Positions 1-51,742 of a stretch of 51,742 bases of DNA are shown here, one piece after another. The stretch spans positions 1-51,742 of the forward strand of contig JAJZPM010000021.1 in NCBI GenBank assembly GCA_021811105.1, in the 5' to 3' direction. The notes under the pieces were generated by a model, which was not told the origin of the DNA, ran no database searches, and saw only the letters and a program-made list of their open reading frames with translations. Position 1 is the stretch's first letter. The number at the start of each line of letters is the position of its first letter. Position numbers and translations under genes: made by a program. Source of the DNA: Nitrospirota bacterium (GTDB lineage Bacteria > Nitrospirota > Thermodesulfovibrionia > Thermodesulfovibrionales > UBA6898).

Positions 1-2
1 CG

Positions 3-161
3 CAGCTTCCCGACGGGGTGGAGATGGTGATGCCGGGGGACAACGTGAGCCTGTCGGTGGAGCTCATCTCGGCGATCGCGATGGAAAAGGAACTGAGGTT
101 CGCAATCCGTGAGGGCGGCCGCACCGTCGGAGCCGGCGTCGTTACCGAGGTATTGGAGTAA
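3..161 (+). CDS. tuf: Elongation factor Tu, C-terminal fragment (cut by window edge)
   Basis: The first 52 readable codons match the last beta-barrel domain of EF-Tu: [14 protein letters not shown], then a stretch ending in [17 protein letters not shown] and a TAA stop. EF-Tu delivers aminoacyl-tRNA to the ribosome as a GTP complex. Only domain 3 is in the window; the GTPase domain lies to the left. The stop is two bases before the rpsJ start, so tuf is co-transcribed with the S10 operon, the common str-S10 fusion. Partial only because of the window edge. Confidence 0.95.
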
Positions 162-163
162 CC

Positions 164-469
164 GTGAATCAAAAAATAAGGATAAAGCTAAGAGCATACG
201 ATCACAGGGTCCTTGATCAGTCACTGAAGGAGATTGTGGATACCGCCCAGAGGACCGGGGCGAGGGTTGCGGGACCTGTTCCGCTTCCCACTCACATCAG
301 TAAGATAACGGTCCTCAGGTCTCCCCATGTTGACAAGAAATCGAGGGAGCAGTTCGAGATAAGGACCCATAAGAGGCTGATCGATATACACGATGCGACA
401 CCTCAGACCGTAGACGCCCTCATGAAGCTCGAACTTGCAGCAGGGGTGGATGTGGAGATAAAGCTATGA
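164..469 (+). CDS. rpsJ: 30S ribosomal protein S10
   Basis: S10 belongs to the 30S head and also acts as the NusE antitermination factor. The 101-residue product has normal length, with the typical N-terminus ([16 protein letters not shown]), the GPVPLPT loop and the [11 protein letters not shown] motif. The GTG start lies two bases after tuf, and the 3' end overlaps rplC by four bases (ATGA), giving translational coupling. Confidence 0.98.
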
Positions 470-1080
470 TCGGGATTTTGGGAAGAAAACTCGGCATGAC
501 GCAGGTCTTCGACGAAGGCGGCAGGATGCTGCCGGTGACCGTGGTCGAGGCAGGCCCGTGCTGCGTGATTCAGGTGAAGACCAAAGAGAAAGAGGGCTAC
601 GGGGCGGTCAAGATCGGGTTTTCCGAAATCAAGAAAGAGAAGAAGATCAACAAGCCTATGGGCGGCGTCTTCAAGAAGGCGGGTCTGAAACCCTACAAGA
701 TGCTCAGGGAATTTCCGATGGGTGATGTGAAGGTGGGCGAGTTCGTGACGGTCGAGAAGTTCAAGAAGGGCGATGTGATTTCGATAACAGGCGTCTCGAA
801 GGGCAAGGGCTTCCAGGGCGTCATGAAGCGGCACAACTACGCCGGTGGCCCTGCTTCGCACGGTTCTATGTTCTACCGTGCACCGGGGTCGATAGGCGCC
901 AGTTCATACCCTTCGAGGGTCTGGAAAAACAAGGGTCTTCCCGGCCATATGGGCGACGAAAGGGTTACAGTGAAGAACCTGAGGGTGGTCGACGTAAAGG
1001 CCGAGCAGAATCTTCTTCTTATTTTGGGAGCGGTCCCGGGTTCCAAAGGGACGTATCTCGAAATCCGAAAGGAAAGCTAA
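466..1080 (+). CDS. rplC: 50S ribosomal protein L3
   Basis: L3 is an early assembly protein near the peptidyl transferase centre. The product is 204 residues and starts [15 protein letters not shown], the family hallmark. It carries the central loop [22 protein letters not shown], broken here only for description, which reaches into the 23S core, followed by [12 protein letters not shown]. The start overlaps the rpsJ stop and rplD follows after one base. Confidence 0.98.
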
Positions 1081-1081
1081 G

Positions 1082-1711
1082 ATGCCAGAATTCGACATAA
1101 AAGATAAAAACAACAAGCCGGTAGGCAAGATAAGTCTCCCCGACAGTGTCTTCGGCGTAAAGACTAAAGACGGCGTTATTCATAATGCGGTCGTCAATTT
1201 TCTCGCGAACCAAAGACAGGGGACCCATGCCACGAAGACCAAGGGTCTCGTCAGCGGCGGAGGGAAAAAGCCCTGGAAGCAAAAACATACGGGCAGGGCG
1301 AGGTCCGGCAGCAGCCGTTCGCCGCTCTGGAGAGGCGGAGGCACGGTATTCGGGCCTCAGCCGAGAGACTATTCGTATTCGCTTCCCAAGAAGGCGAGGA
1401 GACTGGCACTGAAGGCTGCGCTTTCGGGTAAGTTCGCGGACGGAGAGATTATCGTGATCGACGAACTCGCGTTCGATAAGCCCAGGACGAAGGATATGGT
1501 TTCCGTCCTGAAAGGGCTGGAACTGGAAGGCAAAAGCACCTTGGTGGTAGTCCCGGAGCATAATGAAGGGGTGGCGCTCTCCGCAAGAAACATCCCGGGC
1601 GTGACCGTGAAGAGGGTAACTGACCTGAATTCCTACGATGTGGCCGCGCATGCCAGACTGTTGATGACGAAGCGGGCTGTTGAGGTGTTGTCGGAGGATG
1701 CAAAGAAATGA
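1082..1711 (+). CDS. rplD: 50S ribosomal protein L4
   Basis: L4 lines the exit tunnel; in enterobacteria it also represses its own operon. The 209-residue product has the L4 signature region around residues 45-95 (QRQGTHATKTKGLVSGGGKK, then RARSGSSRSPLWRGGG and VFGPQPRDY). The C-terminal Rossmann-like part includes LALKAALSGK. The start is one base after rplC and the stop overlaps the rplW start by four bases. Confidence 0.98.
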   Translation: MPEFDIKDKNNKPVGKISLPDSVFGVKTKDGVIHNAVVNFLANQRQGTHATKTKGLVSGGGKKPWKQKHTGRARSGSSRSPLWRGGGTVFGPQPRDYSYSLPKKARRLALKAALSGKFADGEIIVIDELAFDKPRTKDMVSVLKGLELEGKSTLVVVPEHNEGVALSARNIPGVTVKRVTDLNSYDVAAHARLLMTKRAVEVLSEDAKK

Positions 1712-1998
1712 AGAATCTTTATACGGTAGTAAAGAGACCGCTGTTCACGGAAAAAGGAAGCGCACTGAAAGAATCCGAAAATAAACTCCTTATCGAAGTC
1801 GCCAAGGACTCGAACAAGCTCGATATAAAGAAGGCCGTTGAGGAGATCTTCAAGGTGAAGGTCGAAAAGGTGGCCACTATCAAGTCGCACGGCAAATGGA
1901 AGAGATACGGCAAGTCGATTGGAAAGAAGTCCGACAGGAAGAAGGCGCTGATTACCCTGAAAAAGGGAGAAAAACTTGATTTCATCGAAGGTGCATAA
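1708..1998 (+). CDS. rplW: 50S ribosomal protein L23
   Basis: L23 sits at the tunnel exit and docks trigger factor and SRP. The product is 96 residues with the usual N-terminus ([16 protein letters not shown]) and the conserved middle [17 protein letters not shown]. The lysine-rich loop near residues 65-85 ([19 protein letters not shown]) binds 23S rRNA. Both gene boundaries overlap (rplD by four bases, rplB by one). Confidence 0.98.
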
Positions 1999-2816
1999 TG
2001 GGAATTAAGAAATACAATCCGACATCACCGGGCAAGAGATTTCGTACCGTCATGGACTATGCGGAGGTCACAGCTACCGAGCCGCGCAAGTCGCTCGTCC
2101 GGCCTTTAAGAAAGACCGGAGGCCGCAACAACAGCGGCTGTGTCACCGCGTGGCAGAGGGGCGGCGGCAACAGAAGGAAATACCGGGTCATCGATTTCAA
2201 GAGAGACAAATTCGGCGTACCTGCCGTGATCGAGACCATTGAGTACGATCCCAACCGTTCTGCGCGTATCGCACTTCTGAAGTACCGGGACGGCGAGAGG
2301 AGATATATGGTCCTGCCGGTGGGGATATCCGTCGGCGATGAAGTCGTCTCAGGGAAAGGGGCGGAAATAAAGACCGGCAACGCGCTTCCGCTCAGCGATA
2401 TCCCGCTCGGTACGTTCATCCATAATGTAGAACTCCGCCCCGGACAGGGCGCGAAGCTCGTCAGAAGCGCCGGCGGGCAGGCCCAGCTGATTGCCAAGGA
2501 GCAAGACTATGTTCAGGTGAAGATGGCGTCGGGCGAGGTGAGGCTCGTGCCGGCAAAATGCATGGCCACCATCGGACAGGTGAGCAACCCCGACCACGAA
2601 AACATCTCCTTCGGCAAGGCTGGCAAGAACCGTTGGATAGGGAAGAGGCCCCACGTGAGGGGTGTCGCCATGAACCCGGTCGACCACCCGCTCGGCGGCG
2701 GCGAGGGTAAGAGTTCCGGCGGAAGACCTCCGTGCACGCCGTGGGGCAAGCCCGAGGGCATTAAGACGCGGAACAGCAAGAGGACTGACATGTACATCGT
2801 GAAGAGGAGGAAGTAA
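1998..2816 (+). CDS. rplB: 50S ribosomal protein L2
   Basis: L2 is needed for subunit association and peptidyl transfer. The product is 272 residues, full length. It shows the N-terminal [12 protein letters not shown] start, the [15 protein letters not shown] segment and the C-terminal loop with [17 protein letters not shown], containing the conserved histidine near the peptidyl transferase centre. The basic tail ends in IVKRRK. The start overlaps the rplW stop by one base. Confidence 0.98.
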
Positions 2817-2817
2817 A

Positions 2818-3102
2818 TTGCCACGGTCATTAAAAAAGGGCCCGTTTGTCGACGAGAAGCTCATGAAGAAAGTGAGAGAGATGGTCAACTCAGGCGAGAA
2901 GAAGCTGATCAAGACATGGTCAAGGCGTTCTGTGATCCTGCCTGAGTTCATCGGATATACGTTCGCCGTCCACAACGGGAAAAAATTCATCCCCGTATAT
3001 GTTACGGAGAATATGGTCGGGCATAAACTCGGTGAATTCTCGCCGACGAGGACGTTCAAGGGCCATTCGGGCTCGGCAAAGACTACAACGGTAAAGGGTT
3101 GA
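2818..3102 (+). CDS. rpsS: 30S ribosomal protein S19
   Basis: S19 is a 30S head protein that contacts S13 and tRNA. The 94-residue product begins [14 protein letters not shown] and contains [23 protein letters not shown] and the [16 protein letters not shown] block (written in pieces as family hallmarks). The start is TTG, one base after the rplB stop. The stop is four bases before rplV. Confidence 0.97.
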
Positions 3103-3106
3103 TGAG

Positions 3107-3442
3107 ATGGAGTCAAAGGCGATTTTGAAATATGCAAGGATCACCCCGAGGAAGGCACGGAGGATCGTGGACCTCATCCGTGGGAAGAAGGCCGGTGACG
3201 CGCTGATTTCCCTCAGGTTCATGCCCTACCGGGGGTCACATCACATAGAGAAGATACTGAAGTCGGCCATGGCCAACGCGGAACAGAAAAATGCCAACGC
3301 CGATTCCGAGGCGATGGTCGTCAGCAAGGCGTTTGTCGACCAGGGTTCGATGATGAAGAGAGTAGAACAAAGATCGATGGGCAGGGCGAACGTCATCCGG
3401 AAGAAGACCTGCCATATAACCTTGATATTAACAGAGGAATAA
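3107..3442 (+). CDS. rplV: 50S ribosomal protein L22
   Basis: L22 lines the exit tunnel with L4; its extended hairpin is the site of many macrolide-resistance changes. The product is 111 residues, with [20 protein letters not shown] at the N-terminus, the helix [17 protein letters not shown] and the hairpin near residues 85-100 ([16 protein letters not shown]). It sits between rpsS and rpsC as expected. Confidence 0.97.
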
Positions 3443-3455
3443 TCAGGAGGAGATT

Positions 3456-4115
3456 TTGGGCCAGAAGACGCATCCCGTAGGGATTAGATTAGGCATAACA
3501 AGGACATGGGATTCACGGTGGTTTCTCAAGAAGGGATACGCCGACCAGTTACTTGAAGATATCACGATCAAGAAGGAGATCAAGGATAAGCTCTTCCATG
3601 CGGGAGTCTCGAAGATCGAGATCGAGCGGGCTGGTCAGAAAATCAGGGTGATCATCTATACGGCGAGGCCGGGCATCATTATCGGGAAAAAGGGCTCGGA
3701 GGTCGAAAAACTCCGCAAGGACATCGAGCTGATGAGCGGGAAGCAGGCGCTGGTCGACATCAAAGAGATCAGAAAGCCGGAGATCGACGCCCAGCTTGTG
3801 GCCGAGAATATCGCGCTGCAGCTCGAAAAAAGGGTGGCCTTCAGGAGGGCGATGAAGAAGGCGGTCGCTTCGGCCCTCAGGTTCGGGGCGCAGGGAATCA
3901 AGATCACCTGTTCGGGAAGGCTCGCAGGCGCAGAAATCGCGAGGACCGAATGGTACCGGGAGGGAAGGGTGCCCCTCCATACATTTAGGGCCGATATCAA
4001 TTACGGATTCGCCGAGGCGAGGACTACATACGGAATCATAGGCGTGAAAGTCTGGGTGTATTCGGGCGATGTGCTGCCCGAGGCTGCAAAACCCGCGACG
4101 GAAGCGGCGATATAA
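3456..4115 (+). CDS. rpsC: 30S ribosomal protein S3
   Basis: S3 forms part of the mRNA entry tunnel and helicase. The product is 219 residues, beginning [13 protein letters not shown]. Its KH domain carries the [10 protein letters not shown] loop ([10 protein letters not shown]), and the C-terminal domain has [19 protein letters not shown] and [12 protein letters not shown]. The TTG start at 3456 is set by AGGAGG a few bases upstream (3446-3451). The tail ends in an alanine/proline-rich stretch, as in many bacteria. Confidence 0.97.
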
Positions 4116-4127
4116 GGGGACTTTGTT

Positions 4128-4547
4128 ATGTTGATGCCGAAGAAGGTTAAATTCAGGAAGATGCAGAAAGGGAATATGAACGGCAAGGCCTACACCGGCT
4201 CGGAGGTCTCCTTCGGCGAGTTCGGACTGAAGGCGATGGAGCCGGGCTGGGTCTCGTCGAGGCAGATCGAGGCCGCCAGGATCGCGATCAACCGGCATGT
4301 GAAAAGGGGCTGCAAGGTGTGGATCAGGGTCTTCCCTGACAAGCCGATTACAAAGAAACCGGCCGAAACGAGAATGGGAAAGGGCAAGGGTGCGCCCGAA
4401 TACTGGGTTGCCGTCGTCACGCCGGGAAGGGTCCTCTACGAGATCTCGGGCGTGACCGAGACCCTCGCGAAAGAGGCGTTCCGGCTTGCCTCGCATAAGC
4501 TTCCTGTCTCGACGAAGTTCGTGAAGCGTGAGGAGGGCGTGCTATGA
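4128..4547 (+). CDS. rplP: 50S ribosomal protein L16
   Basis: L16 organises the tRNA-binding region of the 50S subunit. The 139-residue product has [15 protein letters not shown] at the N-terminus, [20 protein letters not shown], and the conserved [15 protein letters not shown] block. The stop overlaps the rpmC start by four bases. Confidence 0.98.
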
Positions 4548-4741
4548 AAGTCTCCGAGCTCAGGGAATCGACGATCGGCGAGCTGTCCGTGAAAGAGCAT
4601 GACATGAGGAAGGAGCTCTTTAACCTGAGGTTCCAGCAGGCGACGGGTGAGATCGAAAACCCGATGCGTATCAGGGCGATCAGGAAAGACATCGCGAGGG
4701 TGCTGACCGTAATCACCGAGAAGAAAAAAAAGAGCAAATGA
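4544..4741 (+). CDS. rpmC: 50S ribosomal protein L29
   Basis: L29 is a small helical-hairpin protein at the tunnel exit. The 65-residue product contains the diagnostic [20 protein letters not shown] segment and a lysine-rich end (KKKKSK). It is translationally coupled to rplP through an ATGA overlap. Confidence 0.97.
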
Positions 4742-4777
4742 AACCACTGGTTATAAAAAATTGGTTGGAAGGTAAAG

Positions 4778-5038
4778 ATGACTGATAAAACTTATACCGG
4801 AAAAGTAGTGAGTAACAAGATGGACAAGACCGTCGTGGTTGCGGTCACGCGACAGTTTCAGCACCCGGTTTACAGAAAGACCGTGAAGAAGGTGGCGCGG
4901 TTCAAGGCCCACGACGAAAAGAACGAATGCGGGATCGGCGACAACGTGAAGATTATCGAGACGAGGCCGACCAGCAAAGACAAGAGATGGCTGGTCCTCG
5001 AGATCCTGAATAAGGCGGCAAGGAGCGGCGAAAAATGA
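4778..5038 (+). CDS. rpsQ: 30S ribosomal protein S17
   Basis: S17 is a primary 16S-binding OB-fold protein. The product is 86 residues with [19 protein letters not shown] at the start and the conserved [20 protein letters not shown] block. The ATG at 4778 follows GGAAGG after a 36-base spacer from rpmC. The stop overlaps rplN by four bases. Confidence 0.97.
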
Positions 5039-5403
5039 TTCAGCTGAGGACCACACTTGAAGTAGCGGACAATTCCGGCGCAAAGAGGGTCCAGTGCGTG
5101 AAAGTGCTGGGCGGTTCGCGCAGGCGGTATGCAAGGCTGGGGGATGTCGTCGTCGTGAGTGTAAAGGAGGCCCTGCCGGACAGCAACATCAAGAAAGGCT
5201 CGGTGACGAAGGCGGTCGTGGTGCGTACCAAGAAAGAGACGAGAAGGCCCGATGGTTCCTATATTCGCTTTGATCAGAACGCAGTGGTGCTGATCAACCC
5301 TGCCGGAGAGCCGGTAGGAACGAGGATATTCGGACCGGTGGCAAGAGAGCTGAGGTGGAGAGAATATATGAAGATCATCTCTCTTGCCCCAGAGGTATTG
5401 TAG
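5035..5403 (+). CDS. rplN: 50S ribosomal protein L14
   Basis: L14 is a 50S interface protein that contacts 16S helix 14 and L19. The 122-residue product starts [19 protein letters not shown] and contains [20 protein letters not shown] and the C-terminal [13 protein letters not shown] signature. The start is inside the rpsQ stop (ATGA). Confidence 0.98.
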
Positions 5404-5411
5404 GAGGATAC

Positions 5412-5729
5412 ATGGCGTTAGGAATCAAAAAAGAAGACACGGTGCATGTGATCACGGGCAAGCATAAAGGAAGGGCGGGACGGGTGCTCCGGGTAGACAG
5501 GGGCAAAGGTGCCGTTCTGATCGAGAAGATCAACATCATCAAAAAACATATGAAACCGAACAAGACCTATACGCAGGGCGGCATCATCGAAAAAGAGGCG
5601 CCGATCAACCTGTCGAACGTGATGCTTGTCTGTCCCAAATGCAGCAAGCCGACCAGGATAGGCTCCTCGGTCTTTGAAGGCGGAAAGAAGCACAGAACGT
5701 GCAAAAAGTGCAAGGAGGTCATTGACTGA
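5412..5729 (+). CDS. rplX: 50S ribosomal protein L24
   Basis: L24 is an assembly initiator at the tunnel exit. The 105-residue product starts at ATG 5412 ([20 protein letters not shown]); an AGGAGG site at 5402-5407 fixes this start over in-frame codons inside rplN. The KOW motif occupies about residues 8-35. The C-terminus has a cysteine quartet (C74, C77, C97, C100) in a CxxC...CxxC layout that could bind zinc, as some L24 proteins do. Confidence 0.96.
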
Positions 5730-5731
5730 GA

Positions 5732-6274
5732 ATGACTCCAAGGCTGAGAGAAAAATACAAGAACGAGATCATACCTGCCATGATGAAGGAGTTCTCCTAT
5801 AAGAACATCATGCAGGTCCCGAAGGTGCAAAAAGTGGTCCTCAACGTCGGACTCGGCGAGGCGATCCAGAACATTAAACTCCTCGATGCGGCACAGAAGG
5901 AACTCGCGATGATCACCGGCCAGAAGGCGGTGGTGACGAAGGCAAAGAAATCGATCGCGACCTTCAAATTGAGGCAAGGGATGCCGATCGGATGCAAGGT
6001 CACCCTCAGGGGCGCGGTCATGTATGAGTTCCTCGACAGGCTGATCAGCATCGCGCTTCCGGGGATCAGGGACTTCAGAGGGGTTTCCGGAAAGTCCTTC
6101 GACGGCAGGGGCAACTATGCGCTCGGCATCAGGGAGCAGTTCATTTTCCCGGAAATAGATTACGATAAGGTCGAGATGGTTCACGGGCTGGACGTCATCA
6201 TCTGCACGTCGGCTGAGTCCGATAAGGAGAGCAAGGCACTCCTGCGTCATCTTGGCGTCCCTTTTAGAAATTAG
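5732..6274 (+). CDS. rplE: 50S ribosomal protein L5
   Basis: L5 binds 5S rRNA in the central protuberance. The product is 180 residues with [20 protein letters not shown], the [20 protein letters not shown] block and the [19 protein letters not shown] region. It starts two bases after the rplX stop. Confidence 0.98.
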
Positions 6275-6290
6275 AGAGAGGAATGATGGA

Positions 6291-6476
6291 ATGGCGAAAA
6301 CGTGTATGATAGAAAAGTCGAAACGGCCTCCGAAGTTCGGCGTCAGGGCCTACAACCGCTGCAAGATCTGCGGCAGGCCGAGGGGCTATCTCAGGCAGTT
6401 CGGCATGTGCCGCATATGTTTCCGGACACTTGCCCTCCGCGGTCAAATCCCCGGAGTGACGAAATCAAGCTGGTAG
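6291..6476 (+). CDS. rpsZ: 30S ribosomal protein S14, zinc-binding type Z
   Basis: The short, 61-residue S14 form. Residues C24, C27, C40 and C43 make the CxxC-x12-CxxC zinc ribbon of the type Z (C+) paralogue, and [15 protein letters not shown] is the conserved tail. The ATG at 6291 is preceded by GAGAGGAATG about ten bases upstream; an upstream in-frame start inside rplE would add a non-conserved leader. The zinc-free rpsN paralogue is not in the window. Confidence 0.97.
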
Positions 6477-6486
6477 GGGTGAATTG

Positions 6487-6882
6487 ATGCTGACAGATCC
6501 AATTGCAGACATGCTTACAAGGATACGGAACGCCGTGATGATCAGGGCCGAGAAGGTCGATATCCCCGCCTCGAGGATGAAGCTCGAGATCGCAAAGATC
6601 ATGAAAGAGGAAGGGTTCATCAGGGCTTACAAGATACTGAAAGACAAAAAGCAGGGCGTACTGAGAATTACCCTGAAATACGCTGCCGACAATGAGGCTA
6701 TCATTTCCGGCATCAAGAGGGTCAGCAAGCCCGGCAGAAGGGTATATGCCGACAAGGATTCGATTCCGACCGTCATGGGCGGCGTCGGCATCTCCGTGCT
6801 CTCGACCTCGAGAGGGGTGCTCGGAGACAAGACATGCCGGCGCGAAAAAGTCGGCGGAGAAGTGCTCTGCTATATCTGGTAA
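6487..6882 (+). CDS. rpsH: 30S ribosomal protein S8
   Basis: S8 binds the 16S central domain and is the spc operon repressor in E. coli. The 131-residue product begins [16 protein letters not shown], typical of the family, so ATG 6487 is preferred over the adjacent TTG 6484. The C-terminus has [20 protein letters not shown] and GGEVLCYIW. Confidence 0.97.
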
Positions 6883-6894
6883 AGGAGAATCGGG

Positions 6895-7437
6895 ATGTCG
6901 AGAATCGGTAAAAAACCAGTAGAGATTCCCTCCGGGGTCGATGTGAAGCTGCTGGATAGCGAAATAAAGGTGAAAGGACCTAAGGGGGAACTCCAGTGGA
7001 ATTTCCCGGCGAACACCGCTGTTTCGGTCAGGGACAAGGCGATCATTGTCGAACGGGCCGACGATCAGAAGAAAAACCGGGCGCTCCACGGCCTTACCAG
7101 AAGCCTGATCGCTAACATGGTCCAGGGAGTGACGCAGGGATATCAGAGGGTCCTCGATATTACGGGCGTCGGCTACAGGGCCCAGGTGCAGGGCAAAAAG
7201 ATCGTGCTTACGCTGGGATATTCCCATGCGGTCGAGTTCCAGCTGCCGGAGGGCATCACCGCCGCCGTAGATCAGAAACAGACCCAGATCACCCTGACTG
7301 GCGTGGACAAGCAGAAGATAGGTCAGGTCGCGGCGAACCTGAGGGCGTTAAGGAGTCCGGACGCATACAAGGGGAAGGGACTCAGGTATTCCGGCGAAAG
7401 ACTGAAGCTGAAGGTCGGCAAGACAGGGAAGAAATAA
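6895..7437 (+). CDS. rplF: 50S ribosomal protein L6
   Basis: L6 lies near the GTPase-associated centre. The 180-residue product begins MSRIGKKPVEIPSGV. It has the two-domain repeat and the signature near the C-terminus (LRSPDAYKGKGLRYSGE). An AAGGAG site lies seven bases before the ATG. Confidence 0.98.
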   Translation: MSRIGKKPVEIPSGVDVKLLDSEIKVKGPKGELQWNFPANTAVSVRDKAIIVERADDQKKNRALHGLTRSLIANMVQGVTQGYQRVLDITGVGYRAQVQGKKIVLTLGYSHAVEFQLPEGITAAVDQKQTQITLTGVDKQKIGQVAANLRALRSPDAYKGKGLRYSGERLKLKVGKTGKK

Positions 7438-7535
7438 ACGACAGGTTGAAGTTTTAAGTTGAAAGTTTTAAGTTAAGGCAAAAAACCAAGACTACAAACT
7501 TAAAACCCGAAACGGATAAATCGTAGGAGGCTATT
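7438..7535. repeat. A/T-rich spacer with direct and inverted repeats inside the spc operon
   Basis: This spacer is much longer than its neighbours. It contains two direct copies of an AGTTTTAAGTT-like unit near 7448-7474 and an inverted copy (AACTTAAAAC) near 7496-7506, so the RNA can fold back. The rplR ribosome site (AGGAGG) lies at the right end. It resembles in style, not in sequence, the hairpin spacers at 7901-7983 and 11704-11796. Confidence 0.6.
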
Positions 7536-7898
7536 TTGGCGAAGAGCAAGCAAGAAGGCAGAGAGAGACGCCACGAACGGACGAGAAAGAAAGTGGCGGG
7601 TACCGGCGAGAGATTTCGTCTTTCGGTGTACCGGAGCCTGAATCATATATATGCACAGGTCATCAACGACGCTGACGGGAATACCCTGATTTCCGCATCG
7701 AGCCTCGATAATTCTGTCAGGGAACTGAAGCAGCACAAAGGGAACTGCAAGACGGCGAAGGAAGTCGGGGTCCTCGTTGCTAAGAAGGCGCTCGAAAAAG
7801 GCATCACAAAGGTCGTCTTCGACCGGAGCGGCTATCTGTATCACGGCAGGATAAAGGCGCTTGCAGACGCGGCGAGAGAAGCAGGACTGGAATTTTAA
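7536..7898 (+). CDS. rplR: 50S ribosomal protein L18
   Basis: L18 carries 5S rRNA into the central protuberance. The 120-residue product has [35 protein letters not shown], and the conserved [24 protein letters not shown]-terminal block (described in parts). The TTG start at 7536 follows GTAGGAGG by six to seven bases. Confidence 0.97.
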
Positions 7899-7900
7899 GG

Positions 7901-7983
7901 CTGTGATGCGTGACGCGTAATGGGTAATATGCAAGATGTATACGGCATGCTGCTCATTACTCATCACTCATCGCTCATCACAG
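7901..7983. repeat. Long imperfect inverted repeat between rplR and rpsE
   Basis: The left arm at 7901-7928 and the right arm at 7956-7983 are each 28 bases and pair at about 20 of 28 positions. Both are built from variations on a GTGATGAG unit. The loop is about 27 bases. It lies entirely between the rplR stop and the rpsE ribosome site (AAGGAGG, 7994-8000). No U-run follows, so it is not a standard terminator. Confidence 0.7.
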
Positions 7984-8004
7984 ATTACGAATTAAGGAGG
8001 CAAG

Positions 8005-8514
8005 GTGGGAAGGATTGACCCGGAAGGACTGAACTTAAAAGACAAGGTCGTATACATAAATAGGGTTGCCAAGGTCGTCAAGGGCGGCAGGAGGTTTTCT
8101 TTCAGCGCACTCGTGGTCGTCGGCGACGGCGAGGGAACCGTCGGCACCGGGAAAGGCAAGGCCTCGGAAGTGCCTGAAGCCATACGCAAGGCGGTGGAAC
8201 AGGCGAAGAAGTCCCTCCTTAAATTCCCTCTTAAAGAAGGAACGATCCCCCACCGGATCATCGGTAGGTTCGGTTCGGGCACGGTCGTGATGAACCCGGC
8301 CCAGAAGGGTACGGGGCTCATCGCCGGCGGCGCGGTCCGTGCGGTTCTCGAAGTCGCGGGGATACAGGACATCGTGGCGAAGTCCCTCGGCAATCACAAT
8401 CCTTTCAACACGGTCCAGGCAACGATCGACGGGCTGCTGAACCTCAAGGACCCCGATTCGGTAATCAAGCTGAGGGGCAGAGGCGAAGAAGAAGCGCAGG
8501 AGGTCAGCGCCTGA
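8005..8514 (+). CDS. rpsE: 30S ribosomal protein S5
   Basis: S5 is at the mRNA entry site and affects decoding fidelity. The 169-residue product has the double-stranded RNA-binding part ([20 protein letters not shown]), the [20 protein letters not shown] helix and the conserved [17 protein letters not shown] end. The GTG start is set by AAGGAGG five bases upstream. The stop overlaps the rpmD start. Confidence 0.97.
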
Positions 8515-8696
8515 TGCTCAAAATTACGCTCAAAAGAGGGTATATCGGTATTCCGGACAGCCAGAAGAAGGTGTTGGCGTCGTTCGGATTCAAGAAGATA
8601 GGAAGCACCGTCCTGAAGAAGGACGACGAAGCCACGAAGGGTATGATCCGCAAAGTGGCCCATTTGATAGCGGTCGAGAAGGTCGACAACAAATAG
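8514..8696 (+). CDS. rpmD: 50S ribosomal protein L30
   Basis: A 60-residue product with the L30 fold pattern: LKITLKRGYIGIPDSQKKVL, then LGFKK-like FGFKKIGSTVLKKD and IRKVAHLIAVEKVD. The start overlaps the rpsE stop by one base. L30 is dispensable in some bacteria, but is present here in its standard place. Confidence 0.95.
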   Translation: MLKITLKRGYIGIPDSQKKVLASFGFKKIGSTVLKKDDEATKGMIRKVAHLIAVEKVDNK

Positions 8697-8717
8697 TCTG
8701 GAGGATTGACGGTTACC

Positions 8718-9158
8718 ATGAAGATAGAAGAGATAAGGCCGGCCGAGGGCAGCAGAAAACGGAATAAGAGGGTCGGCAGAGGCGTCGGTTCCGGGCACGG
8801 AAAGACGTCCTGCAAGGGCCACAAAGGACAAAAGGCGAGATCAGGCGGCACGACCGGACTCGGCTTTGAAGGCGGTCAGATGCCGCTCCAGAGAAGGCTC
8901 CCCAAGAGGGGATTCAAGAACAGGTTCGGGATCGAATATGCAGTAATCAATCTCGACAGGATAAACTCCCTGAAGGACATGGACGTGGTCACCCCTGAGG
9001 TCCTTCTCGAGAAGAGGATTATCAAAGACTTAAAAGACGGGCTCAAGGTCCTCGGCGACGGGAAGATCGAAAGACCCGTGACGGTGAAGGCCACCGCCTT
9101 CAGCAGCTCGGCTGCGGAGAAGATTGCAGCGGCCGGCGGCAAGGCTGAGGTGCTGTAA
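8718..9158 (+). CDS. rplO: 50S ribosomal protein L15
   Basis: L15 is a late 50S assembly protein. The 146-residue product begins [20 protein letters not shown], matching the family start, with the glycine-rich [19 protein letters not shown] segment and [21 protein letters not shown] 8718 is chosen over TTG 8706 because GGAGG at 8700-8704 is only one base from the TTG. The secY TTG follows directly. Confidence 0.95.
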
Positions 9159-10466
9159 TTGGGCCTGCTCACTAGCGTCCAGAATATATTCAAGGTCGAG
9201 GAGCTGAAGAAGAGGATATTCTTTACGCTCGCACTTCTTACGGTCTACAGGATTGGCTGTCATGTCCCTACGCCAGGGATCAACGGCGAGGAACTGAGCA
9301 AATTTCTTACGCAGCAGGCCGGTTCCTTCATGAATTTTTTCGATATGTTCTCCGGGGGTGCCCTGTCGCGGGTGACCATCTTCGCCCTCGGCATTATGCC
9401 GTACATCAGCGCGTCGATCATTATGCAGTTACTGACCGTCGTCATTCCCGCGATCGGGAAACTCGCCAAGGAAGGCGAGCACGGAAGGAAGATTATCACA
9501 AAATATACGCGGTACGGCACGGTGGTCATCAGCGCCATACAGTCTTTCGGCATCGCCGCAGGTCTCGAAAGCATGTCCCACGGGGCCTTTGTGCAGAACC
9601 CCGGGTGGTCGTTCCGGCTTATCACCATGATCACCCTCACCTCCGGCACGGCCTTCATCATGTGGCTCGGTGAGCAGATCACCGAACGGGGGATAGGCAA
9701 CGGTATTTCCCTGATCATCTTTGCGGGAATCGTCGCGCGTTTTCCGAATGCGATTCTCAGTACGGTCAGGCTCGTGCAGGCGGGCGAGTTGTCGCTCTTC
9801 TTTGTCCTTTTCCTTGTCGTAATGATGGTGGGTGTCATCGCGGGGATCGTGCTTTTGGAAAGGGGACAGAGGAAGATCCCGGTGCAATATGCGAAGAGGG
9901 TGGTCGGCAGGAAGGTGTACGGCGGGCAATCGACGCATCTGCCCCTCAAGATAAATACGGCCGGCGTTATCCCGCCGATTTTTGCCTCGTCGATAATCAT
10001 GTTCCCGGCAACGGTGGCGGGGTTTATCCCGGTTCCCTGGGTCCAGTCCATGGCGAAACAACTCGCCCCGGGTACGATTGTGTATACGTTGCTGTACGTT
10101 AGCATGATTTTTTTCTTCGCCTATTTTTATACTGCCATCGTCTTCAACCCCGTTGACATTGCGGACAATCTGAAGAAATACGGCGGGTTTGTTCCGGGCA
10201 TAAGGCCCGGCCAGAAGACTTCGGAATACCTCTACCGTGTCTTGTCGAGGCTGACATTCGTGGGAGCAATATACCTGGCGATCGTATGCGTCATCCCCGA
10301 GATCCTGATCACCAAATTCAGGGTCCCCTTCTATTTCGGCGGGACTTCCCTGCTGATAGCTGTAGGAGTAGCACTGGATACCGTATCGCAGGTCGAATCG
10401 CACCTGGTGACCCGCTCCTACGAAGGGTTTCTTAAGAAGGGTAGATTAAAGGGCAGGCGGAGCTGA
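9159..10466 (+). CDS. secY: Preprotein translocase subunit SecY
   Basis: SecY is the channel of the Sec translocon in the inner membrane, working with SecE/SecG and SecA. The product is 435 residues, normal length, with ten predicted hydrophobic segments. It contains the family blocks FFDMFSGGALSRVTIFALGI (plug/TM2 region), YTRYGTVV, ERGIGNGISLIIFAGI and the conserved C-terminal cytosolic loop around FVPGIRPGQKTSEYL. The TTG start abuts the rplO stop, so it is translated from the spc transcript. Unlike most bacteria, adk does not follow. Confidence 0.98.
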   Translation: MGLLTSVQNIFKVEELKKRIFFTLALLTVYRIGCHVPTPGINGEELSKFLTQQAGSFMNFFDMFSGGALSRVTIFALGIMPYISASIIMQLLTVVIPAIGKLAKEGEHGRKIITKYTRYGTVVISAIQSFGIAAGLESMSHGAFVQNPGWSFRLITMITLTSGTAFIMWLGEQITERGIGNGISLIIFAGIVARFPNAILSTVRLVQAGELSLFFVLFLVVMMVGVIAGIVLLERGQRKIPVQYAKRVVGRKVYGGQSTHLPLKINTAGVIPPIFASSIIMFPATVAGFIPVPWVQSMAKQLAPGTIVYTLLYVSMIFFFAYFYTAIVFNPVDIADNLKKYGGFVPGIRPGQKTSEYLYRVLSRLTFVGAIYLAIVCVIPEILITKFRVPFYFGGTSLLIAVGVALDTVSQVESHLVTRSYEGFLKKGRLKGRRS

Positions 10467-10554
10467 GGCCGCGTGCGGCCGGTACCCGCCGCGCTGGGCT
10501 TGCAACTGTCGCCGATGAGAGTGAATTCAGATACATTGATATTTGAGAGTTGAT

Positions 10555-11304
10555 GTGATCTTCCTGAAGTCGCCGCAGGAGATCGAAAAAATGGAGAGGG
10601 CCGGCCGCATAGTAGCGGAGGTGCTTGAGCTGCTCAGGAGCATGGTGAGGGCAGGAGTCACCACCAAAGAGATGGAGGGCGTTGCTGACGACCAGATCAG
10701 GGCCCGCGGAGGCACTCCGGCCTTTAAGGGATACCGGGGCTATCCTTCCAGCATCTGCACCTCGGTGAACGAGCAGGTGGTGCATGGAATACCCTCCTCG
10801 CGCAGGTTGCGGGAAGGAGACATAATCAGCATAGACCTCGGCGTGTATCTGGAAGGGTTTTACGGGGACGCGGCGATCACAGTCCCTGTGGGAGCAGTGG
10901 ACAAAGAGACGGCCGAGCTGGTGCGGGTGACCGAAGAGGCGCTCTATTTGGGCATCAGGAATGCCGTAGAGGGAAATCGCCTCCATGATATTTCCGCGGC
11001 GATCCAGAGAAATGTGGAACAAAGCGGGTTTTCCGTAGTGAGGCTGTTTGTCGGTCACGGTATCGGCAGGGAACTTCACGAAGAGCCGCAGATCCCCAAC
11101 TATGGGGTGCCCGGGCAGGGTCCGCGGCTGAAGAGCGGGATGACCCTTGCAATCGAGCCTATGGTGAACGCAGGCAGTCACGAAGTAAGAATACTGGATG
11201 ACGGATGGACGGCGGTGACCGTTGATGGTAAGAAGTCGGCGCACTTCGAGCATACGGTGGTGGTGACGACAGATGAGCCGATAATATTGACTAAATACAA
11301 GTGA
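10555..11304 (+). CDS. map: Methionine aminopeptidase, type I
   Basis: Removes the initiator methionine from nascent proteins; an M24 family di-metal enzyme. The 249-residue product has the metal ligands in order: two Asp in DLGVYLEGFYGDAA, His in GHGIGRELHEEP, Glu in LAIEPMVNAG, and Glu in HFEHTVVVT. The GTG at 10555 gives the family start (MIFLKSPQEIEKMERAGRIV) and has GAGAG upstream; an earlier TTG at 10543 has no ribosome site. It follows secY after an 88-base gap in which no adk is found. A strong promoter for infA lies over its last codons. Confidence 0.96.
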   Translation: MIFLKSPQEIEKMERAGRIVAEVLELLRSMVRAGVTTKEMEGVADDQIRARGGTPAFKGYRGYPSSICTSVNEQVVHGIPSSRRLREGDIISIDLGVYLEGFYGDAAITVPVGAVDKETAELVRVTEEALYLGIRNAVEGNRLHDISAAIQRNVEQSGFSVVRLFVGHGIGRELHEEPQIPNYGVPGQGPRLKSGMTLAIEPMVNAGSHEVRILDDGWTAVTVDGKKSAHFEHTVVVTTDEPIILTKYK

Positions 11305-11316
11305 GAAAGTTATAAT
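11287..11316 (+). promoter_or_regulatory. Sigma-70-type promoter for infA-rpmJ-alpha genes
   Basis: TTGACT (11287-11292), an 18-base spacer and a perfect TATAAT (11311-11316). The -35 box overlaps the last codons of map. Transcription would begin near 11323, at or within a few bases of the infA ATG at 11325, so the mRNA would be leaderless or nearly so. Confidence 0.7.
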
Positions 11317-11324
11317 TTTTGTTT

Positions 11325-11543
11325 ATGGCGAAAGAAGAGAATATCGAAGTCCAGGGCACGATCCTCGAGACATTGCCGAACGCGATGTTTCGGGTCGAGC
11401 TTGAAAACGGCCAGATCATACTGGCCTATGTGTCGGGCAAGATGAGGATGCATTTCATCAAGATCCTGCCCGGCGACAAAGTGACGATAGAATTGTCGCC
11501 CTATGACCTGACTAAGGGCAGAATTACGTATAGATTCAAATAG
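11325..11543 (+). CDS. infA: Translation initiation factor IF-1
   Basis: IF-1 blocks the 30S A site during initiation. The 72-residue OB-fold product begins [20 protein letters not shown] and contains [30 protein letters not shown] in the standard order. The ATG at 11325 gives the exact family length; TTG 11319 in frame is not supported. No clear ribosome site is present and a perfect -10 box ends nine bases upstream, which suggests leaderless expression from the internal promoter, while read-through from spc remains possible. Confidence 0.97.
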
Positions 11544-11576
11544 TTATAAAATGATGATATAATGTGAGGAGCAACT

Positions 11577-11690
11577 ATGAAGGTTCGTTCATCCGTGAAA
11601 CCGATCTGTTCAAAATGCAGGATCATAAAGAGAAAAGGCGTGATACGGGTTATTTGCGATAACCCCAAACATAAGCAGCGGCAGGGATAG
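11577..11690 (+). CDS. rpmJ: 50S ribosomal protein L36, zinc form
   Basis: A 37-residue protein, [20 protein letters not shown] then [17 protein letters not shown], with the zinc ligands C11, C14, C27 and H32. This is the C+ form of L36. GAGGAG lies seven to eight bases before the ATG. A TATAAT at 11558-11563 just upstream could be a further -10 element, but its -35 is poor. Confidence 0.95.
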
Positions 11691-11703
11691 AAGGCAGTGG
11701 AAG

Positions 11704-11796
11704 GTGAACAGTCAATAGTGAAGAGTAAAGGACTCGGCTGCAGAAGGCAATTATCAATCACTATTCGCTGTTTACTATTCACTTTTCACTATTTAC
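11704..11796. repeat. Long imperfect inverted repeat between rpmJ and rpsM
   Basis: The left arm at 11704-11729 and the right arm at 11771-11796 are 26 bases each and pair at about 21 of 26 positions. Both arms are built from a GTGAATAGT-like unit. The loop is about 41 bases. The element ends just before the rpsM ribosome site (AAGGAGG). No U-run follows. Confidence 0.7.
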
Positions 11797-11811
11797 CCAA
11801 GGAGGTTTAAG

Positions 11812-12186
11812 TTGGCGAGAATCGCTGGAGTTGATTTACCTAAGAGTGAACGCATCGAAATAGGACTTACGCGCATATTCGGGATCGGGAGGTCGGTCTC
11901 GAGGAAAATACTCGACGAAGCGCAGGTGAACCCCGATACAAGGGTGAAGGACCTGAAGGACGACGATGCGGTTAAGCTCAGGGCGATTATAGAGCGTGAC
12001 TACCGGGTCGAGGGGGATCTCAGACGCGACATAGGGATGAGCATTAAGAGGCTTCAGGATATAGGCAGCTACAGAGGACTCAGACACCGGGCCTCCTTGC
12101 CGGTGCGGGGACAGCGGACAAAGACGAACGCCCGCACCCGAAAGGGCCCGAGAAAAGCAGTCGTCGGTAAGAAGAAGGAGGCGTAA
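11812..12186 (+). CDS. rpsM: 30S ribosomal protein S13
   Basis: S13 is in the 30S head and bridges to the 50S subunit. The 124-residue product has [20 protein letters not shown], the helix-hairpin-helix ([13 protein letters not shown]), and the basic C-terminal tail [20 protein letters not shown]. The TTG start is set by AAGGAGG seven bases upstream. Confidence 0.97.
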
Positions 12187-12189
12187 GGA

Positions 12190-12576
12190 ATGGCCCAGAG
12201 GAAAAAGGGTGTCAAGAAGGAAAAGAAACATGTGACGAGCGGTGCCGCCTACATTCAGGCCACCTTTAACAATACAATCGTAACGATCACGGATCCGGCA
12301 GGCGGCGTAGTTACCTGGTCGTCTGCAGGTAACCTTGGGTTCAAAGGTTCGCGGAAAGGCACCCCTTATGCCGCCCAGATCGCTGCGGAGGCCGCGGCGA
12401 AGAAGGCGATCGATTACGGTATGAGGCAGGTCGATGTCTATGTGAAGGGACCCGGAGCGGGAAGGGAATCCGCGATACGCGCCCTTCAGGCGGCCGGCCT
12501 TGATATCAATCTGATCAAGGACGTGACGCCGGTGCCCCATAACGGCTGCAGGCCGCCCAAGAGAAGGAGGGTGTAA
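12190..12576 (+). CDS. rpsK: 30S ribosomal protein S11
   Basis: S11 forms the platform at the E site. The 128-residue product has [40 protein letters not shown] and the C-terminal motif [17 protein letters not shown]. The start lies three bases after the rpsM stop with AAGGAGG within the rpsM end. Confidence 0.98.
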
Positions 12577-12577
12577 A

Positions 12578-13204
12578 TTGGCAAGATATACTGGTCCTCA
12601 GTGCAGATTGTGCCGCAGGGAGACGGAAAAGCTGTTTCTCAAGGGCGACAGGTGCTTTACCGAAAAGTGTGCCGTCGAGAGGAGGCAGTACCCTCCGGGC
12701 CAGCACGGCCAGCGCCGCGGCAAGCTGTCCGACTACGGCGTACAGCTGAGAGAAAAACAGAAGGTGAGAAATTCATACGGCGTGCTCGAAAAACAATTCC
12801 GCAAGTATTTCGAAAAAGCGGAAAGTAAGAAGGGGGTCACCGGCGAGGTGCTCCTGCAGCTCCTGGAGACCCGCATGGACAATGTGGTCTACCGGATGGG
12901 TTTCGCACCGAACAGAAACAGCGCAAGGCAGCTGGTGCGACACGGCCATTTTCTTGTAAACGGCAAGGATGTAAGCATCCCGTCCTATCATGTCCGGGCC
13001 GGAGACATGGTCGAGGTGAGGCAGCCGAGCCGCGAGCTGGACATGATAAAGGACAGCATCGCCAGGGCAGAACAGAGGGGCCTCCCTTCCTGGGTGGAGA
13101 TGGATTTTCAGAACTTTAAGGGTAAGGTTCTCCAGGTGCCGACGAGGGAAGACATCCAGCTTACGGCGCAGGAGCAGCTCATCGTCGAACTTTATTCGAA
13201 GTAG
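12578..13204 (+). CDS. rpsD: 30S ribosomal protein S4, zinc-binding form
   Basis: S4 nucleates 16S 5'-domain assembly. The 208-residue product carries C9, C12, C26 and C31, the C+ zinc site. [20 protein letters not shown] follows, and the S4 RNA-binding domain is at about residues 95-155 ([20 protein letters not shown]). The TTG start is one base after the rpsK stop with GGAGG at about eight bases. It lies between rpsK and rpoA, the typical alpha-operon place. Confidence 0.98.
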
Positions 13205-13291
13205 GGCTGTAAGGCAGGGCCGGAGTCGGGGATTTCCCTGATAACTTCGTGAACGAGAAAAAATATAAATTTGAGGCAGATGGGAGGCCTT

Positions 13292-14332
13292 ATGAATCTG
13301 AAGAAAAAAGGCTTTCAACTACCTGACAAAATCAGGTTTGATGAAGAAACGCTGAGCAGTACCTATGGAAAGCTCATTGTGGAGCCGCTGGAGCGAGGGT
13401 TCGGGACCACGATGGGGAATTCACTCAGGAGGGTGCTGCTCTCTTCCCTTGAAGGCGCCGGGATCACCGCCGTTAAATTGTCCGGTGCGCTTCATGAGTT
13501 TTCGACGATCAATGGCGTAAAGGAAGACGTCATCAACATAATCCTGAATCTCAAGAAGTTGAGACTGAAGTTTTACGGGGAAGGAAGCAAGATAGGCTCC
13601 TTTCATGTGAAGGGTCCGGGACAGGTGACCGGCGCCGATCTGCAGGTCGACTCCTCGATTGAGGTATTGAACCCGGAGCTGCCTATTGCGACGCTTGACA
13701 AGGGGGCGACGTTCGAGGCGGAAGTCTATATCAGGAAGGGCAAGGGGTATGTCTCATCCGACCTGAACAAGGAAGACCTTCCGGTGGGGATGATCGCTGT
13801 CGACGCGGTGTTTGCGCCGCTCAAGAAGGTCAATTTTTGGGTCGAAAAAACAAGGGTCGGCAGGGAGACTGATTACGACAGGCTGATTATGGAGATCTGG
13901 AGCGACGGGAGCATCACGCCCGAGAAGGCGGTGTCGCAGGCAGCATCGATCATCATCGAACATATGGACCTTTTCGTGTTCGAGGATGAAGACGAAGAGG
14001 TGCCTGTTTCGGAAGATACCGGGGTCATGCACCTGGAGGGGAAGGCGATCCCCGCCTCGCTGAACGACAACCTCTTCAAGAACGTGGACGAACTGGAGCT
14101 TTCCGTCAGGTCGTATAACTGCCTGAAGAACGCCAATATCAAGACGATCGTCGAACTGGTCCAGAAAACAGAGCCGGAGATGCTGAAGACGAAGAACTTC
14201 GGCAGGAAATCGCTGAACGAGATCAAAGAGATACTCGGCAGGATGGGCCTCCATCTCGGCATGAAGGTCGATGTCGACAATCTGAGCAAAGAAGCAGTAC
14301 AGACCGGAGGTATTAAACAGAATGCGTCATAA
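13292..14332 (+). CDS. rpoA: RNA polymerase alpha subunit
   Basis: Alpha dimerises to seed RNA polymerase assembly; its C-terminal domain binds UP elements and activators. The 346-residue product has the N-terminal domain (about 1-230) with VEPLERGFGTTMGNSLRRVL and the C-terminal domain (about 255-325) with LELSVRSYNCLKNANIKTI and FGRKSLNEIKEILGRMGL. ATG 13292 is preferred because GGGAGG lies four bases upstream, although ATG 13280 and TTG 13271 are in frame. An 87-base spacer separates it from rpsD. The stop overlaps rplQ by 11 bases. Confidence 0.97.
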   Translation: MNLKKKGFQLPDKIRFDEETLSSTYGKLIVEPLERGFGTTMGNSLRRVLLSSLEGAGITAVKLSGALHEFSTINGVKEDVINIILNLKKLRLKFYGEGSKIGSFHVKGPGQVTGADLQVDSSIEVLNPELPIATLDKGATFEAEVYIRKGKGYVSSDLNKEDLPVGMIAVDAVFAPLKKVNFWVEKTRVGRETDYDRLIMEIWSDGSITPEKAVSQAASIIIEHMDLFVFEDEDEEVPVSEDTGVMHLEGKAIPASLNDNLFKNVDELELSVRSYNCLKNANIKTIVELVQKTEPEMLKTKNFGRKSLNEIKEILGRMGLHLGMKVDVDNLSKEAVQTGGIKQNAS

Positions 14333-14774
14333 AGTTGATGGAAGATTATTCGGCAGGCCTGCCAACCAGAGGAAGGCCCTTTTGAGGGGCATCGTGACCG
14401 CCCTGTTCGACCAGCAGAGGATCGAGACGACCGTTCCTAAGGCTAAGGAGGCCAAGCGAATTGCCGAGAGAATGATCACCTTCGGGATCAAGGGCGACCT
14501 TCATTCGAAACGCCAGGTGCTGTCGTATGTCACCGACAGGACCGCTGCCTCGAAACTTTTCACCGACATCGCGCCGCGCTTTCAGGGCAGAAACGGAGGC
14601 TACCTCAGACTCGTCCAGACGAGGCAGCGCCTGAAGGACTCGGCACCGATGGCGATTCTTGAATTCATAGATTATGAGACTGTGAAGCAGGCGAAGGGCA
14701 AGGCGGCAAAAGAAGAAAAGGCCGAGAAAAAGAAGCCTGATAAGAAAGCCGTTAAGAAGGAGTCGAAGGCGTGA
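14322..14774 (+). CDS. rplQ: 50S ribosomal protein L17 with basic C-terminal tail
   Basis: L17 sits at the tunnel exit side of the 50S subunit. The first 118 residues are the conserved domain: MRHKVDGRLFGRPANQRKAL, RIETTVPKAKEAKRIAERMI and the end near LRLVQTRQRLKDSAPMAILEF. About 32 residues of Lys/Ala/Glu-rich tail follow, a lineage-specific extension. The ribosome site for the next small gene lies within the last codons of rplQ. Confidence 0.97.
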   Translation: MRHKVDGRLFGRPANQRKALLRGIVTALFDQQRIETTVPKAKEAKRIAERMITFGIKGDLHSKRQVLSYVTDRTAASKLFTDIAPRFQGRNGGYLRLVQTRQRLKDSAPMAILEFIDYETVKQAKGKAAKEEKAEKKKPDKKAVKKESKA

Positions 14775-14860
14775 GCGACCTCCTTGCGGTTTTCGGAGTA
14801 GTCGCAGTCTGGCTGGTTCTCCAGTTGTTTGTCTTTCCGAAGCTCGGGGTCCCGACCTGA
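14771..14860 (+). CDS. 29-residue membrane peptide coupled to rplQ
   Basis: A short reading frame, GTG to TGA, whose start overlaps the rplQ stop (GTGA). A strong ribosome site, AAGGAG at 14757-14762, is eight bases upstream. The product is MSDLLAVFGVVAVWLVLQLF followed by VFPKLGVPT: one hydrophobic helix (about residues 4-22) and a short conserved-looking PKLGVPT tail. I have an impression of similar short membrane peptides with an LP-K/R-LGV-T ending in related anaerobes, but cannot name a family. The strong site, coupling and clear transmembrane profile argue that it is translated. Function unknown. Confidence 0.65.
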   Translation: MSDLLAVFGVVAVWLVLQLFVFPKLGVPT

Positions 14861-14940
14861 GCGGTCCCGAAGGTCCCGGGCAGGACCGAAAAGAAATGCA
14901 GACCCCGTTAAAGATTGATCTCTCACCGGGTGAGTAAATA

Positions 14941-14975
14941 AGAAGGGCCCTGCAAGGGGCCCTCTTTCGTTTTAC
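14941..14975 (+). terminator. Rho-independent terminator of the ribosomal superoperon
   Basis: A stem AGGGCCC (14944-14950) pairs with GGGCCCT (14957-14963) around a six-base loop and is followed by CTTTCGTTTT. It ends the tuf-to-rplQ run and lies shortly before the convergent CBS gene. Confidence 0.8.
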
Positions 14976-15076
14976 TTCCTTGTTATGCTGATAGTATCCC
15001 AAATCAGGCAGTTGGAAGAGCGCGCCTCGCGAACGAAGGTCAGCAATTCCCGCTGCATTTTCCGGGATTATTTGTT

Positions 15077-15553
15077 CTACTTCTCGCCGGACGCTGCCAG
15101 CAGCCCGGCTTCAGCCGCGTACTCGTTGCCCGTAATATAATTCTCAAGGTCCCTGATCGTGACCTTCTGCGCGGTGATCAGGGCGTTCACCACGTCACCG
15201 ATGCTCACAAGCCCTATCAACGCGCCCTTCTCGATGACCGGCAGATGCCGCATGCGCTTTGCCGTCATGAGCGCCATGCAGTCCTCGATCGTCTTGTCCG
15301 GCTCGATGTAGAAGACCGGCGCGCTCATCAACTCTGCCACAAACGTACTCTTGGATGACTTTCCTTTCAGGATCACCTTCCTGGCGTAATCCCGCTCCGA
15401 AAAGATGCCGACGACGTTGTCGCAGTCCATCACGAGCAGCGCACCCACGTCCCTTTCGGCCATCAACTGCAGTGCCTCGTATGCGGTCCTTTGCGGCCCG
15501 ACCGACCATACACTGCCGCCCTTTGTCCCAAGGATCTTCCTGACTGTTATCAT
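15077..15553 (-). CDS. Two-CBS-domain protein
   Basis: The 158-residue product, start MITVRKILGTKGG, has two CBS domains in tandem (about residues 5-60 and 72-130). The first includes AERDVGALLVMDCDNVVGIF and SERDYARK. The second includes MTAKRMRHLPVIEKGALIGL and SIGDVV. CBS pairs bind adenine nucleotides or related ligands and sense energy state; no effector domain is attached, so the partner is unknown. The ATG at 15553 is supported by GGGAGG about nine bases upstream. The gene is downstream of an unusually structured leader and converges with the ribosomal operon. Confidence 0.9.
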   Translation of the reverse strand: MITVRKILGTKGGSVWSVGPQRTAYEALQLMAERDVGALLVMDCDNVVGIFSERDYARKVILKGKSSKSTFVAELMSAPVFYIEPDKTIEDCMALMTAKRMRHLPVIEKGALIGLVSIGDVVNALITAQKVTIRDLENYITGNEYAAEAGLLAASGEK

Positions 15554-15592
15554 TGTATCGTTCCTCCCTTCTGCGTTAGGGGTCCATCCCGG

Positions 15593-15800
15593 AAAAAAAA
15601 GCCGAACTGCGGAGGTATCACCGCAGTCCGGGCCAGCAGTAATGCAGTTTCCGGTTCGGCCTTTGACCTCCCCTCCCAAGGAGGCGTTGCGCGTCCGGTC
15701 CTGCCCTTCGGGTGGGCATTTGCCTTTTCCCACCCAGTCTATCATTCCTCGTTCCCGGACCCACGACTGGTCGGGGATCCGGCCCTATACTTAATTTAAC
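15593..15800 (-). ncRNA. Structured RNA leader or 3' region ending in an intrinsic-terminator-like stem
   Basis: Read on the minus strand, this segment folds into several strong stems: GGGTGGG with CCCACCC (or alternatively TGCCC with GGGCA), CTCC/GGAG pairs, ACTGCGG (15627-15621) with CCGCAGT (15612-15606), and an enclosing GCCGAA (15660-15655) with TTCGGC (15606-15601), followed at once by eight T (15600-15593). The CBS start is only 40 bases further on. It is either an attenuator/riboswitch-like leader of the CBS gene or the terminator region of the upstream HEAT/HD-GYP operon. A core reading AGGCAAA-stem-GGACGC-AACGCC faintly recalls the c-di-GMP-I (GEMM) aptamer, but its second half is not recognisable. 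Confidence 0.45.
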
Positions 15801-15914
15801 CTTACTCCTGTCGGCGCACCGATGTCAATTAGGTAATTTTAATTACCAGAAGAACTAAAGTCGATGATTTATCGGGGAATTTCGATTTGTTCAGAATGCC
15901 GAAAACAGAGTGGA

Positions 15915-17006
15915 TCAGAGTGTATTACTTCGGGTGAGCGCTGCTATGAAGTGATCAACGAGGAAGGGATTGAATTCTGTCCCCGCCCCCTCTTTAAGGA
16001 GATTCACAATCGACGCGACACCGACCGACTTTCTATACGGCCTTTCCGTCCTCAACGCATCGAAAAAGTCCGATATCGCGACCATCTGACTGATAAGGTG
16101 CTGCTTCTCTTCCTCTTCCCTTGTTCCGGGATAGCCGCTCCCGTCAAACTTCCTGTGGTGCTCGAAGGCAACGACCATCGCAAGTCTGGGCATGTTCGGA
16201 AGGGTGGAGAGGTATCTCGCCCCGCGCAGGGGATGAAGCTTCATCAACTCCCATTCATCCGGATCGAGCTTCGACTGTTTTTCCAGCACCTCGACCGGAA
16301 CAAAGAGCTTGCCCACATCGTGAAGGAGTCCTGCAAGGCCTACATCGCAGACGAGCTCTTCGTGCATCCCAAGCGTCTCTGCCTGGAATATCGTAAGTAC
16401 AGAGACATTGGTGGCATGTGTATACGTGTATTCATTGTATGCCTTTACAGGGCTCAATATGCTGAGGACGTTTGCCTCCTTTTTCAGGGTAGTGAGCAGC
16501 CCGGCCACCGAGTCTTCAAGTCTTCCCATGTCCAGTTTTTCTTTGTTGGAAATCCTCTTAAAGGCCTCCTTGATCTTTGCGAGGTTGTCCTCGACAAACG
16601 CTGTCAGGCTGCAGTCGTCGGACCGGGTCCGCAATTCTATGATGCCGACCGATATATGCTCACTCTTCAGGACATGCTCGTTTGAGGCCATGCCGGAGAT
16701 GAATTTCCGGAACTCGTCAGCCGACAACCCCTCCCTGATCTCGATCTTCTCGATCCCCTTTCTCCGGAGCTTCCTTGCCAGGCTGCCAAAGTGAATACCC
16801 ATTTCAGCAAGCGGCGTATTGTTGAAGACCAGGCCCTCACCCAGCAAGGTGATGCTCAGTGCCCCGTTTTCATAAAGGTCCTTCAGCTGCACAAAGGCCT
16901 TCGCCGCGAATTCGCCGACAATGGGATGGCTCGCCGAGTAAAGGGCGCAATTGGAGAAGGCGGCCATCAGGCTGGCCGTAAAATCCGAGATCCTGCCCTC
17001 AGTCAC
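15915..17006 (-). CDS. HD-GYP domain protein (probable c-di-GMP phosphodiesterase)
   Basis: HD-GYP enzymes hydrolyse cyclic di-GMP. The 363-residue product has an N-terminal domain (about 1-130) shared with the upstream HEAT gene (VFNNTPLAEMG; LRRKGIEKIEI), then the HD-GYP domain (about 180-350). Metal-site residues are visible: H197 (YTHATN), H229-D230 (GLLHDVGK), H258 (KLHPLRG), H283-H284, and DGSGYP at 288-293. The catalytic set looks complete. The start overlaps the end of the upstream gene by eight bases, so the two are co-expressed. No signal peptide or receiver domain is visible. Confidence 0.9.
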   Translation of the reverse strand: MTEGRISDFTASLMAAFSNCALYSASHPIVGEFAAKAFVQLKDLYENGALSITLLGEGLVFNNTPLAEMGIHFGSLARKLRRKGIEKIEIREGLSADEFRKFISGMASNEHVLKSEHISVGIIELRTRSDDCSLTAFVEDNLAKIKEAFKRISNKEKLDMGRLEDSVAGLLTTLKKEANVLSILSPVKAYNEYTYTHATNVSVLTIFQAETLGMHEELVCDVGLAGLLHDVGKLFVPVEVLEKQSKLDPDEWELMKLHPLRGARYLSTLPNMPRLAMVVAFEHHRKFDGSGYPGTREEEEKQHLISQMVAISDFFDALRTERPYRKSVGVASIVNLLKEGAGTEFNPFLVDHFIAALTRSNTL

Positions 17007-19152
17007 ATCTTCCTCCGCCGCTATGAAGCATTTTTTCGCTGAGAGACCTGATCTCCCTGTTTCTTGACTTCAGGCCGAATTCCAGCAAAGGTCTCGCCTC
17101 CTGAAAAGGATAGCGATGAAGGTTCCTGAATATTTCGATCTTCAGTCTGTCAGACTCGGCCCTGTTAAGCAGTGCGTTCGCACGGCAGATTTTAAAAAGC
17201 GTCTTCAGCACTTCCGGCTCGCCGATGTCGGCAAGAGCATCGACAACGGCTGCCTTGCCTGAACATATTGACCCGAATAAATCCCTTTTTTCAAGAAGCT
17301 CGACAAGATACGGCACCGCCTCCTTTACCTTGTACATACCCGACAGCCGTACCGCAAGTTCCCTGAGAGAGGGGTCTTTGCCGCCCAGATAAACTTTTAG
17401 GTACGAGAGCGAATCCGGCGTCCTGAAGTGAAGGAGGGTTTTTACCGTCTCTACGATTACCTTCTTTTCATGATGTCTCGTGAACGGTCGTACGTATTTG
17501 ACGAATTGGCTGCCGTTGCACTCCCTGATAAGGTAGATCATGTTTCTCACGACATACCAGCGGCTATCGTCAAGCCTCCGGGCCGCTTCAGGGACGACAT
17601 CGCCGCCGATGCGGCAGAGCGCATCGAGAAAGAACTTCCTCATGGACTCCTCCCGTTCGTACGTAAGTGCATCGAGCAAGAAGGGGATTACGCAGTCCTT
17701 CAGGGTGACGGAGAGTCCGAAGACTTCCTCCCTGCTGTGCCTTCCCCAGATCCTGAAGGCGGCTATAAGTCTCCGGAGAAACTCCGGGGAACCGAAAAAC
17801 CCCTTTATCATGCGAGCAGCCTCTTCCCTGAAGAGACCTTTGAGCGAATGGGAATAGATCTGCCGGTGAATCTCGGCGATATCGGCAAACCTGCCGGTCT
17901 CGACGAAGCCGGTTACAAAACCCGTGAGGTTGGACAGAATCTCGCGATATTCTTCCCTGCTGGTCGATTCGAGGGATAGGAGTGCAAATACTATCCTTGA
18001 TGCGCTCCTGTCGACGACTTCATCCCTGCATGCCTCCTCAAACTGAATTGCTGTCCCGTAGCTTTTTTCTCCCTGATTTTCGAGAATCCTTTTCAGTTCT
18101 TCCCGATATCCCTGGTCCATGAACCTGCCGTCCTGGTCCTTCTTGAACGACGAAACTATTCTTTCATTCACCTCAATGTCGTCAATATATGAGCTGCCGC
18201 CTTGGATATCCATAAAGAGATCTGTCTTGGACTGCTTCATTTTCTCGACCAGAGTCTTCAGCTTTTCAGGGAGCAGGGACGACTGTTCGTCGAAGACTTT
18301 CATCATTTTTCTGATGTCGTCGAACGTGAGTTCCGTGAGCAGCCGTTTAAGTTCCGCTGCATCCATCCAGCGGGAAGAGAAGGACAGGGACAGTAACTTT
18401 TCCTTCAGTGCCGGTGTCAGGTTGTCCACCATTGCAAGGAATTTTCCGAACAGTGCCGGGCTAGGTCTCTTTTTGCCGCCAAGATATGCAGAGATTACTG
18501 CGTCATACGCTTTTTCAGGCATGCCTGTGGCCGCGCTTTTTATGATGAACAGCGCCATCTCATCCGCAGAGAGGCTGTTTACGACATCTTCCCTGTCTTC
18601 TTCGGTCAGCCGGCCGTCCAGAAGGGCGGAAACGTATTCTTCCCAAAATTTGTCGCCGCCGCCTTCTTCCCTGGTGATGCCTTCCACAAACCTCACCTTG
18701 GATATGTCCAGAGGGGTAAGTTCGATATCGCCAAGCCCCTTCTCTCTGGCCAGCTCGACGAGGGCGGCTCCCGTGAGCGTCTCCCTTGCGGTAAGCAGCT
18801 CATGAAAACCGAAAAGCTCTTCGATCTTAAGCGTTGTCGGAAATGTTACGGAGGCTATCCCCTTGTGGTGCAGGGTCAGCGCGAACTCTTTGAGTGCAAA
18901 GATTTTCTTGCTCAGCGGTGTCTCATCGATCATAAGGGCGTCCTTGGCGACGCCGAGAGTCAGACTACCTCTGGATTCGAAGAGTTTCCGGAGAAAATTG
19001 AAGGCCCTGCCCATGGATTCCTTCGTCTGCGGATGATCCCTAGGATACAGACCTACGTTCCTTTTGGATATATTCAGCTCTTTGATCGCATCCAAAAGGA
19101 GCCTTGTGTCGGCCGCATCAAGCGGAGCTTTACTCTCTTTTGCCTCTTCCAT
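16999..19152 (-). CDS. HEAT-repeat protein with HD-GYP-associated N-terminal domain
   Basis: A 717-residue soluble protein. Residues about 15-165 form a domain like that of the downstream HD-GYP protein: both have an LYPRDHP/LYSASHP-like motif, a LIDETPL/VFNNTPL-like motif, and a helix with KGI followed by an EEL/DEF-F pattern. The C-terminal third (about 530-717) is a run of HEAT-like helical repeats (VVPEAARRLDDSRWYVVRNM; REAVPYLVELLEKRD-like). No catalytic motif is visible, so it is probably a scaffold or adaptor for the phosphodiesterase. No good ribosome site precedes ATG 19152, so the true start could differ slightly. The roughly 250 bases upstream hold no gene. Confidence 0.75.
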   Translation of the reverse strand: MEEAKESKAPLDAADTRLLLDAIKELNISKRNVGLYPRDHPQTKESMGRAFNFLRKLFESRGSLTLGVAKDALMIDETPLSKKIFALKEFALTLHHKGIASVTFPTTLKIEELFGFHELLTARETLTGAALVELAREKGLGDIELTPLDISKVRFVEGITREEGGGDKFWEEYVSALLDGRLTEEDREDVVNSLSADEMALFIIKSAATGMPEKAYDAVISAYLGGKKRPSPALFGKFLAMVDNLTPALKEKLLSLSFSSRWMDAAELKRLLTELTFDDIRKMMKVFDEQSSLLPEKLKTLVEKMKQSKTDLFMDIQGGSSYIDDIEVNERIVSSFKKDQDGRFMDQGYREELKRILENQGEKSYGTAIQFEEACRDEVVDRSASRIVFALLSLESTSREEYREILSNLTGFVTGFVETGRFADIAEIHRQIYSHSLKGLFREEAARMIKGFFGSPEFLRRLIAAFRIWGRHSREEVFGLSVTLKDCVIPFLLDALTYEREESMRKFFLDALCRIGGDVVPEAARRLDDSRWYVVRNMIYLIRECNGSQFVKYVRPFTRHHEKKVIVETVKTLLHFRTPDSLSYLKVYLGGKDPSLRELAVRLSGMYKVKEAVPYLVELLEKRDLFGSICSGKAAVVDALADIGEPEVLKTLFKICRANALLNRAESDRLKIEIFRNLHRYPFQEARPLLEFGLKSRNREIRSLSEKMLHSGGGRCD

Positions 19153-19408
19153 GTAGGGACCGTAACACCCCTGTTGCAGACGTAAGTATCCTGTTTCCCA
19201 GTAATAAAGAATAACATATAACGTATTTCAGTGACATAGGAACCCTTGGGCATAGGAAGATTGTAACTACGGCCGGCGAAAGGACGCAAGGAGCTTTTTC
19301 GACGCAAATCTCTTGAGGGCCGGGGGCTCCCCCTGCGGCCATGGTCCGGTACAAATCAGGGGGAAAGGTGCGTAATGTCCGGCGCGGGACGGGATTATGA
19401 AAATGCGC

Positions 19409-19864
19409 CTAGAGAAACCGGAATTTGCTCATGGATGCGGCCACGACAAATACCCTCAAATTGTTGGACTGCGGGTCTGCGGGGGTGACGAAAAACCCCG
19501 GGTGCTGAGGATCGTAATCCATGGTTGACCCGACCAATACTTCATTATCATCCATGAATGTCACCTCCACTTTCCGTCCGGGAGGTTGCTGGGGTTCGCT
19601 AAAATGTTTTTTCTCGCGGTACGCCGGGCTTCCCAGGAAATCCTTCACCAGGAACACGGCCTTGAGTTCCTTCACGGAAACCTCGACCCCTCTTTCCTCA
19701 AGCGCAGAGTCAGCCGGCCGAACATGAAACATATCCTTTTCGGGAAAGAAGCCGTCTGTATAGCCCTTCATGAGCCTGCCATCGGCATATCGGATGACAA
19801 CTTTCACCGGCTCCCTCTTTGATCTATCCCCGACAGACAAGGCAAATTCCGAAGATCGTTCCAC
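19409..19864 (-). CDS. Duplicated beta-rich domain protein (DUF6982-like)
   Basis: A 151-residue protein of unknown function. It has two related halves: about 20-80 (VKVVIRYADGRLMKGYTDGF, FHVRPAD) and about 95-150 (RKVEVTFMDDNEVLVGSTMD, GFFVTPADPQSNNLRVFVV). Each reads as a small barrel with a KGYT/VGST turn and an F-x-V-x-PAD motif. Proteins of this type occur next to PilZ and signalling genes in anaerobic Gram-negatives. I associate it with DUF6982, but that is from memory. It stands alone between the HEAT operon and the PilZ gene. Confidence 0.7.
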   Translation of the reverse strand: MERSSEFALSVGDRSKREPVKVVIRYADGRLMKGYTDGFFPEKDMFHVRPADSALEERGVEVSVKELKAVFLVKDFLGSPAYREKKHFSEPQQPPGRKVEVTFMDDNEVLVGSTMDYDPQHPGFFVTPADPQSNNLRVFVVAASMSKFRFL

Positions 19865-19966
19865 TACTTAAACATAGCAATTTTGAGGATTATTGTCCAG
19901 TCCGGGGTGCCCTCTACACACTGCTCATTCCATACGATGGCCATGCCGAAAACAGGCAAGGGGCGG

Positions 19967-20248
19967 CTATGCGACAAACATTATGCCTACCTTATATAAA
20001 TCTATCGCATAGTTCTTCACCCATCTCACTACCGCCTTCCGATAAGGGACCGGAAGCGCATTTTTTATTTCGATGCCCTCACCCTGGGCCAGTTCGTCGA
20101 ATGTGTACATGCAGAGTCCGGAATCGCTCAAATCGACGCTGGCGCCGACCAGTATCTCTCCCGCGGTCCGCGAACCTAAACAGAACTCGACATTTTGGCA
20201 ATGAGGCCGCCTCGGATGTCTTCTTCTTTCGATCCCGTTAAACCGCAT
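19967..20248 (-). CDS. PilZ domain protein (c-di-GMP binding)
   Basis: A 93-residue single-domain PilZ protein. It has the arginine motif (RRRHPRR near residues 7-13) and the second motif DLSDSG (D/N-x-S-x-x-G) about 30 residues later, then VVRWVKN and the closing YKVGIMF. These bind cyclic di-GMP. The start is placed at 20248 (MRFNGIERRRHPRR), because GGGGGAAGG lies four bases upstream; a longer in-frame start at 20344 would add an unconserved leader. A likely receptor for the c-di-GMP turned over by nearby proteins. Confidence 0.8.
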   Translation of the reverse strand: MRFNGIERRRHPRRPHCQNVEFCLGSRTAGEILVGASVDLSDSGLCMYTFDELAQGEGIEIKNALPVPYRKAVVRWVKNYAIDLYKVGIMFVA

Positions 20249-20774
20249 TCGCCTTCCCCCGTGAAGAAAATGCTGATCGGGAAATCTCAGTCCGGCTTCT
20301 CCGGTCATCAACGGCAGATTCCCTTCATCAGTGCACGGCGGCATTTCCGGGGCTGTGCGAGCGAATATTGCCGTAAACCGGCATCGTCAGATCTGCATGC
20401 CAAAAAAACATCCAAAGTCACGAACATTTCAGTCCCTTTCAGGTTTTGCGGGTGACGCCGCCGGGAAGTTTAGCAGTTCTTCGCGGCGTACCACTTATAT
20501 TTATATCGGAAATCAGGGGGTCGAACTTAAGGCCGAAGAAATGGTAATCAACGGAATAATGAGAACCCCCCGGGTTGAGGGCAAAACGGGCGTCCGGGCA
20601 GGCATTTGGCCGGAATCCCCGTCAGACCCTTTTTCAGATCCGCCCCTTGAAAAAAAAGAGAATCTTTTGTCAAGGGAGAGTTTATTTTTAGCCCTTGAAA
20701 TCGCTTGTCAGTATTTTTGGCGTTAGGGTATACTAATTCACTTAAGAAACGGGTAGCTCATCCCCTTGTAAATA
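20249..20774. other. 526-base divergent intergenic region between PilZ gene and smc
   Basis: No convincing gene is seen here; open frames lack ribosome sites and family features. Two elements stand out: a hairpin at 20644-20676 (CCCTTGA with TCAAGGG, with A-rich and T-rich inner arms) and the smc promoter at 20705-20734. A third CCCTTGA copy at 20692-20698 could compete for the same pairing. Confidence 0.6.
20705..20734 (+). promoter_or_regulatory. Sigma-70-type promoter for smc
   Basis: TTGTCA (20705-20710), an 18-base spacer and TATACT (20729-20734). The predicted start near 20741 gives a leader of about 34 bases to the smc ATG at 20775. No clear ribosome site is seen in the leader. Confidence 0.65.
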
Positions 20775-23700
20775 ATGCGCATCGAAAAACTCGAACTCAT
20801 AGGATTCAAGTCGTTCGCGGACAAGACCACTTTCGCCCTACATCCCGGCATCACCGGCATCGTAGGGCCCAACGGCTGCGGCAAGTCGAACATCGTCGAC
20901 GCCTTCAGGTGGGTGCTCGGAGAGCAGTCGGCCAAGAGCCTCAGGGGCGAAAAGATGGAAGAGGTGATCTTCAACGGTTCCGCCCAGAAGAAGCCGAAGG
21001 GCATGGCCGAGGTCTCCATTGTCATATCCGGTCTGAACGGGGCAGGCGCTTCCGGCAACGGCGGACAGGGGGACCTCGTCACGGTCTCGCGGCGGCTCTA
21101 CCGGTCGGGCGAGAGTGAGTATATGGTCAACAAGACCCCCTGCAGGCTGAAGGACATCAAAGACATCTTCCTCGATACCGGCCTCGATTTCAGGAGCTAT
21201 TCGATCCTCGAGCAGGGCAGGATCGGGGAGATCCTCAACTCGAAGCCGCTCGAAAGGAGGTTCATCATCGAGGAAGTGGCCGGGGTGATGAAGTACAAGA
21301 TCAGAAAGGCAGAGGCGCTCTCGAAGCTGGAATCCTCCCGCGCGAACCTCGTGAGGATCAACGACATCATCGCCGAGGTGAAGAAGCAGATCAACATCCT
21401 CGACAGACTCGCCAAGAAGGCTGAGCGGTACAAGAAGCTCTCTGCCGAGATGCACGCCATCGAGCTGAAGATCGCGAAGAACGAATTCCAGCAGATCAGC
21501 GACGCGCTGGCGGCGATACTCGAAGAATATAACGGCCTCAGGGAAAAAGAGGCGTTCATGAATGCCGAGATATCCGAGGCCGAGACGAAGACCGAATCGC
21601 GGAGGTTCGTGCTTCTTGAAAAGGAAAAGGCGCTCGAGGTGGTCCAGAAGCAGTTCCAGGAGATGGAGCGGGAGATATCCGAGATCGAGCGGGGGGTTGC
21701 GGTCGGCAGGAATGATATCACCAACCTCGCCGAGTATCGGACCAAGCTGACTGTCCAGGAAGGCGAGATAGACTCCAGAACGATAGAGATCAACGCCAGG
21801 TGCGACGAGCTCAGATCAGGCGAGGAGCGGATTGCGAACGAGATCGGGGCCCAGACCGCTACCCTGAAGGAAAAGACCGAGGCCTTCAGGGTCATAGAAG
21901 AGGAACTCGCCGAAAAGGAAGAACAGATCGAGGACAAGAGAAGGGAGATCTTCAGGGTCTCCGAAAAGCTGAGCGGCCTCCGGAACGAACTCGGGCGGCA
22001 GCAGTCGTCCTTCGAATCGCTCGAACGGCGCGAGACATCTGCACAGAGGGAATCGGAGGATTCCGGGAAGATACTCACCGGGATCGAGGCGTCGATCAGT
22101 GAAGTCGAGTCCGGTATCCACGGCAGCAACAACGAGGCGCTCCTCCTGAAGGAAAAAAAGGAGGTGCTGGCCGCCGAACTCCTGTCTGCCAAAGGCAGGG
22201 TCGAACTCCTGACCAGGTCGCTTGCGGATACGCGCGAGGAACTCGCGTCGTGCATATCCCGTCTCGATTCGCTCAGGGAGATCGTCTTCGATACCCCGAC
22301 GCGGGAACTCTTGTCCTCGGAAACGGACGTCACGCTCCTCGCATCGATGTCCGATGTCATCGAGGTCGATGCAATATACGAGCGGGCGATCGAAATCGCC
22401 CTTGCAGAAAAATCCGATTCGCTGATCACCGGCTCCCCCGACGACATCCTGAAGGCGGTCTCTTCACTGAAGGGCAAGGACGTAGGCAAGACGTGTTTCA
22501 TCACGGTGAATCCTGTGAAGAACCCGGCGCACGGAGAGCTCCCCGAAGGCATAGTCGGCAGAGCGCTCGACTTCGTGAAGGTAAAGGAAGGATATGAAAG
22601 GGTCGCGGAGAACCTCCTCGACGGCGTCCTTATCGTCAGGGACATCCCGGCCGCCTTTGCGCTGAGAGAGAAGGACACGACCCACAGCTTCGTCACGAAG
22701 GATGGCGAGGTGATCGAACCCTCGGGCGCGGTCGTGATCGGGGGGGAGAAGGGCATATTCCGGAGGAAGAGGGAGATCAGGGAACTCCAGGAGATGATCG
22801 GGACGAAGAAGGGCCTCATCGAGGGGATGTACAATGAAGTCCAGACGGCGCAGAACGTCATCCTCGAAAAAGAGGTGTCGGTCAGGGAGGCCGATACGTC
22901 CCTCCACAATATCGAAAAGGCGATATCTCTTTCGCGGCTGACGGTCGAGAATTACTCCGAGGAGAGGGAAAGGACAAACAGGAAACTCTCCTATCTCACC
23001 CTCGAGATCGAGGAGATCGGCCGGGAAAAAGAGGCTGTCCGCGCGGCGATGACGGTGCAGGATGCACAGATCCGCGAAGTAGAGGCGAAGAAGGCGGAAC
23101 TGGAGGGCGAAAGCCTTGCTATCCAGGAAGGCATCTCCCAGAGAAAGTCCGAGATCGAGGATTCGCGTGGCGAGGTGACCGATCTCAGGCTCCTTATCAC
23201 CTCGAACAGGGAAAGGCTGGAGGCGGTCAGAAACGAGATCGAGTCATCGGTCAGGACGCTCGAAGAGCTCACGCAGAAAAAAGCGGACCTCCAATCGGAG
23301 AAAGAGTCCGTATTCGCCCGCATCTCTCAGCGCGAGTCCGAAATACTCGAACAGGAGGGGAGGCTCAGGAAACTCGTCGCGGACGCCGACGCGGTCCGGA
23401 TGGAGATCTCGCAGAAGAAGGAAGAGATCGAGCGGGAGAACCAGGACCTCTTAAGCGTCGAGCAGGGGCTGAAGGCGCTCAGGCAGCAGACCGCCGCAGT
23501 CGCACACAGGATATCCGACCTCGAAGTGGCAAGGGCCGAGCATAAGCTTAGACTCGAAAACCTGGCCGGGAACGTGCGGAACAACTACGGTAAGGAGATC
23601 GGCGAGATCGAAATCGCGGAAGTCACCTCGGAGGAGCAGGAGCGGCTCGGCGAACTCAGGAACAAGATCCAGGAGATGGGGCCGGTGAACCTGGGGACGC

Positions 23701-24284
23701 TCGAGGAATACGAAGAGCTCAGCACGAGATACGAGTTCATGACGAAACAGCATGAGGACCTCACCAGGTCGATTGCCGAGCTCGAAGAAGCGATATCGAA
23801 GATCAACAGCACGACGAGGAGGAAACTCAGGGAGGCCTATGAGATGCTGAACGCAAAGTTCGGCGAGGTCTTCGCGAACCTCTTCGGCGGAGGCAAGGCC
23901 GAGCTCATCCTGACCGACGAGCACAACATCCTTGAATCCGGCATCGAGATCGTTGCCCAGCCACCCGGCAAGAAACTCCAGAACATTCACCTACTGTCCG
24001 GCGGGGAAAAGGCGCTTACGGCCCTCTCGATCCAGTTCGCGAGTTTTCTGATCAAACCCACCCCCCTCTGCATCCTGGACGAGGCGGACGCCCCCCTTGA
24101 CGAATCCAATACCGAGCGGTACTCGAAGATGCTTGAAGACCTATCCTCGCATACACAGTTCATAGTCGTGACGCACAACAGGACCGCGATGAGCGTCGCC
24201 CAGCATTTGTACGGCATCACCATGGAAGAGGCCGGCGTCTCCAAGGTGATCTCGATGCAGCTTTCCGAGGTCCCGGCGGCATAG
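20775..24284 (+). CDS. smc: Chromosome segregation protein SMC
   Basis: The condensin ATPase that organises and segregates the chromosome, normally with ScpA and ScpB. The 1169-residue product has Walker A at residues 31-38 (GPNGCGKS) and long coiled coils (about 165-490 and 680-1000). The hinge is at about 500-660 (around VGKTCFITVNPV and GVLIVRDIPAAFALR). The C-terminal half-head has the signature LLSGGEKALTALS and Walker B with CILDEADAPLDESNTERYS. It is full length and intact. ScpA/ScpB are not in the window. The start is the only ATG near the promoter. Confidence 0.98.
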   Translation: MRIEKLELIGFKSFADKTTFALHPGITGIVGPNGCGKSNIVDAFRWVLGEQSAKSLRGEKMEEVIFNGSAQKKPKGMAEVSIVISGLNGAGASGNGGQGDLVTVSRRLYRSGESEYMVNKTPCRLKDIKDIFLDTGLDFRSYSILEQGRIGEILNSKPLERRFIIEEVAGVMKYKIRKAEALSKLESSRANLVRINDIIAEVKKQINILDRLAKKAERYKKLSAEMHAIELKIAKNEFQQISDALAAILEEYNGLREKEAFMNAEISEAETKTESRRFVLLEKEKALEVVQKQFQEMEREISEIERGVAVGRNDITNLAEYRTKLTVQEGEIDSRTIEINARCDELRSGEERIANEIGAQTATLKEKTEAFRVIEEELAEKEEQIEDKRREIFRVSEKLSGLRNELGRQQSSFESLERRETSAQRESEDSGKILTGIEASISEVESGIHGSNNEALLLKEKKEVLAAELLSAKGRVELLTRSLADTREELASCISRLDSLREIVFDTPTRELLSSETDVTLLASMSDVIEVDAIYERAIEIALAEKSDSLITGSPDDILKAVSSLKGKDVGKTCFITVNPVKNPAHGELPEGIVGRALDFVKVKEGYERVAENLLDGVLIVRDIPAAFALREKDTTHSFVTKDGEVIEPSGAVVIGGEKGIFRRKREIRELQEMIGTKKGLIEGMYNEVQTAQNVILEKEVSVREADTSLHNIEKAISLSRLTVENYSEERERTNRKLSYLTLEIEEIGREKEAVRAAMTVQDAQIREVEAKKAELEGESLAIQEGISQRKSEIEDSRGEVTDLRLLITSNRERLEAVRNEIESSVRTLEELTQKKADLQSEKESVFARISQRESEILEQEGRLRKLVADADAVRMEISQKKEEIERENQDLLSVEQGLKALRQQTAAVAHRISDLEVARAEHKLRLENLAGNVRNNYGKEIGEIEIAEVTSEEQERLGELRNKIQEMGPVNLGTLEEYEELSTRYEFMTKQHEDLTRSIAELEEAISKINSTTRRKLREAYEMLNAKFGEVFANLFGGGKAELILTDEHNILESGIEIVAQPPGKKLQNIHLLSGGEKALTALSIQFASFLIKPTPLCILDEADAPLDESNTERYSKMLEDLSSHTQFIVVTHNRTAMSVAQHLYGITMEEAGVSKVISMQLSEVPAA

Positions 24285-24318
24285 GACGAATGTTTCACCT
24301 TCCTGATAATCAGTACCG

Positions 24319-25674
24319 ATGAAAAGACTGGCTGAACTGATTCCCGGCAGGATGTCGACCCAGCCGGAAGACCTTCTCTGTTACGGATTCGACGCGTCCG
24401 GTCTTGAGGCGGCACCCTCTGCCGTTGTCTGGCCCCAGAGCGTGGATGATGTGGTGAAGGTAGTCAAATTCGCCTTTGCCGGTGACGTCCCCATAATCCC
24501 CCGGGGCGCAGGCAGCGGGATGACCGGGGGGACCGTGCCGTCGAAGGGGGCGATCATCCTGAGTCTCGAGCGGATGAACAGGATACTCGAGATCGACCGC
24601 GAAAACATGACCGCTCTGGTGGAGCCGGGGGTCATCAACGGGAAGTTCCAGAGGGAGCTTGAGCGGCATAAACTTTTCTACCCCCCTGATCCGGCGAGCA
24701 TGCAATTCTGCACAATCGGCGGAAACGTCGCCGAGAACTCGGGCGGCCCCCGGGCGCTGAAATATGGCGTCACGAGGGATTACGTAATGGGCCTCGAGGC
24801 GGTGCTGCCTGACGGACGCATCATTCACACCGGGGTGAAGACCGCAAAGGGCGTGGTCGGCTACGACCTTACGCGCCTTCTCGTGGGATCGGAGGGGACG
24901 CTGGCCGTGATCACGAAAATCAGACTCAAGGTACTGCCCATGCCGGACGAGATCGTGACGCTTCTGGCTCTTTTCAGGGAAGTTGAGAAGGCGGGCGATG
25001 CCGTAAGGCTGATACTCGGCCAGGGGATAATCCCGAGGACCCTCGAGTTTCTCGACAGCGGGGCGGTGCATGCGGTCGAAAAGTACAGCCCCGTGGGTTT
25101 TCCTCAGGATGCCGCCGCCCTGCTCCTGATCGAGCTCGACGGACATCCCCAGGGGATCGTGAAAGAGGCGGCGCGTGTTACCGAGGTATGCCGGAAGCTT
25201 GGGGGCGAGGTGATCATGGCCGAGGACGAAGCGGCGAGGGAGAAGATATGGAAGTCGAGGAGGGCGGTGTCCCCCGCGCTCTATCACCTGAAGCCGGCAA
25301 AGATAAGCGAGGATATCGTCGTCCCGAGGAACAGGATCACCGAGATGCTCGGGATACTGAAACGGCTCGGGAACGAGTCCGGGATCACGATCATCAATTT
25401 CGGCCACGCCGGCGACGGCAATATCCATGTTAACCTCATGATCGACAGAAACAACAAGGAAGAATACGAGAAGGCACAGAGACTCGTCGCCGAGATATTC
25501 AGGGCGACGCTCAATCTCGGCGGCACCATCTCCGGAGAGCACGGCATAGGACTTACAAAGTCCGCCTATATATCGATGGAGATACCTCCCGCGGAACTGG
25601 AACTCATGAAAAAGATAAAGGGCATCTTCGACCCGAAAAATATTCTGAACCCGGGGAAGATATTTCCCGTGTGA
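24319..25674 (+). CDS. glcD: FAD-linked oxidase, GlcD/D-lactate dehydrogenase family
   Basis: A VAO-fold flavoprotein that oxidises a 2-hydroxyacid such as glycolate or D-lactate. The product is 451 residues with the FAD-binding PCMH domain (about 30-210: PRGAGSGMTGGTVPSKGAII; GGNVAENSGGPRALKYGVT) and the C-terminal domain with INFGHAGDGNIHVNLM and SGEHGIGLTKSAY, the active-site histidine motifs. A GlcF-like iron-sulfur partner is not adjacent, so electron transfer and substrate are open; the symbol is by family only. It begins 34 bases after smc and may be co-transcribed. Confidence 0.88.
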   Translation: MKRLAELIPGRMSTQPEDLLCYGFDASGLEAAPSAVVWPQSVDDVVKVVKFAFAGDVPIIPRGAGSGMTGGTVPSKGAIILSLERMNRILEIDRENMTALVEPGVINGKFQRELERHKLFYPPDPASMQFCTIGGNVAENSGGPRALKYGVTRDYVMGLEAVLPDGRIIHTGVKTAKGVVGYDLTRLLVGSEGTLAVITKIRLKVLPMPDEIVTLLALFREVEKAGDAVRLILGQGIIPRTLEFLDSGAVHAVEKYSPVGFPQDAAALLLIELDGHPQGIVKEAARVTEVCRKLGGEVIMAEDEAAREKIWKSRRAVSPALYHLKPAKISEDIVVPRNRITEMLGILKRLGNESGITIINFGHAGDGNIHVNLMIDRNNKEEYEKAQRLVAEIFRATLNLGGTISGEHGIGLTKSAYISMEIPPAELELMKKIKGIFDPKNILNPGKIFPV

Positions 25675-25683
25675 CGCAGGATG

Positions 25684-25712
25684 TTGTGAATTAGGGCCGG
25701 AAAAAGTAAAAT
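25684..25712 (+). promoter_or_regulatory. Sigma-70-type promoter for the TlpA-like gene
   Basis: TTGTGA (25684-25689), a 17-base spacer and TAAAAT (25707-25712), 28 bases before the start at 25741. GGGGAG lies six to seven bases before the ATG. Confidence 0.55.
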
Positions 25713-25740
25713 AAGAACTATAAGAGAACGGGGAGTAGAG

Positions 25741-26277
25741 ATGAAAAAGATAGGAACAGCGTTTGTGCTTGCCACGGCTTTTTTCTGGCTGACCGCCATG
25801 GCGCCCAGCTCGCAATCGGGCGATAGGACCCCTTACTCGCCGAAGGGAATCGACAGGCTCGACAGGCAGAAGGCCCCTGATTTTACGCTGAAAGACCTGA
25901 GAGGGAATACCTTCACGCTTTCTGCCCTGAAGGGGAAGGTCGTCCTGCTCAACTTCTGGGCGACCTGGTGCCCGCCCTGCATCGCGGAGATGCCGCAGCT
26001 GAACAAACTGCACAAGAAGTTGGGTCCCCGCGGTCTCCATGTCGTTGCGATCTCCACCGACAATTCGATCGGGTACCCCAGGGATTTTGTGAGCAAGAAC
26101 GGGATCGACTTTACGGTGCTCTACGATGAAAACCGCACCGTTACGCGGTCCTACAAGGTCTTTTCTATGCCGACCACCTTCCTCATCGACAAAAACGGTG
26201 TCGTCGTCGAGAAGTTCTTCGGCGATTACGAATGGGCCGACACTGAGATGGTGAAGAAGATAGAGAAGCTGTTGTAA
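25741..26277 (+). CDS. Secreted TlpA/ResA-like thiol-disulfide oxidoreductase
   Basis: A periplasmic thioredoxin-fold protein that probably reduces disulfides, for example in apocytochrome c maturation, matching the ResB/CcsA pair at 34.6-36.3 kb. The 178-residue product has an N-terminal signal/anchor (about 5-22), the AhpC/TSA-like start APDFTLKDLRGNTFTLSALK and the redox site WCPPC (C77, C80). The cis-proline loop is MPTTFLIDKNGVV. No CGF/CxxC second site is seen. ATG 25741 is set by a GGGGAG site. Confidence 0.88.
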   Translation: MKKIGTAFVLATAFFWLTAMAPSSQSGDRTPYSPKGIDRLDRQKAPDFTLKDLRGNTFTLSALKGKVVLLNFWATWCPPCIAEMPQLNKLHKKLGPRGLHVVAISTDNSIGYPRDFVSKNGIDFTVLYDENRTVTRSYKVFSMPTTFLIDKNGVVVEKFFGDYEWADTEMVKKIEKLL

Positions 26278-26291
26278 GTTATTGGTGGCAG

Positions 26292-26325
26292 GCCTTTCCT
26301 GATATAGAATTCAGGCGGCTTTTTC
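26292..26325 (+). terminator. Probable terminator after the TlpA-like gene
   Basis: GCC and CCTGA pair with TCAGG and GGC around an AT-rich loop, followed by TTTTT. It lies 15 bases after the stop codon. Confidence 0.5.
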
Positions 26326-26374
26326 TCTCCTCATTGTTACCTTATCTGTGGCGATCTATTTCTTACATGAGCCG

Positions 26375-26545
26375 TCATAGTTGACAGTAACCCGCTTCGT
26401 CAAAGTGCCTGTTGCAAGCGTAAGCCATTGCCGGGTCGCGTGTTATGTCCGCGCTTCTCCGAACTCTGGGACAACCCCGGAGCGCCATCACGACTATGAC
26501 GGCAAAGATCGCTGCTGCGACGATCAGTCTTTTCAGCTTCCCCAT
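26375..26545 (-). CDS. Small membrane-anchored hypothetical protein
   Basis: A 56-residue frame starting MGKLKRLIVAAAIFAVIVVM and ending in a soluble part with three cysteines (near residues 25, 44 and 54) and the sequence DPAMAYACNRHFDEAGYCQL. GAGGGCGGG lies directly upstream. The N-terminal segment is a plausible transmembrane helix. I do not recognise a family. Both ends carry a perfect 10-base inverted repeat (26371-26380 and 26494-26503). Moderately supported: good ribosome site and hydrophobic profile, but short. Confidence 0.45.
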   Translation of the reverse strand: MGKLKRLIVAAAIFAVIVVMALRGCPRVRRSADITRDPAMAYACNRHFDEAGYCQL

Positions 26546-26712
26546 CCCGCCCTCTTACCGGAAGGCCGATTTCCTGGCGATTCGGCGGACTGACCCTTTA
26601 TGCTCGCCCTTTGTTTGAGTCCCAGGTGCCTGAAACAACCTACCACGTGATCGTTTACCATCCCCACTGCATGAATGCCTGTTTCTTATAATCCCGGAAT
26701 CATCCGGCATAA

Positions 26713-27162
26713 TCACGTAACAGGGATTGCGACAAAGTCCTGTTTCCCCCCGTCCCACAGGTAGCCCTTGATCTCCCGCACCTGGTTTGCATAGACAGCG
26801 ACCACGATATGCAGAGCATCGGGGAACTCGGGTTCGCCGAAGACGGTCTGAACGTCCTTGTCCATCCGGGAGAAATAGGCGTCGCAATCGATGTGGGAGT
26901 GATAAAAGGCAATGACCTTCTCACCGGTTATTGCTGCGTCCCTCATGATCCGCTCCGCTTCATCACGGTCCATGGCATAAGCCTCGCGGCTGGTGCGCGG
27001 ATGGCTTTCGGGATCCTTCGCGTGAAGTTTGTCCTGCATGTTCTTGCATCGATGGACGCTCTGTACGTCCGTTGTTCCTGTTACGATGCCGCAGCATTCC
27101 GCCGGATATTCGGCGACAGCATGTCTGGTGACGACATCTACGGCTTCCTCGGTGAGTCGCAA
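26713..27162 (-). CDS. JAMM (Mov34/MPN) metalloprotease, Mec-like
   Basis: A zinc isopeptidase of the JAB domain family. The 149-residue product has the full JAMM set: E22 (AECCGIV), H88-x-H90, then S98 and D101 in HSHIDCDAYFSRMD, matching HxHx7Sx2D. In Mycobacterium, Mec cleaves cysteine from the sulfur carrier CysO, made with CysM. Here cysM lies directly upstream with a three-base gap, so the same role is likely. No CysO/ThiS-like carrier is in the window. Confidence 0.88.
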   Translation of the reverse strand: MRLTEEAVDVVTRHAVAEYPAECCGIVTGTTDVQSVHRCKNMQDKLHAKDPESHPRTSREAYAMDRDEAERIMRDAAITGEKVIAFYHSHIDCDAYFSRMDKDVQTVFGEPEFPDALHIVVAVYANQVREIKGYLWDGGKQDFVAIPVT

Positions 27163-27165
27163 GTC

Positions 27166-28095
27166 TCAGAATCCCATGCTCAGATACCTGTCCCCGCCAT
27201 CCGGGAACATGACCACGATGACGCCCTCCGTCATTTTTTCAGCCATCCTGAGCGCAGCGGCCAGGGCAGCGCCCGAGGAGTGGCCTACGAAGAGCCCTTC
27301 CTCCCTGATAATCCTTTTTGTCATGTCGTAAGCGGTGTCCGTATCAACTAACAGGCGTTCATCCGGAAAGCTCATATTAAAGATGCCGGGGATAATCGCG
27401 CCTTCGCCCAAAAACTTTATGCCTTCGATGCCGTGGAATGCGTCGTCGGGATGAACAGCTATGATCTTTACTGCCGGACGAAACTCCCTGAGCGCACGTC
27501 CCGTGCCCATGAGCGTGCCGCCGGTTCCGACGCAGGCTACGAAGTGGGTCATGTGGCCTTCTGTCTGGCGTATAATTTCGGGGCCGGTCGTCAGATAGTG
27601 AGCCATCGCGTTGGACGGATTGTTGTACTGGTCCGGTTGATAGTATTTATCGGGGTGCTTCCGGAGAATCTCCTTTGCCATCCGGATGGCGCCGTCCGCC
27701 CCTTCGAAGGGACTCGAGAGTACCAGTTCAGCGCCGAAACTCGTCATGATTTTCTTCCGTTCTGCGCTGGCATTTTCCGGTATCACGATCCGAACGCGGT
27801 ATCCTTTCACGGCTCCGATCATGGCATAGGCTATCCCGGTGTTGCCGGATGTGGAATCGAGAATAATTTTGCCCGGAGTCAGAAGGCCCGCGGCTTCGGC
27901 ATCGCTAATCATGCGCCAGGCCGCGCGGTCCTTTACCGAGCCTCCGGGGTTCACGCGCTCCATTTTGGCAAAAACGGAAAGTCGCGGACCCAGGTGCCGT
28001 GCAAGCTGCGTGATCTGAACCAGCGGCGTTTGGCCGATGGTATCGAGCGCGGATACAGACGCCTGCGAAAACCATTCTTGAGGAGGCTTTGCCAT
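27166..28095 (-). CDS. cysM: PLP-dependent cysteine synthase, CysM/CysK family
   Basis: Makes cysteine by beta-replacement on an acetyl- or phospho-serine, with sulfide or a thiocarboxylated carrier as sulfur donor. The 309-residue product has the PLP lysine K55 in NPGGSVKDRAA, the STSGNTGIAYAM substrate loop, GTGGTLMGTGRALRE for phosphate binding, and GHSSGAALAA. Pairing with a JAMM protease suggests the carrier-dependent route, though the CysO partner is missing here. A TATAAT lies just upstream of the ATG. Confidence 0.92.
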   Translation of the reverse strand: MAKPPQEWFSQASVSALDTIGQTPLVQITQLARHLGPRLSVFAKMERVNPGGSVKDRAAWRMISDAEAAGLLTPGKIILDSTSGNTGIAYAMIGAVKGYRVRIVIPENASAERKKIMTSFGAELVLSSPFEGADGAIRMAKEILRKHPDKYYQPDQYNNPSNAMAHYLTTGPEIIRQTEGHMTHFVACVGTGGTLMGTGRALREFRPAVKIIAVHPDDAFHGIEGIKFLGEGAIIPGIFNMSFPDERLLVDTDTAYDMTKRIIREEGLFVGHSSGAALAAALRMAEKMTEGVIVVMFPDGGDRYLSMGF

Positions 28096-28106
28096 AGATT
28101 AACCAT

Positions 28107-28112
28107 ATTATA
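28107..28112 (-). promoter_or_regulatory. -10 element upstream of cysM
   Basis: A perfect TATAAT on the minus strand (28112-28107) ends 11 bases before the cysM ATG at 28095. The -35 region is weak. With no ribosome site in the gap, cysM mRNA would have little or no leader. Confidence 0.45.
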
Positions 28113-28224
28113 GCAGCAGTGGGGGAAATGATTTCAGCGTTTAATTGCCAGGATGGCCGTATCCCTGCAATAAAGGATGCATTACATCGCCGATATTTTG
28201 CAAGCAGCGGGGCTTCGATAAGAG

Positions 28225-28554
28225 CTATTTTTTGTCCCTGCCTCCGAGATAATCCCCGAGCATCCCCCTGCTGTGCTCATCGTCGTGGCAGTAGATGCAG
28301 AGGTTCTCCCAGTTCGATCCGTCGGGCGGGTTATTGTTGTGGTTGCCGTCTTTGTGATGCACCGTCAGGAGATGCCGGTCCTTGTATTCGAACTCCCTTC
28401 CGCACTTTGCACAGACGAGGCCGTGTATTTTGAGGGACTGCTCGCGGTAATCCTCTGCGGGGCTGCCGGCCTGCCTTAGTTCTCGCACTATCTCTTCGAC
28501 TGATTTTCCGCTGTCTTTCCCGTGGAGAGGTCTTTTATGACGCCCATGTCTCAT
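28225..28554 (-). CDS. HNH endonuclease family protein, YajD-like
   Basis: A 109-residue HNH protein. The core is C-x-x-C (CAKCGREFEYKDRHLL), HHKDGNHNNNPPDGSNWENL and CIYCHDDEH, giving the His-Asn-His metal site plus a zinc ribbon. It matches the YajD subfamily, whose role is not settled. It follows the marC-like gene by 11 bases on the same strand and is probably the last gene of that operon. A 129-base gap precedes cysM. Confidence 0.88.
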   Translation of the reverse strand: MRHGRHKRPLHGKDSGKSVEEIVRELRQAGSPAEDYREQSLKIHGLVCAKCGREFEYKDRHLLTVHHKDGNHNNNPPDGSNWENLCIYCHDDEHSRGMLGDYLGGRDKK

Positions 28555-28565
28555 AATTAATCTCG

Positions 28566-29201
28566 CTATCGCGCCAACCCGGGAAGCAACTGGGCCAGCC
28601 CGCCGGCAATAAACTCAACCGCAATTGCGGCCAGAAGAAGTCCCATCAGCCGTGTCGCGATATTGATACCGGTTTTACTCAGCATCCTGCTTACGGGGAT
28701 CGCGGCCTTGAGCGCAAACCACGTGAGGAGTGCGACGATAAGGCTGCTGCCGATGATCAGGCCGACATGAAGCGGTTGAAACGACTGGTCCGCGTAGATA
28801 ATGACCGTAGATATCGCGCCGGGCCCTGCAAGCAGGGGCATCGCTATCGGCACCACCGCGATGCTCTCTTTCTCCTCGGCCTCTTCGGCCTCTTCAGGCG
28901 TCTGCTTGCTCTCGGCGTACTTGGCCTGCATCATTGCGATCGACATCAGAAGCAAGAGGATGCCGCCTCCGACCCTGAAGGAAGCAATGCTGACGCCGAA
29001 GAAGTTAAGAAGGGGCTTCCCGAGCAGCGTTGCGATCACCAGCACTATTGCGACGGCAACGCTTGTCGTCCTGGCGATATGCCGCCTCTCGGTCTCGCCC
29101 ATCCCGCTTGTGAGGCTTACGAAGATGGGGATCACGCCGAGCGGGTTCACGATCGCCAGAAGGGTCGTAAATATCTTTATGTATCCGGTCCATTCGATCA
29201 T
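28566..29201 (-). CDS. MarC family integral membrane protein (UPF0056)
   Basis: A 211-residue protein with six predicted membrane helices. The starts of both halves show the family pattern: FTTLLAIVNPLGVIPIFVSL near residue 15 and IAMPLLAGPGAISTVIIY near residue 120. The central cytosolic loop is acidic (TPEEAEEAEEKES). MarC-type proteins are possible transporters of unknown substrate; the old link to antibiotic resistance is not supported. It lies 23 bases downstream of the DppF-like gene. Confidence 0.92.
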   Translation of the reverse strand: MIEWTGYIKIFTTLLAIVNPLGVIPIFVSLTSGMGETERRHIARTTSVAVAIVLVIATLLGKPLLNFFGVSIASFRVGGGILLLLMSIAMMQAKYAESKQTPEEAEEAEEKESIAVVPIAMPLLAGPGAISTVIIYADQSFQPLHVGLIIGSSLIVALLTWFALKAAIPVSRMLSKTGINIATRLMGLLLAAIAVEFIAGGLAQLLPGLAR

Positions 29202-29224
29202 CGCATGCCCGATACTTAATTATA

Positions 29225-30193
29225 TCAATACGGGTTCCAGAGGTGACACGACACTAATCGGCCGTGGCTCTCCTTCAACTCGGGAACGATCCTGTCGCAG
29301 GGCTCGAACCTCCTGGGGCATCTCGGATGGAAAGGACAGCCGGGAGGGATGTTGATAGGGCTCGGCACCTCGCCTTGAAGCGGCGCGGACCTGATCTTCT
29401 TCCACCCATCGGGCCTGATCTTCGGCGCGGAAGCGAGAAGTACTTCTGTGTAAGGGTGAAAGGGTTTTTCGAAGAGCCCGTCGGTACCTGCGTATTCGAC
29501 GATCTTCCCCAGATACATGACCCCGACTGCATCGCTGAAATACTGTACCACCCTCAGGTCGTGGCTTATGAAGAGGAAGGATATCTTCGTCTGCTTTTTC
29601 AGGTCGGTGAGCAGGTTGATAATCTGCGCCTGTATCGACACGTCCAGCGCCGAAAGCGGCTCGTCCGCCACGATCAGCTCCGGGGACACGGCGAGTGCGC
29701 GCGCGATGCATATCCTCTGTCTCTGTCCGCCGCTGAATTCGTGGGGATAGCGGTTCAGGGTCTCTGCGCCGAGCCCCACTTTCTCCAGGACGCCGACTAC
29801 CGCGTCCTTCATCCCCGGACGGCCGGCGAGTCTATGGATGAGCAGGGGCTCCGATATCGTATCGTATACGGTCCTCCTCGGGTTCAGCGAGGCGAAGGGG
29901 TCCTGAAATATGATCTGGACCGATTTTCTGAAGGCCTTAATTTCGGCGCGGTCCATCGAGAAGATGTTTTTTCCCTTAAAGAGCACGGCCCCGGAGGTCG
30001 GCTCCATCAGCCTCAGCACCAGCCTGGCGACGGTGGATTTGCCGCATCCGCTTTCCCCTACCAGCGCGAGGACGCTGTCCTCGCGGAGGGCGAAGTCAAT
30101 CCCGTCGACCGCCTTCAAGACATGGCCGCCGGACCTGAACGTCTTCCTGACTTCAAAAAATTTTTTTAACGATTCAGCCCTGAGAAGTTCCAT
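29225..30193 (-). CDS. Oligopeptide/dipeptide ABC transporter ATPase, DppF-like
   Basis: An ABC ATPase that energises peptide (or nickel) uptake. The 322-residue product has Walker A GESGCGKST, Q-loop FQDPFASLNPRR, signature FSGGQRQRICIAR, Walker B LIVADEPLSALD and the C-terminal oligopeptide-transporter cysteine motif (CPFHPRCPRRFEPC). ATG 30193 is chosen because GAGGAG lies five bases upstream; an earlier in-frame ATG at 30217 would overlap the DppD gene. No permease or binding-protein gene is in the window. Confidence 0.92.
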   Translation of the reverse strand: MELLRAESLKKFFEVRKTFRSGGHVLKAVDGIDFALREDSVLALVGESGCGKSTVARLVLRLMEPTSGAVLFKGKNIFSMDRAEIKAFRKSVQIIFQDPFASLNPRRTVYDTISEPLLIHRLAGRPGMKDAVVGVLEKVGLGAETLNRYPHEFSGGQRQRICIARALAVSPELIVADEPLSALDVSIQAQIINLLTDLKKQTKISFLFISHDLRVVQYFSDAVGVMYLGKIVEYAGTDGLFEKPFHPYTEVLLASAPKIRPDGWKKIRSAPLQGEVPSPINIPPGCPFHPRCPRRFEPCDRIVPELKESHGRLVSCHLWNPY

Positions 30194-30201
30194 CTCTCTC
30201 C

Positions 30202-31152
30202 TCAGATCAGCCCGCACCTTACGAAATGGCCCTTTGAGACCTCAAAAAGGGGTGGCTCTTTTTCCCTGCATTCGGCGGAAGGCTGTTTCCCGCACCTGTC
30301 CGCATACCTGCAGCCTTCCGGGAAATCTTCAGGCCGCGGGACGGTGCCCCGGATCGGCTTCAGGGGGACACCCCTTCCCTTTGGAATGGATTCAAGAAGG
30401 CCGACCGTATAGGGATGCTTCGGGTTATTGAATATCTCGCCGGTGTCGGCGAGTTCCATCAGCTTCCCGGCGTACATCACCGCGACCCTCGCTGCGTTCT
30501 CGGCGATCACGCCGAGGTCATGGGTGATGAAAAGGATAGACATCCGGCGCTCTTCCCTCAGCCTCTGGATGAGTTCGAGTATCTGGGCCTGGATCGTCAC
30601 ATCAAGCGCGGTCGTCGGCTCGTCGGCGATCAGGAGTGCCGGGTTGCAGGCGATCGACATCGCGATCATGACCCTCTGCCTCATGCCCCCGGACATCTGA
30701 TGGGGATACTCCTTTACCCGTATCTCGGGGGAGGGGATCCTGACCGAGGCGAGGAGTTCGACCGCCCGCTCCATCGCTTCTTTCTTCGTCATGTCCCGGT
30801 GGGTCACGAGCACCTCAGCGATCTGGTAGCCGATCGTGAGCACCGGGTTGAGGGAGGTCATCGGCTCCTGGAAAATCATGGATATCTCGTTGCCCCTGAG
30901 CCGTCTCTTGGATTCTTCGTCCATCTTCAGGAGGTCTTTCCCCCTGAAGTCGGTTTCCCCCGTGGCGTATGCGTTCCGGGGAAGAAGCCCCATGATCGAA
31001 AGTGCGGTGATGCTCTTGCCGCAGCCGCTCTCGCCGGCAAGGCCGAAGATCTCGGATTCTTCTATGGAGAAATTAAGGCCGGATACGACCGGGACGGGTG
31101 CGCCCTCTGTCCTGAAGTAGACATGCAAATCCCTTACATCAAGCAGGGACAC
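30202..31152 (-). CDS. Oligopeptide/dipeptide ABC transporter ATPase, DppD-like
   Basis: The 316-residue partner of the DppF-like ATPase, eight bases upstream. It shows Walker A GESGCGKSI, Q-loop FQEPMTSLNPV, signature MSGGMRQRVMIAM, Walker B LLIADEPTTALDVT, and the C-terminal cysteine motif (CRYADRCGKQPSAEC) that binds an Fe-S cluster in some relatives. It follows the TPR gene by six bases. The membrane subunits must be encoded elsewhere. Confidence 0.92.
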   Translation of the reverse strand: MSLLDVRDLHVYFRTEGAPVPVVSGLNFSIEESEIFGLAGESGCGKSITALSIMGLLPRNAYATGETDFRGKDLLKMDEESKRRLRGNEISMIFQEPMTSLNPVLTIGYQIAEVLVTHRDMTKKEAMERAVELLASVRIPSPEIRVKEYPHQMSGGMRQRVMIAMSIACNPALLIADEPTTALDVTIQAQILELIQRLREERRMSILFITHDLGVIAENAARVAVMYAGKLMELADTGEIFNNPKHPYTVGLLESIPKGRGVPLKPIRGTVPRPEDFPEGCRYADRCGKQPSAECREKEPPLFEVSKGHFVRCGLI

Positions 31153-31158
31153 TTTCTA

Positions 31159-31866
31159 TTACTTGTCCTCTTTTTTTAGGAGCCTCAGGTAGTTTTCGGC
31201 TTCTTTCAGCCCGGGATTGATTTCGAGGGCCTTTTCCCATTCCTGGAAAGCCAGGCCGGAGAGGCCCTGCATATAGTAGCTCAGCCCTAACTGCACCCAT
31301 GCAGGCCCGTAACCCGGGTTGACCTCTTTTGCCTTCGAGAAATGGATAATCGCCTCCTCGACGAGGCCTTTGTTTCTCAGTGCAATGCCGAGTTTGGTAT
31401 GGACATCGGCAAGCCTCGGATGGAGTTTTATCGCCTTCCGGTACTCCTCGGCCGCCTCGTCGTTCATGTTGAACTCAAGGTACATGTTGCCCAACCGGTA
31501 ATGCTCGTTGGCGAGTTTCCCGGCGATATAAGGGTCCACGGCATTCGGGTCCGGGTGCGCAATCTGGGCCGCCATCGAAAATACTTCCTGGGCCTTCTTG
31601 TATTCGCCGAGATCGTTGTAGGTCACCGCGAGGTTGAGAGAGGCCTCGGTATACCGCGGGTTCAGTTCGAGTGCCTTCTCAAAGTGCTTCGCCGCCTTCC
31701 TCATTTCACCTTTCATATTGCAGATGATCCCCATCTTATTGTGGACGTCGGCATATTGCGGGTTCCTGGCGATCACTTCTCTCAGGAGCGGTTCTGCCTC
31801 GCTCAGTTTGCCTTCGTTGTAAAGCTTCGTGCCGAGTTCGTAGAGTTCATGCAAGGTTGCAGTCAT
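31159..31866 (-). CDS. TPR-repeat protein
   Basis: A 235-residue protein made almost wholly of tetratricopeptide repeats (about six), for example EAEPLLREVIARNPQYADVH, KHFEKALELNPRYTEASLNL and EEAIIHFSKAKEVNPGYGPA, spanning about residues 10-225. There is no signal peptide or catalytic domain, so it is a soluble interaction module of unknown partner. It is the first gene of a minus-strand operon (TPR, DppD-like, DppF-like, MarC-like, HNH) and is divergent from the HDOD operon. Confidence 0.9.
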   Translation of the reverse strand: MTATLHELYELGTKLYNEGKLSEAEPLLREVIARNPQYADVHNKMGIICNMKGEMRKAAKHFEKALELNPRYTEASLNLAVTYNDLGEYKKAQEVFSMAAQIAHPDPNAVDPYIAGKLANEHYRLGNMYLEFNMNDEAAEEYRKAIKLHPRLADVHTKLGIALRNKGLVEEAIIHFSKAKEVNPGYGPAWVQLGLSYYMQGLSGLAFQEWEKALEINPGLKEAENYLRLLKKEDK

Positions 31867-32004
31867 ACATATTTACTATATGGGGAAGGCGGAACTTTGT
31901 CAAGAAACCGCGAGGGAATATCCGGGACAGCGTTATCCGAAGCGCGCGGAGAAGGCGGGGCTCTTTTGTGATAGAATAGTTTGATCTTAAGTTTCGGGGG
32001 AAAG

Positions 32005-32301
32005 ATGCCGAAAATAGAAGTGGCGAAGATCGTACCGGGCATGAAATTGTCGAGGACGGTCAGGAACGAAAGCGGAATGGTCCTTCTCGGCGAGGGGACC
32101 GAACTGACGGAGTCGCTGATCGCAAGGCTTGCAGCCATGAATATCGGAAGTGTGCATGTCGAAATGCCCGGGATGCCGGAGAAGGCGAAGACGGAATTGC
32201 TGGGCGAGCTCGACGAAAGATTCAGGAAAACGGAAGACGAACCCCTCATGGGACTACTCAAAAAGATTGTCAGTGAGCAAATAGAGAAACCGGACGACTA
32301 A
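32005..32301 (+). CDS. Small HD-GYP/HDOD-associated domain protein
   Basis: A 98-residue protein of the type found in front of HD-GYP or HDOD domains: KIEVAKIVPGMKLSRTVRNE, VLLGEGTELTESLIARLAAM, then IGSVHVEMPG. Here it is a free-standing gene. The start at ATG 32005 is supported by GGGGGAAAG directly upstream; a TTG at 31981 would add an unconserved leader. A TAGAAT (-10-like) lies at 31972-31977. It probably works with the next two genes, which follow at two bases and an eight-base overlap. Confidence 0.75.
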   Translation: MPKIEVAKIVPGMKLSRTVRNESGMVLLGEGTELTESLIARLAAMNIGSVHVEMPGMPEKAKTELLGELDERFRKTEDEPLMGLLKKIVSEQIEKPDD

Positions 32302-32303
32302 CC

Positions 32304-33140
32304 ATGGATGCCCGGGAATTACGAAATCATATCGAGGGGATCAATGCCCTTCCGACCATCCCCGGCGCGCTGAGGAATATCGTCAGGGTCGTCGAAAACC
32401 CCAGGACCTCATTGAGCGAGATCGGGAGCTTCATATCGAAAGATCCGGTGCTTGTCTCGCGTGTTCTCAAAGTGGTGAATTCCCCTATTTACGGCTTTTC
32501 CGGGAGGATATCATCGGTAAACCAGGCGCTGCTGCTCCTTGGTCTGAGCATCGTCCGCGGAATGCTCTTCGGCGTTTCCGTCTTCGAGATCATGGAGAAA
32601 ACCATGGTCGGACTCTGGGGCCATTCGATGGGCTGCGCAGTGGCCGCAAGGATAATCGCGCAAAAGAAGGGGCTGGAAGAGCCGGAGGAGATTTCCGTCG
32701 CAGCCCTCCTGCACGATATCGGCAAGGTCGCATTCAGTCTCAAGTTCCCTGAAGATTACGGGGCGCTCATCGGGGCGACCGCAGAGAGGAAGATGTTTCT
32801 CTTCGAGGCGGAGGAAGAACATTTCGGGGTGACGCACGCAAAGGCCGGGGCCTGGATATGCGAGAAATGGAATTTTCCGCGTGGCCTTGTCGAGATGATC
32901 GGCTATCACCACAAGCCCCATCTCTCGAAGAACGTGCCGGTGCAGACAGCGGTCGTGCACCTGGCGGACGTCCTCATCCGGGCAAAGGGCTTCGGTTTCG
33001 GGGGAGATAATTTCGTGCCGCCCCTGAGTCAGTCGGCGTGGCGCCTTCTGGACCTTGCGGAGGAGGACCTTCGGGAGATCGTGTGCGAAGTGGATGAGGC
33101 ACTCGCCGGTTCCGGCGACTTTCTCTTCCCCGATGAGTAG
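32304..33140 (+). CDS. HDOD domain signalling protein
   Basis: A 278-residue single-domain HDOD protein: LPTIPGALRNIVRVVENPRT, FISKDPVLVSRVLKVVNSPI and YGFSGRISSVNQALLLLG in the N-terminal part, then AALLHDIGKVAF and THAKAGAWICEKWNFP. HDOD proteins are regulators tied to c-di-GMP and two-component signalling, generally without proven hydrolase activity. The second gene of a three-gene operon. Confidence 0.92.
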   Translation: MDARELRNHIEGINALPTIPGALRNIVRVVENPRTSLSEIGSFISKDPVLVSRVLKVVNSPIYGFSGRISSVNQALLLLGLSIVRGMLFGVSVFEIMEKTMVGLWGHSMGCAVAARIIAQKKGLEEPEEISVAALLHDIGKVAFSLKFPEDYGALIGATAERKMFLFEAEEEHFGVTHAKAGAWICEKWNFPRGLVEMIGYHHKPHLSKNVPVQTAVVHLADVLIRAKGFGFGGDNFVPPLSQSAWRLLDLAEEDLREIVCEVDEALAGSGDFLFPDE

Positions 33141-34065
33141 CCCGAAGACAGTCGTCCTTATCGCGGCCGAGGTCGCGCTGAAGAGCATCATCGAAAGGGA
33201 TCTTGCGGCCGTTCCCTACAGGGTAGTAAGCTTTACGGACATCCGGTCTTCATTCGATTACATTTATAACTCGGTCCCCGATCTTCTGATCATTTCAATA
33301 GATCCCGGCGACGCGGGGACCTCATGCCTGTTGAACGACTTCAAGGAAGATCCCCTGTTCGGGCAGCTGCCCGTTCTCGCCGTGATCGGGGATGAATTAC
33401 CCCTTCCCGGATGGGGGCGGCTGTTTGCAGATGATTATGTGAAGCGTTCGCAACTCGGCGCCGACATCTGCGCCAGGGCCGAGCTCTGCATCGCAAGGGC
33501 GGAGCGCGTGGTGGAGATCAACCCTCTGACGCGGCTGCCCGGCAATATCGCGATTATCAAGCAGATACAGCACAGGCTGAGCAAGGGGGACATATTCGGC
33601 CTTGCCTATGCGGACCTCGACAATTTCAAACCCTTCAATGACAGATACGGCTTCAGCAGAGGGGATGAGGTCTTGAAAATGGTAGGGCGTCTTATCCTTA
33701 ATATCGTCAGGACGAAGCAGCCTGCCGGCAGTTTTGTGGGGCATATCGGCGGCGACGACTTCGTGTTCATTTCGGGCGCGGAGACGGTCGCGGAGATCGC
33801 GGAGGATGTTGCGGACAATTTCGACGAGATCATCCCTTCTTTTTATGACGGGGAGAACAGATCAAGACGCTGCATAGAGTCCATCGACAGGGAAGGGCAC
33901 CCAAAGACCTTCCCCATCATAACTCTTTCGGTCGGCATCGCCACGAATGCCCGCAGGGCGTACACTCATTACGGGGAGATGACAGAGGTCGCCTCGGAGA
34001 TGAAGAAATACGCGAAGGCGTGCAGCGGCAGCTGCGTAAGGACCGACCGGAGGAGGGGGCGGTGA
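33133..34065 (+). CDS. Receiver-like plus GGDEF domain protein with GGDDF motif
   Basis: A 310-residue protein. Residues about 5-120 resemble a response-regulator receiver fold (KTVVLIAAEVALKSIIERDL, LLIISIDPGDAG), though the usual phosphoacceptor and lysine pattern is not clear. The GGDEF domain (about 135-300) begins NPLTRLPGNIAI and has YADLDNFKPFNDRYGFSRGD. The active-site motif reads GGDDF (in GHIGGDDFVFI) in place of GG[D/E]EF, and no RxxD inhibitory site precedes it. It may be a weak diguanylate cyclase or a c-di-GMP/GTP sensor. ATG 33133 overlaps the HDOD gene by eight bases. Confidence 0.85.
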   Translation: MSSPKTVVLIAAEVALKSIIERDLAAVPYRVVSFTDIRSSFDYIYNSVPDLLIISIDPGDAGTSCLLNDFKEDPLFGQLPVLAVIGDELPLPGWGRLFADDYVKRSQLGADICARAELCIARAERVVEINPLTRLPGNIAIIKQIQHRLSKGDIFGLAYADLDNFKPFNDRYGFSRGDEVLKMVGRLILNIVRTKQPAGSFVGHIGGDDFVFISGAETVAEIAEDVADNFDEIIPSFYDGENRSRRCIESIDREGHPKTFPIITLSVGIATNARRAYTHYGEMTEVASEMKKYAKACSGSCVRTDRRRGR

Positions 34066-34075
34066 TTCACCATGG

Positions 34076-34492
34076 TCACTTCTTCACGGCCTTCAATCTG
34101 AAGTCGCGGTCGGCGAATTCGTCACTCTTTTTGATGAGGGGCCATTCCTTTTCCTTGCCGGACATGCGGGCGAGGACGAACATACCCCTAAGCTTCCGGC
34201 CCTTGAAGACGAACTCCAGTTTCCCGTCACTCACACTTCCGCCCTTCAAATCGTAGGTCCCTTTGTCCCAGATGAAGACCTCGCCGGCGCCGTACTCTCC
34301 CTCGGGTATCGTACCTTCGAACCCGGCGTAATCGAGGCTATGGTCGTCTACCATGACTGCGAGCCTCTTCTCGGCCGGGTTCATCGAAGGGCCTTTCGGG
34401 ACCGCCCACGATTTCAGGACACCTTCCATTTCGAGCCTGAGGTCGAAATGGAGCCTTCTCGCATGATGTTCGTGGACTACAAATATCGGCAT
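34076..34492 (-). CDS. Stand-alone LigD-type 3'-phosphoesterase domain
   Basis: A 138-residue protein matching the PE domain of DNA ligase D, which trims 3'-phosphates and ribonucleotides at DNA ends during non-homologous end joining. The motif set is present: HHARRLHFDLRLEMEGVLKS with catalytic His and Asp, AVPKGPS, AVMVDDHSLDYAGFEGTIP, and GEYGAGEVFIWDKGTY. No ligase, polymerase or Ku gene is nearby, so it is one of the free-standing PE proteins. It converges with the GGDEF gene with ten bases between stops and no clear terminator. Confidence 0.92.
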   Translation of the reverse strand: MPIFVVHEHHARRLHFDLRLEMEGVLKSWAVPKGPSMNPAEKRLAVMVDDHSLDYAGFEGTIPEGEYGAGEVFIWDKGTYDLKGGSVSDGKLEFVFKGRKLRGMFVLARMSGKEKEWPLIKKSDEFADRDFRLKAVKK

Positions 34493-34540
34493 AAAAACCT
34501 CAATTGTTACGTTGCTGTGTACTGGATCGATCTTGACTGA

Positions 34541-34617
34541 AAAATCTCCCCTCGCCCCTCTTTGCCAAAGAGGGGAATAATTCCTCCCTTTGGCAAAGGG
34601 AGGTTGGGAGGGATTTT
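34541..34617. repeat. Twin-hairpin intergenic repeat
   Basis: Two consecutive perfect hairpins, each with 9-base arms and a 3-base loop: CCCCTCTTT-GCC-AAAGAGGGG (34555-34575) and CCTCCCTTT-GGC-AAAGGGAGG (34583-34603). They are enclosed by AAAAATCTCCC-like and GGGAGGGATTTT arms. This recalls dispersed repeats of many environmental genomes rather than a terminator; as the only copy in the window its family is unproven. Confidence 0.75.
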
Positions 34618-34662
34618 ACAAATTATAAATTATAACAAGAATCTAAGAAACTCCGTGCATGA

Positions 34663-35397
34663 TCACCCTGACGGCCGCTCTCTCTTTATCTTCAGAACAA
34701 GGAGTGCCGTCATCCCGATGAGAAAAAGGATACCGCCGACCAGCGCCCATATCGCTCCCGGGTCCCTGCTCAGCTCGACGAGCGCAACCGGAAAGGGCCG
34801 GAACTCAACTGTCTTGATATAGATCCCGAAGCCGCCATGGAACGACGGGCTGTTCGGCCCGATCACGTCCATCCTGGAAAGGCCGCCTCCCTTCAGATAC
34901 CGTATGTCCGCCGACCAGTCGGCGATATACCCCGAAGGTCCTGCGTCGGCATGTATTTCACCGAAGACTACCGATTCGTTGTTCGGCAGCGGCAGGACCG
35001 TGCCCTGCGTTACGTATGCCGTGGCTTTGAAGCTTCCATAGGAACTCAGGAGATGACCGAGCAGCACGAAGAGAAACCCAATATGGATCACCTGGGGTGA
35101 GAGCACCAGGAGCATATTCCTTGTGCCGCTTTTTTTGATTATTGATTCGACGCTGCAGAAGAGCGTGTTGGCGGTGAGAAGCGACAGGACACCTATCGTG
35201 GCCCAGAGCCACCATGTCACGCCGGCAGGACTCTCCGCAAGCCATTGGAAGAGCGGCGCCATATGCAGGCCCTGAAACTCCTCCCGCAACGGCATGATGA
35301 TGGAACCGTATAAGAGTATGCATAACAGCGCGAGAAGCAGCCATATGGCAGTCCTCAACGATGTAAGAAACCTGACGATTTTCTGTAAGATGCCCAT
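34663..35397 (-). CDS. resB: ResB-like cytochrome c biogenesis protein
   Basis: A System II cytochrome c synthase component of the inner membrane. The 244-residue product has three N-terminal hydrophobic segments (about 12-32, 60-85 and 95-120), starting with FLTSLRTAIWLLLALLCILL, then a periplasmic domain and a final helix near residue 220. It is shorter than typical ResB (400 or more residues), as in compact ResB forms of related anaerobes. It lies 155 bases downstream of ccsA; the gap holds a repeat. Confidence 0.88.
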   Translation of the reverse strand: MGILQKIVRFLTSLRTAIWLLLALLCILLYGSIIMPLREEFQGLHMAPLFQWLAESPAGVTWWLWATIGVLSLLTANTLFCSVESIIKKSGTRNMLLVLSPQVIHIGFLFVLLGHLLSSYGSFKATAYVTQGTVLPLPNNESVVFGEIHADAGPSGYIADWSADIRYLKGGGLSRMDVIGPNSPSFHGGFGIYIKTVEFRPFPVALVELSRDPGAIWALVGGILFLIGMTALLVLKIKRERPSG

Positions 35398-35431
35398 ATC
35401 TTAATACGGCTCAACCGGAAAAAATTCCCTC

Positions 35432-35519
35432 GCGCCAAGCCGCAGAGCGCACAAAGCAAAAAATAAATCATGATGATTCAGGATAGGCACACTTTCTTCC
35501 TTTCTTTGCGTCTTTGCGC
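35432..35519. repeat. Degenerate CGCAAAG-type inverted repeat between ccsA and resB
   Basis: The left arm near 35432-35456 (GCGCCAAGCCGCAGAGCGCA) and the right arm at 35501-35519 (TTTCTTTGCGTCTTTGCGC) are imperfect inverted copies of a CGCAAAGA-type unit. It is similar in build to the spacer hairpins of the ribosomal operon. Confidence 0.5.
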
Positions 35520-35552
35520 AGGACATCTCCCGTTCCTCCTATGCAGCGTTTA

Positions 35553-36308
35553 TCAAAACGTATGCGAACTCTTCATTAAGAGACTTACCCCGAGATACGT
35601 GAACATCACGATCCCGAAGCCGATTATCCCGAGCATCGCCGAAGGCCGGCCCGACCACCACTGTCTCAGCCTGGTGTGCAGGTAGAGGCTGTAGAAGAGC
35701 CAGAGAATTACCGTCCATAGTTCCTTCGGTGTCCAAAGCCAGTAGGTGCCCCAGGCGAAATACGCCCATATCCCACCGAAGACCATGGCAGCGGAAAAGA
35801 AGCAATAGCCCACGAGGATTGCCTTGTACTGAAGGACTTCAGCGGCTTCATCGGGGAGACCTGCCCCGGCCGGCCCTCCGTCTTTGTCCTCTTCTCTGAC
35901 GAAGAGGAAGGTCGTACCAAAAACCGCCGCGATTCCGAAGAGCGCATATGCGAAAAAAGACAGGGCAACGTGAGACTCGAACCAGAATGTCTTCAGTACC
36001 GGGGGAAGCGGTGCGCTGTGCGGCGGGAAGAAAAGCGACAGGAGGATGAAGACGGCCGACAGGCCCAGCATCGGGAAAAGATGCCTGCCCCTGTTTCTCA
36101 TCCTGAAGGTCATCGGCAGTGCAAAGAGCACCGTTGCGAAGGAAAGGAAATAGAGCGTGTCGTGGGGTCCTATGATCGGCAGCCTGCCGAGTTGTAAGCC
36201 CCGGTAAAACATATAGGCAGCCTGGACCGCGAAGCCCGCGTAAACAAAAGCGGTCCGGGAGTACCCGAAAAGATAGAAGAGCGCCGGCAATACAGGCAGG
36301 ATGATCAT
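35553..36308 (-). CDS. ccsA: CcsA/ResC-like cytochrome c assembly protein
   Basis: The haem-handling partner of ResB in System II maturation. The 251-residue polytopic product has the WWD-type segment WGTYWLWTPKELWTVILWLF near residues 180-200 and conserved histidines in FESHVALSFFAYALFG and near the C-terminus (LHTRLRQWW). The motif usually reads WxWDPKE; here the Asp is Thr. It overlaps the upstream HD gene by four bases and is followed by resB. Confidence 0.9.
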   Translation of the reverse strand: MIILPVLPALFYLFGYSRTAFVYAGFAVQAAYMFYRGLQLGRLPIIGPHDTLYFLSFATVLFALPMTFRMRNRGRHLFPMLGLSAVFILLSLFFPPHSAPLPPVLKTFWFESHVALSFFAYALFGIAAVFGTTFLFVREEDKDGGPAGAGLPDEAAEVLQYKAILVGYCFFSAAMVFGGIWAYFAWGTYWLWTPKELWTVILWLFYSLYLHTRLRQWWSGRPSAMLGIIGFGIVMFTYLGVSLLMKSSHTF

Positions 36309-37132
36309 GTCCCCTGTCTTCCGGCCGCATATCCGCGCTCTGCCGGCGCAGCCTTTCGCATGCGGGACACATAATCGCTCAGTAGCGCTTCCACTTCTCT
36401 GATCTCTTCGGTATCAGGCAGGAGCGCAACAAGCCTGCGGATGAAGTCATTCTCCGCGAGTAATGCGAACGACGAGGAGAAGTTCAGATCATACACCCAT
36501 GAGAGCTGCGTTAGCTTGAAATCATTCATGTTCTTCAGGAGTGAAAGCGCGACGGATTTCCGGTCTCTTAGGCAGGCGACCGCTTCTTGCGAATATCCCG
36601 GTGTTTCGGGCAGACCTAACCCTACAGCTGAGGCTATGTCGTTGTTTTTGCTCTCGAAGAACCCGAGAAAGATTCGCCATATATCGAGTTTGTCCGCGTC
36701 ACGGACCAAACGAAGAAAAAAAACGTCTTCCGCGTCCGGCAGGTGCGGGACGGAAAAGGCATTATGGAACCTGACTGCATTGAGGACGATACGCTGTTCC
36801 TGACCGGGAAGCGGACCGAGGACATTCTTTTCAGTCAGTATCTCCACCCCGAGATTCCCGTGGTTCACCGAAAGGCTGTCCCTGAACGTCCTGTACCGTG
36901 CGTACTGGGGGAATCTCCCGATGTCGTGAAAGAGTCCTATGGTTTCGGCGATCAGGATTTTGTCCGGGGCCAAACCCTGCTCCCCGGCAAGAAGGCGGAT
37001 GATTCGGCACACCAGGAGGGAATGCTCTTCCTTCAGCGTGATGTTCTTCTGATCTTCGGGAACATGCGAATAGAAGGACCGGACATAGTCCGCAAAAAAG
37101 GTCCTGAAGTTTTCGATGTCTCTTTCAGTCAT
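36305..37132 (-). CDS. HD domain phosphohydrolase family protein
   Basis: A 275-residue cytosolic HD-superfamily protein. Metal ligands are visible: His in EEHSLLVCRII, His-Asp in IGLFHDIGRFPQYARYRT and a later Asp in LVRDADKLDIWRIF. Substrate unknown; relatives include nucleotidases and c-di-GMP- or ppGpp-type hydrolases. It is 33 bases downstream of moaC and overlaps ccsA by four bases. Confidence 0.85.
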   Translation of the reverse strand: MTERDIENFRTFFADYVRSFYSHVPEDQKNITLKEEHSLLVCRIIRLLAGEQGLAPDKILIAETIGLFHDIGRFPQYARYRTFRDSLSVNHGNLGVEILTEKNVLGPLPGQEQRIVLNAVRFHNAFSVPHLPDAEDVFFLRLVRDADKLDIWRIFLGFFESKNNDIASAVGLGLPETPGYSQEAVACLRDRKSVALSLLKNMNDFKLTQLSWVYDLNFSSSFALLAENDFIRRLVALLPDTEEIREVEALLSDYVSRMRKAAPAERGYAAGRQGT

Positions 37133-37165
37133 GGTCTCAGCAGGTGTGACTGCAGGGAAGGGCCG

Positions 37166-37639
37166 TCATCTCCGGAACATGCCGCTCTTGCCGCCGCGCT
37201 TTTCGCGGAGGAGGATGTCGGAGATTACCATTCTTTTGTCCACGGCCTTGCACATATCATAGATCGTAAGGGCTGTGGCTGCCACCGCGGTCAGCGCCTC
37301 CATCTCAACCCCTGTCCGGCCGGTGTTCTTCACCTTTGCCTCGATCCCTATCCTGCGGCGCGTTTCGTCGAATTCGAATTCGACAGTGACCGAGGCGATG
37401 TTCAGAGGGTGGCACATTGGGATGATCTCGGAGGTTTTTTTCGCGGCCATGATTCCGGCAACGCGCGCCACCCCGAGGACGTCTCCCTTGGCTGTCCCGC
37501 CTTCCCGTATCATTTCAAAAGTCTCTTTGTTCATCGAAACGGAGCCGCTTGCAACCGCCTCTCTTTTCGTCTCGGATTTGGCCGAGGCATCGACCATGCG
37601 CGCCTGCCCCCGCTTGTCGAAATGGGTGAATCTCTTCAT
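37166..37639 (-). CDS. moaC: Cyclic pyranopterin monophosphate synthase MoaC
   Basis: With MoaA it converts GTP to cyclic pyranopterin monophosphate, the first step of molybdenum cofactor synthesis. The 157-residue product has [40 protein letters not shown] (active-site His) and [20 protein letters not shown] and KAVDK, all canonical. The start overlaps the moaA stop by four bases. Molybdo- or tungsto-enzymes are implied elsewhere in the genome. Confidence 0.97.
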
Positions 37640-38646
37640 CCGCCGATCTTTGCCATTGGTCTTCTCTGGCGTCCGCTAAGGGCCAAGGGTCCTTTACGGG
37701 CGAGCGCGTCGCCTATGTTATGGCCTTCCGGCTTTACCTTGATCGCAAGCCTGAGCAGGCGTTCCAGTTCGGCATCGGATCCGCCGTTCCTGAGGGCGGT
37801 CTTCAGGTCGATCTCGGTTTCGGAAAAGAGACAGGGCCGGAGCTTGCCGTCCGAAGTCAGGCGCAGGCGGTTGCAGTCCGCACAGAAATGGTGTGTGATC
37901 GCGCTGATAAAACCGACTACGCCTCTGGCATCCCCGAGCCTGAAATACCTGGAAGGGCCGTTTTTTCTGATGCGGACAGGGACCAGTGGGGCGATTGTTT
38001 CTATTTTCCCTTTTAACTCTTCGGTCGAAATATACTTCTCCGGGCTCCAGTAGTCGTTATCGCCGGAGGGCATGAACTCGATAAACCGTACATGATACTC
38101 AGTGGAGAGGGTAAGCCGTGCAAAGTCGCTCACCTCATCGTCGTTGACACCGCGGACAGGCACCACGTTGATCTTAATCGGCGTGAGTCCGGCCTTCTCC
38201 GCAGCGGCGATCCCCCGCATGACGCTGTCGAGCGAACCGCCCCTGGTAATCTCCCGGTACCGATCGGGTTTGAATGAATCAACACTGATATTGACCCTGT
38301 CGAGTCCGGCATCCGCCAGTTCCTGCGCATGTCGCTCAAGGAACGTGCCGTTTGTCGTCATGCTCAGGTCTTCAATGCCGCGGATCTTCTTCAGGGAGGA
38401 TGCCAGGAAGGAAACGTTTTTCCTGGTGAGCGGCTCGCCGCCGGTGAGCCGGACCTTCTTTACTCCCAGTCCGGCCCCTATCCCGACTATTCTGATAATC
38501 TCTTCATACCTGAGTATCTCTTTGTGCGTAGAAGGAACGACCCCGGAGGGAGGCATACAGTAGACACAGCGCAGGTTGCAGCGGTCGGTGATCGACAGCC
38601 TCAGGTAATCTATCCCCCGTTGGAAATCGTCCTTCAGTCCGCTCAT
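37636..38646 (-). CDS. moaA: GTP 3',8-cyclase MoaA
   Basis: A radical-SAM enzyme carrying two 4Fe-4S clusters. The 336-residue product has the SAM-cluster motif C23, C27, C30 ([13 protein letters not shown]), [11 protein letters not shown] for SAM binding, and the second cluster [21 protein letters not shown] (C-x2-C-x13-C). It ends in the conserved C-terminal Gly-Gly. It overlaps cpoB upstream and moaC downstream by four bases, an unusual junction of cofactor and Tol-Pal genes. Confidence 0.97.
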
Positions 38647-39542
38647 CGCTTTTTGCCGGAAGGCTTTTTGTTGAGCTCTGCCAGTTTCTTCTTCGCAAGG
38701 GCCGCATCTTTCGAGTCGGGATACTTATCGACGAGCTTCCTGAGGATCGTCGCACCCGTCTTTTTGTCTCCTATCCCGATAAACGCAAGCCCCTGTTTGT
38801 AAGAAGCGGTTGGCGCCTTTTCGTTTCCGGGATATTTCTTGAGCAGCGTCTCATACGAGAGGATGGCGCTTTCGTAGTCCTTTCCCGCATAATAGGTCTC
38901 GGCAATCCAGAACTGGGCGTTTCCGGCCAGCCTGTCTTTTGGGAAATCCTTCAGGAAGGCCTCGAATTTTTCCCTCGCCTCCTTATATTTCTTGTCCTTG
39001 AACAACTGGTATGCCGCGTCATAGTCTGTTGCCTTTTCTGCCGCGGGTTCTCCATGGGGTTCCTCACCCGGCGCTTCGGCCTTCTCTTTTTCAGCGCCGG
39101 CCGTGGGCGGAGCGGCCGCCTGCGGGGTTTCCGCAGGCTTGGCCGGTGCCTCGATGGCTGCAAGCTTGTCCTTCAGCGTCTTGACCTGGGACTCCACGGC
39201 TGCGATCTGTGCCCTTGCAAGGTCCCTCTCCGCGATCATGTCCCTAAGGGCTTTTTCTGTATTGTATTTGTACTCTTCAAACCTGCCCCGCAGTTCCTGC
39301 AGGCTGTTTGAGATCTCGGAAAGCCTCGAATTTATCTGGACCTGGCTGTCTCTCATCGCCGATAATGAATCTTCCTTCACGACGCCGGTGGTCTTTTCCT
39401 TCAGCGAATTCACTTCCCTCCGGGTATCGACGGTCTGCTGCCTGACGTCGTTTATATCCCGCTGAAGCGCATCAAAGTCACTCGAAGAAGCGCATGCGGA
39501 AGCGACAAGGCACAAAAGCAGTAAAAAGAACAGCCTCCTCAC
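38643..39542 (-). CDS. cpoB: Cell division coordinator CpoB/YbgF, lipoprotein form
   Basis: Coordinates peptidoglycan synthesis with Tol-Pal outer-membrane constriction. The 299-residue product has a lipoprotein signal (RRLFFLLLLCLVASAC, cleavage before the Cys near residue 16), a coiled coil (about 20-130), an Ala/Pro/Glu linker and three TPR repeats at the C-terminus (AYQLFKDKKYKEAREKFEAF; AILSYETLLKKYPGNEKAP). The GTG start at 39542 shares one base with the pal stop; an upstream in-frame ATG lies within pal. Confidence 0.92.
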   Translation of the reverse strand: MRRLFFLLLLCLVASACASSSDFDALQRDINDVRQQTVDTRREVNSLKEKTTGVVKEDSLSAMRDSQVQINSRLSEISNSLQELRGRFEEYKYNTEKALRDMIAERDLARAQIAAVESQVKTLKDKLAAIEAPAKPAETPQAAAPPTAGAEKEKAEAPGEEPHGEPAAEKATDYDAAYQLFKDKKYKEAREKFEAFLKDFPKDRLAGNAQFWIAETYYAGKDYESAILSYETLLKKYPGNEKAPTASYKQGLAFIGIGDKKTGATILRKLVDKYPDSKDAALAKKKLAELNKKPSGKKR

Positions 39543-40099
39543 TACTTGCCCGCCTTTCCGAGCACTACGAAGTGCGCCCGCCTGTTTTTCGCCCAGCATT
39601 CCTCGGTCTGCTCGGTGCAGAGGGGCTTTTCTTCGCCGTAACTGATCGTCTGAAGTCTCGCCGCAGGGACGCCGAGTGACACGAGATAATCCTTTACCGC
39701 TTTCGCCCTCCTGTCACCCAGTGCAAGGTTGTACTCGTTGGTCCCGCGGTCGTCGCAGTGGCCTTCGATCGACAGTTTCGCGCCGGAATTTTTTGTCATC
39801 CATTCGGCGATGGATTTCAGCTCCGACTTGTATTCGCTTTTTACATCATATTTATCGAATTCGAAGTTGATGTCCTTGAACAGGCCTTCTTTCTCTTCCA
39901 CGCCGGCAGTCTCTTTCTCCAGCGATTTAACAGATTCCTTGCCTGATGCCAACTTCTGCTCGGTGACCTTCTCCGGCGCCTTCTGAACGGCCTCCTTCTT
40001 CTCCGCCGGTTTCTCGGCCTCCGGCCTTGTCACCTCTTTCTTCGCGCACCCTGCCGATACAAGAGCAACCAATGCAAATAAAACCAGTAACCTTTTCAT
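39542..40099 (-). CDS. pal: Peptidoglycan-associated lipoprotein Pal
   Basis: An outer-membrane lipoprotein that binds peptidoglycan and TolB. The 185-residue product has a lipobox LVSAGC (Cys18), a Lys/Glu-rich linker to about residue 75, and an OmpA-like domain: FEFDKYDVKSEYKSELKSIA, IEGHCDDRGTNEYNLALGDR (the peptidoglycan-binding Asp and Arg pattern) and RAKAVKDYLVSLGV. It lies 38 bases after tolB. Confidence 0.96.
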   Translation of the reverse strand: MKRLLVLFALVALVSAGCAKKEVTRPEAEKPAEKKEAVQKAPEKVTEQKLASGKESVKSLEKETAGVEEKEGLFKDINFEFDKYDVKSEYKSELKSIAEWMTKNSGAKLSIEGHCDDRGTNEYNLALGDRRAKAVKDYLVSLGVPAARLQTISYGEEKPLCTEQTEECWAKNRRAHFVVLGKAGK

Positions 40100-40137
40100 C
40101 CTGTTCCTCCTCCCAATAAAGTAAATTATGATAGAAA

Positions 40138-41445
40138 TTAATTAGGCGACCATCTCGGGCCAAAGGCCTTCAGGTCTTTAGGGGTCACTCTCATCTGTGA
40201 TTCCCCGTTTGCTCTCATTATATATACGCCCTTCGTACGGTCCCTGTCGGAGGTGAAAACGAGGTACCTTCCATCAGGAGAAAAAGAAGGGTCTTCATTG
40301 TTGCCGCTTTCAGTAAGCTGCGTCAGTCCCGACCCGTCGGGTTTTACTATGCATATCTGGTTTTTGCCTCCACGGCGTCCCGAAAAAGCGATTCTGTCTC
40401 CGGTCGGCGACCAGACCGGGGAGGTATTGTAGTTGCCTTCGAATGTCACTCTCCTGGCCTCGCTGCCGTCGGACAGCATGACATAAATCTGCGGGCTTCC
40501 GCCCCGGTCGGAAACGAACGCGATAAATTTCCCGTCAGGGGAAACCGCCGGCGAGACGTCGATGCCGTAAGAAGACGTGATTCTCGTCAGGCTGCCGTTG
40601 TCGATATTGTAGGTGAACAGGTCCGGCGTACCTTCCTTTGACGAGGAAAAAACAAAAGCATTCTTGTTGGGGAGGAAGTCGCCGACCAAGTTTGTTCCCC
40701 TGGAAACAAAGATCCTCTTTTCCGTCAACCGTTGAAAGTCTAACAAATATATGCCCCATTGTCTACCCCGCTCCGACGAGTAAACAGCCTTGTTGCCGTC
40801 GAAAGACCAGTGCGGGGAGAGGATGATGGACGCTTTCAGGCCGAGTTTCCTGCTCCGGTGGCCGTCCCAGTCAGCGAGGTAGAGGTCCTTTGCGCCGGCA
40901 CGCTCTCCCACGAACATGACCCTCGTGCGGAACACGCCTTTTTGTCCGGTCAACGCACAGTAGATATCGTTCGCAATCGTATGAGCGAGCGGCCTGACGA
41001 GCGATTTCTCGGACTGGTACTCCTTGTTGAGCACCTCTTTCCCGTCCGTGACGTCGTACAGTCTGACGGATACCGTCAGATTCTTCCCTTCGGAAACGGT
41101 CCCCTTGACGACTGTTTCGACCCCGAGGGGTGTCCAGTTGGCCGGGTTAAAGGGCTGCGACAGCGACTCGACATACGCCGCCTTATCGACATAAGTGAAA
41201 AGCCCGGTGAAGACGAGGTCGTCCCTGAGGACCCTGGAGATTTCCGTGCCGGAACTGCCCGGGAGGTCGAAGATGGCGACAGGGACCTTCATCGCGGCGG
41301 GGGAAGTGATGTCGATGTAAACTTTTGCCTCGGCGAGAGGAAAAAGTGAAAAGTAAATAGTGAATGATAAGAAAACAATTAAAATAATTCTCCCTATTGA
41401 GCCATGAGCGACGTACTTCTTCTGCCCCTTATAACGATTACTCAC
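40138..41445 (-). CDS. tolB: Tol-Pal periplasmic protein TolB
   Basis: A periplasmic beta-propeller that links TolA and Pal. The 435-residue product has a signal segment (about 18-40, ending near PLAEA), the N-terminal TolB domain (DITSPAAMKVPVAIFDLPG, LRDDLVFTGLF), and WD40-like repeats each with a SPDGxxIAF-type core (VSPDGKFIAFVSDRGGSPQI, WSPTGDRIAFSGRRGGKNQI). It ends FGPRWSPN. The first residues (SNRYKGQKKYVAHG) make a longer than usual N-terminus, so the start could be further in. Confidence 0.95.
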   Translation of the reverse strand: MSNRYKGQKKYVAHGSIGRIILIVFLSFTIYFSLFPLAEAKVYIDITSPAAMKVPVAIFDLPGSSGTEISRVLRDDLVFTGLFTYVDKAAYVESLSQPFNPANWTPLGVETVVKGTVSEGKNLTVSVRLYDVTDGKEVLNKEYQSEKSLVRPLAHTIANDIYCALTGQKGVFRTRVMFVGERAGAKDLYLADWDGHRSRKLGLKASIILSPHWSFDGNKAVYSSERGRQWGIYLLDFQRLTEKRIFVSRGTNLVGDFLPNKNAFVFSSSKEGTPDLFTYNIDNGSLTRITSSYGIDVSPAVSPDGKFIAFVSDRGGSPQIYVMLSDGSEARRVTFEGNYNTSPVWSPTGDRIAFSGRRGGKNQICIVKPDGSGLTQLTESGNNEDPSFSPDGRYLVFTSDRDRTKGVYIMRANGESQMRVTPKDLKAFGPRWSPN

Positions 41446-41454
41446 GAGGAGACC

Positions 41455-42147
41455 TTAACCCTTTCTTCCTTCATTCGATGAAAATCTTATTCCTATCTCC
41501 ATTTCCTTAGGGGGAGGGATTACAGGACTTGCTTTCCGGACAGTATCCATGACATATTTGTCATAAATTCTGTCGCCAGATTTTTTTTCAAAGCGTAACA
41601 CAAAGAGCGTTCCGTCCTTGGCTATTCTCACAGAGATAATAGTTTCGAGATTTTTATTAATAAAAAATTCGGGTACTGACCAGTGGCTCTGTATTTGGCC
41701 AGTGATCTTTCCCATATAACCTTCCGCATTTGAGCCGTCGGGCATGCCGGCTATGCCACTCTGCGCGGCCGCCGGTGTTTTTTTCGGGCCGCCCTTTCCC
41801 TGAACGGAAATAAGGGCCCGCAGTCTGGCGAGACGTTCTACCCTTTTTTTAGCTGCGATCTCGGAGATGCTCTCGTTGATCAATTTCTCCGCCTTTTTTT
41901 CATCGAACCCGGGCTCATCTTTTTTACTTTTGGCCGCCGGACTGACCGCTCGCTCGTTTGCCGTGGAGGGCTGGACCGCAGTATTCTGTATGCTTGTGCT
42001 TCTCCCGGGGCTTACGAGGCTCACCACATAGGGTGACGGCATGACGATGTCATGGGACTGTCTCAGGACAAGAAACGTCAGCAGAAAGAAGGTGACGTGG
42101 AGACCCGCAGAAAGGGCCGCGGACCTCTGCAGGCTGGGACCTTTCAT
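41455..42147 (-). CDS. tolA: TolA/TonB-like energy transducer
   Basis: A bitopic protein linking TolQR to the periplasmic Tol-Pal parts. The 230-residue product has one N-terminal helix (about 10-28), a Lys/Glu/Ala-rich middle (about 60-120) and a TonB/TolA C-terminal domain (about 135-225: GYMGKITGQIQSHWSVPEFF, VRIAKDGTLFVLRFEKKSGD). It is short compared with E. coli TolA, as is usual outside enterobacteria. It overlaps tolR by four bases. Called TolA from context; it could be named TonB by sequence alone. Confidence 0.9.
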   Translation of the reverse strand: MKGPSLQRSAALSAGLHVTFFLLTFLVLRQSHDIVMPSPYVVSLVSPGRSTSIQNTAVQPSTANERAVSPAAKSKKDEPGFDEKKAEKLINESISEIAAKKRVERLARLRALISVQGKGGPKKTPAAAQSGIAGMPDGSNAEGYMGKITGQIQSHWSVPEFFINKNLETIISVRIAKDGTLFVLRFEKKSGDRIYDKYVMDTVRKASPVIPPPKEMEIGIRFSSNEGRKG

Positions 42148-42545
42148 TTTACGTTGATCTGAGGTTCCGTAATCATCCCGAGTTTTTCGATGCCTGCGTC
42201 CTTAATCTCGCCCATGACTTCGACCACCAGACCATAAGGGACGTCCCTGTCGGCCTTCAGAAAAATATTCGGGTTCAATTTGCTGATCGCCTCAAGTTTC
42301 TGGCGCATCTGAGGTATCGTGATCGGCGTATCGTTCATAAAAATCGTCCGGTCTTTCTTGATTACGAGAGAAATCCTCTCCTCCGGCGGAAGATCTTTGC
42401 CTTTTGCCTTGGGAAGATTCACATCTATCCCCTGCTGGAGCAAGGGGGCGGTTACCATGAAGATGACGAGCAGTACGAGCATGACGTCCACAAAGGGGGT
42501 CACATTGATCTCGGAAAGGACCGTCCTGTCCCTGTTCGTCTTCAT
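42144..42545 (-). CDS. tolR: Tol-Pal proton-channel subunit TolR
   Basis: An ExbD/TolR-family protein, 133 residues, with a single helix (about 15-35) carrying the ion-path aspartate in EINVTPFVDVMLVLLVIFMV. It is followed by LLQQGIDVNLPKAKG and a periplasmic domain ending ITEPQINVK. It works with TolQ to convert proton motive force into TolA movement. Junctions with tolQ and tolA overlap by four bases each. Confidence 0.95.
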   Translation of the reverse strand: MKTNRDRTVLSEINVTPFVDVMLVLLVIFMVTAPLLQQGIDVNLPKAKGKDLPPEERISLVIKKDRTIFMNDTPITIPQMRQKLEAISKLNPNIFLKADRDVPYGLVVEVMGEIKDAGIEKLGMITEPQINVK

Positions 42546-43171
42546 TCGCCTGTCTTCGTGAAGATCTCGAGCAGGTCTTCGGAGAAGTCTTCCATCTCGA
42601 TGATCATCTTCCTGGACATGCTCAGGTAGTAGTTATACGCGATGACCGCCGGTATGGCGGCCACAAGGCCGACCGCGGTTGCGATGAGCGCTTCCGCAAT
42701 GCCGGGCGCAACGACTGCGAGGGACGCCGAGCCGGCAAACCCTATCCCGTGGAAGGAACTCATGATGCCCCAGACCGTGCCGAAAAGGCCGATAAACGGA
42801 GAAGTGGAACCGGTTGTTGCGAGGAAATTCAGATATTTCTCGAGCTTCACCGATTCGAGTGTCTCGTATCGCCGGAGCAGCCGTTTCACCTCACCACTTT
42901 CCCTTTTCACCTCATCGGTGTACACTGATTTGAAAACATTCGCGATAGGGCTCAGCGAAAGGTTCTTTGTGGCCTTGAAGAGATTCCTCGGGTCTCTGTT
43001 TGCCCTGAAGGCCCTCAGGAACTGTTCCGATTCGCCGTTCGCCTTCGAAAAGTATCTTTGTTTGAAAAAAATGATCGCCCATGAGACGACCGAAAAGAAC
43101 AAGAGAATGCACAGGACGACCTTGACCACGATGCCCGCGTGGAGTATCAGAGAGAAGACAGACTCATTCAT
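42542..43171 (-). CDS. tolQ: Tol-Pal proton-channel subunit TolQ
   Basis: An ExbB/TolQ-family membrane protein, 209 residues, with three helices (about 7-33, 118-145 and 157-185). The conserved core TGSTSPFIGLFGTVWGIMSS, then EALIATAVGLVAAIPAVIAY, is intact. AGAGG precedes the ATG. It is the first gene of the long minus-strand run; a promoter candidate lies at 43198-43226. Confidence 0.96.
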   Translation of the reverse strand: MNESVFSLILHAGIVVKVVLCILLFFSVVSWAIIFFKQRYFSKANGESEQFLRAFRANRDPRNLFKATKNLSLSPIANVFKSVYTDEVKRESGEVKRLLRRYETLESVKLEKYLNFLATTGSTSPFIGLFGTVWGIMSSFHGIGFAGSASLAVVAPGIAEALIATAVGLVAAIPAVIAYNYYLSMSRKMIIEMEDFSEDLLEIFTKTGE

Positions 43172-43197
43172 ATACTACCTCTTCTGCGTTTCGATAA

Positions 43198-43229
43198 ATT
43201 TAAAAAAATTTGACCCCAAAAGTCAAATT
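43198..43229 (-). promoter_or_regulatory. tolQ-operon promoter with overlapping inverted repeat
   Basis: On the minus strand TTGACT (43226-43221), a 17-base spacer and TTAAAT (43203-43198), about 27 bases before the tolQ start. An 8-base inverted repeat AATTTGAC/GTCAAATT (43207-43229) covers the -35 and spacer and is a possible operator. Confidence 0.55.
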
Positions 43230-43307
43230 AAGAATATTTCACAATGCTATATCGCACGTATATAGTATATAACATCCGTACGATTAAATTTATCCCCTGA
43301 CATTTGA

Positions 43308-43313
43308 TATAAT
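43308..43313 (+). promoter_or_regulatory. -10 element of the tRNA-Ser gene
   Basis: A perfect TATAAT ending ten bases before the tRNA 5' end at 43323. The -35 (TTAAAT, 43284-43289, 18-base spacing) is weak. Confidence 0.5.
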
Positions 43314-43322
43314 ACTGTTCCC

Positions 43323-43412
43323 GGAGAGGTGGCCGAGCGGTTGAAGGCGACGGTCTTGAAAATCGTTGTAGGGGCAACTCTACCGTGAGTTCGAATCTCA
43401 CCCTCTCCGCCA
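43323..43412 (+). tRNA. tRNA-Ser (anticodon UGA)
   Basis: A 90-base class II tRNA with CCA encoded. The acceptor arm is GGAGAGG pairing with CCTCTCC (43402-43408), discriminator G. The D-loop includes GGCCGAGCGGTTGAAGG, and the anticodon loop CTTGAAA gives UGA. A long variable arm (around TTGTAGGGGCAACTCTACCG) and T-loop TTCGAAT follow. It reads UCN serine codons. A broken partial copy follows at 43433-43516. Confidence 0.95.
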
Positions 43413-43432
43413 TAATTTTCTGATACATTGAA

Positions 43433-43516
43433 TTGAAGGCGACGGTCTTGCTCGCCCCGGCGAGTCCGCCTGTGGCGGAAATCTCACCCTCTCGCCATAT
43501 TTTTCCTGATACATTG
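43433..43516 (+). pseudogene. Broken partial copy of tRNA-Ser with palindromic core
   Basis: Bases 43433-43450 repeat exactly 18 bases of tRNA-Ser (43341-43358, D-loop to anticodon). Bases 43480-43498 and onward repeat its 3' end plus 3' flank through CTGATACATTG (compare 43394-43430). The interior (43451-43479) is replaced by two perfect palindromes, CTCGCC-CC-GGCGAG and TCCGCC-TGT-GGCGGA. It cannot fold as a tRNA. Confidence 0.8.
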
Positions 43517-43722
43517 TCAATAGTCAAGCCTGACCAGATAATCCAGCCGATCCTTAGTCATCGCTCTCAATCGTATCATGATTTAGCATGGAAGCGGGGG
43601 GTGGGGTGGTTTGAATGCGGGGCATCTCCGGCAACCTGCGAACCCCGGTCGCTTGAGGATCACCATTTGCGGTGCTATGATTCGCTGTAGGGATGGAGTT
43701 CGCTGAAAGAAAGGGGAATCAT

Positions 43723-44577
43723 ATGAAGAAAAGTCTAAAGATCGTCGGTACCATTTTGGTGGTGCTCGTGCTCGCCGTCCTGTGTGCACGCTCGATGGCG
43801 GACACATCGGGATGTCGCACATGCGACGATGTGAATCCGGGGTCGCCACTAGAGGTGCGCATCGAATATCGGGATGGGACGGCAAGGTCCGCATGCGGTC
43901 TTCGCTGCGCAGGGGCGATGCTTGCGGCATACCGCGGGAAGGATGTAAAGACGATCTGGATCAGGGAGCACATAAGCGGAAAGCTTCTTGATGCAAAGAA
44001 GGCATTCTGGGTGCTCGGTCCCGGCGAGGGGAGCAGAGAGACCTTTTCGGAGAGATCGGATGCCGAGTCGTTCTCAGCCGCCCATGGCGGCAGAGTCGCG
44101 GATTTCAAGGATACGATGGCCGCACTCTTCTCGGGGATGTACAACGAGATTCAGCAAGTGGCGATGGTTGCCGGACGGGAGATAGGAGACGACATCACCT
44201 CCCATCCTAAATGTGCCTACTGCGGAATGGACCGCAAGCAGTACGCATACAGCAGAGTGCTGCTCAAATACCGGGACGGCTCGGAAGTAGGTCTCTGCAG
44301 CGTTCATTGCGCAGGTCTCGACCTTGCGCTTCACCCGGAAAAAGTACCCGCGCGGATTATGGTAGGCACCTACGACCGCGGGAACCTTGTCGACGCGGAG
44401 AAAGCGGTATGGGTGCTGGGGGGGGCGAAACATGGGACCATGTCGATCAGAGGCAAATGGGCCTTCGAAAAGAAGGAAGATGCCGAGGAGTTCATGCGTG
44501 ACTTCGGCGGCTCAATCGCAGACTTCCACAATGTTATGACCGCAGCCTTCGAGGACATGTGGGAGATAATCCGGTAG
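43723..44577 (+). CDS. Tandem NosL-like domain protein
   Basis: A 284-residue exported or membrane-anchored protein (helix about 5-25) with two copies of a NosL-like domain. The second (about 155-280) has the normal metal motif CAYCGM followed by YSRVLLKYRDGSEVGLCSVH and CAGLDLA. The first (about 30-145) has CRTCDD and SACGLRCAG, so the Met is lost. Both end in a LVDAEKAVWVLG-like segment. NosL proteins bind copper(I) for nitrous oxide reductase and other uses; no nos genes are nearby. ATG 43723 has AAGGGG six to eight bases upstream. Confidence 0.82.
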   Translation: MKKSLKIVGTILVVLVLAVLCARSMADTSGCRTCDDVNPGSPLEVRIEYRDGTARSACGLRCAGAMLAAYRGKDVKTIWIREHISGKLLDAKKAFWVLGPGEGSRETFSERSDAESFSAAHGGRVADFKDTMAALFSGMYNEIQQVAMVAGREIGDDITSHPKCAYCGMDRKQYAYSRVLLKYRDGSEVGLCSVHCAGLDLALHPEKVPARIMVGTYDRGNLVDAEKAVWVLGGAKHGTMSIRGKWAFEKKEDAEEFMRDFGGSIADFHNVMTAAFEDMWEIIR

Positions 44578-44600
44578 CCGGTCAGATAAATTCTTTCCCC

Positions 44601-44629
44601 TTGACAGTGGCTGCGTTGTGCCGTAAAGT
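44601..44629 (+). promoter_or_regulatory. Sigma-70-type promoter for the cysteine-rich protein gene
   Basis: A consensus TTGACA (44601-44606), a 17-base spacer and TAAAGT (44624-44629), 54 bases before the ATG at 44684. A second TATAAT (44642-44647) lies too far from this -35. Confidence 0.65.
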
Positions 44630-44683
44630 GGAACCATGCCTTATAATTGCAGCTTTAGAAATAACCTAAAGGAGGTGAAAATC

Positions 44684-45055
44684 ATGAGGAAAAGCATTTT
44701 ATTTACAGTCATTGTCCTATTCTGCGCCGCAGTGGCATTCGCAGGTACCTTCGGCAAAATGGACTTAAAGGTGGGCGACGAGGTCTACGCTTGCAACTGC
44801 GGCGCGGATTGCCCGTGCCAGACCATGGCGAGGATGCCTGGAAAATGCACCTGCGGCAACGAGATGGTAAAGGCAAAGGTAATGAAGGTTGAAGAGGGCC
44901 GGGTGATGTTGAAGGCCGATTCATGGGAGAAGGAACGTTCTTTCAAAACCACGGGCAAGTATGCTTGCGCCTGCGGGGCCGACTGCAAGTGCGAAGCCAT
45001 CAGCCAGAACCCCGGCAAATGCCCCTGCGGTATGGAAATGAAGAAGGTTGAGTAG
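44684..45055 (+). CDS. Secreted protein with duplicated cysteine-rich metal-binding motif
   Basis: A 123-residue protein with a cleavable signal (KSILFTVIVLFCAAVAFA). Two near-identical cysteine clusters occur about 60 residues apart: YACNCGADCPCQTMARMPGK followed by CTCGNEM, and YACACGADCKCEAISQNPGK followed by CPCGMEM. Each has six cysteines in C-x-C-G-A-D-C-x-C-x8-G-x-C-x-C-G. A strand-rich linker lies between them. They look like heavy-metal-binding or zinc-type motifs. An ideal AAAGGAGGTG ribosome site precedes ATG 44684, so high expression is likely. It lies just downstream of the NosL gene. Confidence 0.85.
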   Translation: MRKSILFTVIVLFCAAVAFAGTFGKMDLKVGDEVYACNCGADCPCQTMARMPGKCTCGNEMVKAKVMKVEEGRVMLKADSWEKERSFKTTGKYACACGADCKCEAISQNPGKCPCGMEMKKVE

Positions 45056-45073
45056 CGCAGGGCGGCAGCCAAT

Positions 45074-45111
45074 GGATAAAAAGGGCGGGAAATCCCCCGC
45101 CTTTTTTATCC
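45074..45111. terminator. Strong bidirectional-type terminator hairpin
   Basis: GGATAAAAA and GGCGGG (45074-45089) pair with CCCGCC and TTTTTTATCC (45096-45111) with one bulged G, ending in a six-T run. It follows the cysteine-rich gene by 18 bases. Confidence 0.85.
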
Positions 45112-45115
45112 GTAG

Positions 45116-45140
45116 TGGTGCGAGAGAAGGAGTCGAATCC
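45116..45140 (-). other. Isolated tRNA 3'-end-like fragment
   Basis: The minus strand of these 25 bases reads like the end of a tRNA: a TTCGACT T-loop, CCTTC, then TCTCGCACCA. The matching 5' acceptor arm is absent. Such fragments are left at integration sites of mobile elements that use a tRNA 3' end. Confidence 0.4.
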
Positions 45141-45206
45141 GTAGTTTCCCATCAAATCCTCATTCCGGGCGCGGCAGTACGCGGAAGCTTCTGAGGGAGA
45201 TATACC

Positions 45207-45486
45207 ATGAAAAAAAAGCAAAATAAGAGAGCAGCCAAAGCGGTTAATCGCTTTATGAAATCAATGAACTGTTCGCGGGCCATTTTCAAAACTTTTCGTC
45301 AAGTCGGCTGAATTCAGCAAAGAATTTAAGGCTAGGTACAGCCAGGTGAGATGTTCTGCCCTGCTTGGGACAAATATGGGAATGCCTGATGGAATTAGCA
45401 AAGCGGAACAAATGGGTTATTTCATTTCAAGGTGTCCTACCTATATCGCGACTGCCGTCGAGATTTTAGACAAACTTCTTGATTAG
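45207..45486 (+). pseudogene. Decayed C_GCAxxG_C_C family redox protein
   Basis: The first reading frame (45207-45311) gives KAVNRFMKSMNCSRAIFKTF and stops at TGA. An overlapping frame (45310-45486) continues with FSKEFKARYSQVRCSALLGT and ISRCPTYIATAVEILDKLL. Together they match the N-terminal MNCSQAVF-type and C-terminal C-x-E/A-LLG plus CP-x6-AAEILE-type ends of the C_GCAxxG_C_C family. The central glycine/cysteine motif that names the family is missing, so an internal deletion and frame change have destroyed it. Confidence 0.7.
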
Positions 45487-45660
45487 AGGCGACAACACAG
45501 TGAACCTTTTGCTGCCGAATTATGGGCATGTTCCCAAGTGCAAAGCCAAAAAATGTCAATCTCGTCTCCTTTTGATTCCGTTTTCTCAATGGGGTAGGCG
45601 CCTTCCCGCCCGTATTTGAGGGTATGGGAATTGCAACATTATGAACTGATGGCGGGCCAT

Positions 45661-47736
45661 ATGACCAGTTTTCTGAAGAGGTTGCTCCTCCCGGTTTTTC
45701 TTCTGCTGGCCGTTGCGGAAGCGGCATTCTGTTTTTTGCCGCCAGCCTTCGGACAGGAGGGACCGGTGTTGATGCCGGGCGGTCCTGTCCCCCTTATCCT
45801 TGATCCAACGGTATCCAAATTCCGTGTTGCTCCAGAGTCGCATCCTCAAATTATGAGGCCGATGGCAACCGCGATCACTGTGAGTTATGTCCCGGCGGGC
45901 AGCTATGGGACTTGGGGCGACCTTTGCGAGGCATGGCCTCCGGCTGCTCAAACCGCGTTCAGTTATGCGGTCGGGATCTGGGAGGGTTATCTGAACGCGT
46001 CGGGCCCGATTGTAGTTGAGGCCTGCTGGACTGATATGGGAAGCAATTTCATTCTTGGTCATGGTGGAACGGTATGGACTGATTACAATTTCTCTAGTGC
46101 CCCTTTTGCGAATACCTTGTATCCGGGAGCGCTTGTCAACGCACTCTCAGGTAGTGACGGCGCACCTTCTTGGCCCGAGATCGCGGTTGCCTTCAACAAG
46201 AACTTTTCGTGGTATTTCGGCACTGATGGCAACCCCGGAGCGAATGTGGATTTTGTTAGTGTTGTTCTTCATGAGATTTGCCACGGACTCGGCTTTTTGG
46301 GTAGCATGAATGTCTCCGGAAACCAGGGCAGTTGGGGCTGGAGCGGAATACCATATGCCTACGATCGTTTCGCAGTCAATGGGGCTGGCCAGAGTCTTAT
46401 CAATACCGCCATGTTCCCGAATCCTTCTGCCGCCTTGGGAACGGCGCTTACCAATAATAATGTGTATTTCAACGGGACGAGTGCGGTTGCAGCAAATGGC
46501 GGGTCGTCGGCAAAGCTTTACGCGCCGGCACCTTGGTCTCCCGGATCCAGCTATGCCCATCTGGACTATGATACATATACCAGCACACCAAATGCCTTAA
46601 TGGTATATATGATCTCCTATGGCACTTCCATCCATGACCCCGGGCCTGTGACCCTCGGCGTCCTTAAAGATATCGGGTGGTCCCTGGCTGAGACATGTAC
46701 ATACTCTATCAATCCGCAGATCAACTCATTCAATCTTAACGGCGGAAGTGGCAGTGTAAGCATTACGGCAGGCGCAGGCTGCGCATGGACGGCAATTAGC
46801 AATAATGCGTCCTGGCTTCATGTCACCTCCGGCGCTTCCGGCACAGGCGGCGGCACTGTCGGCTATTCCGTAGACCAATATACTGGGACAGGCAGCAGGC
46901 AGGGCACAATGACGATCGCCGGGCAGACCTTTACCGTGAACCAGACGGGATGCACCTATGGGCTCAGTCCCGGCAGCAGTCCAATTTTCACTTCCGCCGG
47001 CGCAAGCGGCCAAACTTTCTCGGTGACAACTAACGGGACTATCTGCCCCTGGACTGCGGCCGAAAGTCTCTCATGGGTATCGATTACATCGGGCGCAAGC
47101 GGGACGGGCAACGGTACGGTGACGTATACGGTTGATCCATATTCAAGCGTTCCCTGGAGGTCCGGCAATATCAATGTGGCAGACAAGTCATTCGCGATCA
47201 CGCAGCACGGCCTGCTGCCGACTGCAAATTTCTCTGGTTCTCCTGCTTCCGGGAATACGCCTTTCCAGGTGTTTTTTTCGGATTCATCGGGCAATGCGAC
47301 AAGCTGGCTCTGGGATTTCGGCGATGGCGGATCGAGTACTTTGCAGAACCCGACGCATACGTACCAGACAACCGGAAACCCGTTTGCAGTTACTCTTACA
47401 GCTACGAACATCAACGGCTCCGATTCGGTTACGAAGACGATCACCGCTTCCTCTTGCGCCAATGGCCCGGTCAGGAGGACCGGGTTCCCCGATTATACGT
47501 CGATTCAGGATGCCTATACCGCGATCGGACCGGGCGGCGCGGACACGATCTATATCCAGGCCGTCGAATTCAGCGGTCCGGCCGGAGCGCCCACCTTTGA
47601 TCAAAACGAAGACGTGATTCTCAGGGGCGGCTACGACTGCGCATATCACGAAACACGCATCCCCGACACCATCATAGAAGGCCCGCTCACCATCGCCGAC
47701 GGTACTGTCACGTTCGATCAGATCGTTGTCAAGTAG
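45661..47736 (+). CDS. Secreted metalloprotease with two BACON domains and a PKD domain
   Basis: A 691-residue exported protein. A signal peptide (FLKRLLLPVFLLLAVAEAAF) is followed by a protease-like domain (to about residue 345) with HEICHGLGFLGS at 204-215, an HExxH zinc site of metzincin-like type. The third ligand is not certain. Two BACON-type domains follow (about 350-525: WTAISNNASWLHVTSGASG and WTAAESLSWVSITSGASGTG), then a PKD domain (about 533-615: WLWDFGDGGSSTLQNPTHTY) and a C-terminal beta region. BACON/PKD modules bind sugars or proteins at surfaces. The start is uncertain: ATG 45649 or TTG 45616 are also in frame. Confidence 0.85.
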   Translation: MTSFLKRLLLPVFLLLAVAEAAFCFLPPAFGQEGPVLMPGGPVPLILDPTVSKFRVAPESHPQIMRPMATAITVSYVPAGSYGTWGDLCEAWPPAAQTAFSYAVGIWEGYLNASGPIVVEACWTDMGSNFILGHGGTVWTDYNFSSAPFANTLYPGALVNALSGSDGAPSWPEIAVAFNKNFSWYFGTDGNPGANVDFVSVVLHEICHGLGFLGSMNVSGNQGSWGWSGIPYAYDRFAVNGAGQSLINTAMFPNPSAALGTALTNNNVYFNGTSAVAANGGSSAKLYAPAPWSPGSSYAHLDYDTYTSTPNALMVYMISYGTSIHDPGPVTLGVLKDIGWSLAETCTYSINPQINSFNLNGGSGSVSITAGAGCAWTAISNNASWLHVTSGASGTGGGTVGYSVDQYTGTGSRQGTMTIAGQTFTVNQTGCTYGLSPGSSPIFTSAGASGQTFSVTTNGTICPWTAAESLSWVSITSGASGTGNGTVTYTVDPYSSVPWRSGNINVADKSFAITQHGLLPTANFSGSPASGNTPFQVFFSDSSGNATSWLWDFGDGGSSTLQNPTHTYQTTGNPFAVTLTATNINGSDSVTKTITASSCANGPVRRTGFPDYTSIQDAYTAIGPGGADTIYIQAVEFSGPAGAPTFDQNEDVILRGGYDCAYHETRIPDTIIEGPLTIADGTVTFDQIVVK

Positions 47737-47780
47737 ATAGGATGAACCCTGTCTCTTCTCCCGCCGTGGTATCATAAATC

Positions 47781-48446
47781 GTGGAAACGATACTTCTGCA
47801 ACCGCGCCAAAAAGATTACTCAACGTTTTACCTCTGGGCGTCCGCCCTCGCACTGATCACGATATTCTATAACATGATCGAAGGGGTTGTTTCTGTCTTC
47901 TTCGGGTTCGAAGACGGCACCGTAGCCCTCTTCGGCTTCGGCGTCGACTCATTCGTCGAGGTGATATCAGGCGTCGGCATATGGCATATGGTCCGGCGCA
48001 TGCGGCAGAATACCGGCAGTCTCCCGGACAGATTCGAGGCGACCGCGCTCAGGGTCACCGGCAGCGCCTTCTACCTGCTGTCGGCCGGGCTTGTTGCTAC
48101 TGCAGCCGTGAACTTGTATCGGGGCCAGAAACCGGAGACGACGTTCTGGGGCATCGTGGTATCGCTTATCTCGATAGGCTCGATGGTCTTCCTCATGAAG
48201 TATAAGGTGAAGATCGGGAAGCGGTTCAATTCGCAGGCCCTGCTCGCGGACGCCGCCTGTACGAAGACCTGCATCTACCTTTCGGTAGTGCTTCTTGCGG
48301 CCAGCCTGGGTTTCGAGTTCACCGGCATCGGCATGCTCGATTCCCTCGGCGCGGCAGGGATCGCGTTCCTCTCATTCAGGGAAGGCCGGGAGGCGTTCGG
48401 AAAGGCCCGCGGCGCGGCATGCAGCTGCCAGGGTAAGTGTGCGTAG
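47781..48446 (+). CDS. Cation-diffusion-facilitator-like membrane protein
   Basis: A 221-residue protein with about six hydrophobic helices. The pattern recalls the CDF transmembrane domain: NMIEGVVSVFFGFEDGTVAL, FGFGVDSFVEVISG (CDF helix 2) and ALLADAACTKTCIYLSVVLL (helix 5). The usual H-x3-D/D-x3-D zinc site is only partly kept. There is no CDF cytosolic domain; instead the chain ends in CSCQGKC, a possible metal-binding tail. The GTG start has no strong ribosome site. Confidence 0.75.
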   Translation: METILLQPRQKDYSTFYLWASALALITIFYNMIEGVVSVFFGFEDGTVALFGFGVDSFVEVISGVGIWHMVRRMRQNTGSLPDRFEATALRVTGSAFYLLSAGLVATAAVNLYRGQKPETTFWGIVVSLISIGSMVFLMKYKVKIGKRFNSQALLADAACTKTCIYLSVVLLAASLGFEFTGIGMLDSLGAAGIAFLSFREGREAFGKARGAACSCQGKCA

Positions 48447-48526
48447 ACGTCAGACGATTTCGCTCTCTCCGGGCGACCATCTATTGTCGCCTTGCCGCCA
48501 GATGAAGAAGCAATGAAGACAATTCC

Positions 48527-48555
48527 TTGCGTGAATGTCCGGTGTAAGTTATAAT
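48527..48555 (+). promoter_or_regulatory. Sigma-70-type promoter for the 95-residue protein gene
   Basis: TTGCGT (48527-48532), a 17-base spacer and a perfect TATAAT (48550-48555), with the start codon 56 bases further on. Confidence 0.6.
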
Positions 48556-48610
48556 TTTTGCGGGGGATACCGATAACGGGCAATGCGCTGAGCGGCACGA
48601 TGAGGTTCTT

Positions 48611-48898
48611 GTGGACAATGATAAATTAGTACAGTACATAGCGTCACTGTCGGATGAGGAAAGGAAAAAATACAAGCACCTCATAGAAGGTGCCCTTCGA
48701 CTGGACAGAGAGACTGCAGAGACTTTCACTGAGGCGAAAGCGCGCGCCGTGAATTATGCGAAAAGTCTTAAACGCTTGCGGGAAGAGTCGATGCACTTAA
48801 AGACAAGTCTCACGACTCTGACCGAGAAACTTTCTGAAGTCGCCGATGCCTCGGAGAGGGCCTTAAGAGTCTTCAGCCAGGGCCCCTCCTGGAACTGA
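48611..48898 (+). CDS. Small helical/coiled-coil hypothetical protein
   Basis: A 95-residue hydrophilic protein, GTG start, predicted helical throughout. Residues about 45-85 (AVNYAKSLKRLREESMHLKT, TTLTEKLSEVADASERALRV) have heptad-like spacing. I do not recognise a family. A good promoter (48527-48555) and its own short transcription unit support it as real. No signal peptide or cysteines. Confidence 0.6.
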   Translation: MDNDKLVQYIASLSDEERKKYKHLIEGALRLDRETAETFTEAKARAVNYAKSLKRLREESMHLKTSLTTLTEKLSEVADASERALRVFSQGPSWN

Positions 48899-49000
48899 CA
48901 TACATAAGACAGTATTTTGAATTGGCATTTGCCGCAGGCAGATATCGTGACCGCGAGCGGCCCCGCAATGAAAGTATTTGAAAGCAGATCACAGATAATA

Positions 49001-49471
49001 TTAGCGCAATAGACCGCTCATGATAATCAGTTCATAATAAACAATGCCAATATAAATTATTATTGCCAGTGACAAGGAGACTCTTGCGACAGCAAAATGA
49101 TTAAAGACGCAAAATATAAAGACCGCCACTGAAGTGAACAAGAATTTTTCCAGGAAGAAAGTGATACTGCCGTGTTCCAGATAAACAGCCATAATCGGAT
49201 TGAGTTCCGTTGCATTGTATGTTTTTACCAGTGTGAGGGTCAAATAAGCGTCGGATACACTCAAAATCAAAAGAAGCAAAAGTGTTATGAACAGCCGCAG
49301 ATCATAGCTGTCAAAAAAAATATATTTCCTCTTGTCCGCTTCTCTCCTGATAGTCCTTCTTCGGCCGCCGAAAATTGTCTGCCCGGACAGAAACGGCGTC
49401 GACTGCTTTCTTCTGTCATCAATGATCCTTTTGTGGTTCATGCTAACTCTATCTTTCTTGGCAATAACCAA
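49001..49471 (-). CDS. DUF5658-like membrane protein
   Basis: A 156-residue protein: a basic cytosolic N-terminus (about 1-50, DDRRKQSTPFLSGQT, RRRTIRREADKRK) and four hydrophobic helices. SDAYLTLTLVKTYNATELNP is the pattern I associate with DUF5658. Function unknown. The start is placed at TTG 49471 with AAGGAAGG upstream, because a perfect promoter (TTGACC and TATAAT, 49518-49491) overlaps ATG 49492, which therefore cannot be on the transcript. ATG 49441 is an alternative. Confidence 0.7.
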   Translation of the reverse strand: MVIAKKDRVSMNHKRIIDDRRKQSTPFLSGQTIFGGRRRTIRREADKRKYIFFDSYDLRLFITLLLLLILSVSDAYLTLTLVKTYNATELNPIMAVYLEHGSITFFLEKFLFTSVAVFIFCVFNHFAVARVSLSLAIIIYIGIVYYELIIMSGLLR

Positions 49472-49490
49472 CGCTTCCTTCCTTAATTTC

Positions 49491-49518
49491 ATTATAGTGC
49501 AGATATATATTCGGTCAA
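49491..49518 (-). promoter_or_regulatory. Promoter of the DUF5658-like gene
   Basis: On the minus strand TTGACC (49518-49513), a 16-base spacer and TATAAT (49496-49491). The -10 box overlaps an in-frame ATG (TATAATG), which decides against that start. Confidence 0.6.
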
Positions 49519-49636
49519 TCACAAACCTCGTTGTTCGCTTCCGCGGGTAGCAAAACGGGCGATTTCCCGATATACTTCTGTCAAAGGCTGAGTGATCGCC
49601 GTTGGCGACATAATCTTAAGCATGAGAGGAAAAGAC

Positions 49637-49882
49637 ATGGTTAAATCCAAGACAACCGCAAAGACCGGCACCAGGAAAGCGGCAGGCACGACTGCTGCAA
49701 AGAAGACCAAGGCAAAGAAGACTGTTGCAAGGAAACCTGCAAAAAAGGCTGCGGGGATGAAGGAGGGGAGCAGTTACGTCTGCGGAGTCTGCGGACTCGC
49801 CGTCACTGTCGACACAGCATGCGGCTGTGCAGAGACCGCCCATCTCATCTGTTGCGGAAAGCCGATGACGACGAAGAGGTAG
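49637..49882 (+). CDS. Histone H1-like tail fused to a desulforedoxin-like zinc/iron ribbon
   Basis: An 81-residue protein. Residues 1-45 are Lys/Ala/Thr-rich with AKK and KKT repeats, as in bacterial H1-like DNA-binding tails. Residues about 47-78 hold a metal ribbon: YVCGVCGLAVTVD, CGC, and LICCGKPM, matching the C-x2-C ... C-C layout of desulforedoxin and the N-terminus of desulfoferrodoxin, with two extra cysteines between. ATG 49637 has GAGAGGA seven bases upstream. Function unknown; possibly nucleoid-associated with a redox or metal sensing end. Confidence 0.7.
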   Translation: MVKSKTTAKTGTRKAAGTTAAKKTKAKKTVARKPAKKAAGMKEGSSYVCGVCGLAVTVDTACGCAETAHLICCGKPMTTKR

Positions 49883-49958
49883 CATTAAGCAACGCAGAGA
49901 GCCTTTTTGAAGGGGGTGTTCAGCCTGCCTATTGAATTTTTTCCCCCTACCGTTTAAA

Positions 49959-49974
49959 ATGTGCATATGCACAT
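49959..49974. promoter_or_regulatory. 16-base perfect palindrome (operator candidate) before the DUF134 gene
   Basis: ATGTGCATATGCACAT is a perfect inverted repeat ending 17 bases before the DUF134 start. Its position and the HTH in the next product suggest autoregulation. Confidence 0.6.
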
Positions 49975-49991
49975 AATGCAGAAGATGGGCG

Positions 49992-50282
49992 ATGTCCCCG
50001 AGATATAAGAAGCCGCGTATCTGCGGATGCCCGATGAAGGGCAAGGCGTTCAAGCCTACCGGCGTGCCCCTGAAGGAGATCGAAAAGATCGCGCTCTACA
50101 GGGACGAACTCGAGGTGTTGAAGCTCTGCGACATGGACGGACTCACGCAGGAAGAGGCAGGAGAGAAGATGGGAATATCGAGGGGCACCGTGCAGAGGCT
50201 CCTGTCGGAAGCCAGAAGAAAGACGGCGACCGCCCTTGCGGAATGCAAGGCCCTTGTTTTGGAAGAAATCATATGCAAATAG
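49992..50282 (+). CDS. DUF134 family HTH regulator
   Basis: A 96-residue DUF134 protein: RICGCPMKGKAFKPTGVPLK with conserved cysteines at the N-terminus, then a sigma-70 region 4-like HTH (about 45-75: DELEVLKLCDMDGLTQEEAG, EKMGISRGTVQRLLSEAR). Genes of this family are usually paired with a NifX/NafY-type protein, as here, 10 bases downstream. It is probably a small redox- or metal-responsive transcription factor. Confidence 0.9.
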   Translation: MSPRYKKPRICGCPMKGKAFKPTGVPLKEIEKIALYRDELEVLKLCDMDGLTQEEAGEKMGISRGTVQRLLSEARRKTATALAECKALVLEEIICK

Positions 50283-50292
50283 GAGGCTTGTC

Positions 50293-50673
50293 ATGAAAGT
50301 ATGTTTCCCGGTAGAACAGGTTGATGGTATGAAGAGCAGGGTGTTCAACCATTTCGGATCGGCGCCCTTTTTTATCGTCGTCGACACCTCTACGAATGCA
50401 GTCTCGACGATCACCAACAGGGACCAGCACCACGCGCACGGTGCCTGCAATCCGGTCCTGGCGCTCGATAACCAGAGCATCGACGCGGTGGTAGTAGGCG
50501 GTATCGGCGGAGGAGCACTGAACCGTCTGAACCAGGCCGGCATCAGGGTATACCGGGCCGCGGTCGAAAACGTGAAGGGTAACGTGGCGCTCTATCTCTC
50601 GAACGGTCTTCAGGAGTTCGGGATGATACATGTCTGCGGAGGACACTCCGACGGGGGAGGCTGCGCCCACTAA
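50293..50673 (+). CDS. NifX/NifB C-terminal-type iron-molybdenum cofactor binding protein
   Basis: A 126-residue member of the dinitrogenase iron-molybdenum cofactor biosynthesis family: VCFPVEQVDGMKSRVFNHFG, FFIVVDT, and VVVGGIGGGALNRLNQAGIR, with a His/Gly/Cys-rich tail (CGGHSDGGGCAH). Such stand-alone proteins bind Fe-S or heterometal clusters; nitrogenase genes are not in the window. ATG 50293 is preferred because AGGAGG lies six bases upstream. Confidence 0.9.
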   Translation: MKVCFPVEQVDGMKSRVFNHFGSAPFFIVVDTSTNAVSTITNRDQHHAHGACNPVLALDNQSIDAVVVGGIGGGALNRLNQAGIRVYRAAVENVKGNVALYLSNGLQEFGMIHVCGGHSDGGGCAH

Positions 50674-50853
50674 GACCGGGTCGGAAGCGGGATGAAACCT
50701 TAGCCCCGGCCAGCTCGCTGCCGCAGCATGGCTTCTCGAAGCCGGCACGCTCGTTCCTCGGGGAGGTCCATGCCGGCCGCCCGGCATCGGCCAGATCGTC
50801 ATCGGCGAACTGGTGGCAGACAAAAAAAGGCACAAAGAAAAGCTGAGGGACAG

Positions 50854-50883
50854 TTGTAGGGCGTGATTAATGACGCCCTACAA
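50854..50883. repeat. Perfect 11-base-arm hairpin
   Basis: TTGTAGGGCGT (50854-50864) and ACGCCCTACAA (50873-50883) pair around an eight-base loop. No U-run follows on either side, so it is either a weak terminator of the NifX unit or a small palindromic repeat. Confidence 0.6.
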
Positions 50884-50888
50884 CTGGA

Positions 50889-50918
50889 ATGACAACGTCC
50901 CGCGGGAGAGGCTATAAT
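50889..50918 (+). promoter_or_regulatory. Promoter of the 218-residue protein gene
   Basis: ATGACA (50889-50894), an 18-base spacer and a perfect TATAAT (50913-50918), ten bases before the start at 50928. The transcription start would be very close to the ribosome site. Confidence 0.45.
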
Positions 50919-50927
50919 GAGGCGGAA

Positions 50928-51584
50928 ATGCCGGACCTCAGAAAATACTCATCTTATGCGATCATGTATGAACTCAACAACAGGGAGTTCAGGAAGAAAC
51001 TCGGCCTTTTCCCCGAGGAACTCCGATATTATGTCATCCTGGCAAACAGCATTATAGGGGCCGAAAACGCAAAAAGAGTCGAGGGGACCCCTGGGGCGGT
51101 CATCAAAGACGGCGAAGAATTTGTGGCGAGGCTTCTGGGGATGATGGACCCCGGGCAGGATGCCGCGTTCAGGGAGGTCCTCGAGACCTACCTTGTCGAG
51201 ACGATGAAGGACGAGTTGAGATGCTGCTGCCCGAACTGCGCTTGCTTCGAAGAATGCCTCGACATCGGAAATTTGGCAGTGGGAGGCCTTTTCGAAAGGC
51301 GGGCCAACGGTGAGGAGACCGAGGAACTGAAAAAGGAGATCGCGCTTCAGGTCGCCGCCGCCTTCGAGCGTACACCCCACGTCGATACGGACTCGGCCCA
51401 CCGGCTCTGCGAAAATTTCAGGCACCAGTATTCGGCATCCGGCATAGGAGAGGTCTTCGGCAGATACACGGAGATCGCCGCAGTGCTGCGGGATACCTTC
51501 GGCATCGACTACCGGAAGATCCAGCAGGAGATGGTGCTGCTGAACATGGAGTTCTGCGAAAGAAACATGCCCGGAGACCGCTGA
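50928..51584 (+). CDS. Hypothetical protein with cysteine cluster
   Basis: A 218-residue soluble protein I do not recognise. It is mostly helical and has one dense cluster near residue 100 (RCCCPNCACFEECLD) that could hold a metal or Fe-S cluster, plus single cysteines near the C-terminus. There is no signal peptide or catalytic motif. GAGGCGGAA before ATG 50928 supports this start; an earlier ATG at 50889 lies within the promoter region. Confidence 0.65.
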   Translation: MPDLRKYSSYAIMYELNNREFRKKLGLFPEELRYYVILANSIIGAENAKRVEGTPGAVIKDGEEFVARLLGMMDPGQDAAFREVLETYLVETMKDELRCCCPNCACFEECLDIGNLAVGGLFERRANGEETEELKKEIALQVAAAFERTPHVDTDSAHRLCENFRHQYSASGIGEVFGRYTEIAAVLRDTFGIDYRKIQQEMVLLNMEFCERNMPGDR

Positions 51585-51624
51585 TCTCGGCCTCTCCCCC
51601 CCGCCCGCCGGATTGACCCTAACG

Positions 51625-51742
51625 TTGGAGCGCCGGGATAAACCGGCATGGAGTTGAGAATGAAAGAGTCTCACATCGAAGGATTAGCCAACCACGATGA
51701 CCCTGAGTCAGGCATGGGTACCCGTGAGGGTACATGTGGAGC
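51625..51742 (+). mobile_element. Probable 5' end of a group II intron (cut by window edge)
   Basis: From about 51625 the sequence changes in character: GGAGCGCCGGGATAAACCGG and a frame from ATG 51648 reading KESHIEGLANHDDPESGMGT. This matches from memory the short non-functional frame read from the 5' structured part of many bacterial group II introns, ahead of the reverse transcriptase. The rest lies outside the window. Confidence 0.45.

Follow-up and report, generated by a model that had tools for sequence, protein, structure and literature searches.

The window analysed here is a 51,742-nucleotide stretch of a Nitrospirota genome in which a CBS-domain gene is preceded by a structured RNA ending in an intrinsic terminator. 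The locus raises the question of what this RNA does: whether it controls the gene that follows and, if so, by what means.

Layout of the locus

The whole feature was located on the minus strand, in the 5′ to 3′ order palindrome, promoter-like site, hairpins P1, P2 and P3, terminator, Shine-Dalgarno sequence and CBS gene, with a leader of about 235 nt from the predicted RNA start (approximately 15790-15793) to the gene. These bounds are wider than those of the first-pass annotation, extending through the promoter and a possible operator as far as 15847; the first base of the CBS gene is 15553 instead of 15554. The features are as follows.

15832..15847, no strand, AT-rich perfect palindrome GGTAATTAAAATTACC (GGTAATT-AA-AATTACC), adjoining the -35 box on its upstream side
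15799..15828, minus, promoter-like site from the five-species comparison: -35 TTGACA (15823-15828), 18-nt spacer, -10 TAAGGT (15799-15804)
15755..15782, minus, P1, the 5′ hairpin of the leader (CCGGATCC...GGGTCCGG), at the same position in all five species
15710..15735, minus, P2, hairpin GGGTGG/CCACCC with a purine-rich loop (AAAAGGCAAAT), its six pairs retained in four species and reshaped in the fifth
15644..15705, minus, P3, three-tier stem with core bases invariant in five species
15701-15704 / 15644-15647, minus, P3 tier GCAG/CTGC
15695-15698 / 15651-15654, minus, P3 tier CCGG/CCGG
15680-15684 / 15668-15676, minus, P3 tier CCTCC/GGAGGGGAG
15593..15631, minus, intrinsic terminator: 11-bp hairpin with an 8-nt loop TGATACCT, then C and T8; the strongest terminator call of the region
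15563..15568, minus, Shine-Dalgarno GGGAGG, read from the sequence, 9 nt 5′ of the ATG
15077..15553, minus, CBS-domain gene with two CBS repeats (PF00571, E value 6e-23; ATG 15553, stop 15077)

The closest solved structures to the CBS gene product were 4fry and 2rc3. The gene was 74 to 99% identical to those of four related species (G001 to G004), and rplQ was convergent to it in all five. The eight-T run that the first-pass annotation had placed about 40 bases before the CBS start was confirmed (T8 at 15593-15600, the terminator lying 39 bases from the ATG at 15553), as was the complementarity of GCCGAA (15655-15660) to TTCGGC (15601-15606). Two coding explanations of the leader were rejected. 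For a leader peptide, the frames were broken by indels and a conserved start was absent; for an N-terminal extension of the CBS protein, an in-frame ORF from an ATG at 15743-15745 had 77 open codons, against 2 to 10 in the other four species.

The -35 sequence TTGACA was unchanged in five species, and the -10 element varied among TAAGGT, TATGGT and TATCGT; this weak -10 element scored under the cut-off of the promoter scan. The adjoining palindrome was the sole copy in the genome when one mismatch was allowed, was partly kept in the four related species and is a possible operator or UP element. TTGACA together with an upstream motif, AACTTCAAA, was common to CBS orthologues of several related genera. 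The block GGAACTTCAAATTGACA or a near variant, which exceeds a plain -35 box, was present upstream of the CBS gene at four loci of other genera (L023, L025, L027 and L028).

Upstream neighbours

Upstream of the leader, the minus strand also carries an HD-domain gene, which has a GYP motif (HHRKFDGSGYPG) and ends at 15915. The hairpin might be only the 3′ terminator of an HD-GYP operon, one of the outcomes that the first-pass annotation had named as undoing its own reading. The HD-GYP gene was, however, the upstream neighbour in only one of the five species. In G001 the gene before this same leader was a DUF6982 gene, and G004 had the same ORF there; in G003 it was a sulphur-transport gene and in G002 a gene of no recognised family. 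Moreover, the promoter-like site lies between the HD-GYP gene and the hairpin, which itself stands 284 nt past the stop codon, compared with 16 to 38 nt for ordinary terminators situated shortly before a downstream gene in this genome. The operon-terminator reading is refuted as the main explanation by the promoter-like site and the differing upstream genes, and it can hardly be correct. As the upstream neighbour differs among species, it is to the CBS gene that the leader belongs; the connection to c-di-GMP that the neighbouring phosphodiesterase gene had seemed to offer was incidental.

The window also carries a DUF6982 gene, two genes further upstream, which is separated from the CBS leader by the HD-GYP gene and a HEAT-repeat gene (15918-19152, minus strand). 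Because DUF6982 adjoins the leader in G001, and the same ORF does so in G004, this pair of genes was either gained in the window or lost in those species.

Distribution and known RNA families

The leader was present in all five species examined of one uncultured Nitrospirota genus, represented by metagenome-assembled genomes, and always stood before the CBS gene. Among 101 relatives searched with blastn, only the genus's four other species carried it, at 71 to 95% identity. A covariance model built from the five leaders recovered the same five among 176 genomes of the order and, among 395 genomes sampled from the phylum, three leaders, from the genus members in that draw. Additional matches of this model elsewhere (20 to 31 bits) had unrelated sequence upstream and were rejected, being either GC-rich terminators of the ordinary type or weak look-alikes. 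No second copy was found in its own genome, and CBS orthologues from outside the genus, in other genera and other phyla, did not carry this leader. In these searches the leader is restricted to one genus. Two genomes of other genera (L027 and L030) have a different hairpin and T-rich run in the CBS-gene leader.

Part of the leader had been thought to recall the GEMM aptamer faintly. A cmscan search against Rfam 15, covering the window, the region itself to an E value of 10 and three homologous loci, matched no family at the leader or its homologues, where only chance hits to unrelated families appeared. GEMM (RF01051) remained below the gathering cut-off in both, while the same model detected two real GEMMs elsewhere in the genome (57 and 48.8 bits); GEMM was therefore rejected. 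The leader resembles GEMM in being structured and in carrying the short motifs GGCAAA and GACGC.CAA.GCC, but among the homologues GGCAAA was lost in G002 and GACGC in G002 and G003. The c-di-GMP-II riboswitch (RF01786) likewise had no covariance-model match. The 57-bit match was a c-di-GMP-I riboswitch (L001 1501-1577, minus strand) directly 5′ of a multihaem-cytochrome-like gene with CxxCH repeats, and at 51665-51742 on the plus strand a group II intron (RF02005) begins and is truncated by the window end.

These searches bear on whether the RNA is a true riboswitch whose class is as yet undescribed and whose ligand might be NAD or an adenine nucleotide; P2 and P3 would then form the aptamer and the terminator the expression platform. 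Adenine nucleotides are common ligands of CBS domains, and the architecture fits. The riboswitch-like description in the first-pass annotation held for the structured leader, its own conserved promoter-like site and the terminator; ligand binding is putative. A core of the riboswitch type, conserved across distant taxa with its unpaired bases included, was not found: the leader occurs in one genus, the unpaired junction bases of P3 varied among the five species, and Rfam holds no relative. A precedent is provided by the HMP-PP riboswitch, whose aptamer is embedded in a terminator with an abnormally conserved loop (PMC6478431). On balance, a true riboswitch is considered unlikely.

Folding of the leader

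Folding of the leader was stronger than chance in four species, with z values of -2.3, -2.4, -3.1 and -3.7 against dinucleotide shuffles; for a longer, 221-nt stretch, folded in the window alone, z was only -1.5. The P1 hairpin had energies of -12.3 to -18.9 kcal/mol, and its sequence was unrelated in G002 and G003; its structure is well supported, since the hairpin persists despite this. The inner core of P3 (GGCAG, CCGG, CCTCC, GGAGGGGAG and ACTGC) was nearly invariant across the five species, and conserved bases fell mostly within helices and the terminator. No compensatory changes were detected in P3 and no covariation in the terminator among the five sequences, both elements being too conserved for it. 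As no pair differed on both sides, the pairings of P3 and the terminator are consistent with the comparison but unproved. In the same genomes, the neighbouring rplQ terminator had a compensatory change from GGGCCC/GGGCCC to GGGCTC/GAGCCC.

Several other readings of the folded leader were rejected. A CsrA-controlled leader was discarded on the absence of csrA from the five genomes of the genus; GGA motifs numbered 10 to 14 per leader, an excess mostly accounted for by dinucleotides. By eye, the 8-nt terminator loop was not the A1/G4 hexaloop of an ANTAR target, and a G-quadruplex from GGGAGGGGAGG lacked its third G-run in G002. Pairing of the T-run with the Shine-Dalgarno sequence, proposed by RNAalifold on a MAFFT alignment, consisted mostly of G-U and A-U pairs and was discounted.

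Conservation of the terminator

The terminator hairpin, CCGGACTGCGG-TGATACCT-CCGCAGTTCGG at 15602-15631, has 11 perfect pairs and an energy of -20.1 kcal/mol. With its T-run and loop included, it was 92 to 95% identical to those of two divergent species, which were 97% identical to each other. The corresponding values were 68 to 73% for the leader before the terminator, 75% for the promoter segment and 71 to 78% for the CBS coding sequence, and identity fell to the level of shuffled sequence in the 100 nt 5′ of the promoter and in the DNA 3′ of the CBS stop codon. The odd feature of the locus is, therefore, that the terminator is more tightly conserved than the CBS gene. A plain terminator does not explain such exact conservation, which would follow if the sequence paired twice, formed a site for a protein or ligand or served as a small-RNA seed. 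The ligand version, an undescribed ligand-sensing RNA class that controls the CBS protein as an adenine-nucleotide sensor, would place the sensor partly within the terminator hairpin and so account for the exact conservation, and we consider it improbable.

The seed version is the main rival to control in cis. The RNA would be an independent trans-acting small RNA of about 195 nt with its own promoter and strong terminator, the CBS gene being read only by leakage; the CCUCC segments left exposed in P3 (CCUCCUU) and in the terminator loop (ACCUCC) would pair with the ribosome-binding sites of other mRNAs. The promoter-terminator unit is present, and the near-invariant loop and the CCUCC blocks, which are similar to anti-Shine-Dalgarno sequences, resemble seed regions. 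Against this, the gene immediately after the leader is always the same one and has a good Shine-Dalgarno sequence soon after the T-run, there is no further copy in the genome, and the RNA's own GGAGGGGAG can satisfy CCUCC. A small RNA is possible but on this evidence doubtful.

About 450 kb of this genome, with 421 ORFs, contained only one other strong terminator that lay more than 300 nt from the gene upstream of it and was followed by a gene on the same strand. This terminator (L155 14671-14687, minus strand) lies 313 nt past the upstream gene and 122 nt before a same-strand ORF, has no Rfam match and is a possible second leader of this kind.

Proposed attenuation and a possible alternative fold

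The best reading, to which we assign a probability of about 0.5, is that the RNA acts in cis as a transcription-attenuation leader for the CBS gene; probably, it decides whether that gene is transcribed. Promoter, leader and intrinsic terminator were conserved together before the gene. Attenuation is favoured because the leader was kept before the same gene in all five species while flanking noncoding DNA was not, because the terminator, with most of its loop, is invariant and more conserved than the coding sequence whereas the nearby rplQ terminator underwent compensated change (a terminator with two pairing partners would be held in this way and a plain one would not), and because terminators were also present in the CBS-gene leader of the two genomes of other genera.

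Transcription would begin at the leader's own sigma-70-like promoter. By default, the RNA would form P1, P2, P3 and the terminator, and most transcripts would halt some 40 nt short of the gene, at the T-run. Were P3 opened or left unformed, its 5′ strand (GCCGGAC) and the second GGAGGU could pair with the 3′ arm and loop of the terminator (ACCUCCGCAGUUCGGC), allowing polymerase to read through into the CBS gene. A ligand, protein or small RNA may provide the signal that shifts the balance between the folds. The second fold comprises pairing of CCTCC with the first GGAGG, of the second GGAGGU with ACCUCC of the terminator loop and of GCCGGAC of P3 with GUUCGGC of the terminator 3′ arm, and the invariant blocks CCGG, CCTCC, GGAGGGGAG and ACCTCC are compatible with both folds.

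Competition between the folds was computed for four species by single-sequence folding with the terminator penalised. The terminator dominated (P > 0.99) in three of the four. In G001 the alternative fold was the minimum-energy fold, with a terminator probability of 0.13; in the window it came within 5 kcal/mol, and G002 and G003 favoured the terminator. Dominance in three species but not the fourth implies that there is no common default state. Homologous strands gave the best or second-best alternative pairing in all five species, but the duplex energies of the upstream complementarity to the terminator arms were not above those of shuffled leaders (P = 0.06 to 0.5); hence, regulated attenuation is the best reading and not an established one. 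We infer that termination is regulated and that the alternative fold is used.

The same computations would suit a constitutive 5′ untranslated region in which a terminator of fixed strength merely tunes the CBS gene down and no signal is involved: the terminator was dominant in silico in most species tested, and the alternative pairing was no better than chance. Such a region leaves the conserved loop and exact sequence of the terminator and the P1-P3 architecture unexplained, and we rate it as unlikely, on a par with the true riboswitch.

Comparison with known systems

The leader is new as an element and ordinary in kind, a real, conserved, genus-restricted leader of the attenuator type. It adds a candidate attenuator for stand-alone CBS proteins, a widespread but little understood family, and offers a compact, testable object in a terminator held tighter than the gene behind it. 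It shares with generic attenuators (T-box and leader-peptide types, for example) the order of promoter, structured leader, terminator and gene and a candidate mutually exclusive fold, but differs from them in having neither a T-box match nor a conserved leader peptide. For the HMP-PP (thiS motif) riboswitch, the abnormally conserved terminator loop served as a first clue (PMC6478431). The likeness lies in such a terminator directly before a gene, with a competing fold of the terminator strands possible (PMC6478431); the leader described here differs in its long structured region before the terminator, in preceding a CBS gene rather than thiamin genes and in its occurrence in one genus. Should the terminator be a sensor, this leader would join the HMP-PP riboswitch as a second example of a terminator-embedded design.

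Follow-up and report, generated by a model that had tools for sequence, protein, structure and literature searches.

A Nitrospirota protein family that joins an H1-like Lys/Ala tail to a predicted desulforedoxin-like domain

Introduction

The desulforedoxin of D. gigas is a dimer. To our knowledge, little is known about bacterial nucleoid proteins with a fused metal or redox centre. The protein described here resembles known systems in each of its two parts. Its cysteine-rich part has the CxxC...CC ligands and the GxPM end of the desulforedoxin/desulfoferrodoxin N-terminal domain (PF06397; 1dxg, 2ji1), whose fold it is tentatively predicted to share, and its basic part shares a Lys/Ala/Pro/Thr composition, variable length and disorder with chlamydial Hc2 (PF07382) and with the KPAA tails of AlgP and PhaF. 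In vitro, DNA is bound by tails of the KPAA type, and AlgP and PhaF are DNA-associated and connect granules with the nucleoid (PMC9239181). The HTH-Dx-SOR superoxide reductases of SORGOdb (PMC3116461) provide a precedent for a DNA-binding part combined with Dx, since they likewise place a DNA-binding-type N-terminal part before the desulforedoxin domain. Within the same lineage, tailed SWIB and GroES proteins carry the same type of tail on a small folded domain.

The family differs from each of these systems. Compared with PF06397 desulforedoxins, its cysteine pairs are separated by 18 or 19 residues rather than 15, most members have an extra CGC, the members form a distinct clade, and there is a basic N-terminal tail but no superoxide reductase domain or neighbour. 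Unlike the tails of Hc2, AlgP and PhaF, the tail is N-terminal, shorter (19-71 residues) and joined to a metal-knuckle domain. In the HTH-Dx-SOR proteins the N-terminal part is an HTH, which is folded, and the desulforedoxin domain is followed by SOR; in the tailed family that part is a polycation predicted to be disordered, and SOR is missing. The folded domains of the tailed SWIB and GroES proteins are unrelated to the one considered here, and the GroES tail is C-terminal. A search of open-access PMC full text found no published description of an H1-like tail joined to a desulforedoxin-like domain.

The gene and its product

The gene occupies positions 49637-49882 of the + strand of the window, by which we mean the whole stretch of Nitrospirota DNA that was analysed (51,742 nucleotides of contig JAJZPM010000021.1); the parts of the gene and of its leader given below are on this strand. 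It encodes an 81-residue protein, and the translation reads MVKSKTTAKTGTRKAAGTTAAKKTKAKKTVARKPAKKAAGMKEGSSYVCGVCGLAVTVDTACGCAETAHLICCGKPMTTKR*. The start codon is ATG, preceded by GAGAGGAAAAGAC, and a purine-rich ribosome-binding site lies at 49624-49636. The same frame is open for 15 codons farther upstream, with a GTG at 49592, but family members begin at a homologous M-A/V-x-x-K. The basic part is N-terminal, and we use the term tail in that sense.

The tail (residues 1-41; 49637-49759) is rich in Lys, Ala, Thr and Pro, and is followed by the desulforedoxin-like domain (residues 43-78; 49763-49870), with the pattern CxxC-x19-CC. The first invariant ligand pair, Cys49-x-x-Cys52, is encoded at 49781-49792, and the second, Cys72-Cys73, which forms part of a CCGKPM motif, at 49850-49855. 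Between them lies an additional, non-invariant cysteine pair, Cys62-Gly-Cys64 (49820-49828). In the domain, dN is far below dS for all 21 pairs computed, and dN/dS is ≤0.27 wherever synonymous sites are unsaturated, the value of 0 given by saturated pairs being no real estimate. Codon usage across the whole gene is mixed (Lys AAG 11, AAA 4; Ala GCA 8, GCG 2, GCT 2, GCC 2), and Tandem Repeats Finder (TRF) gave no strong tandem repeat in the tail DNA, its one weak hit being a 15-base, three-copy repeat at 70%. The tail is thus not a plain DNA repeat.

Upstream of the gene, TATACT at 49571-49576 is a probable -10 box, and the five nearest relatives have it at the corresponding position. Just past the probable start point lies a short inverted repeat, TCGCC-GTT-GGCGA (49596-49608), which is a weak candidate for a leader hairpin or operator. 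TATACT followed by a GC-rich inverted repeat is also present in the leaders of L004-L007, L010, L013, L014, L016, L019, L023 and L024, and the differences between species preserve the pairing, as judged by eye. The folding energies of the leaders are ordinary (a -10 was recognised in 31 leaders, of which just four have a shuffle p <0.05, and is missing in the other eight of 39), and the combination of TATACT with CGCC/GGCG occurs at two sites in the window's own genome versus five for a reversed-pattern control. Nothing credible was returned by an Rfam search.

The tailed class and ordinary desulforedoxins

A search of 150 relatives, own genome included, gave 58 matches: 35 tailed copies in 33 genomes and 23 short ordinary desulforedoxins (one of the latter, G106:C53, was not read). 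In order to remove bias from the tail, the domain alone was used as the query against 395 genomes of the phylum. This yielded 36 strong matches in 34 of the 395 genomes (E ≤1.0e-17), and all 36 are tailed; the next E value is 1.9e-6, so that a gap of 11 orders separates them from the ordinary tail-less desulforedoxins that follow. The description of these as tail-less is based on 23 ordinary sequences that were read, which include few of the weak domain-only matches, and on a Dx-SOR-type protein (L137) without such a tail. The domain-only search contributed four extra tailed copies (G262, G335, G351 and G103), and the joint set contains 39 tailed copies in 37 Nitrospirota genomes. A tree of the domain residues, built on few columns, separates the 39 tailed from these 23 ordinary sequences at 100/100.

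The earlier note had proposed, from the letters of this one gene, a basic tail fused to a desulforedoxin-like ribbon, and the same architecture recurs in all 39 copies. It had also named the finding that would undo this proposal, namely that the tail is a local low-complexity insertion missing from homologues; no tail-less homologues of the same kind were found, and a local insertion or frameshift artefact was ruled out by the 39 tailed copies out of 39. Tail and domain have stayed together across dozens of related species, and we therefore consider this to be a real protein family.

A scan of genome contigs, which reaches close relatives only, found four loci, all in Nitrospirae/Nitrospiraceae. 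Plasmids and phages gave no match and no viral relative was found, and a mobile element was dropped as a candidate for these reasons. At one locus (L133 of G262, at 4343 and 5136), an ordinary and a tailed desulforedoxin lie approximately 0.9 kb apart on opposite strands.

The Lys/Ala tail

Tail length ranges from 19 to 71 residues in the 39 copies, with a median of 40. The composition is 31% Lys, 26% Ala, 11% Thr and 6% Pro, and the combined 1,672 tail residues include 573 Lys/Arg, 31 Asp/Glu and no aromatic residue (F/W/Y). The net charge is at least +7 in all 39 copies, the lowest value being +6 under a slightly longer definition of the tail. Sequence and length are thus variable while composition is constant, which fits what is expected for a disordered polycation. 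For the 81-residue protein, AlphaFold confidence in the tail is near 47 (59.5 for the full-length model), and the tail is predicted to be disordered; with its Lys/Ala/Pro/Thr composition and lack of aromatic residues, it has the traits of the HC2/AlgP type. Comparable K/A stretches are present in just 2 of 405 neighbouring ORFs. The nearest relatives that the earlier note gave for the two parts are supported: seven of 35 members match the HC2 profile ("Histone H1-like nucleoprotein") at E ≤0.01 (best 3.6e-6), and 20 of 35 match Pfam Desulfoferrod_N at the same threshold (best 8.4e-7). The 81-residue protein itself has no match to HC2 at E ≤1, and scores 17.1 bits with Desulfoferrod_N, under the gathering score of 23.

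The cysteine domain and its predicted fold

Cys49, Cys52, Cys72, Cys73, Gly53, Val58 and Met77 are invariant in the 35 aligned rows, and the pattern CxxC...CCxx[PQA]M is present in all 39 copies. The earlier note had described a ribbon of CxxC, CGC and CCGKPM; the CxxC and CC elements hold throughout the family, but CGC is not fixed. As CxC is found in just 31 of 39 copies, we regard it as an addition and not as part of the core site. The gap between the cysteine pairs is 19 residues in 33 copies and 18 in the other six, and so the tailed class departs from the CxxC-x15-CC found in all 23 ordinary desulforedoxins examined, which is also the desulforedoxin spacing given in PMC3116461.

When modelled alone, the domain has a pLDDT of 80.8. 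The best Foldseek match of this model is the Dx domain of superoxide reductase (probability 0.99, E 0.33), with nothing at E ≤0.001. In a structure comparison, desulforedoxin (1dxg) ranks first (Z 5.0; 1.4 Å over 34 residues; 38% identity), and MCM domains, which we take to be zinc ribbons, follow at 4.1, within 1 Z. Desulforedoxin also ranks first in a profile search of PDB sequences (E 0.0011). The predicted fold is compatible with desulforedoxin, with modest scores. No HTH or SOR domain was matched in the 81-residue protein at E ≤1.

Genomic setting

The neighbours of 34 copies in 33 genomes have no gene in common beyond close relatives. These comparisons used 33 stretches and the window, with neighbouring ORFs taken by simple ORF picking and no gene finder; the two copies of G048 share one stretch, and one of them served as the anchor. 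Because the neighbours vary between genera, the tailed gene appears to work alone, and an operon-based function was dropped, as no neighbour is kept beyond close relatives. Downstream of the gene in the window (49992-50673) are a DUF134 protein and then a dinitrogenase iron-molybdenum cofactor (NifX-like) protein; the nearest relative, G001, lacks this pair at the corresponding position, and the pair was therefore discarded as a clue. Farther on, at 50889-51584, a 231-residue ORF contains a CCCPNC motif; neither Pfam nor NCBIfam gave a credible match for it.

Proposed working and alternatives

The reading that we prefer, with slightly less than even confidence, is that of a small protein, acting on its own, whose desulforedoxin-like M(Cys)4 domain is kept at the nucleoid by the disordered polycation tail. 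The cysteines of CxxC and CC would bind one metal ion, presumably iron (or else zinc), and the domain would pair with a second copy, as in the desulforedoxin of D. gigas. The two flexible Lys/Ala tails of this putative dimer would then bind the backbone of DNA, their presumed partner, with no sequence preference, in the manner of the KPAA tails of AlgP and PhaF. The outcome would be a DNA-coating or bridging protein that brings a metal site, or a centre for one-electron redox reactions, close to the chromosome. A coupling of nucleoid binding to iron or oxygen state, as the earlier note suggested, is possible by analogy. We also consider a bolder version, which is speculative and distinctly improbable: iron loss or oxidation in a dimeric M(Cys)4 knuckle might decide whether the two H1-like tails stay joined, and the bridging of the chromosome would then respond to oxygen or iron with no transcription factor in between. 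The protein would in that case belong to a nucleoid-associated set of these Nitrospirota, several members of which bear such a tail.

The domain could instead be structural, with the four cysteines holding zinc in a dimerisation knuckle of an H1-like DNA-compacting protein that neither transfers electrons nor senses. MCM domains, the second-best structural neighbours and tied in Z with desulforedoxin, point this way, as do the spacing of 18 or 19 residues versus 15 in ordinary desulforedoxins and the lack of linkage to redox genes; the adjacent CC followed by GxPM is a desulforedoxin signature, however, and it is desulforedoxin that leads the PDB profile search, and we consider a purely structural role rather unlikely. 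Another possibility concerns the partner of the tail, since Lys/Ala tails can in principle also bind polyphosphate, RNA or ribosomes, and the protein might act there and not on the chromosome. KPAA-tailed AlgP associates with polyphosphate granules, yet the same source, PMC9239181, describes the AlgP and PhaF tails as DNA-binding too. H1-like tails in this lineage are also found on a paralogue of GroES, which is unlikely to belong to chromatin, but another tail carrier, SWIB, is a chromatin-type domain, and a Waddlia SWIB protein has ChIP peaks genome-wide (PMC6426960). On balance, action on a different polyanion seems improbable.

The protein could also be a plain electron carrier, for example for superoxide reductase, with an incidental tail. 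In the window's own genome superoxide reductase is present (C39), no ordinary desulforedoxin passes the cut-off, and the tailed protein could thus be the partner of that reductase. Across genomes, however, superoxide reductase is present in 9 of 19 tailed genomes scanned (own genome included) versus 9 of 13 with an ordinary desulforedoxin. In 8 of those 13 genomes the ordinary gene and that for superoxide reductase share a strand and lie within about 1.3 kb of each other, whereas 0 of the 19 tailed genomes have their tailed gene so placed, the nearest being 12 kb away (G017). Together with the presence of the tail in every copy, these figures make a simple carrier very doubtful. There is only the slightest chance of a low-complexity insertion or spurious reading frame, which the low complexity of the tail and a 145-codon frame on the opposite strand might suggest, given the 39 tailed copies of 39, the purifying selection on the domain, the mixed codons and the gene's own ribosome-binding site. 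The family is compact, conserved and based on a single gene, and the idea of a metal or redox centre on the nucleoid is approachable here with one purified protein.

H1-like tails on other proteins of the lineage

Matches to the HC2 profile (E ≤0.01) came from 22 of 41 relatives, and the carriers of K/A tails were identified from 16 loci or stretches that were read. The window's own genome encodes a second GroES with a long C-terminal K/A tail (L160; G000:C45:205439-206044; Cpn10 E 1.2e-23), and such a tailed second GroES (Cpn10) paralogue is present in many of these Nitrospirota, including L140, L145 and L150; a K/A segment occurs in 9 of 10 recognised GroES ORFs (10 recognised of 18 loci). 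No GroES with an H1-like tail is known to us, and a literature search for tailed GroES found none. SWIB proteins with N-terminal Lys/Ala tails (L147, SWIB E 1.2e-28; L153; L155; L196-L213) form the other group, with a K/A segment in all nine recognised ORFs (9 recognised of 23 loci).

Because H1-like tails are also carried by SWIB and GroES, we regard tail fusion as a habit of the lineage, which points to a lineage that puts such tails on several unrelated domains. For the same reason, the tail alone does not imply a link between redox state and DNA, and the tail type shared with GroES and SWIB may serve a more general purpose. Stand-alone Lys/Ala proteins were also seen. Some of them, small proteins in the own genome (L159; G000:C31, about 82740-82940) and in L142 and L161, end in CCRG or CCMG; these CC[RM]G-ending proteins are a different kind of protein in which a K/A tail and two adjacent cysteines occur together.
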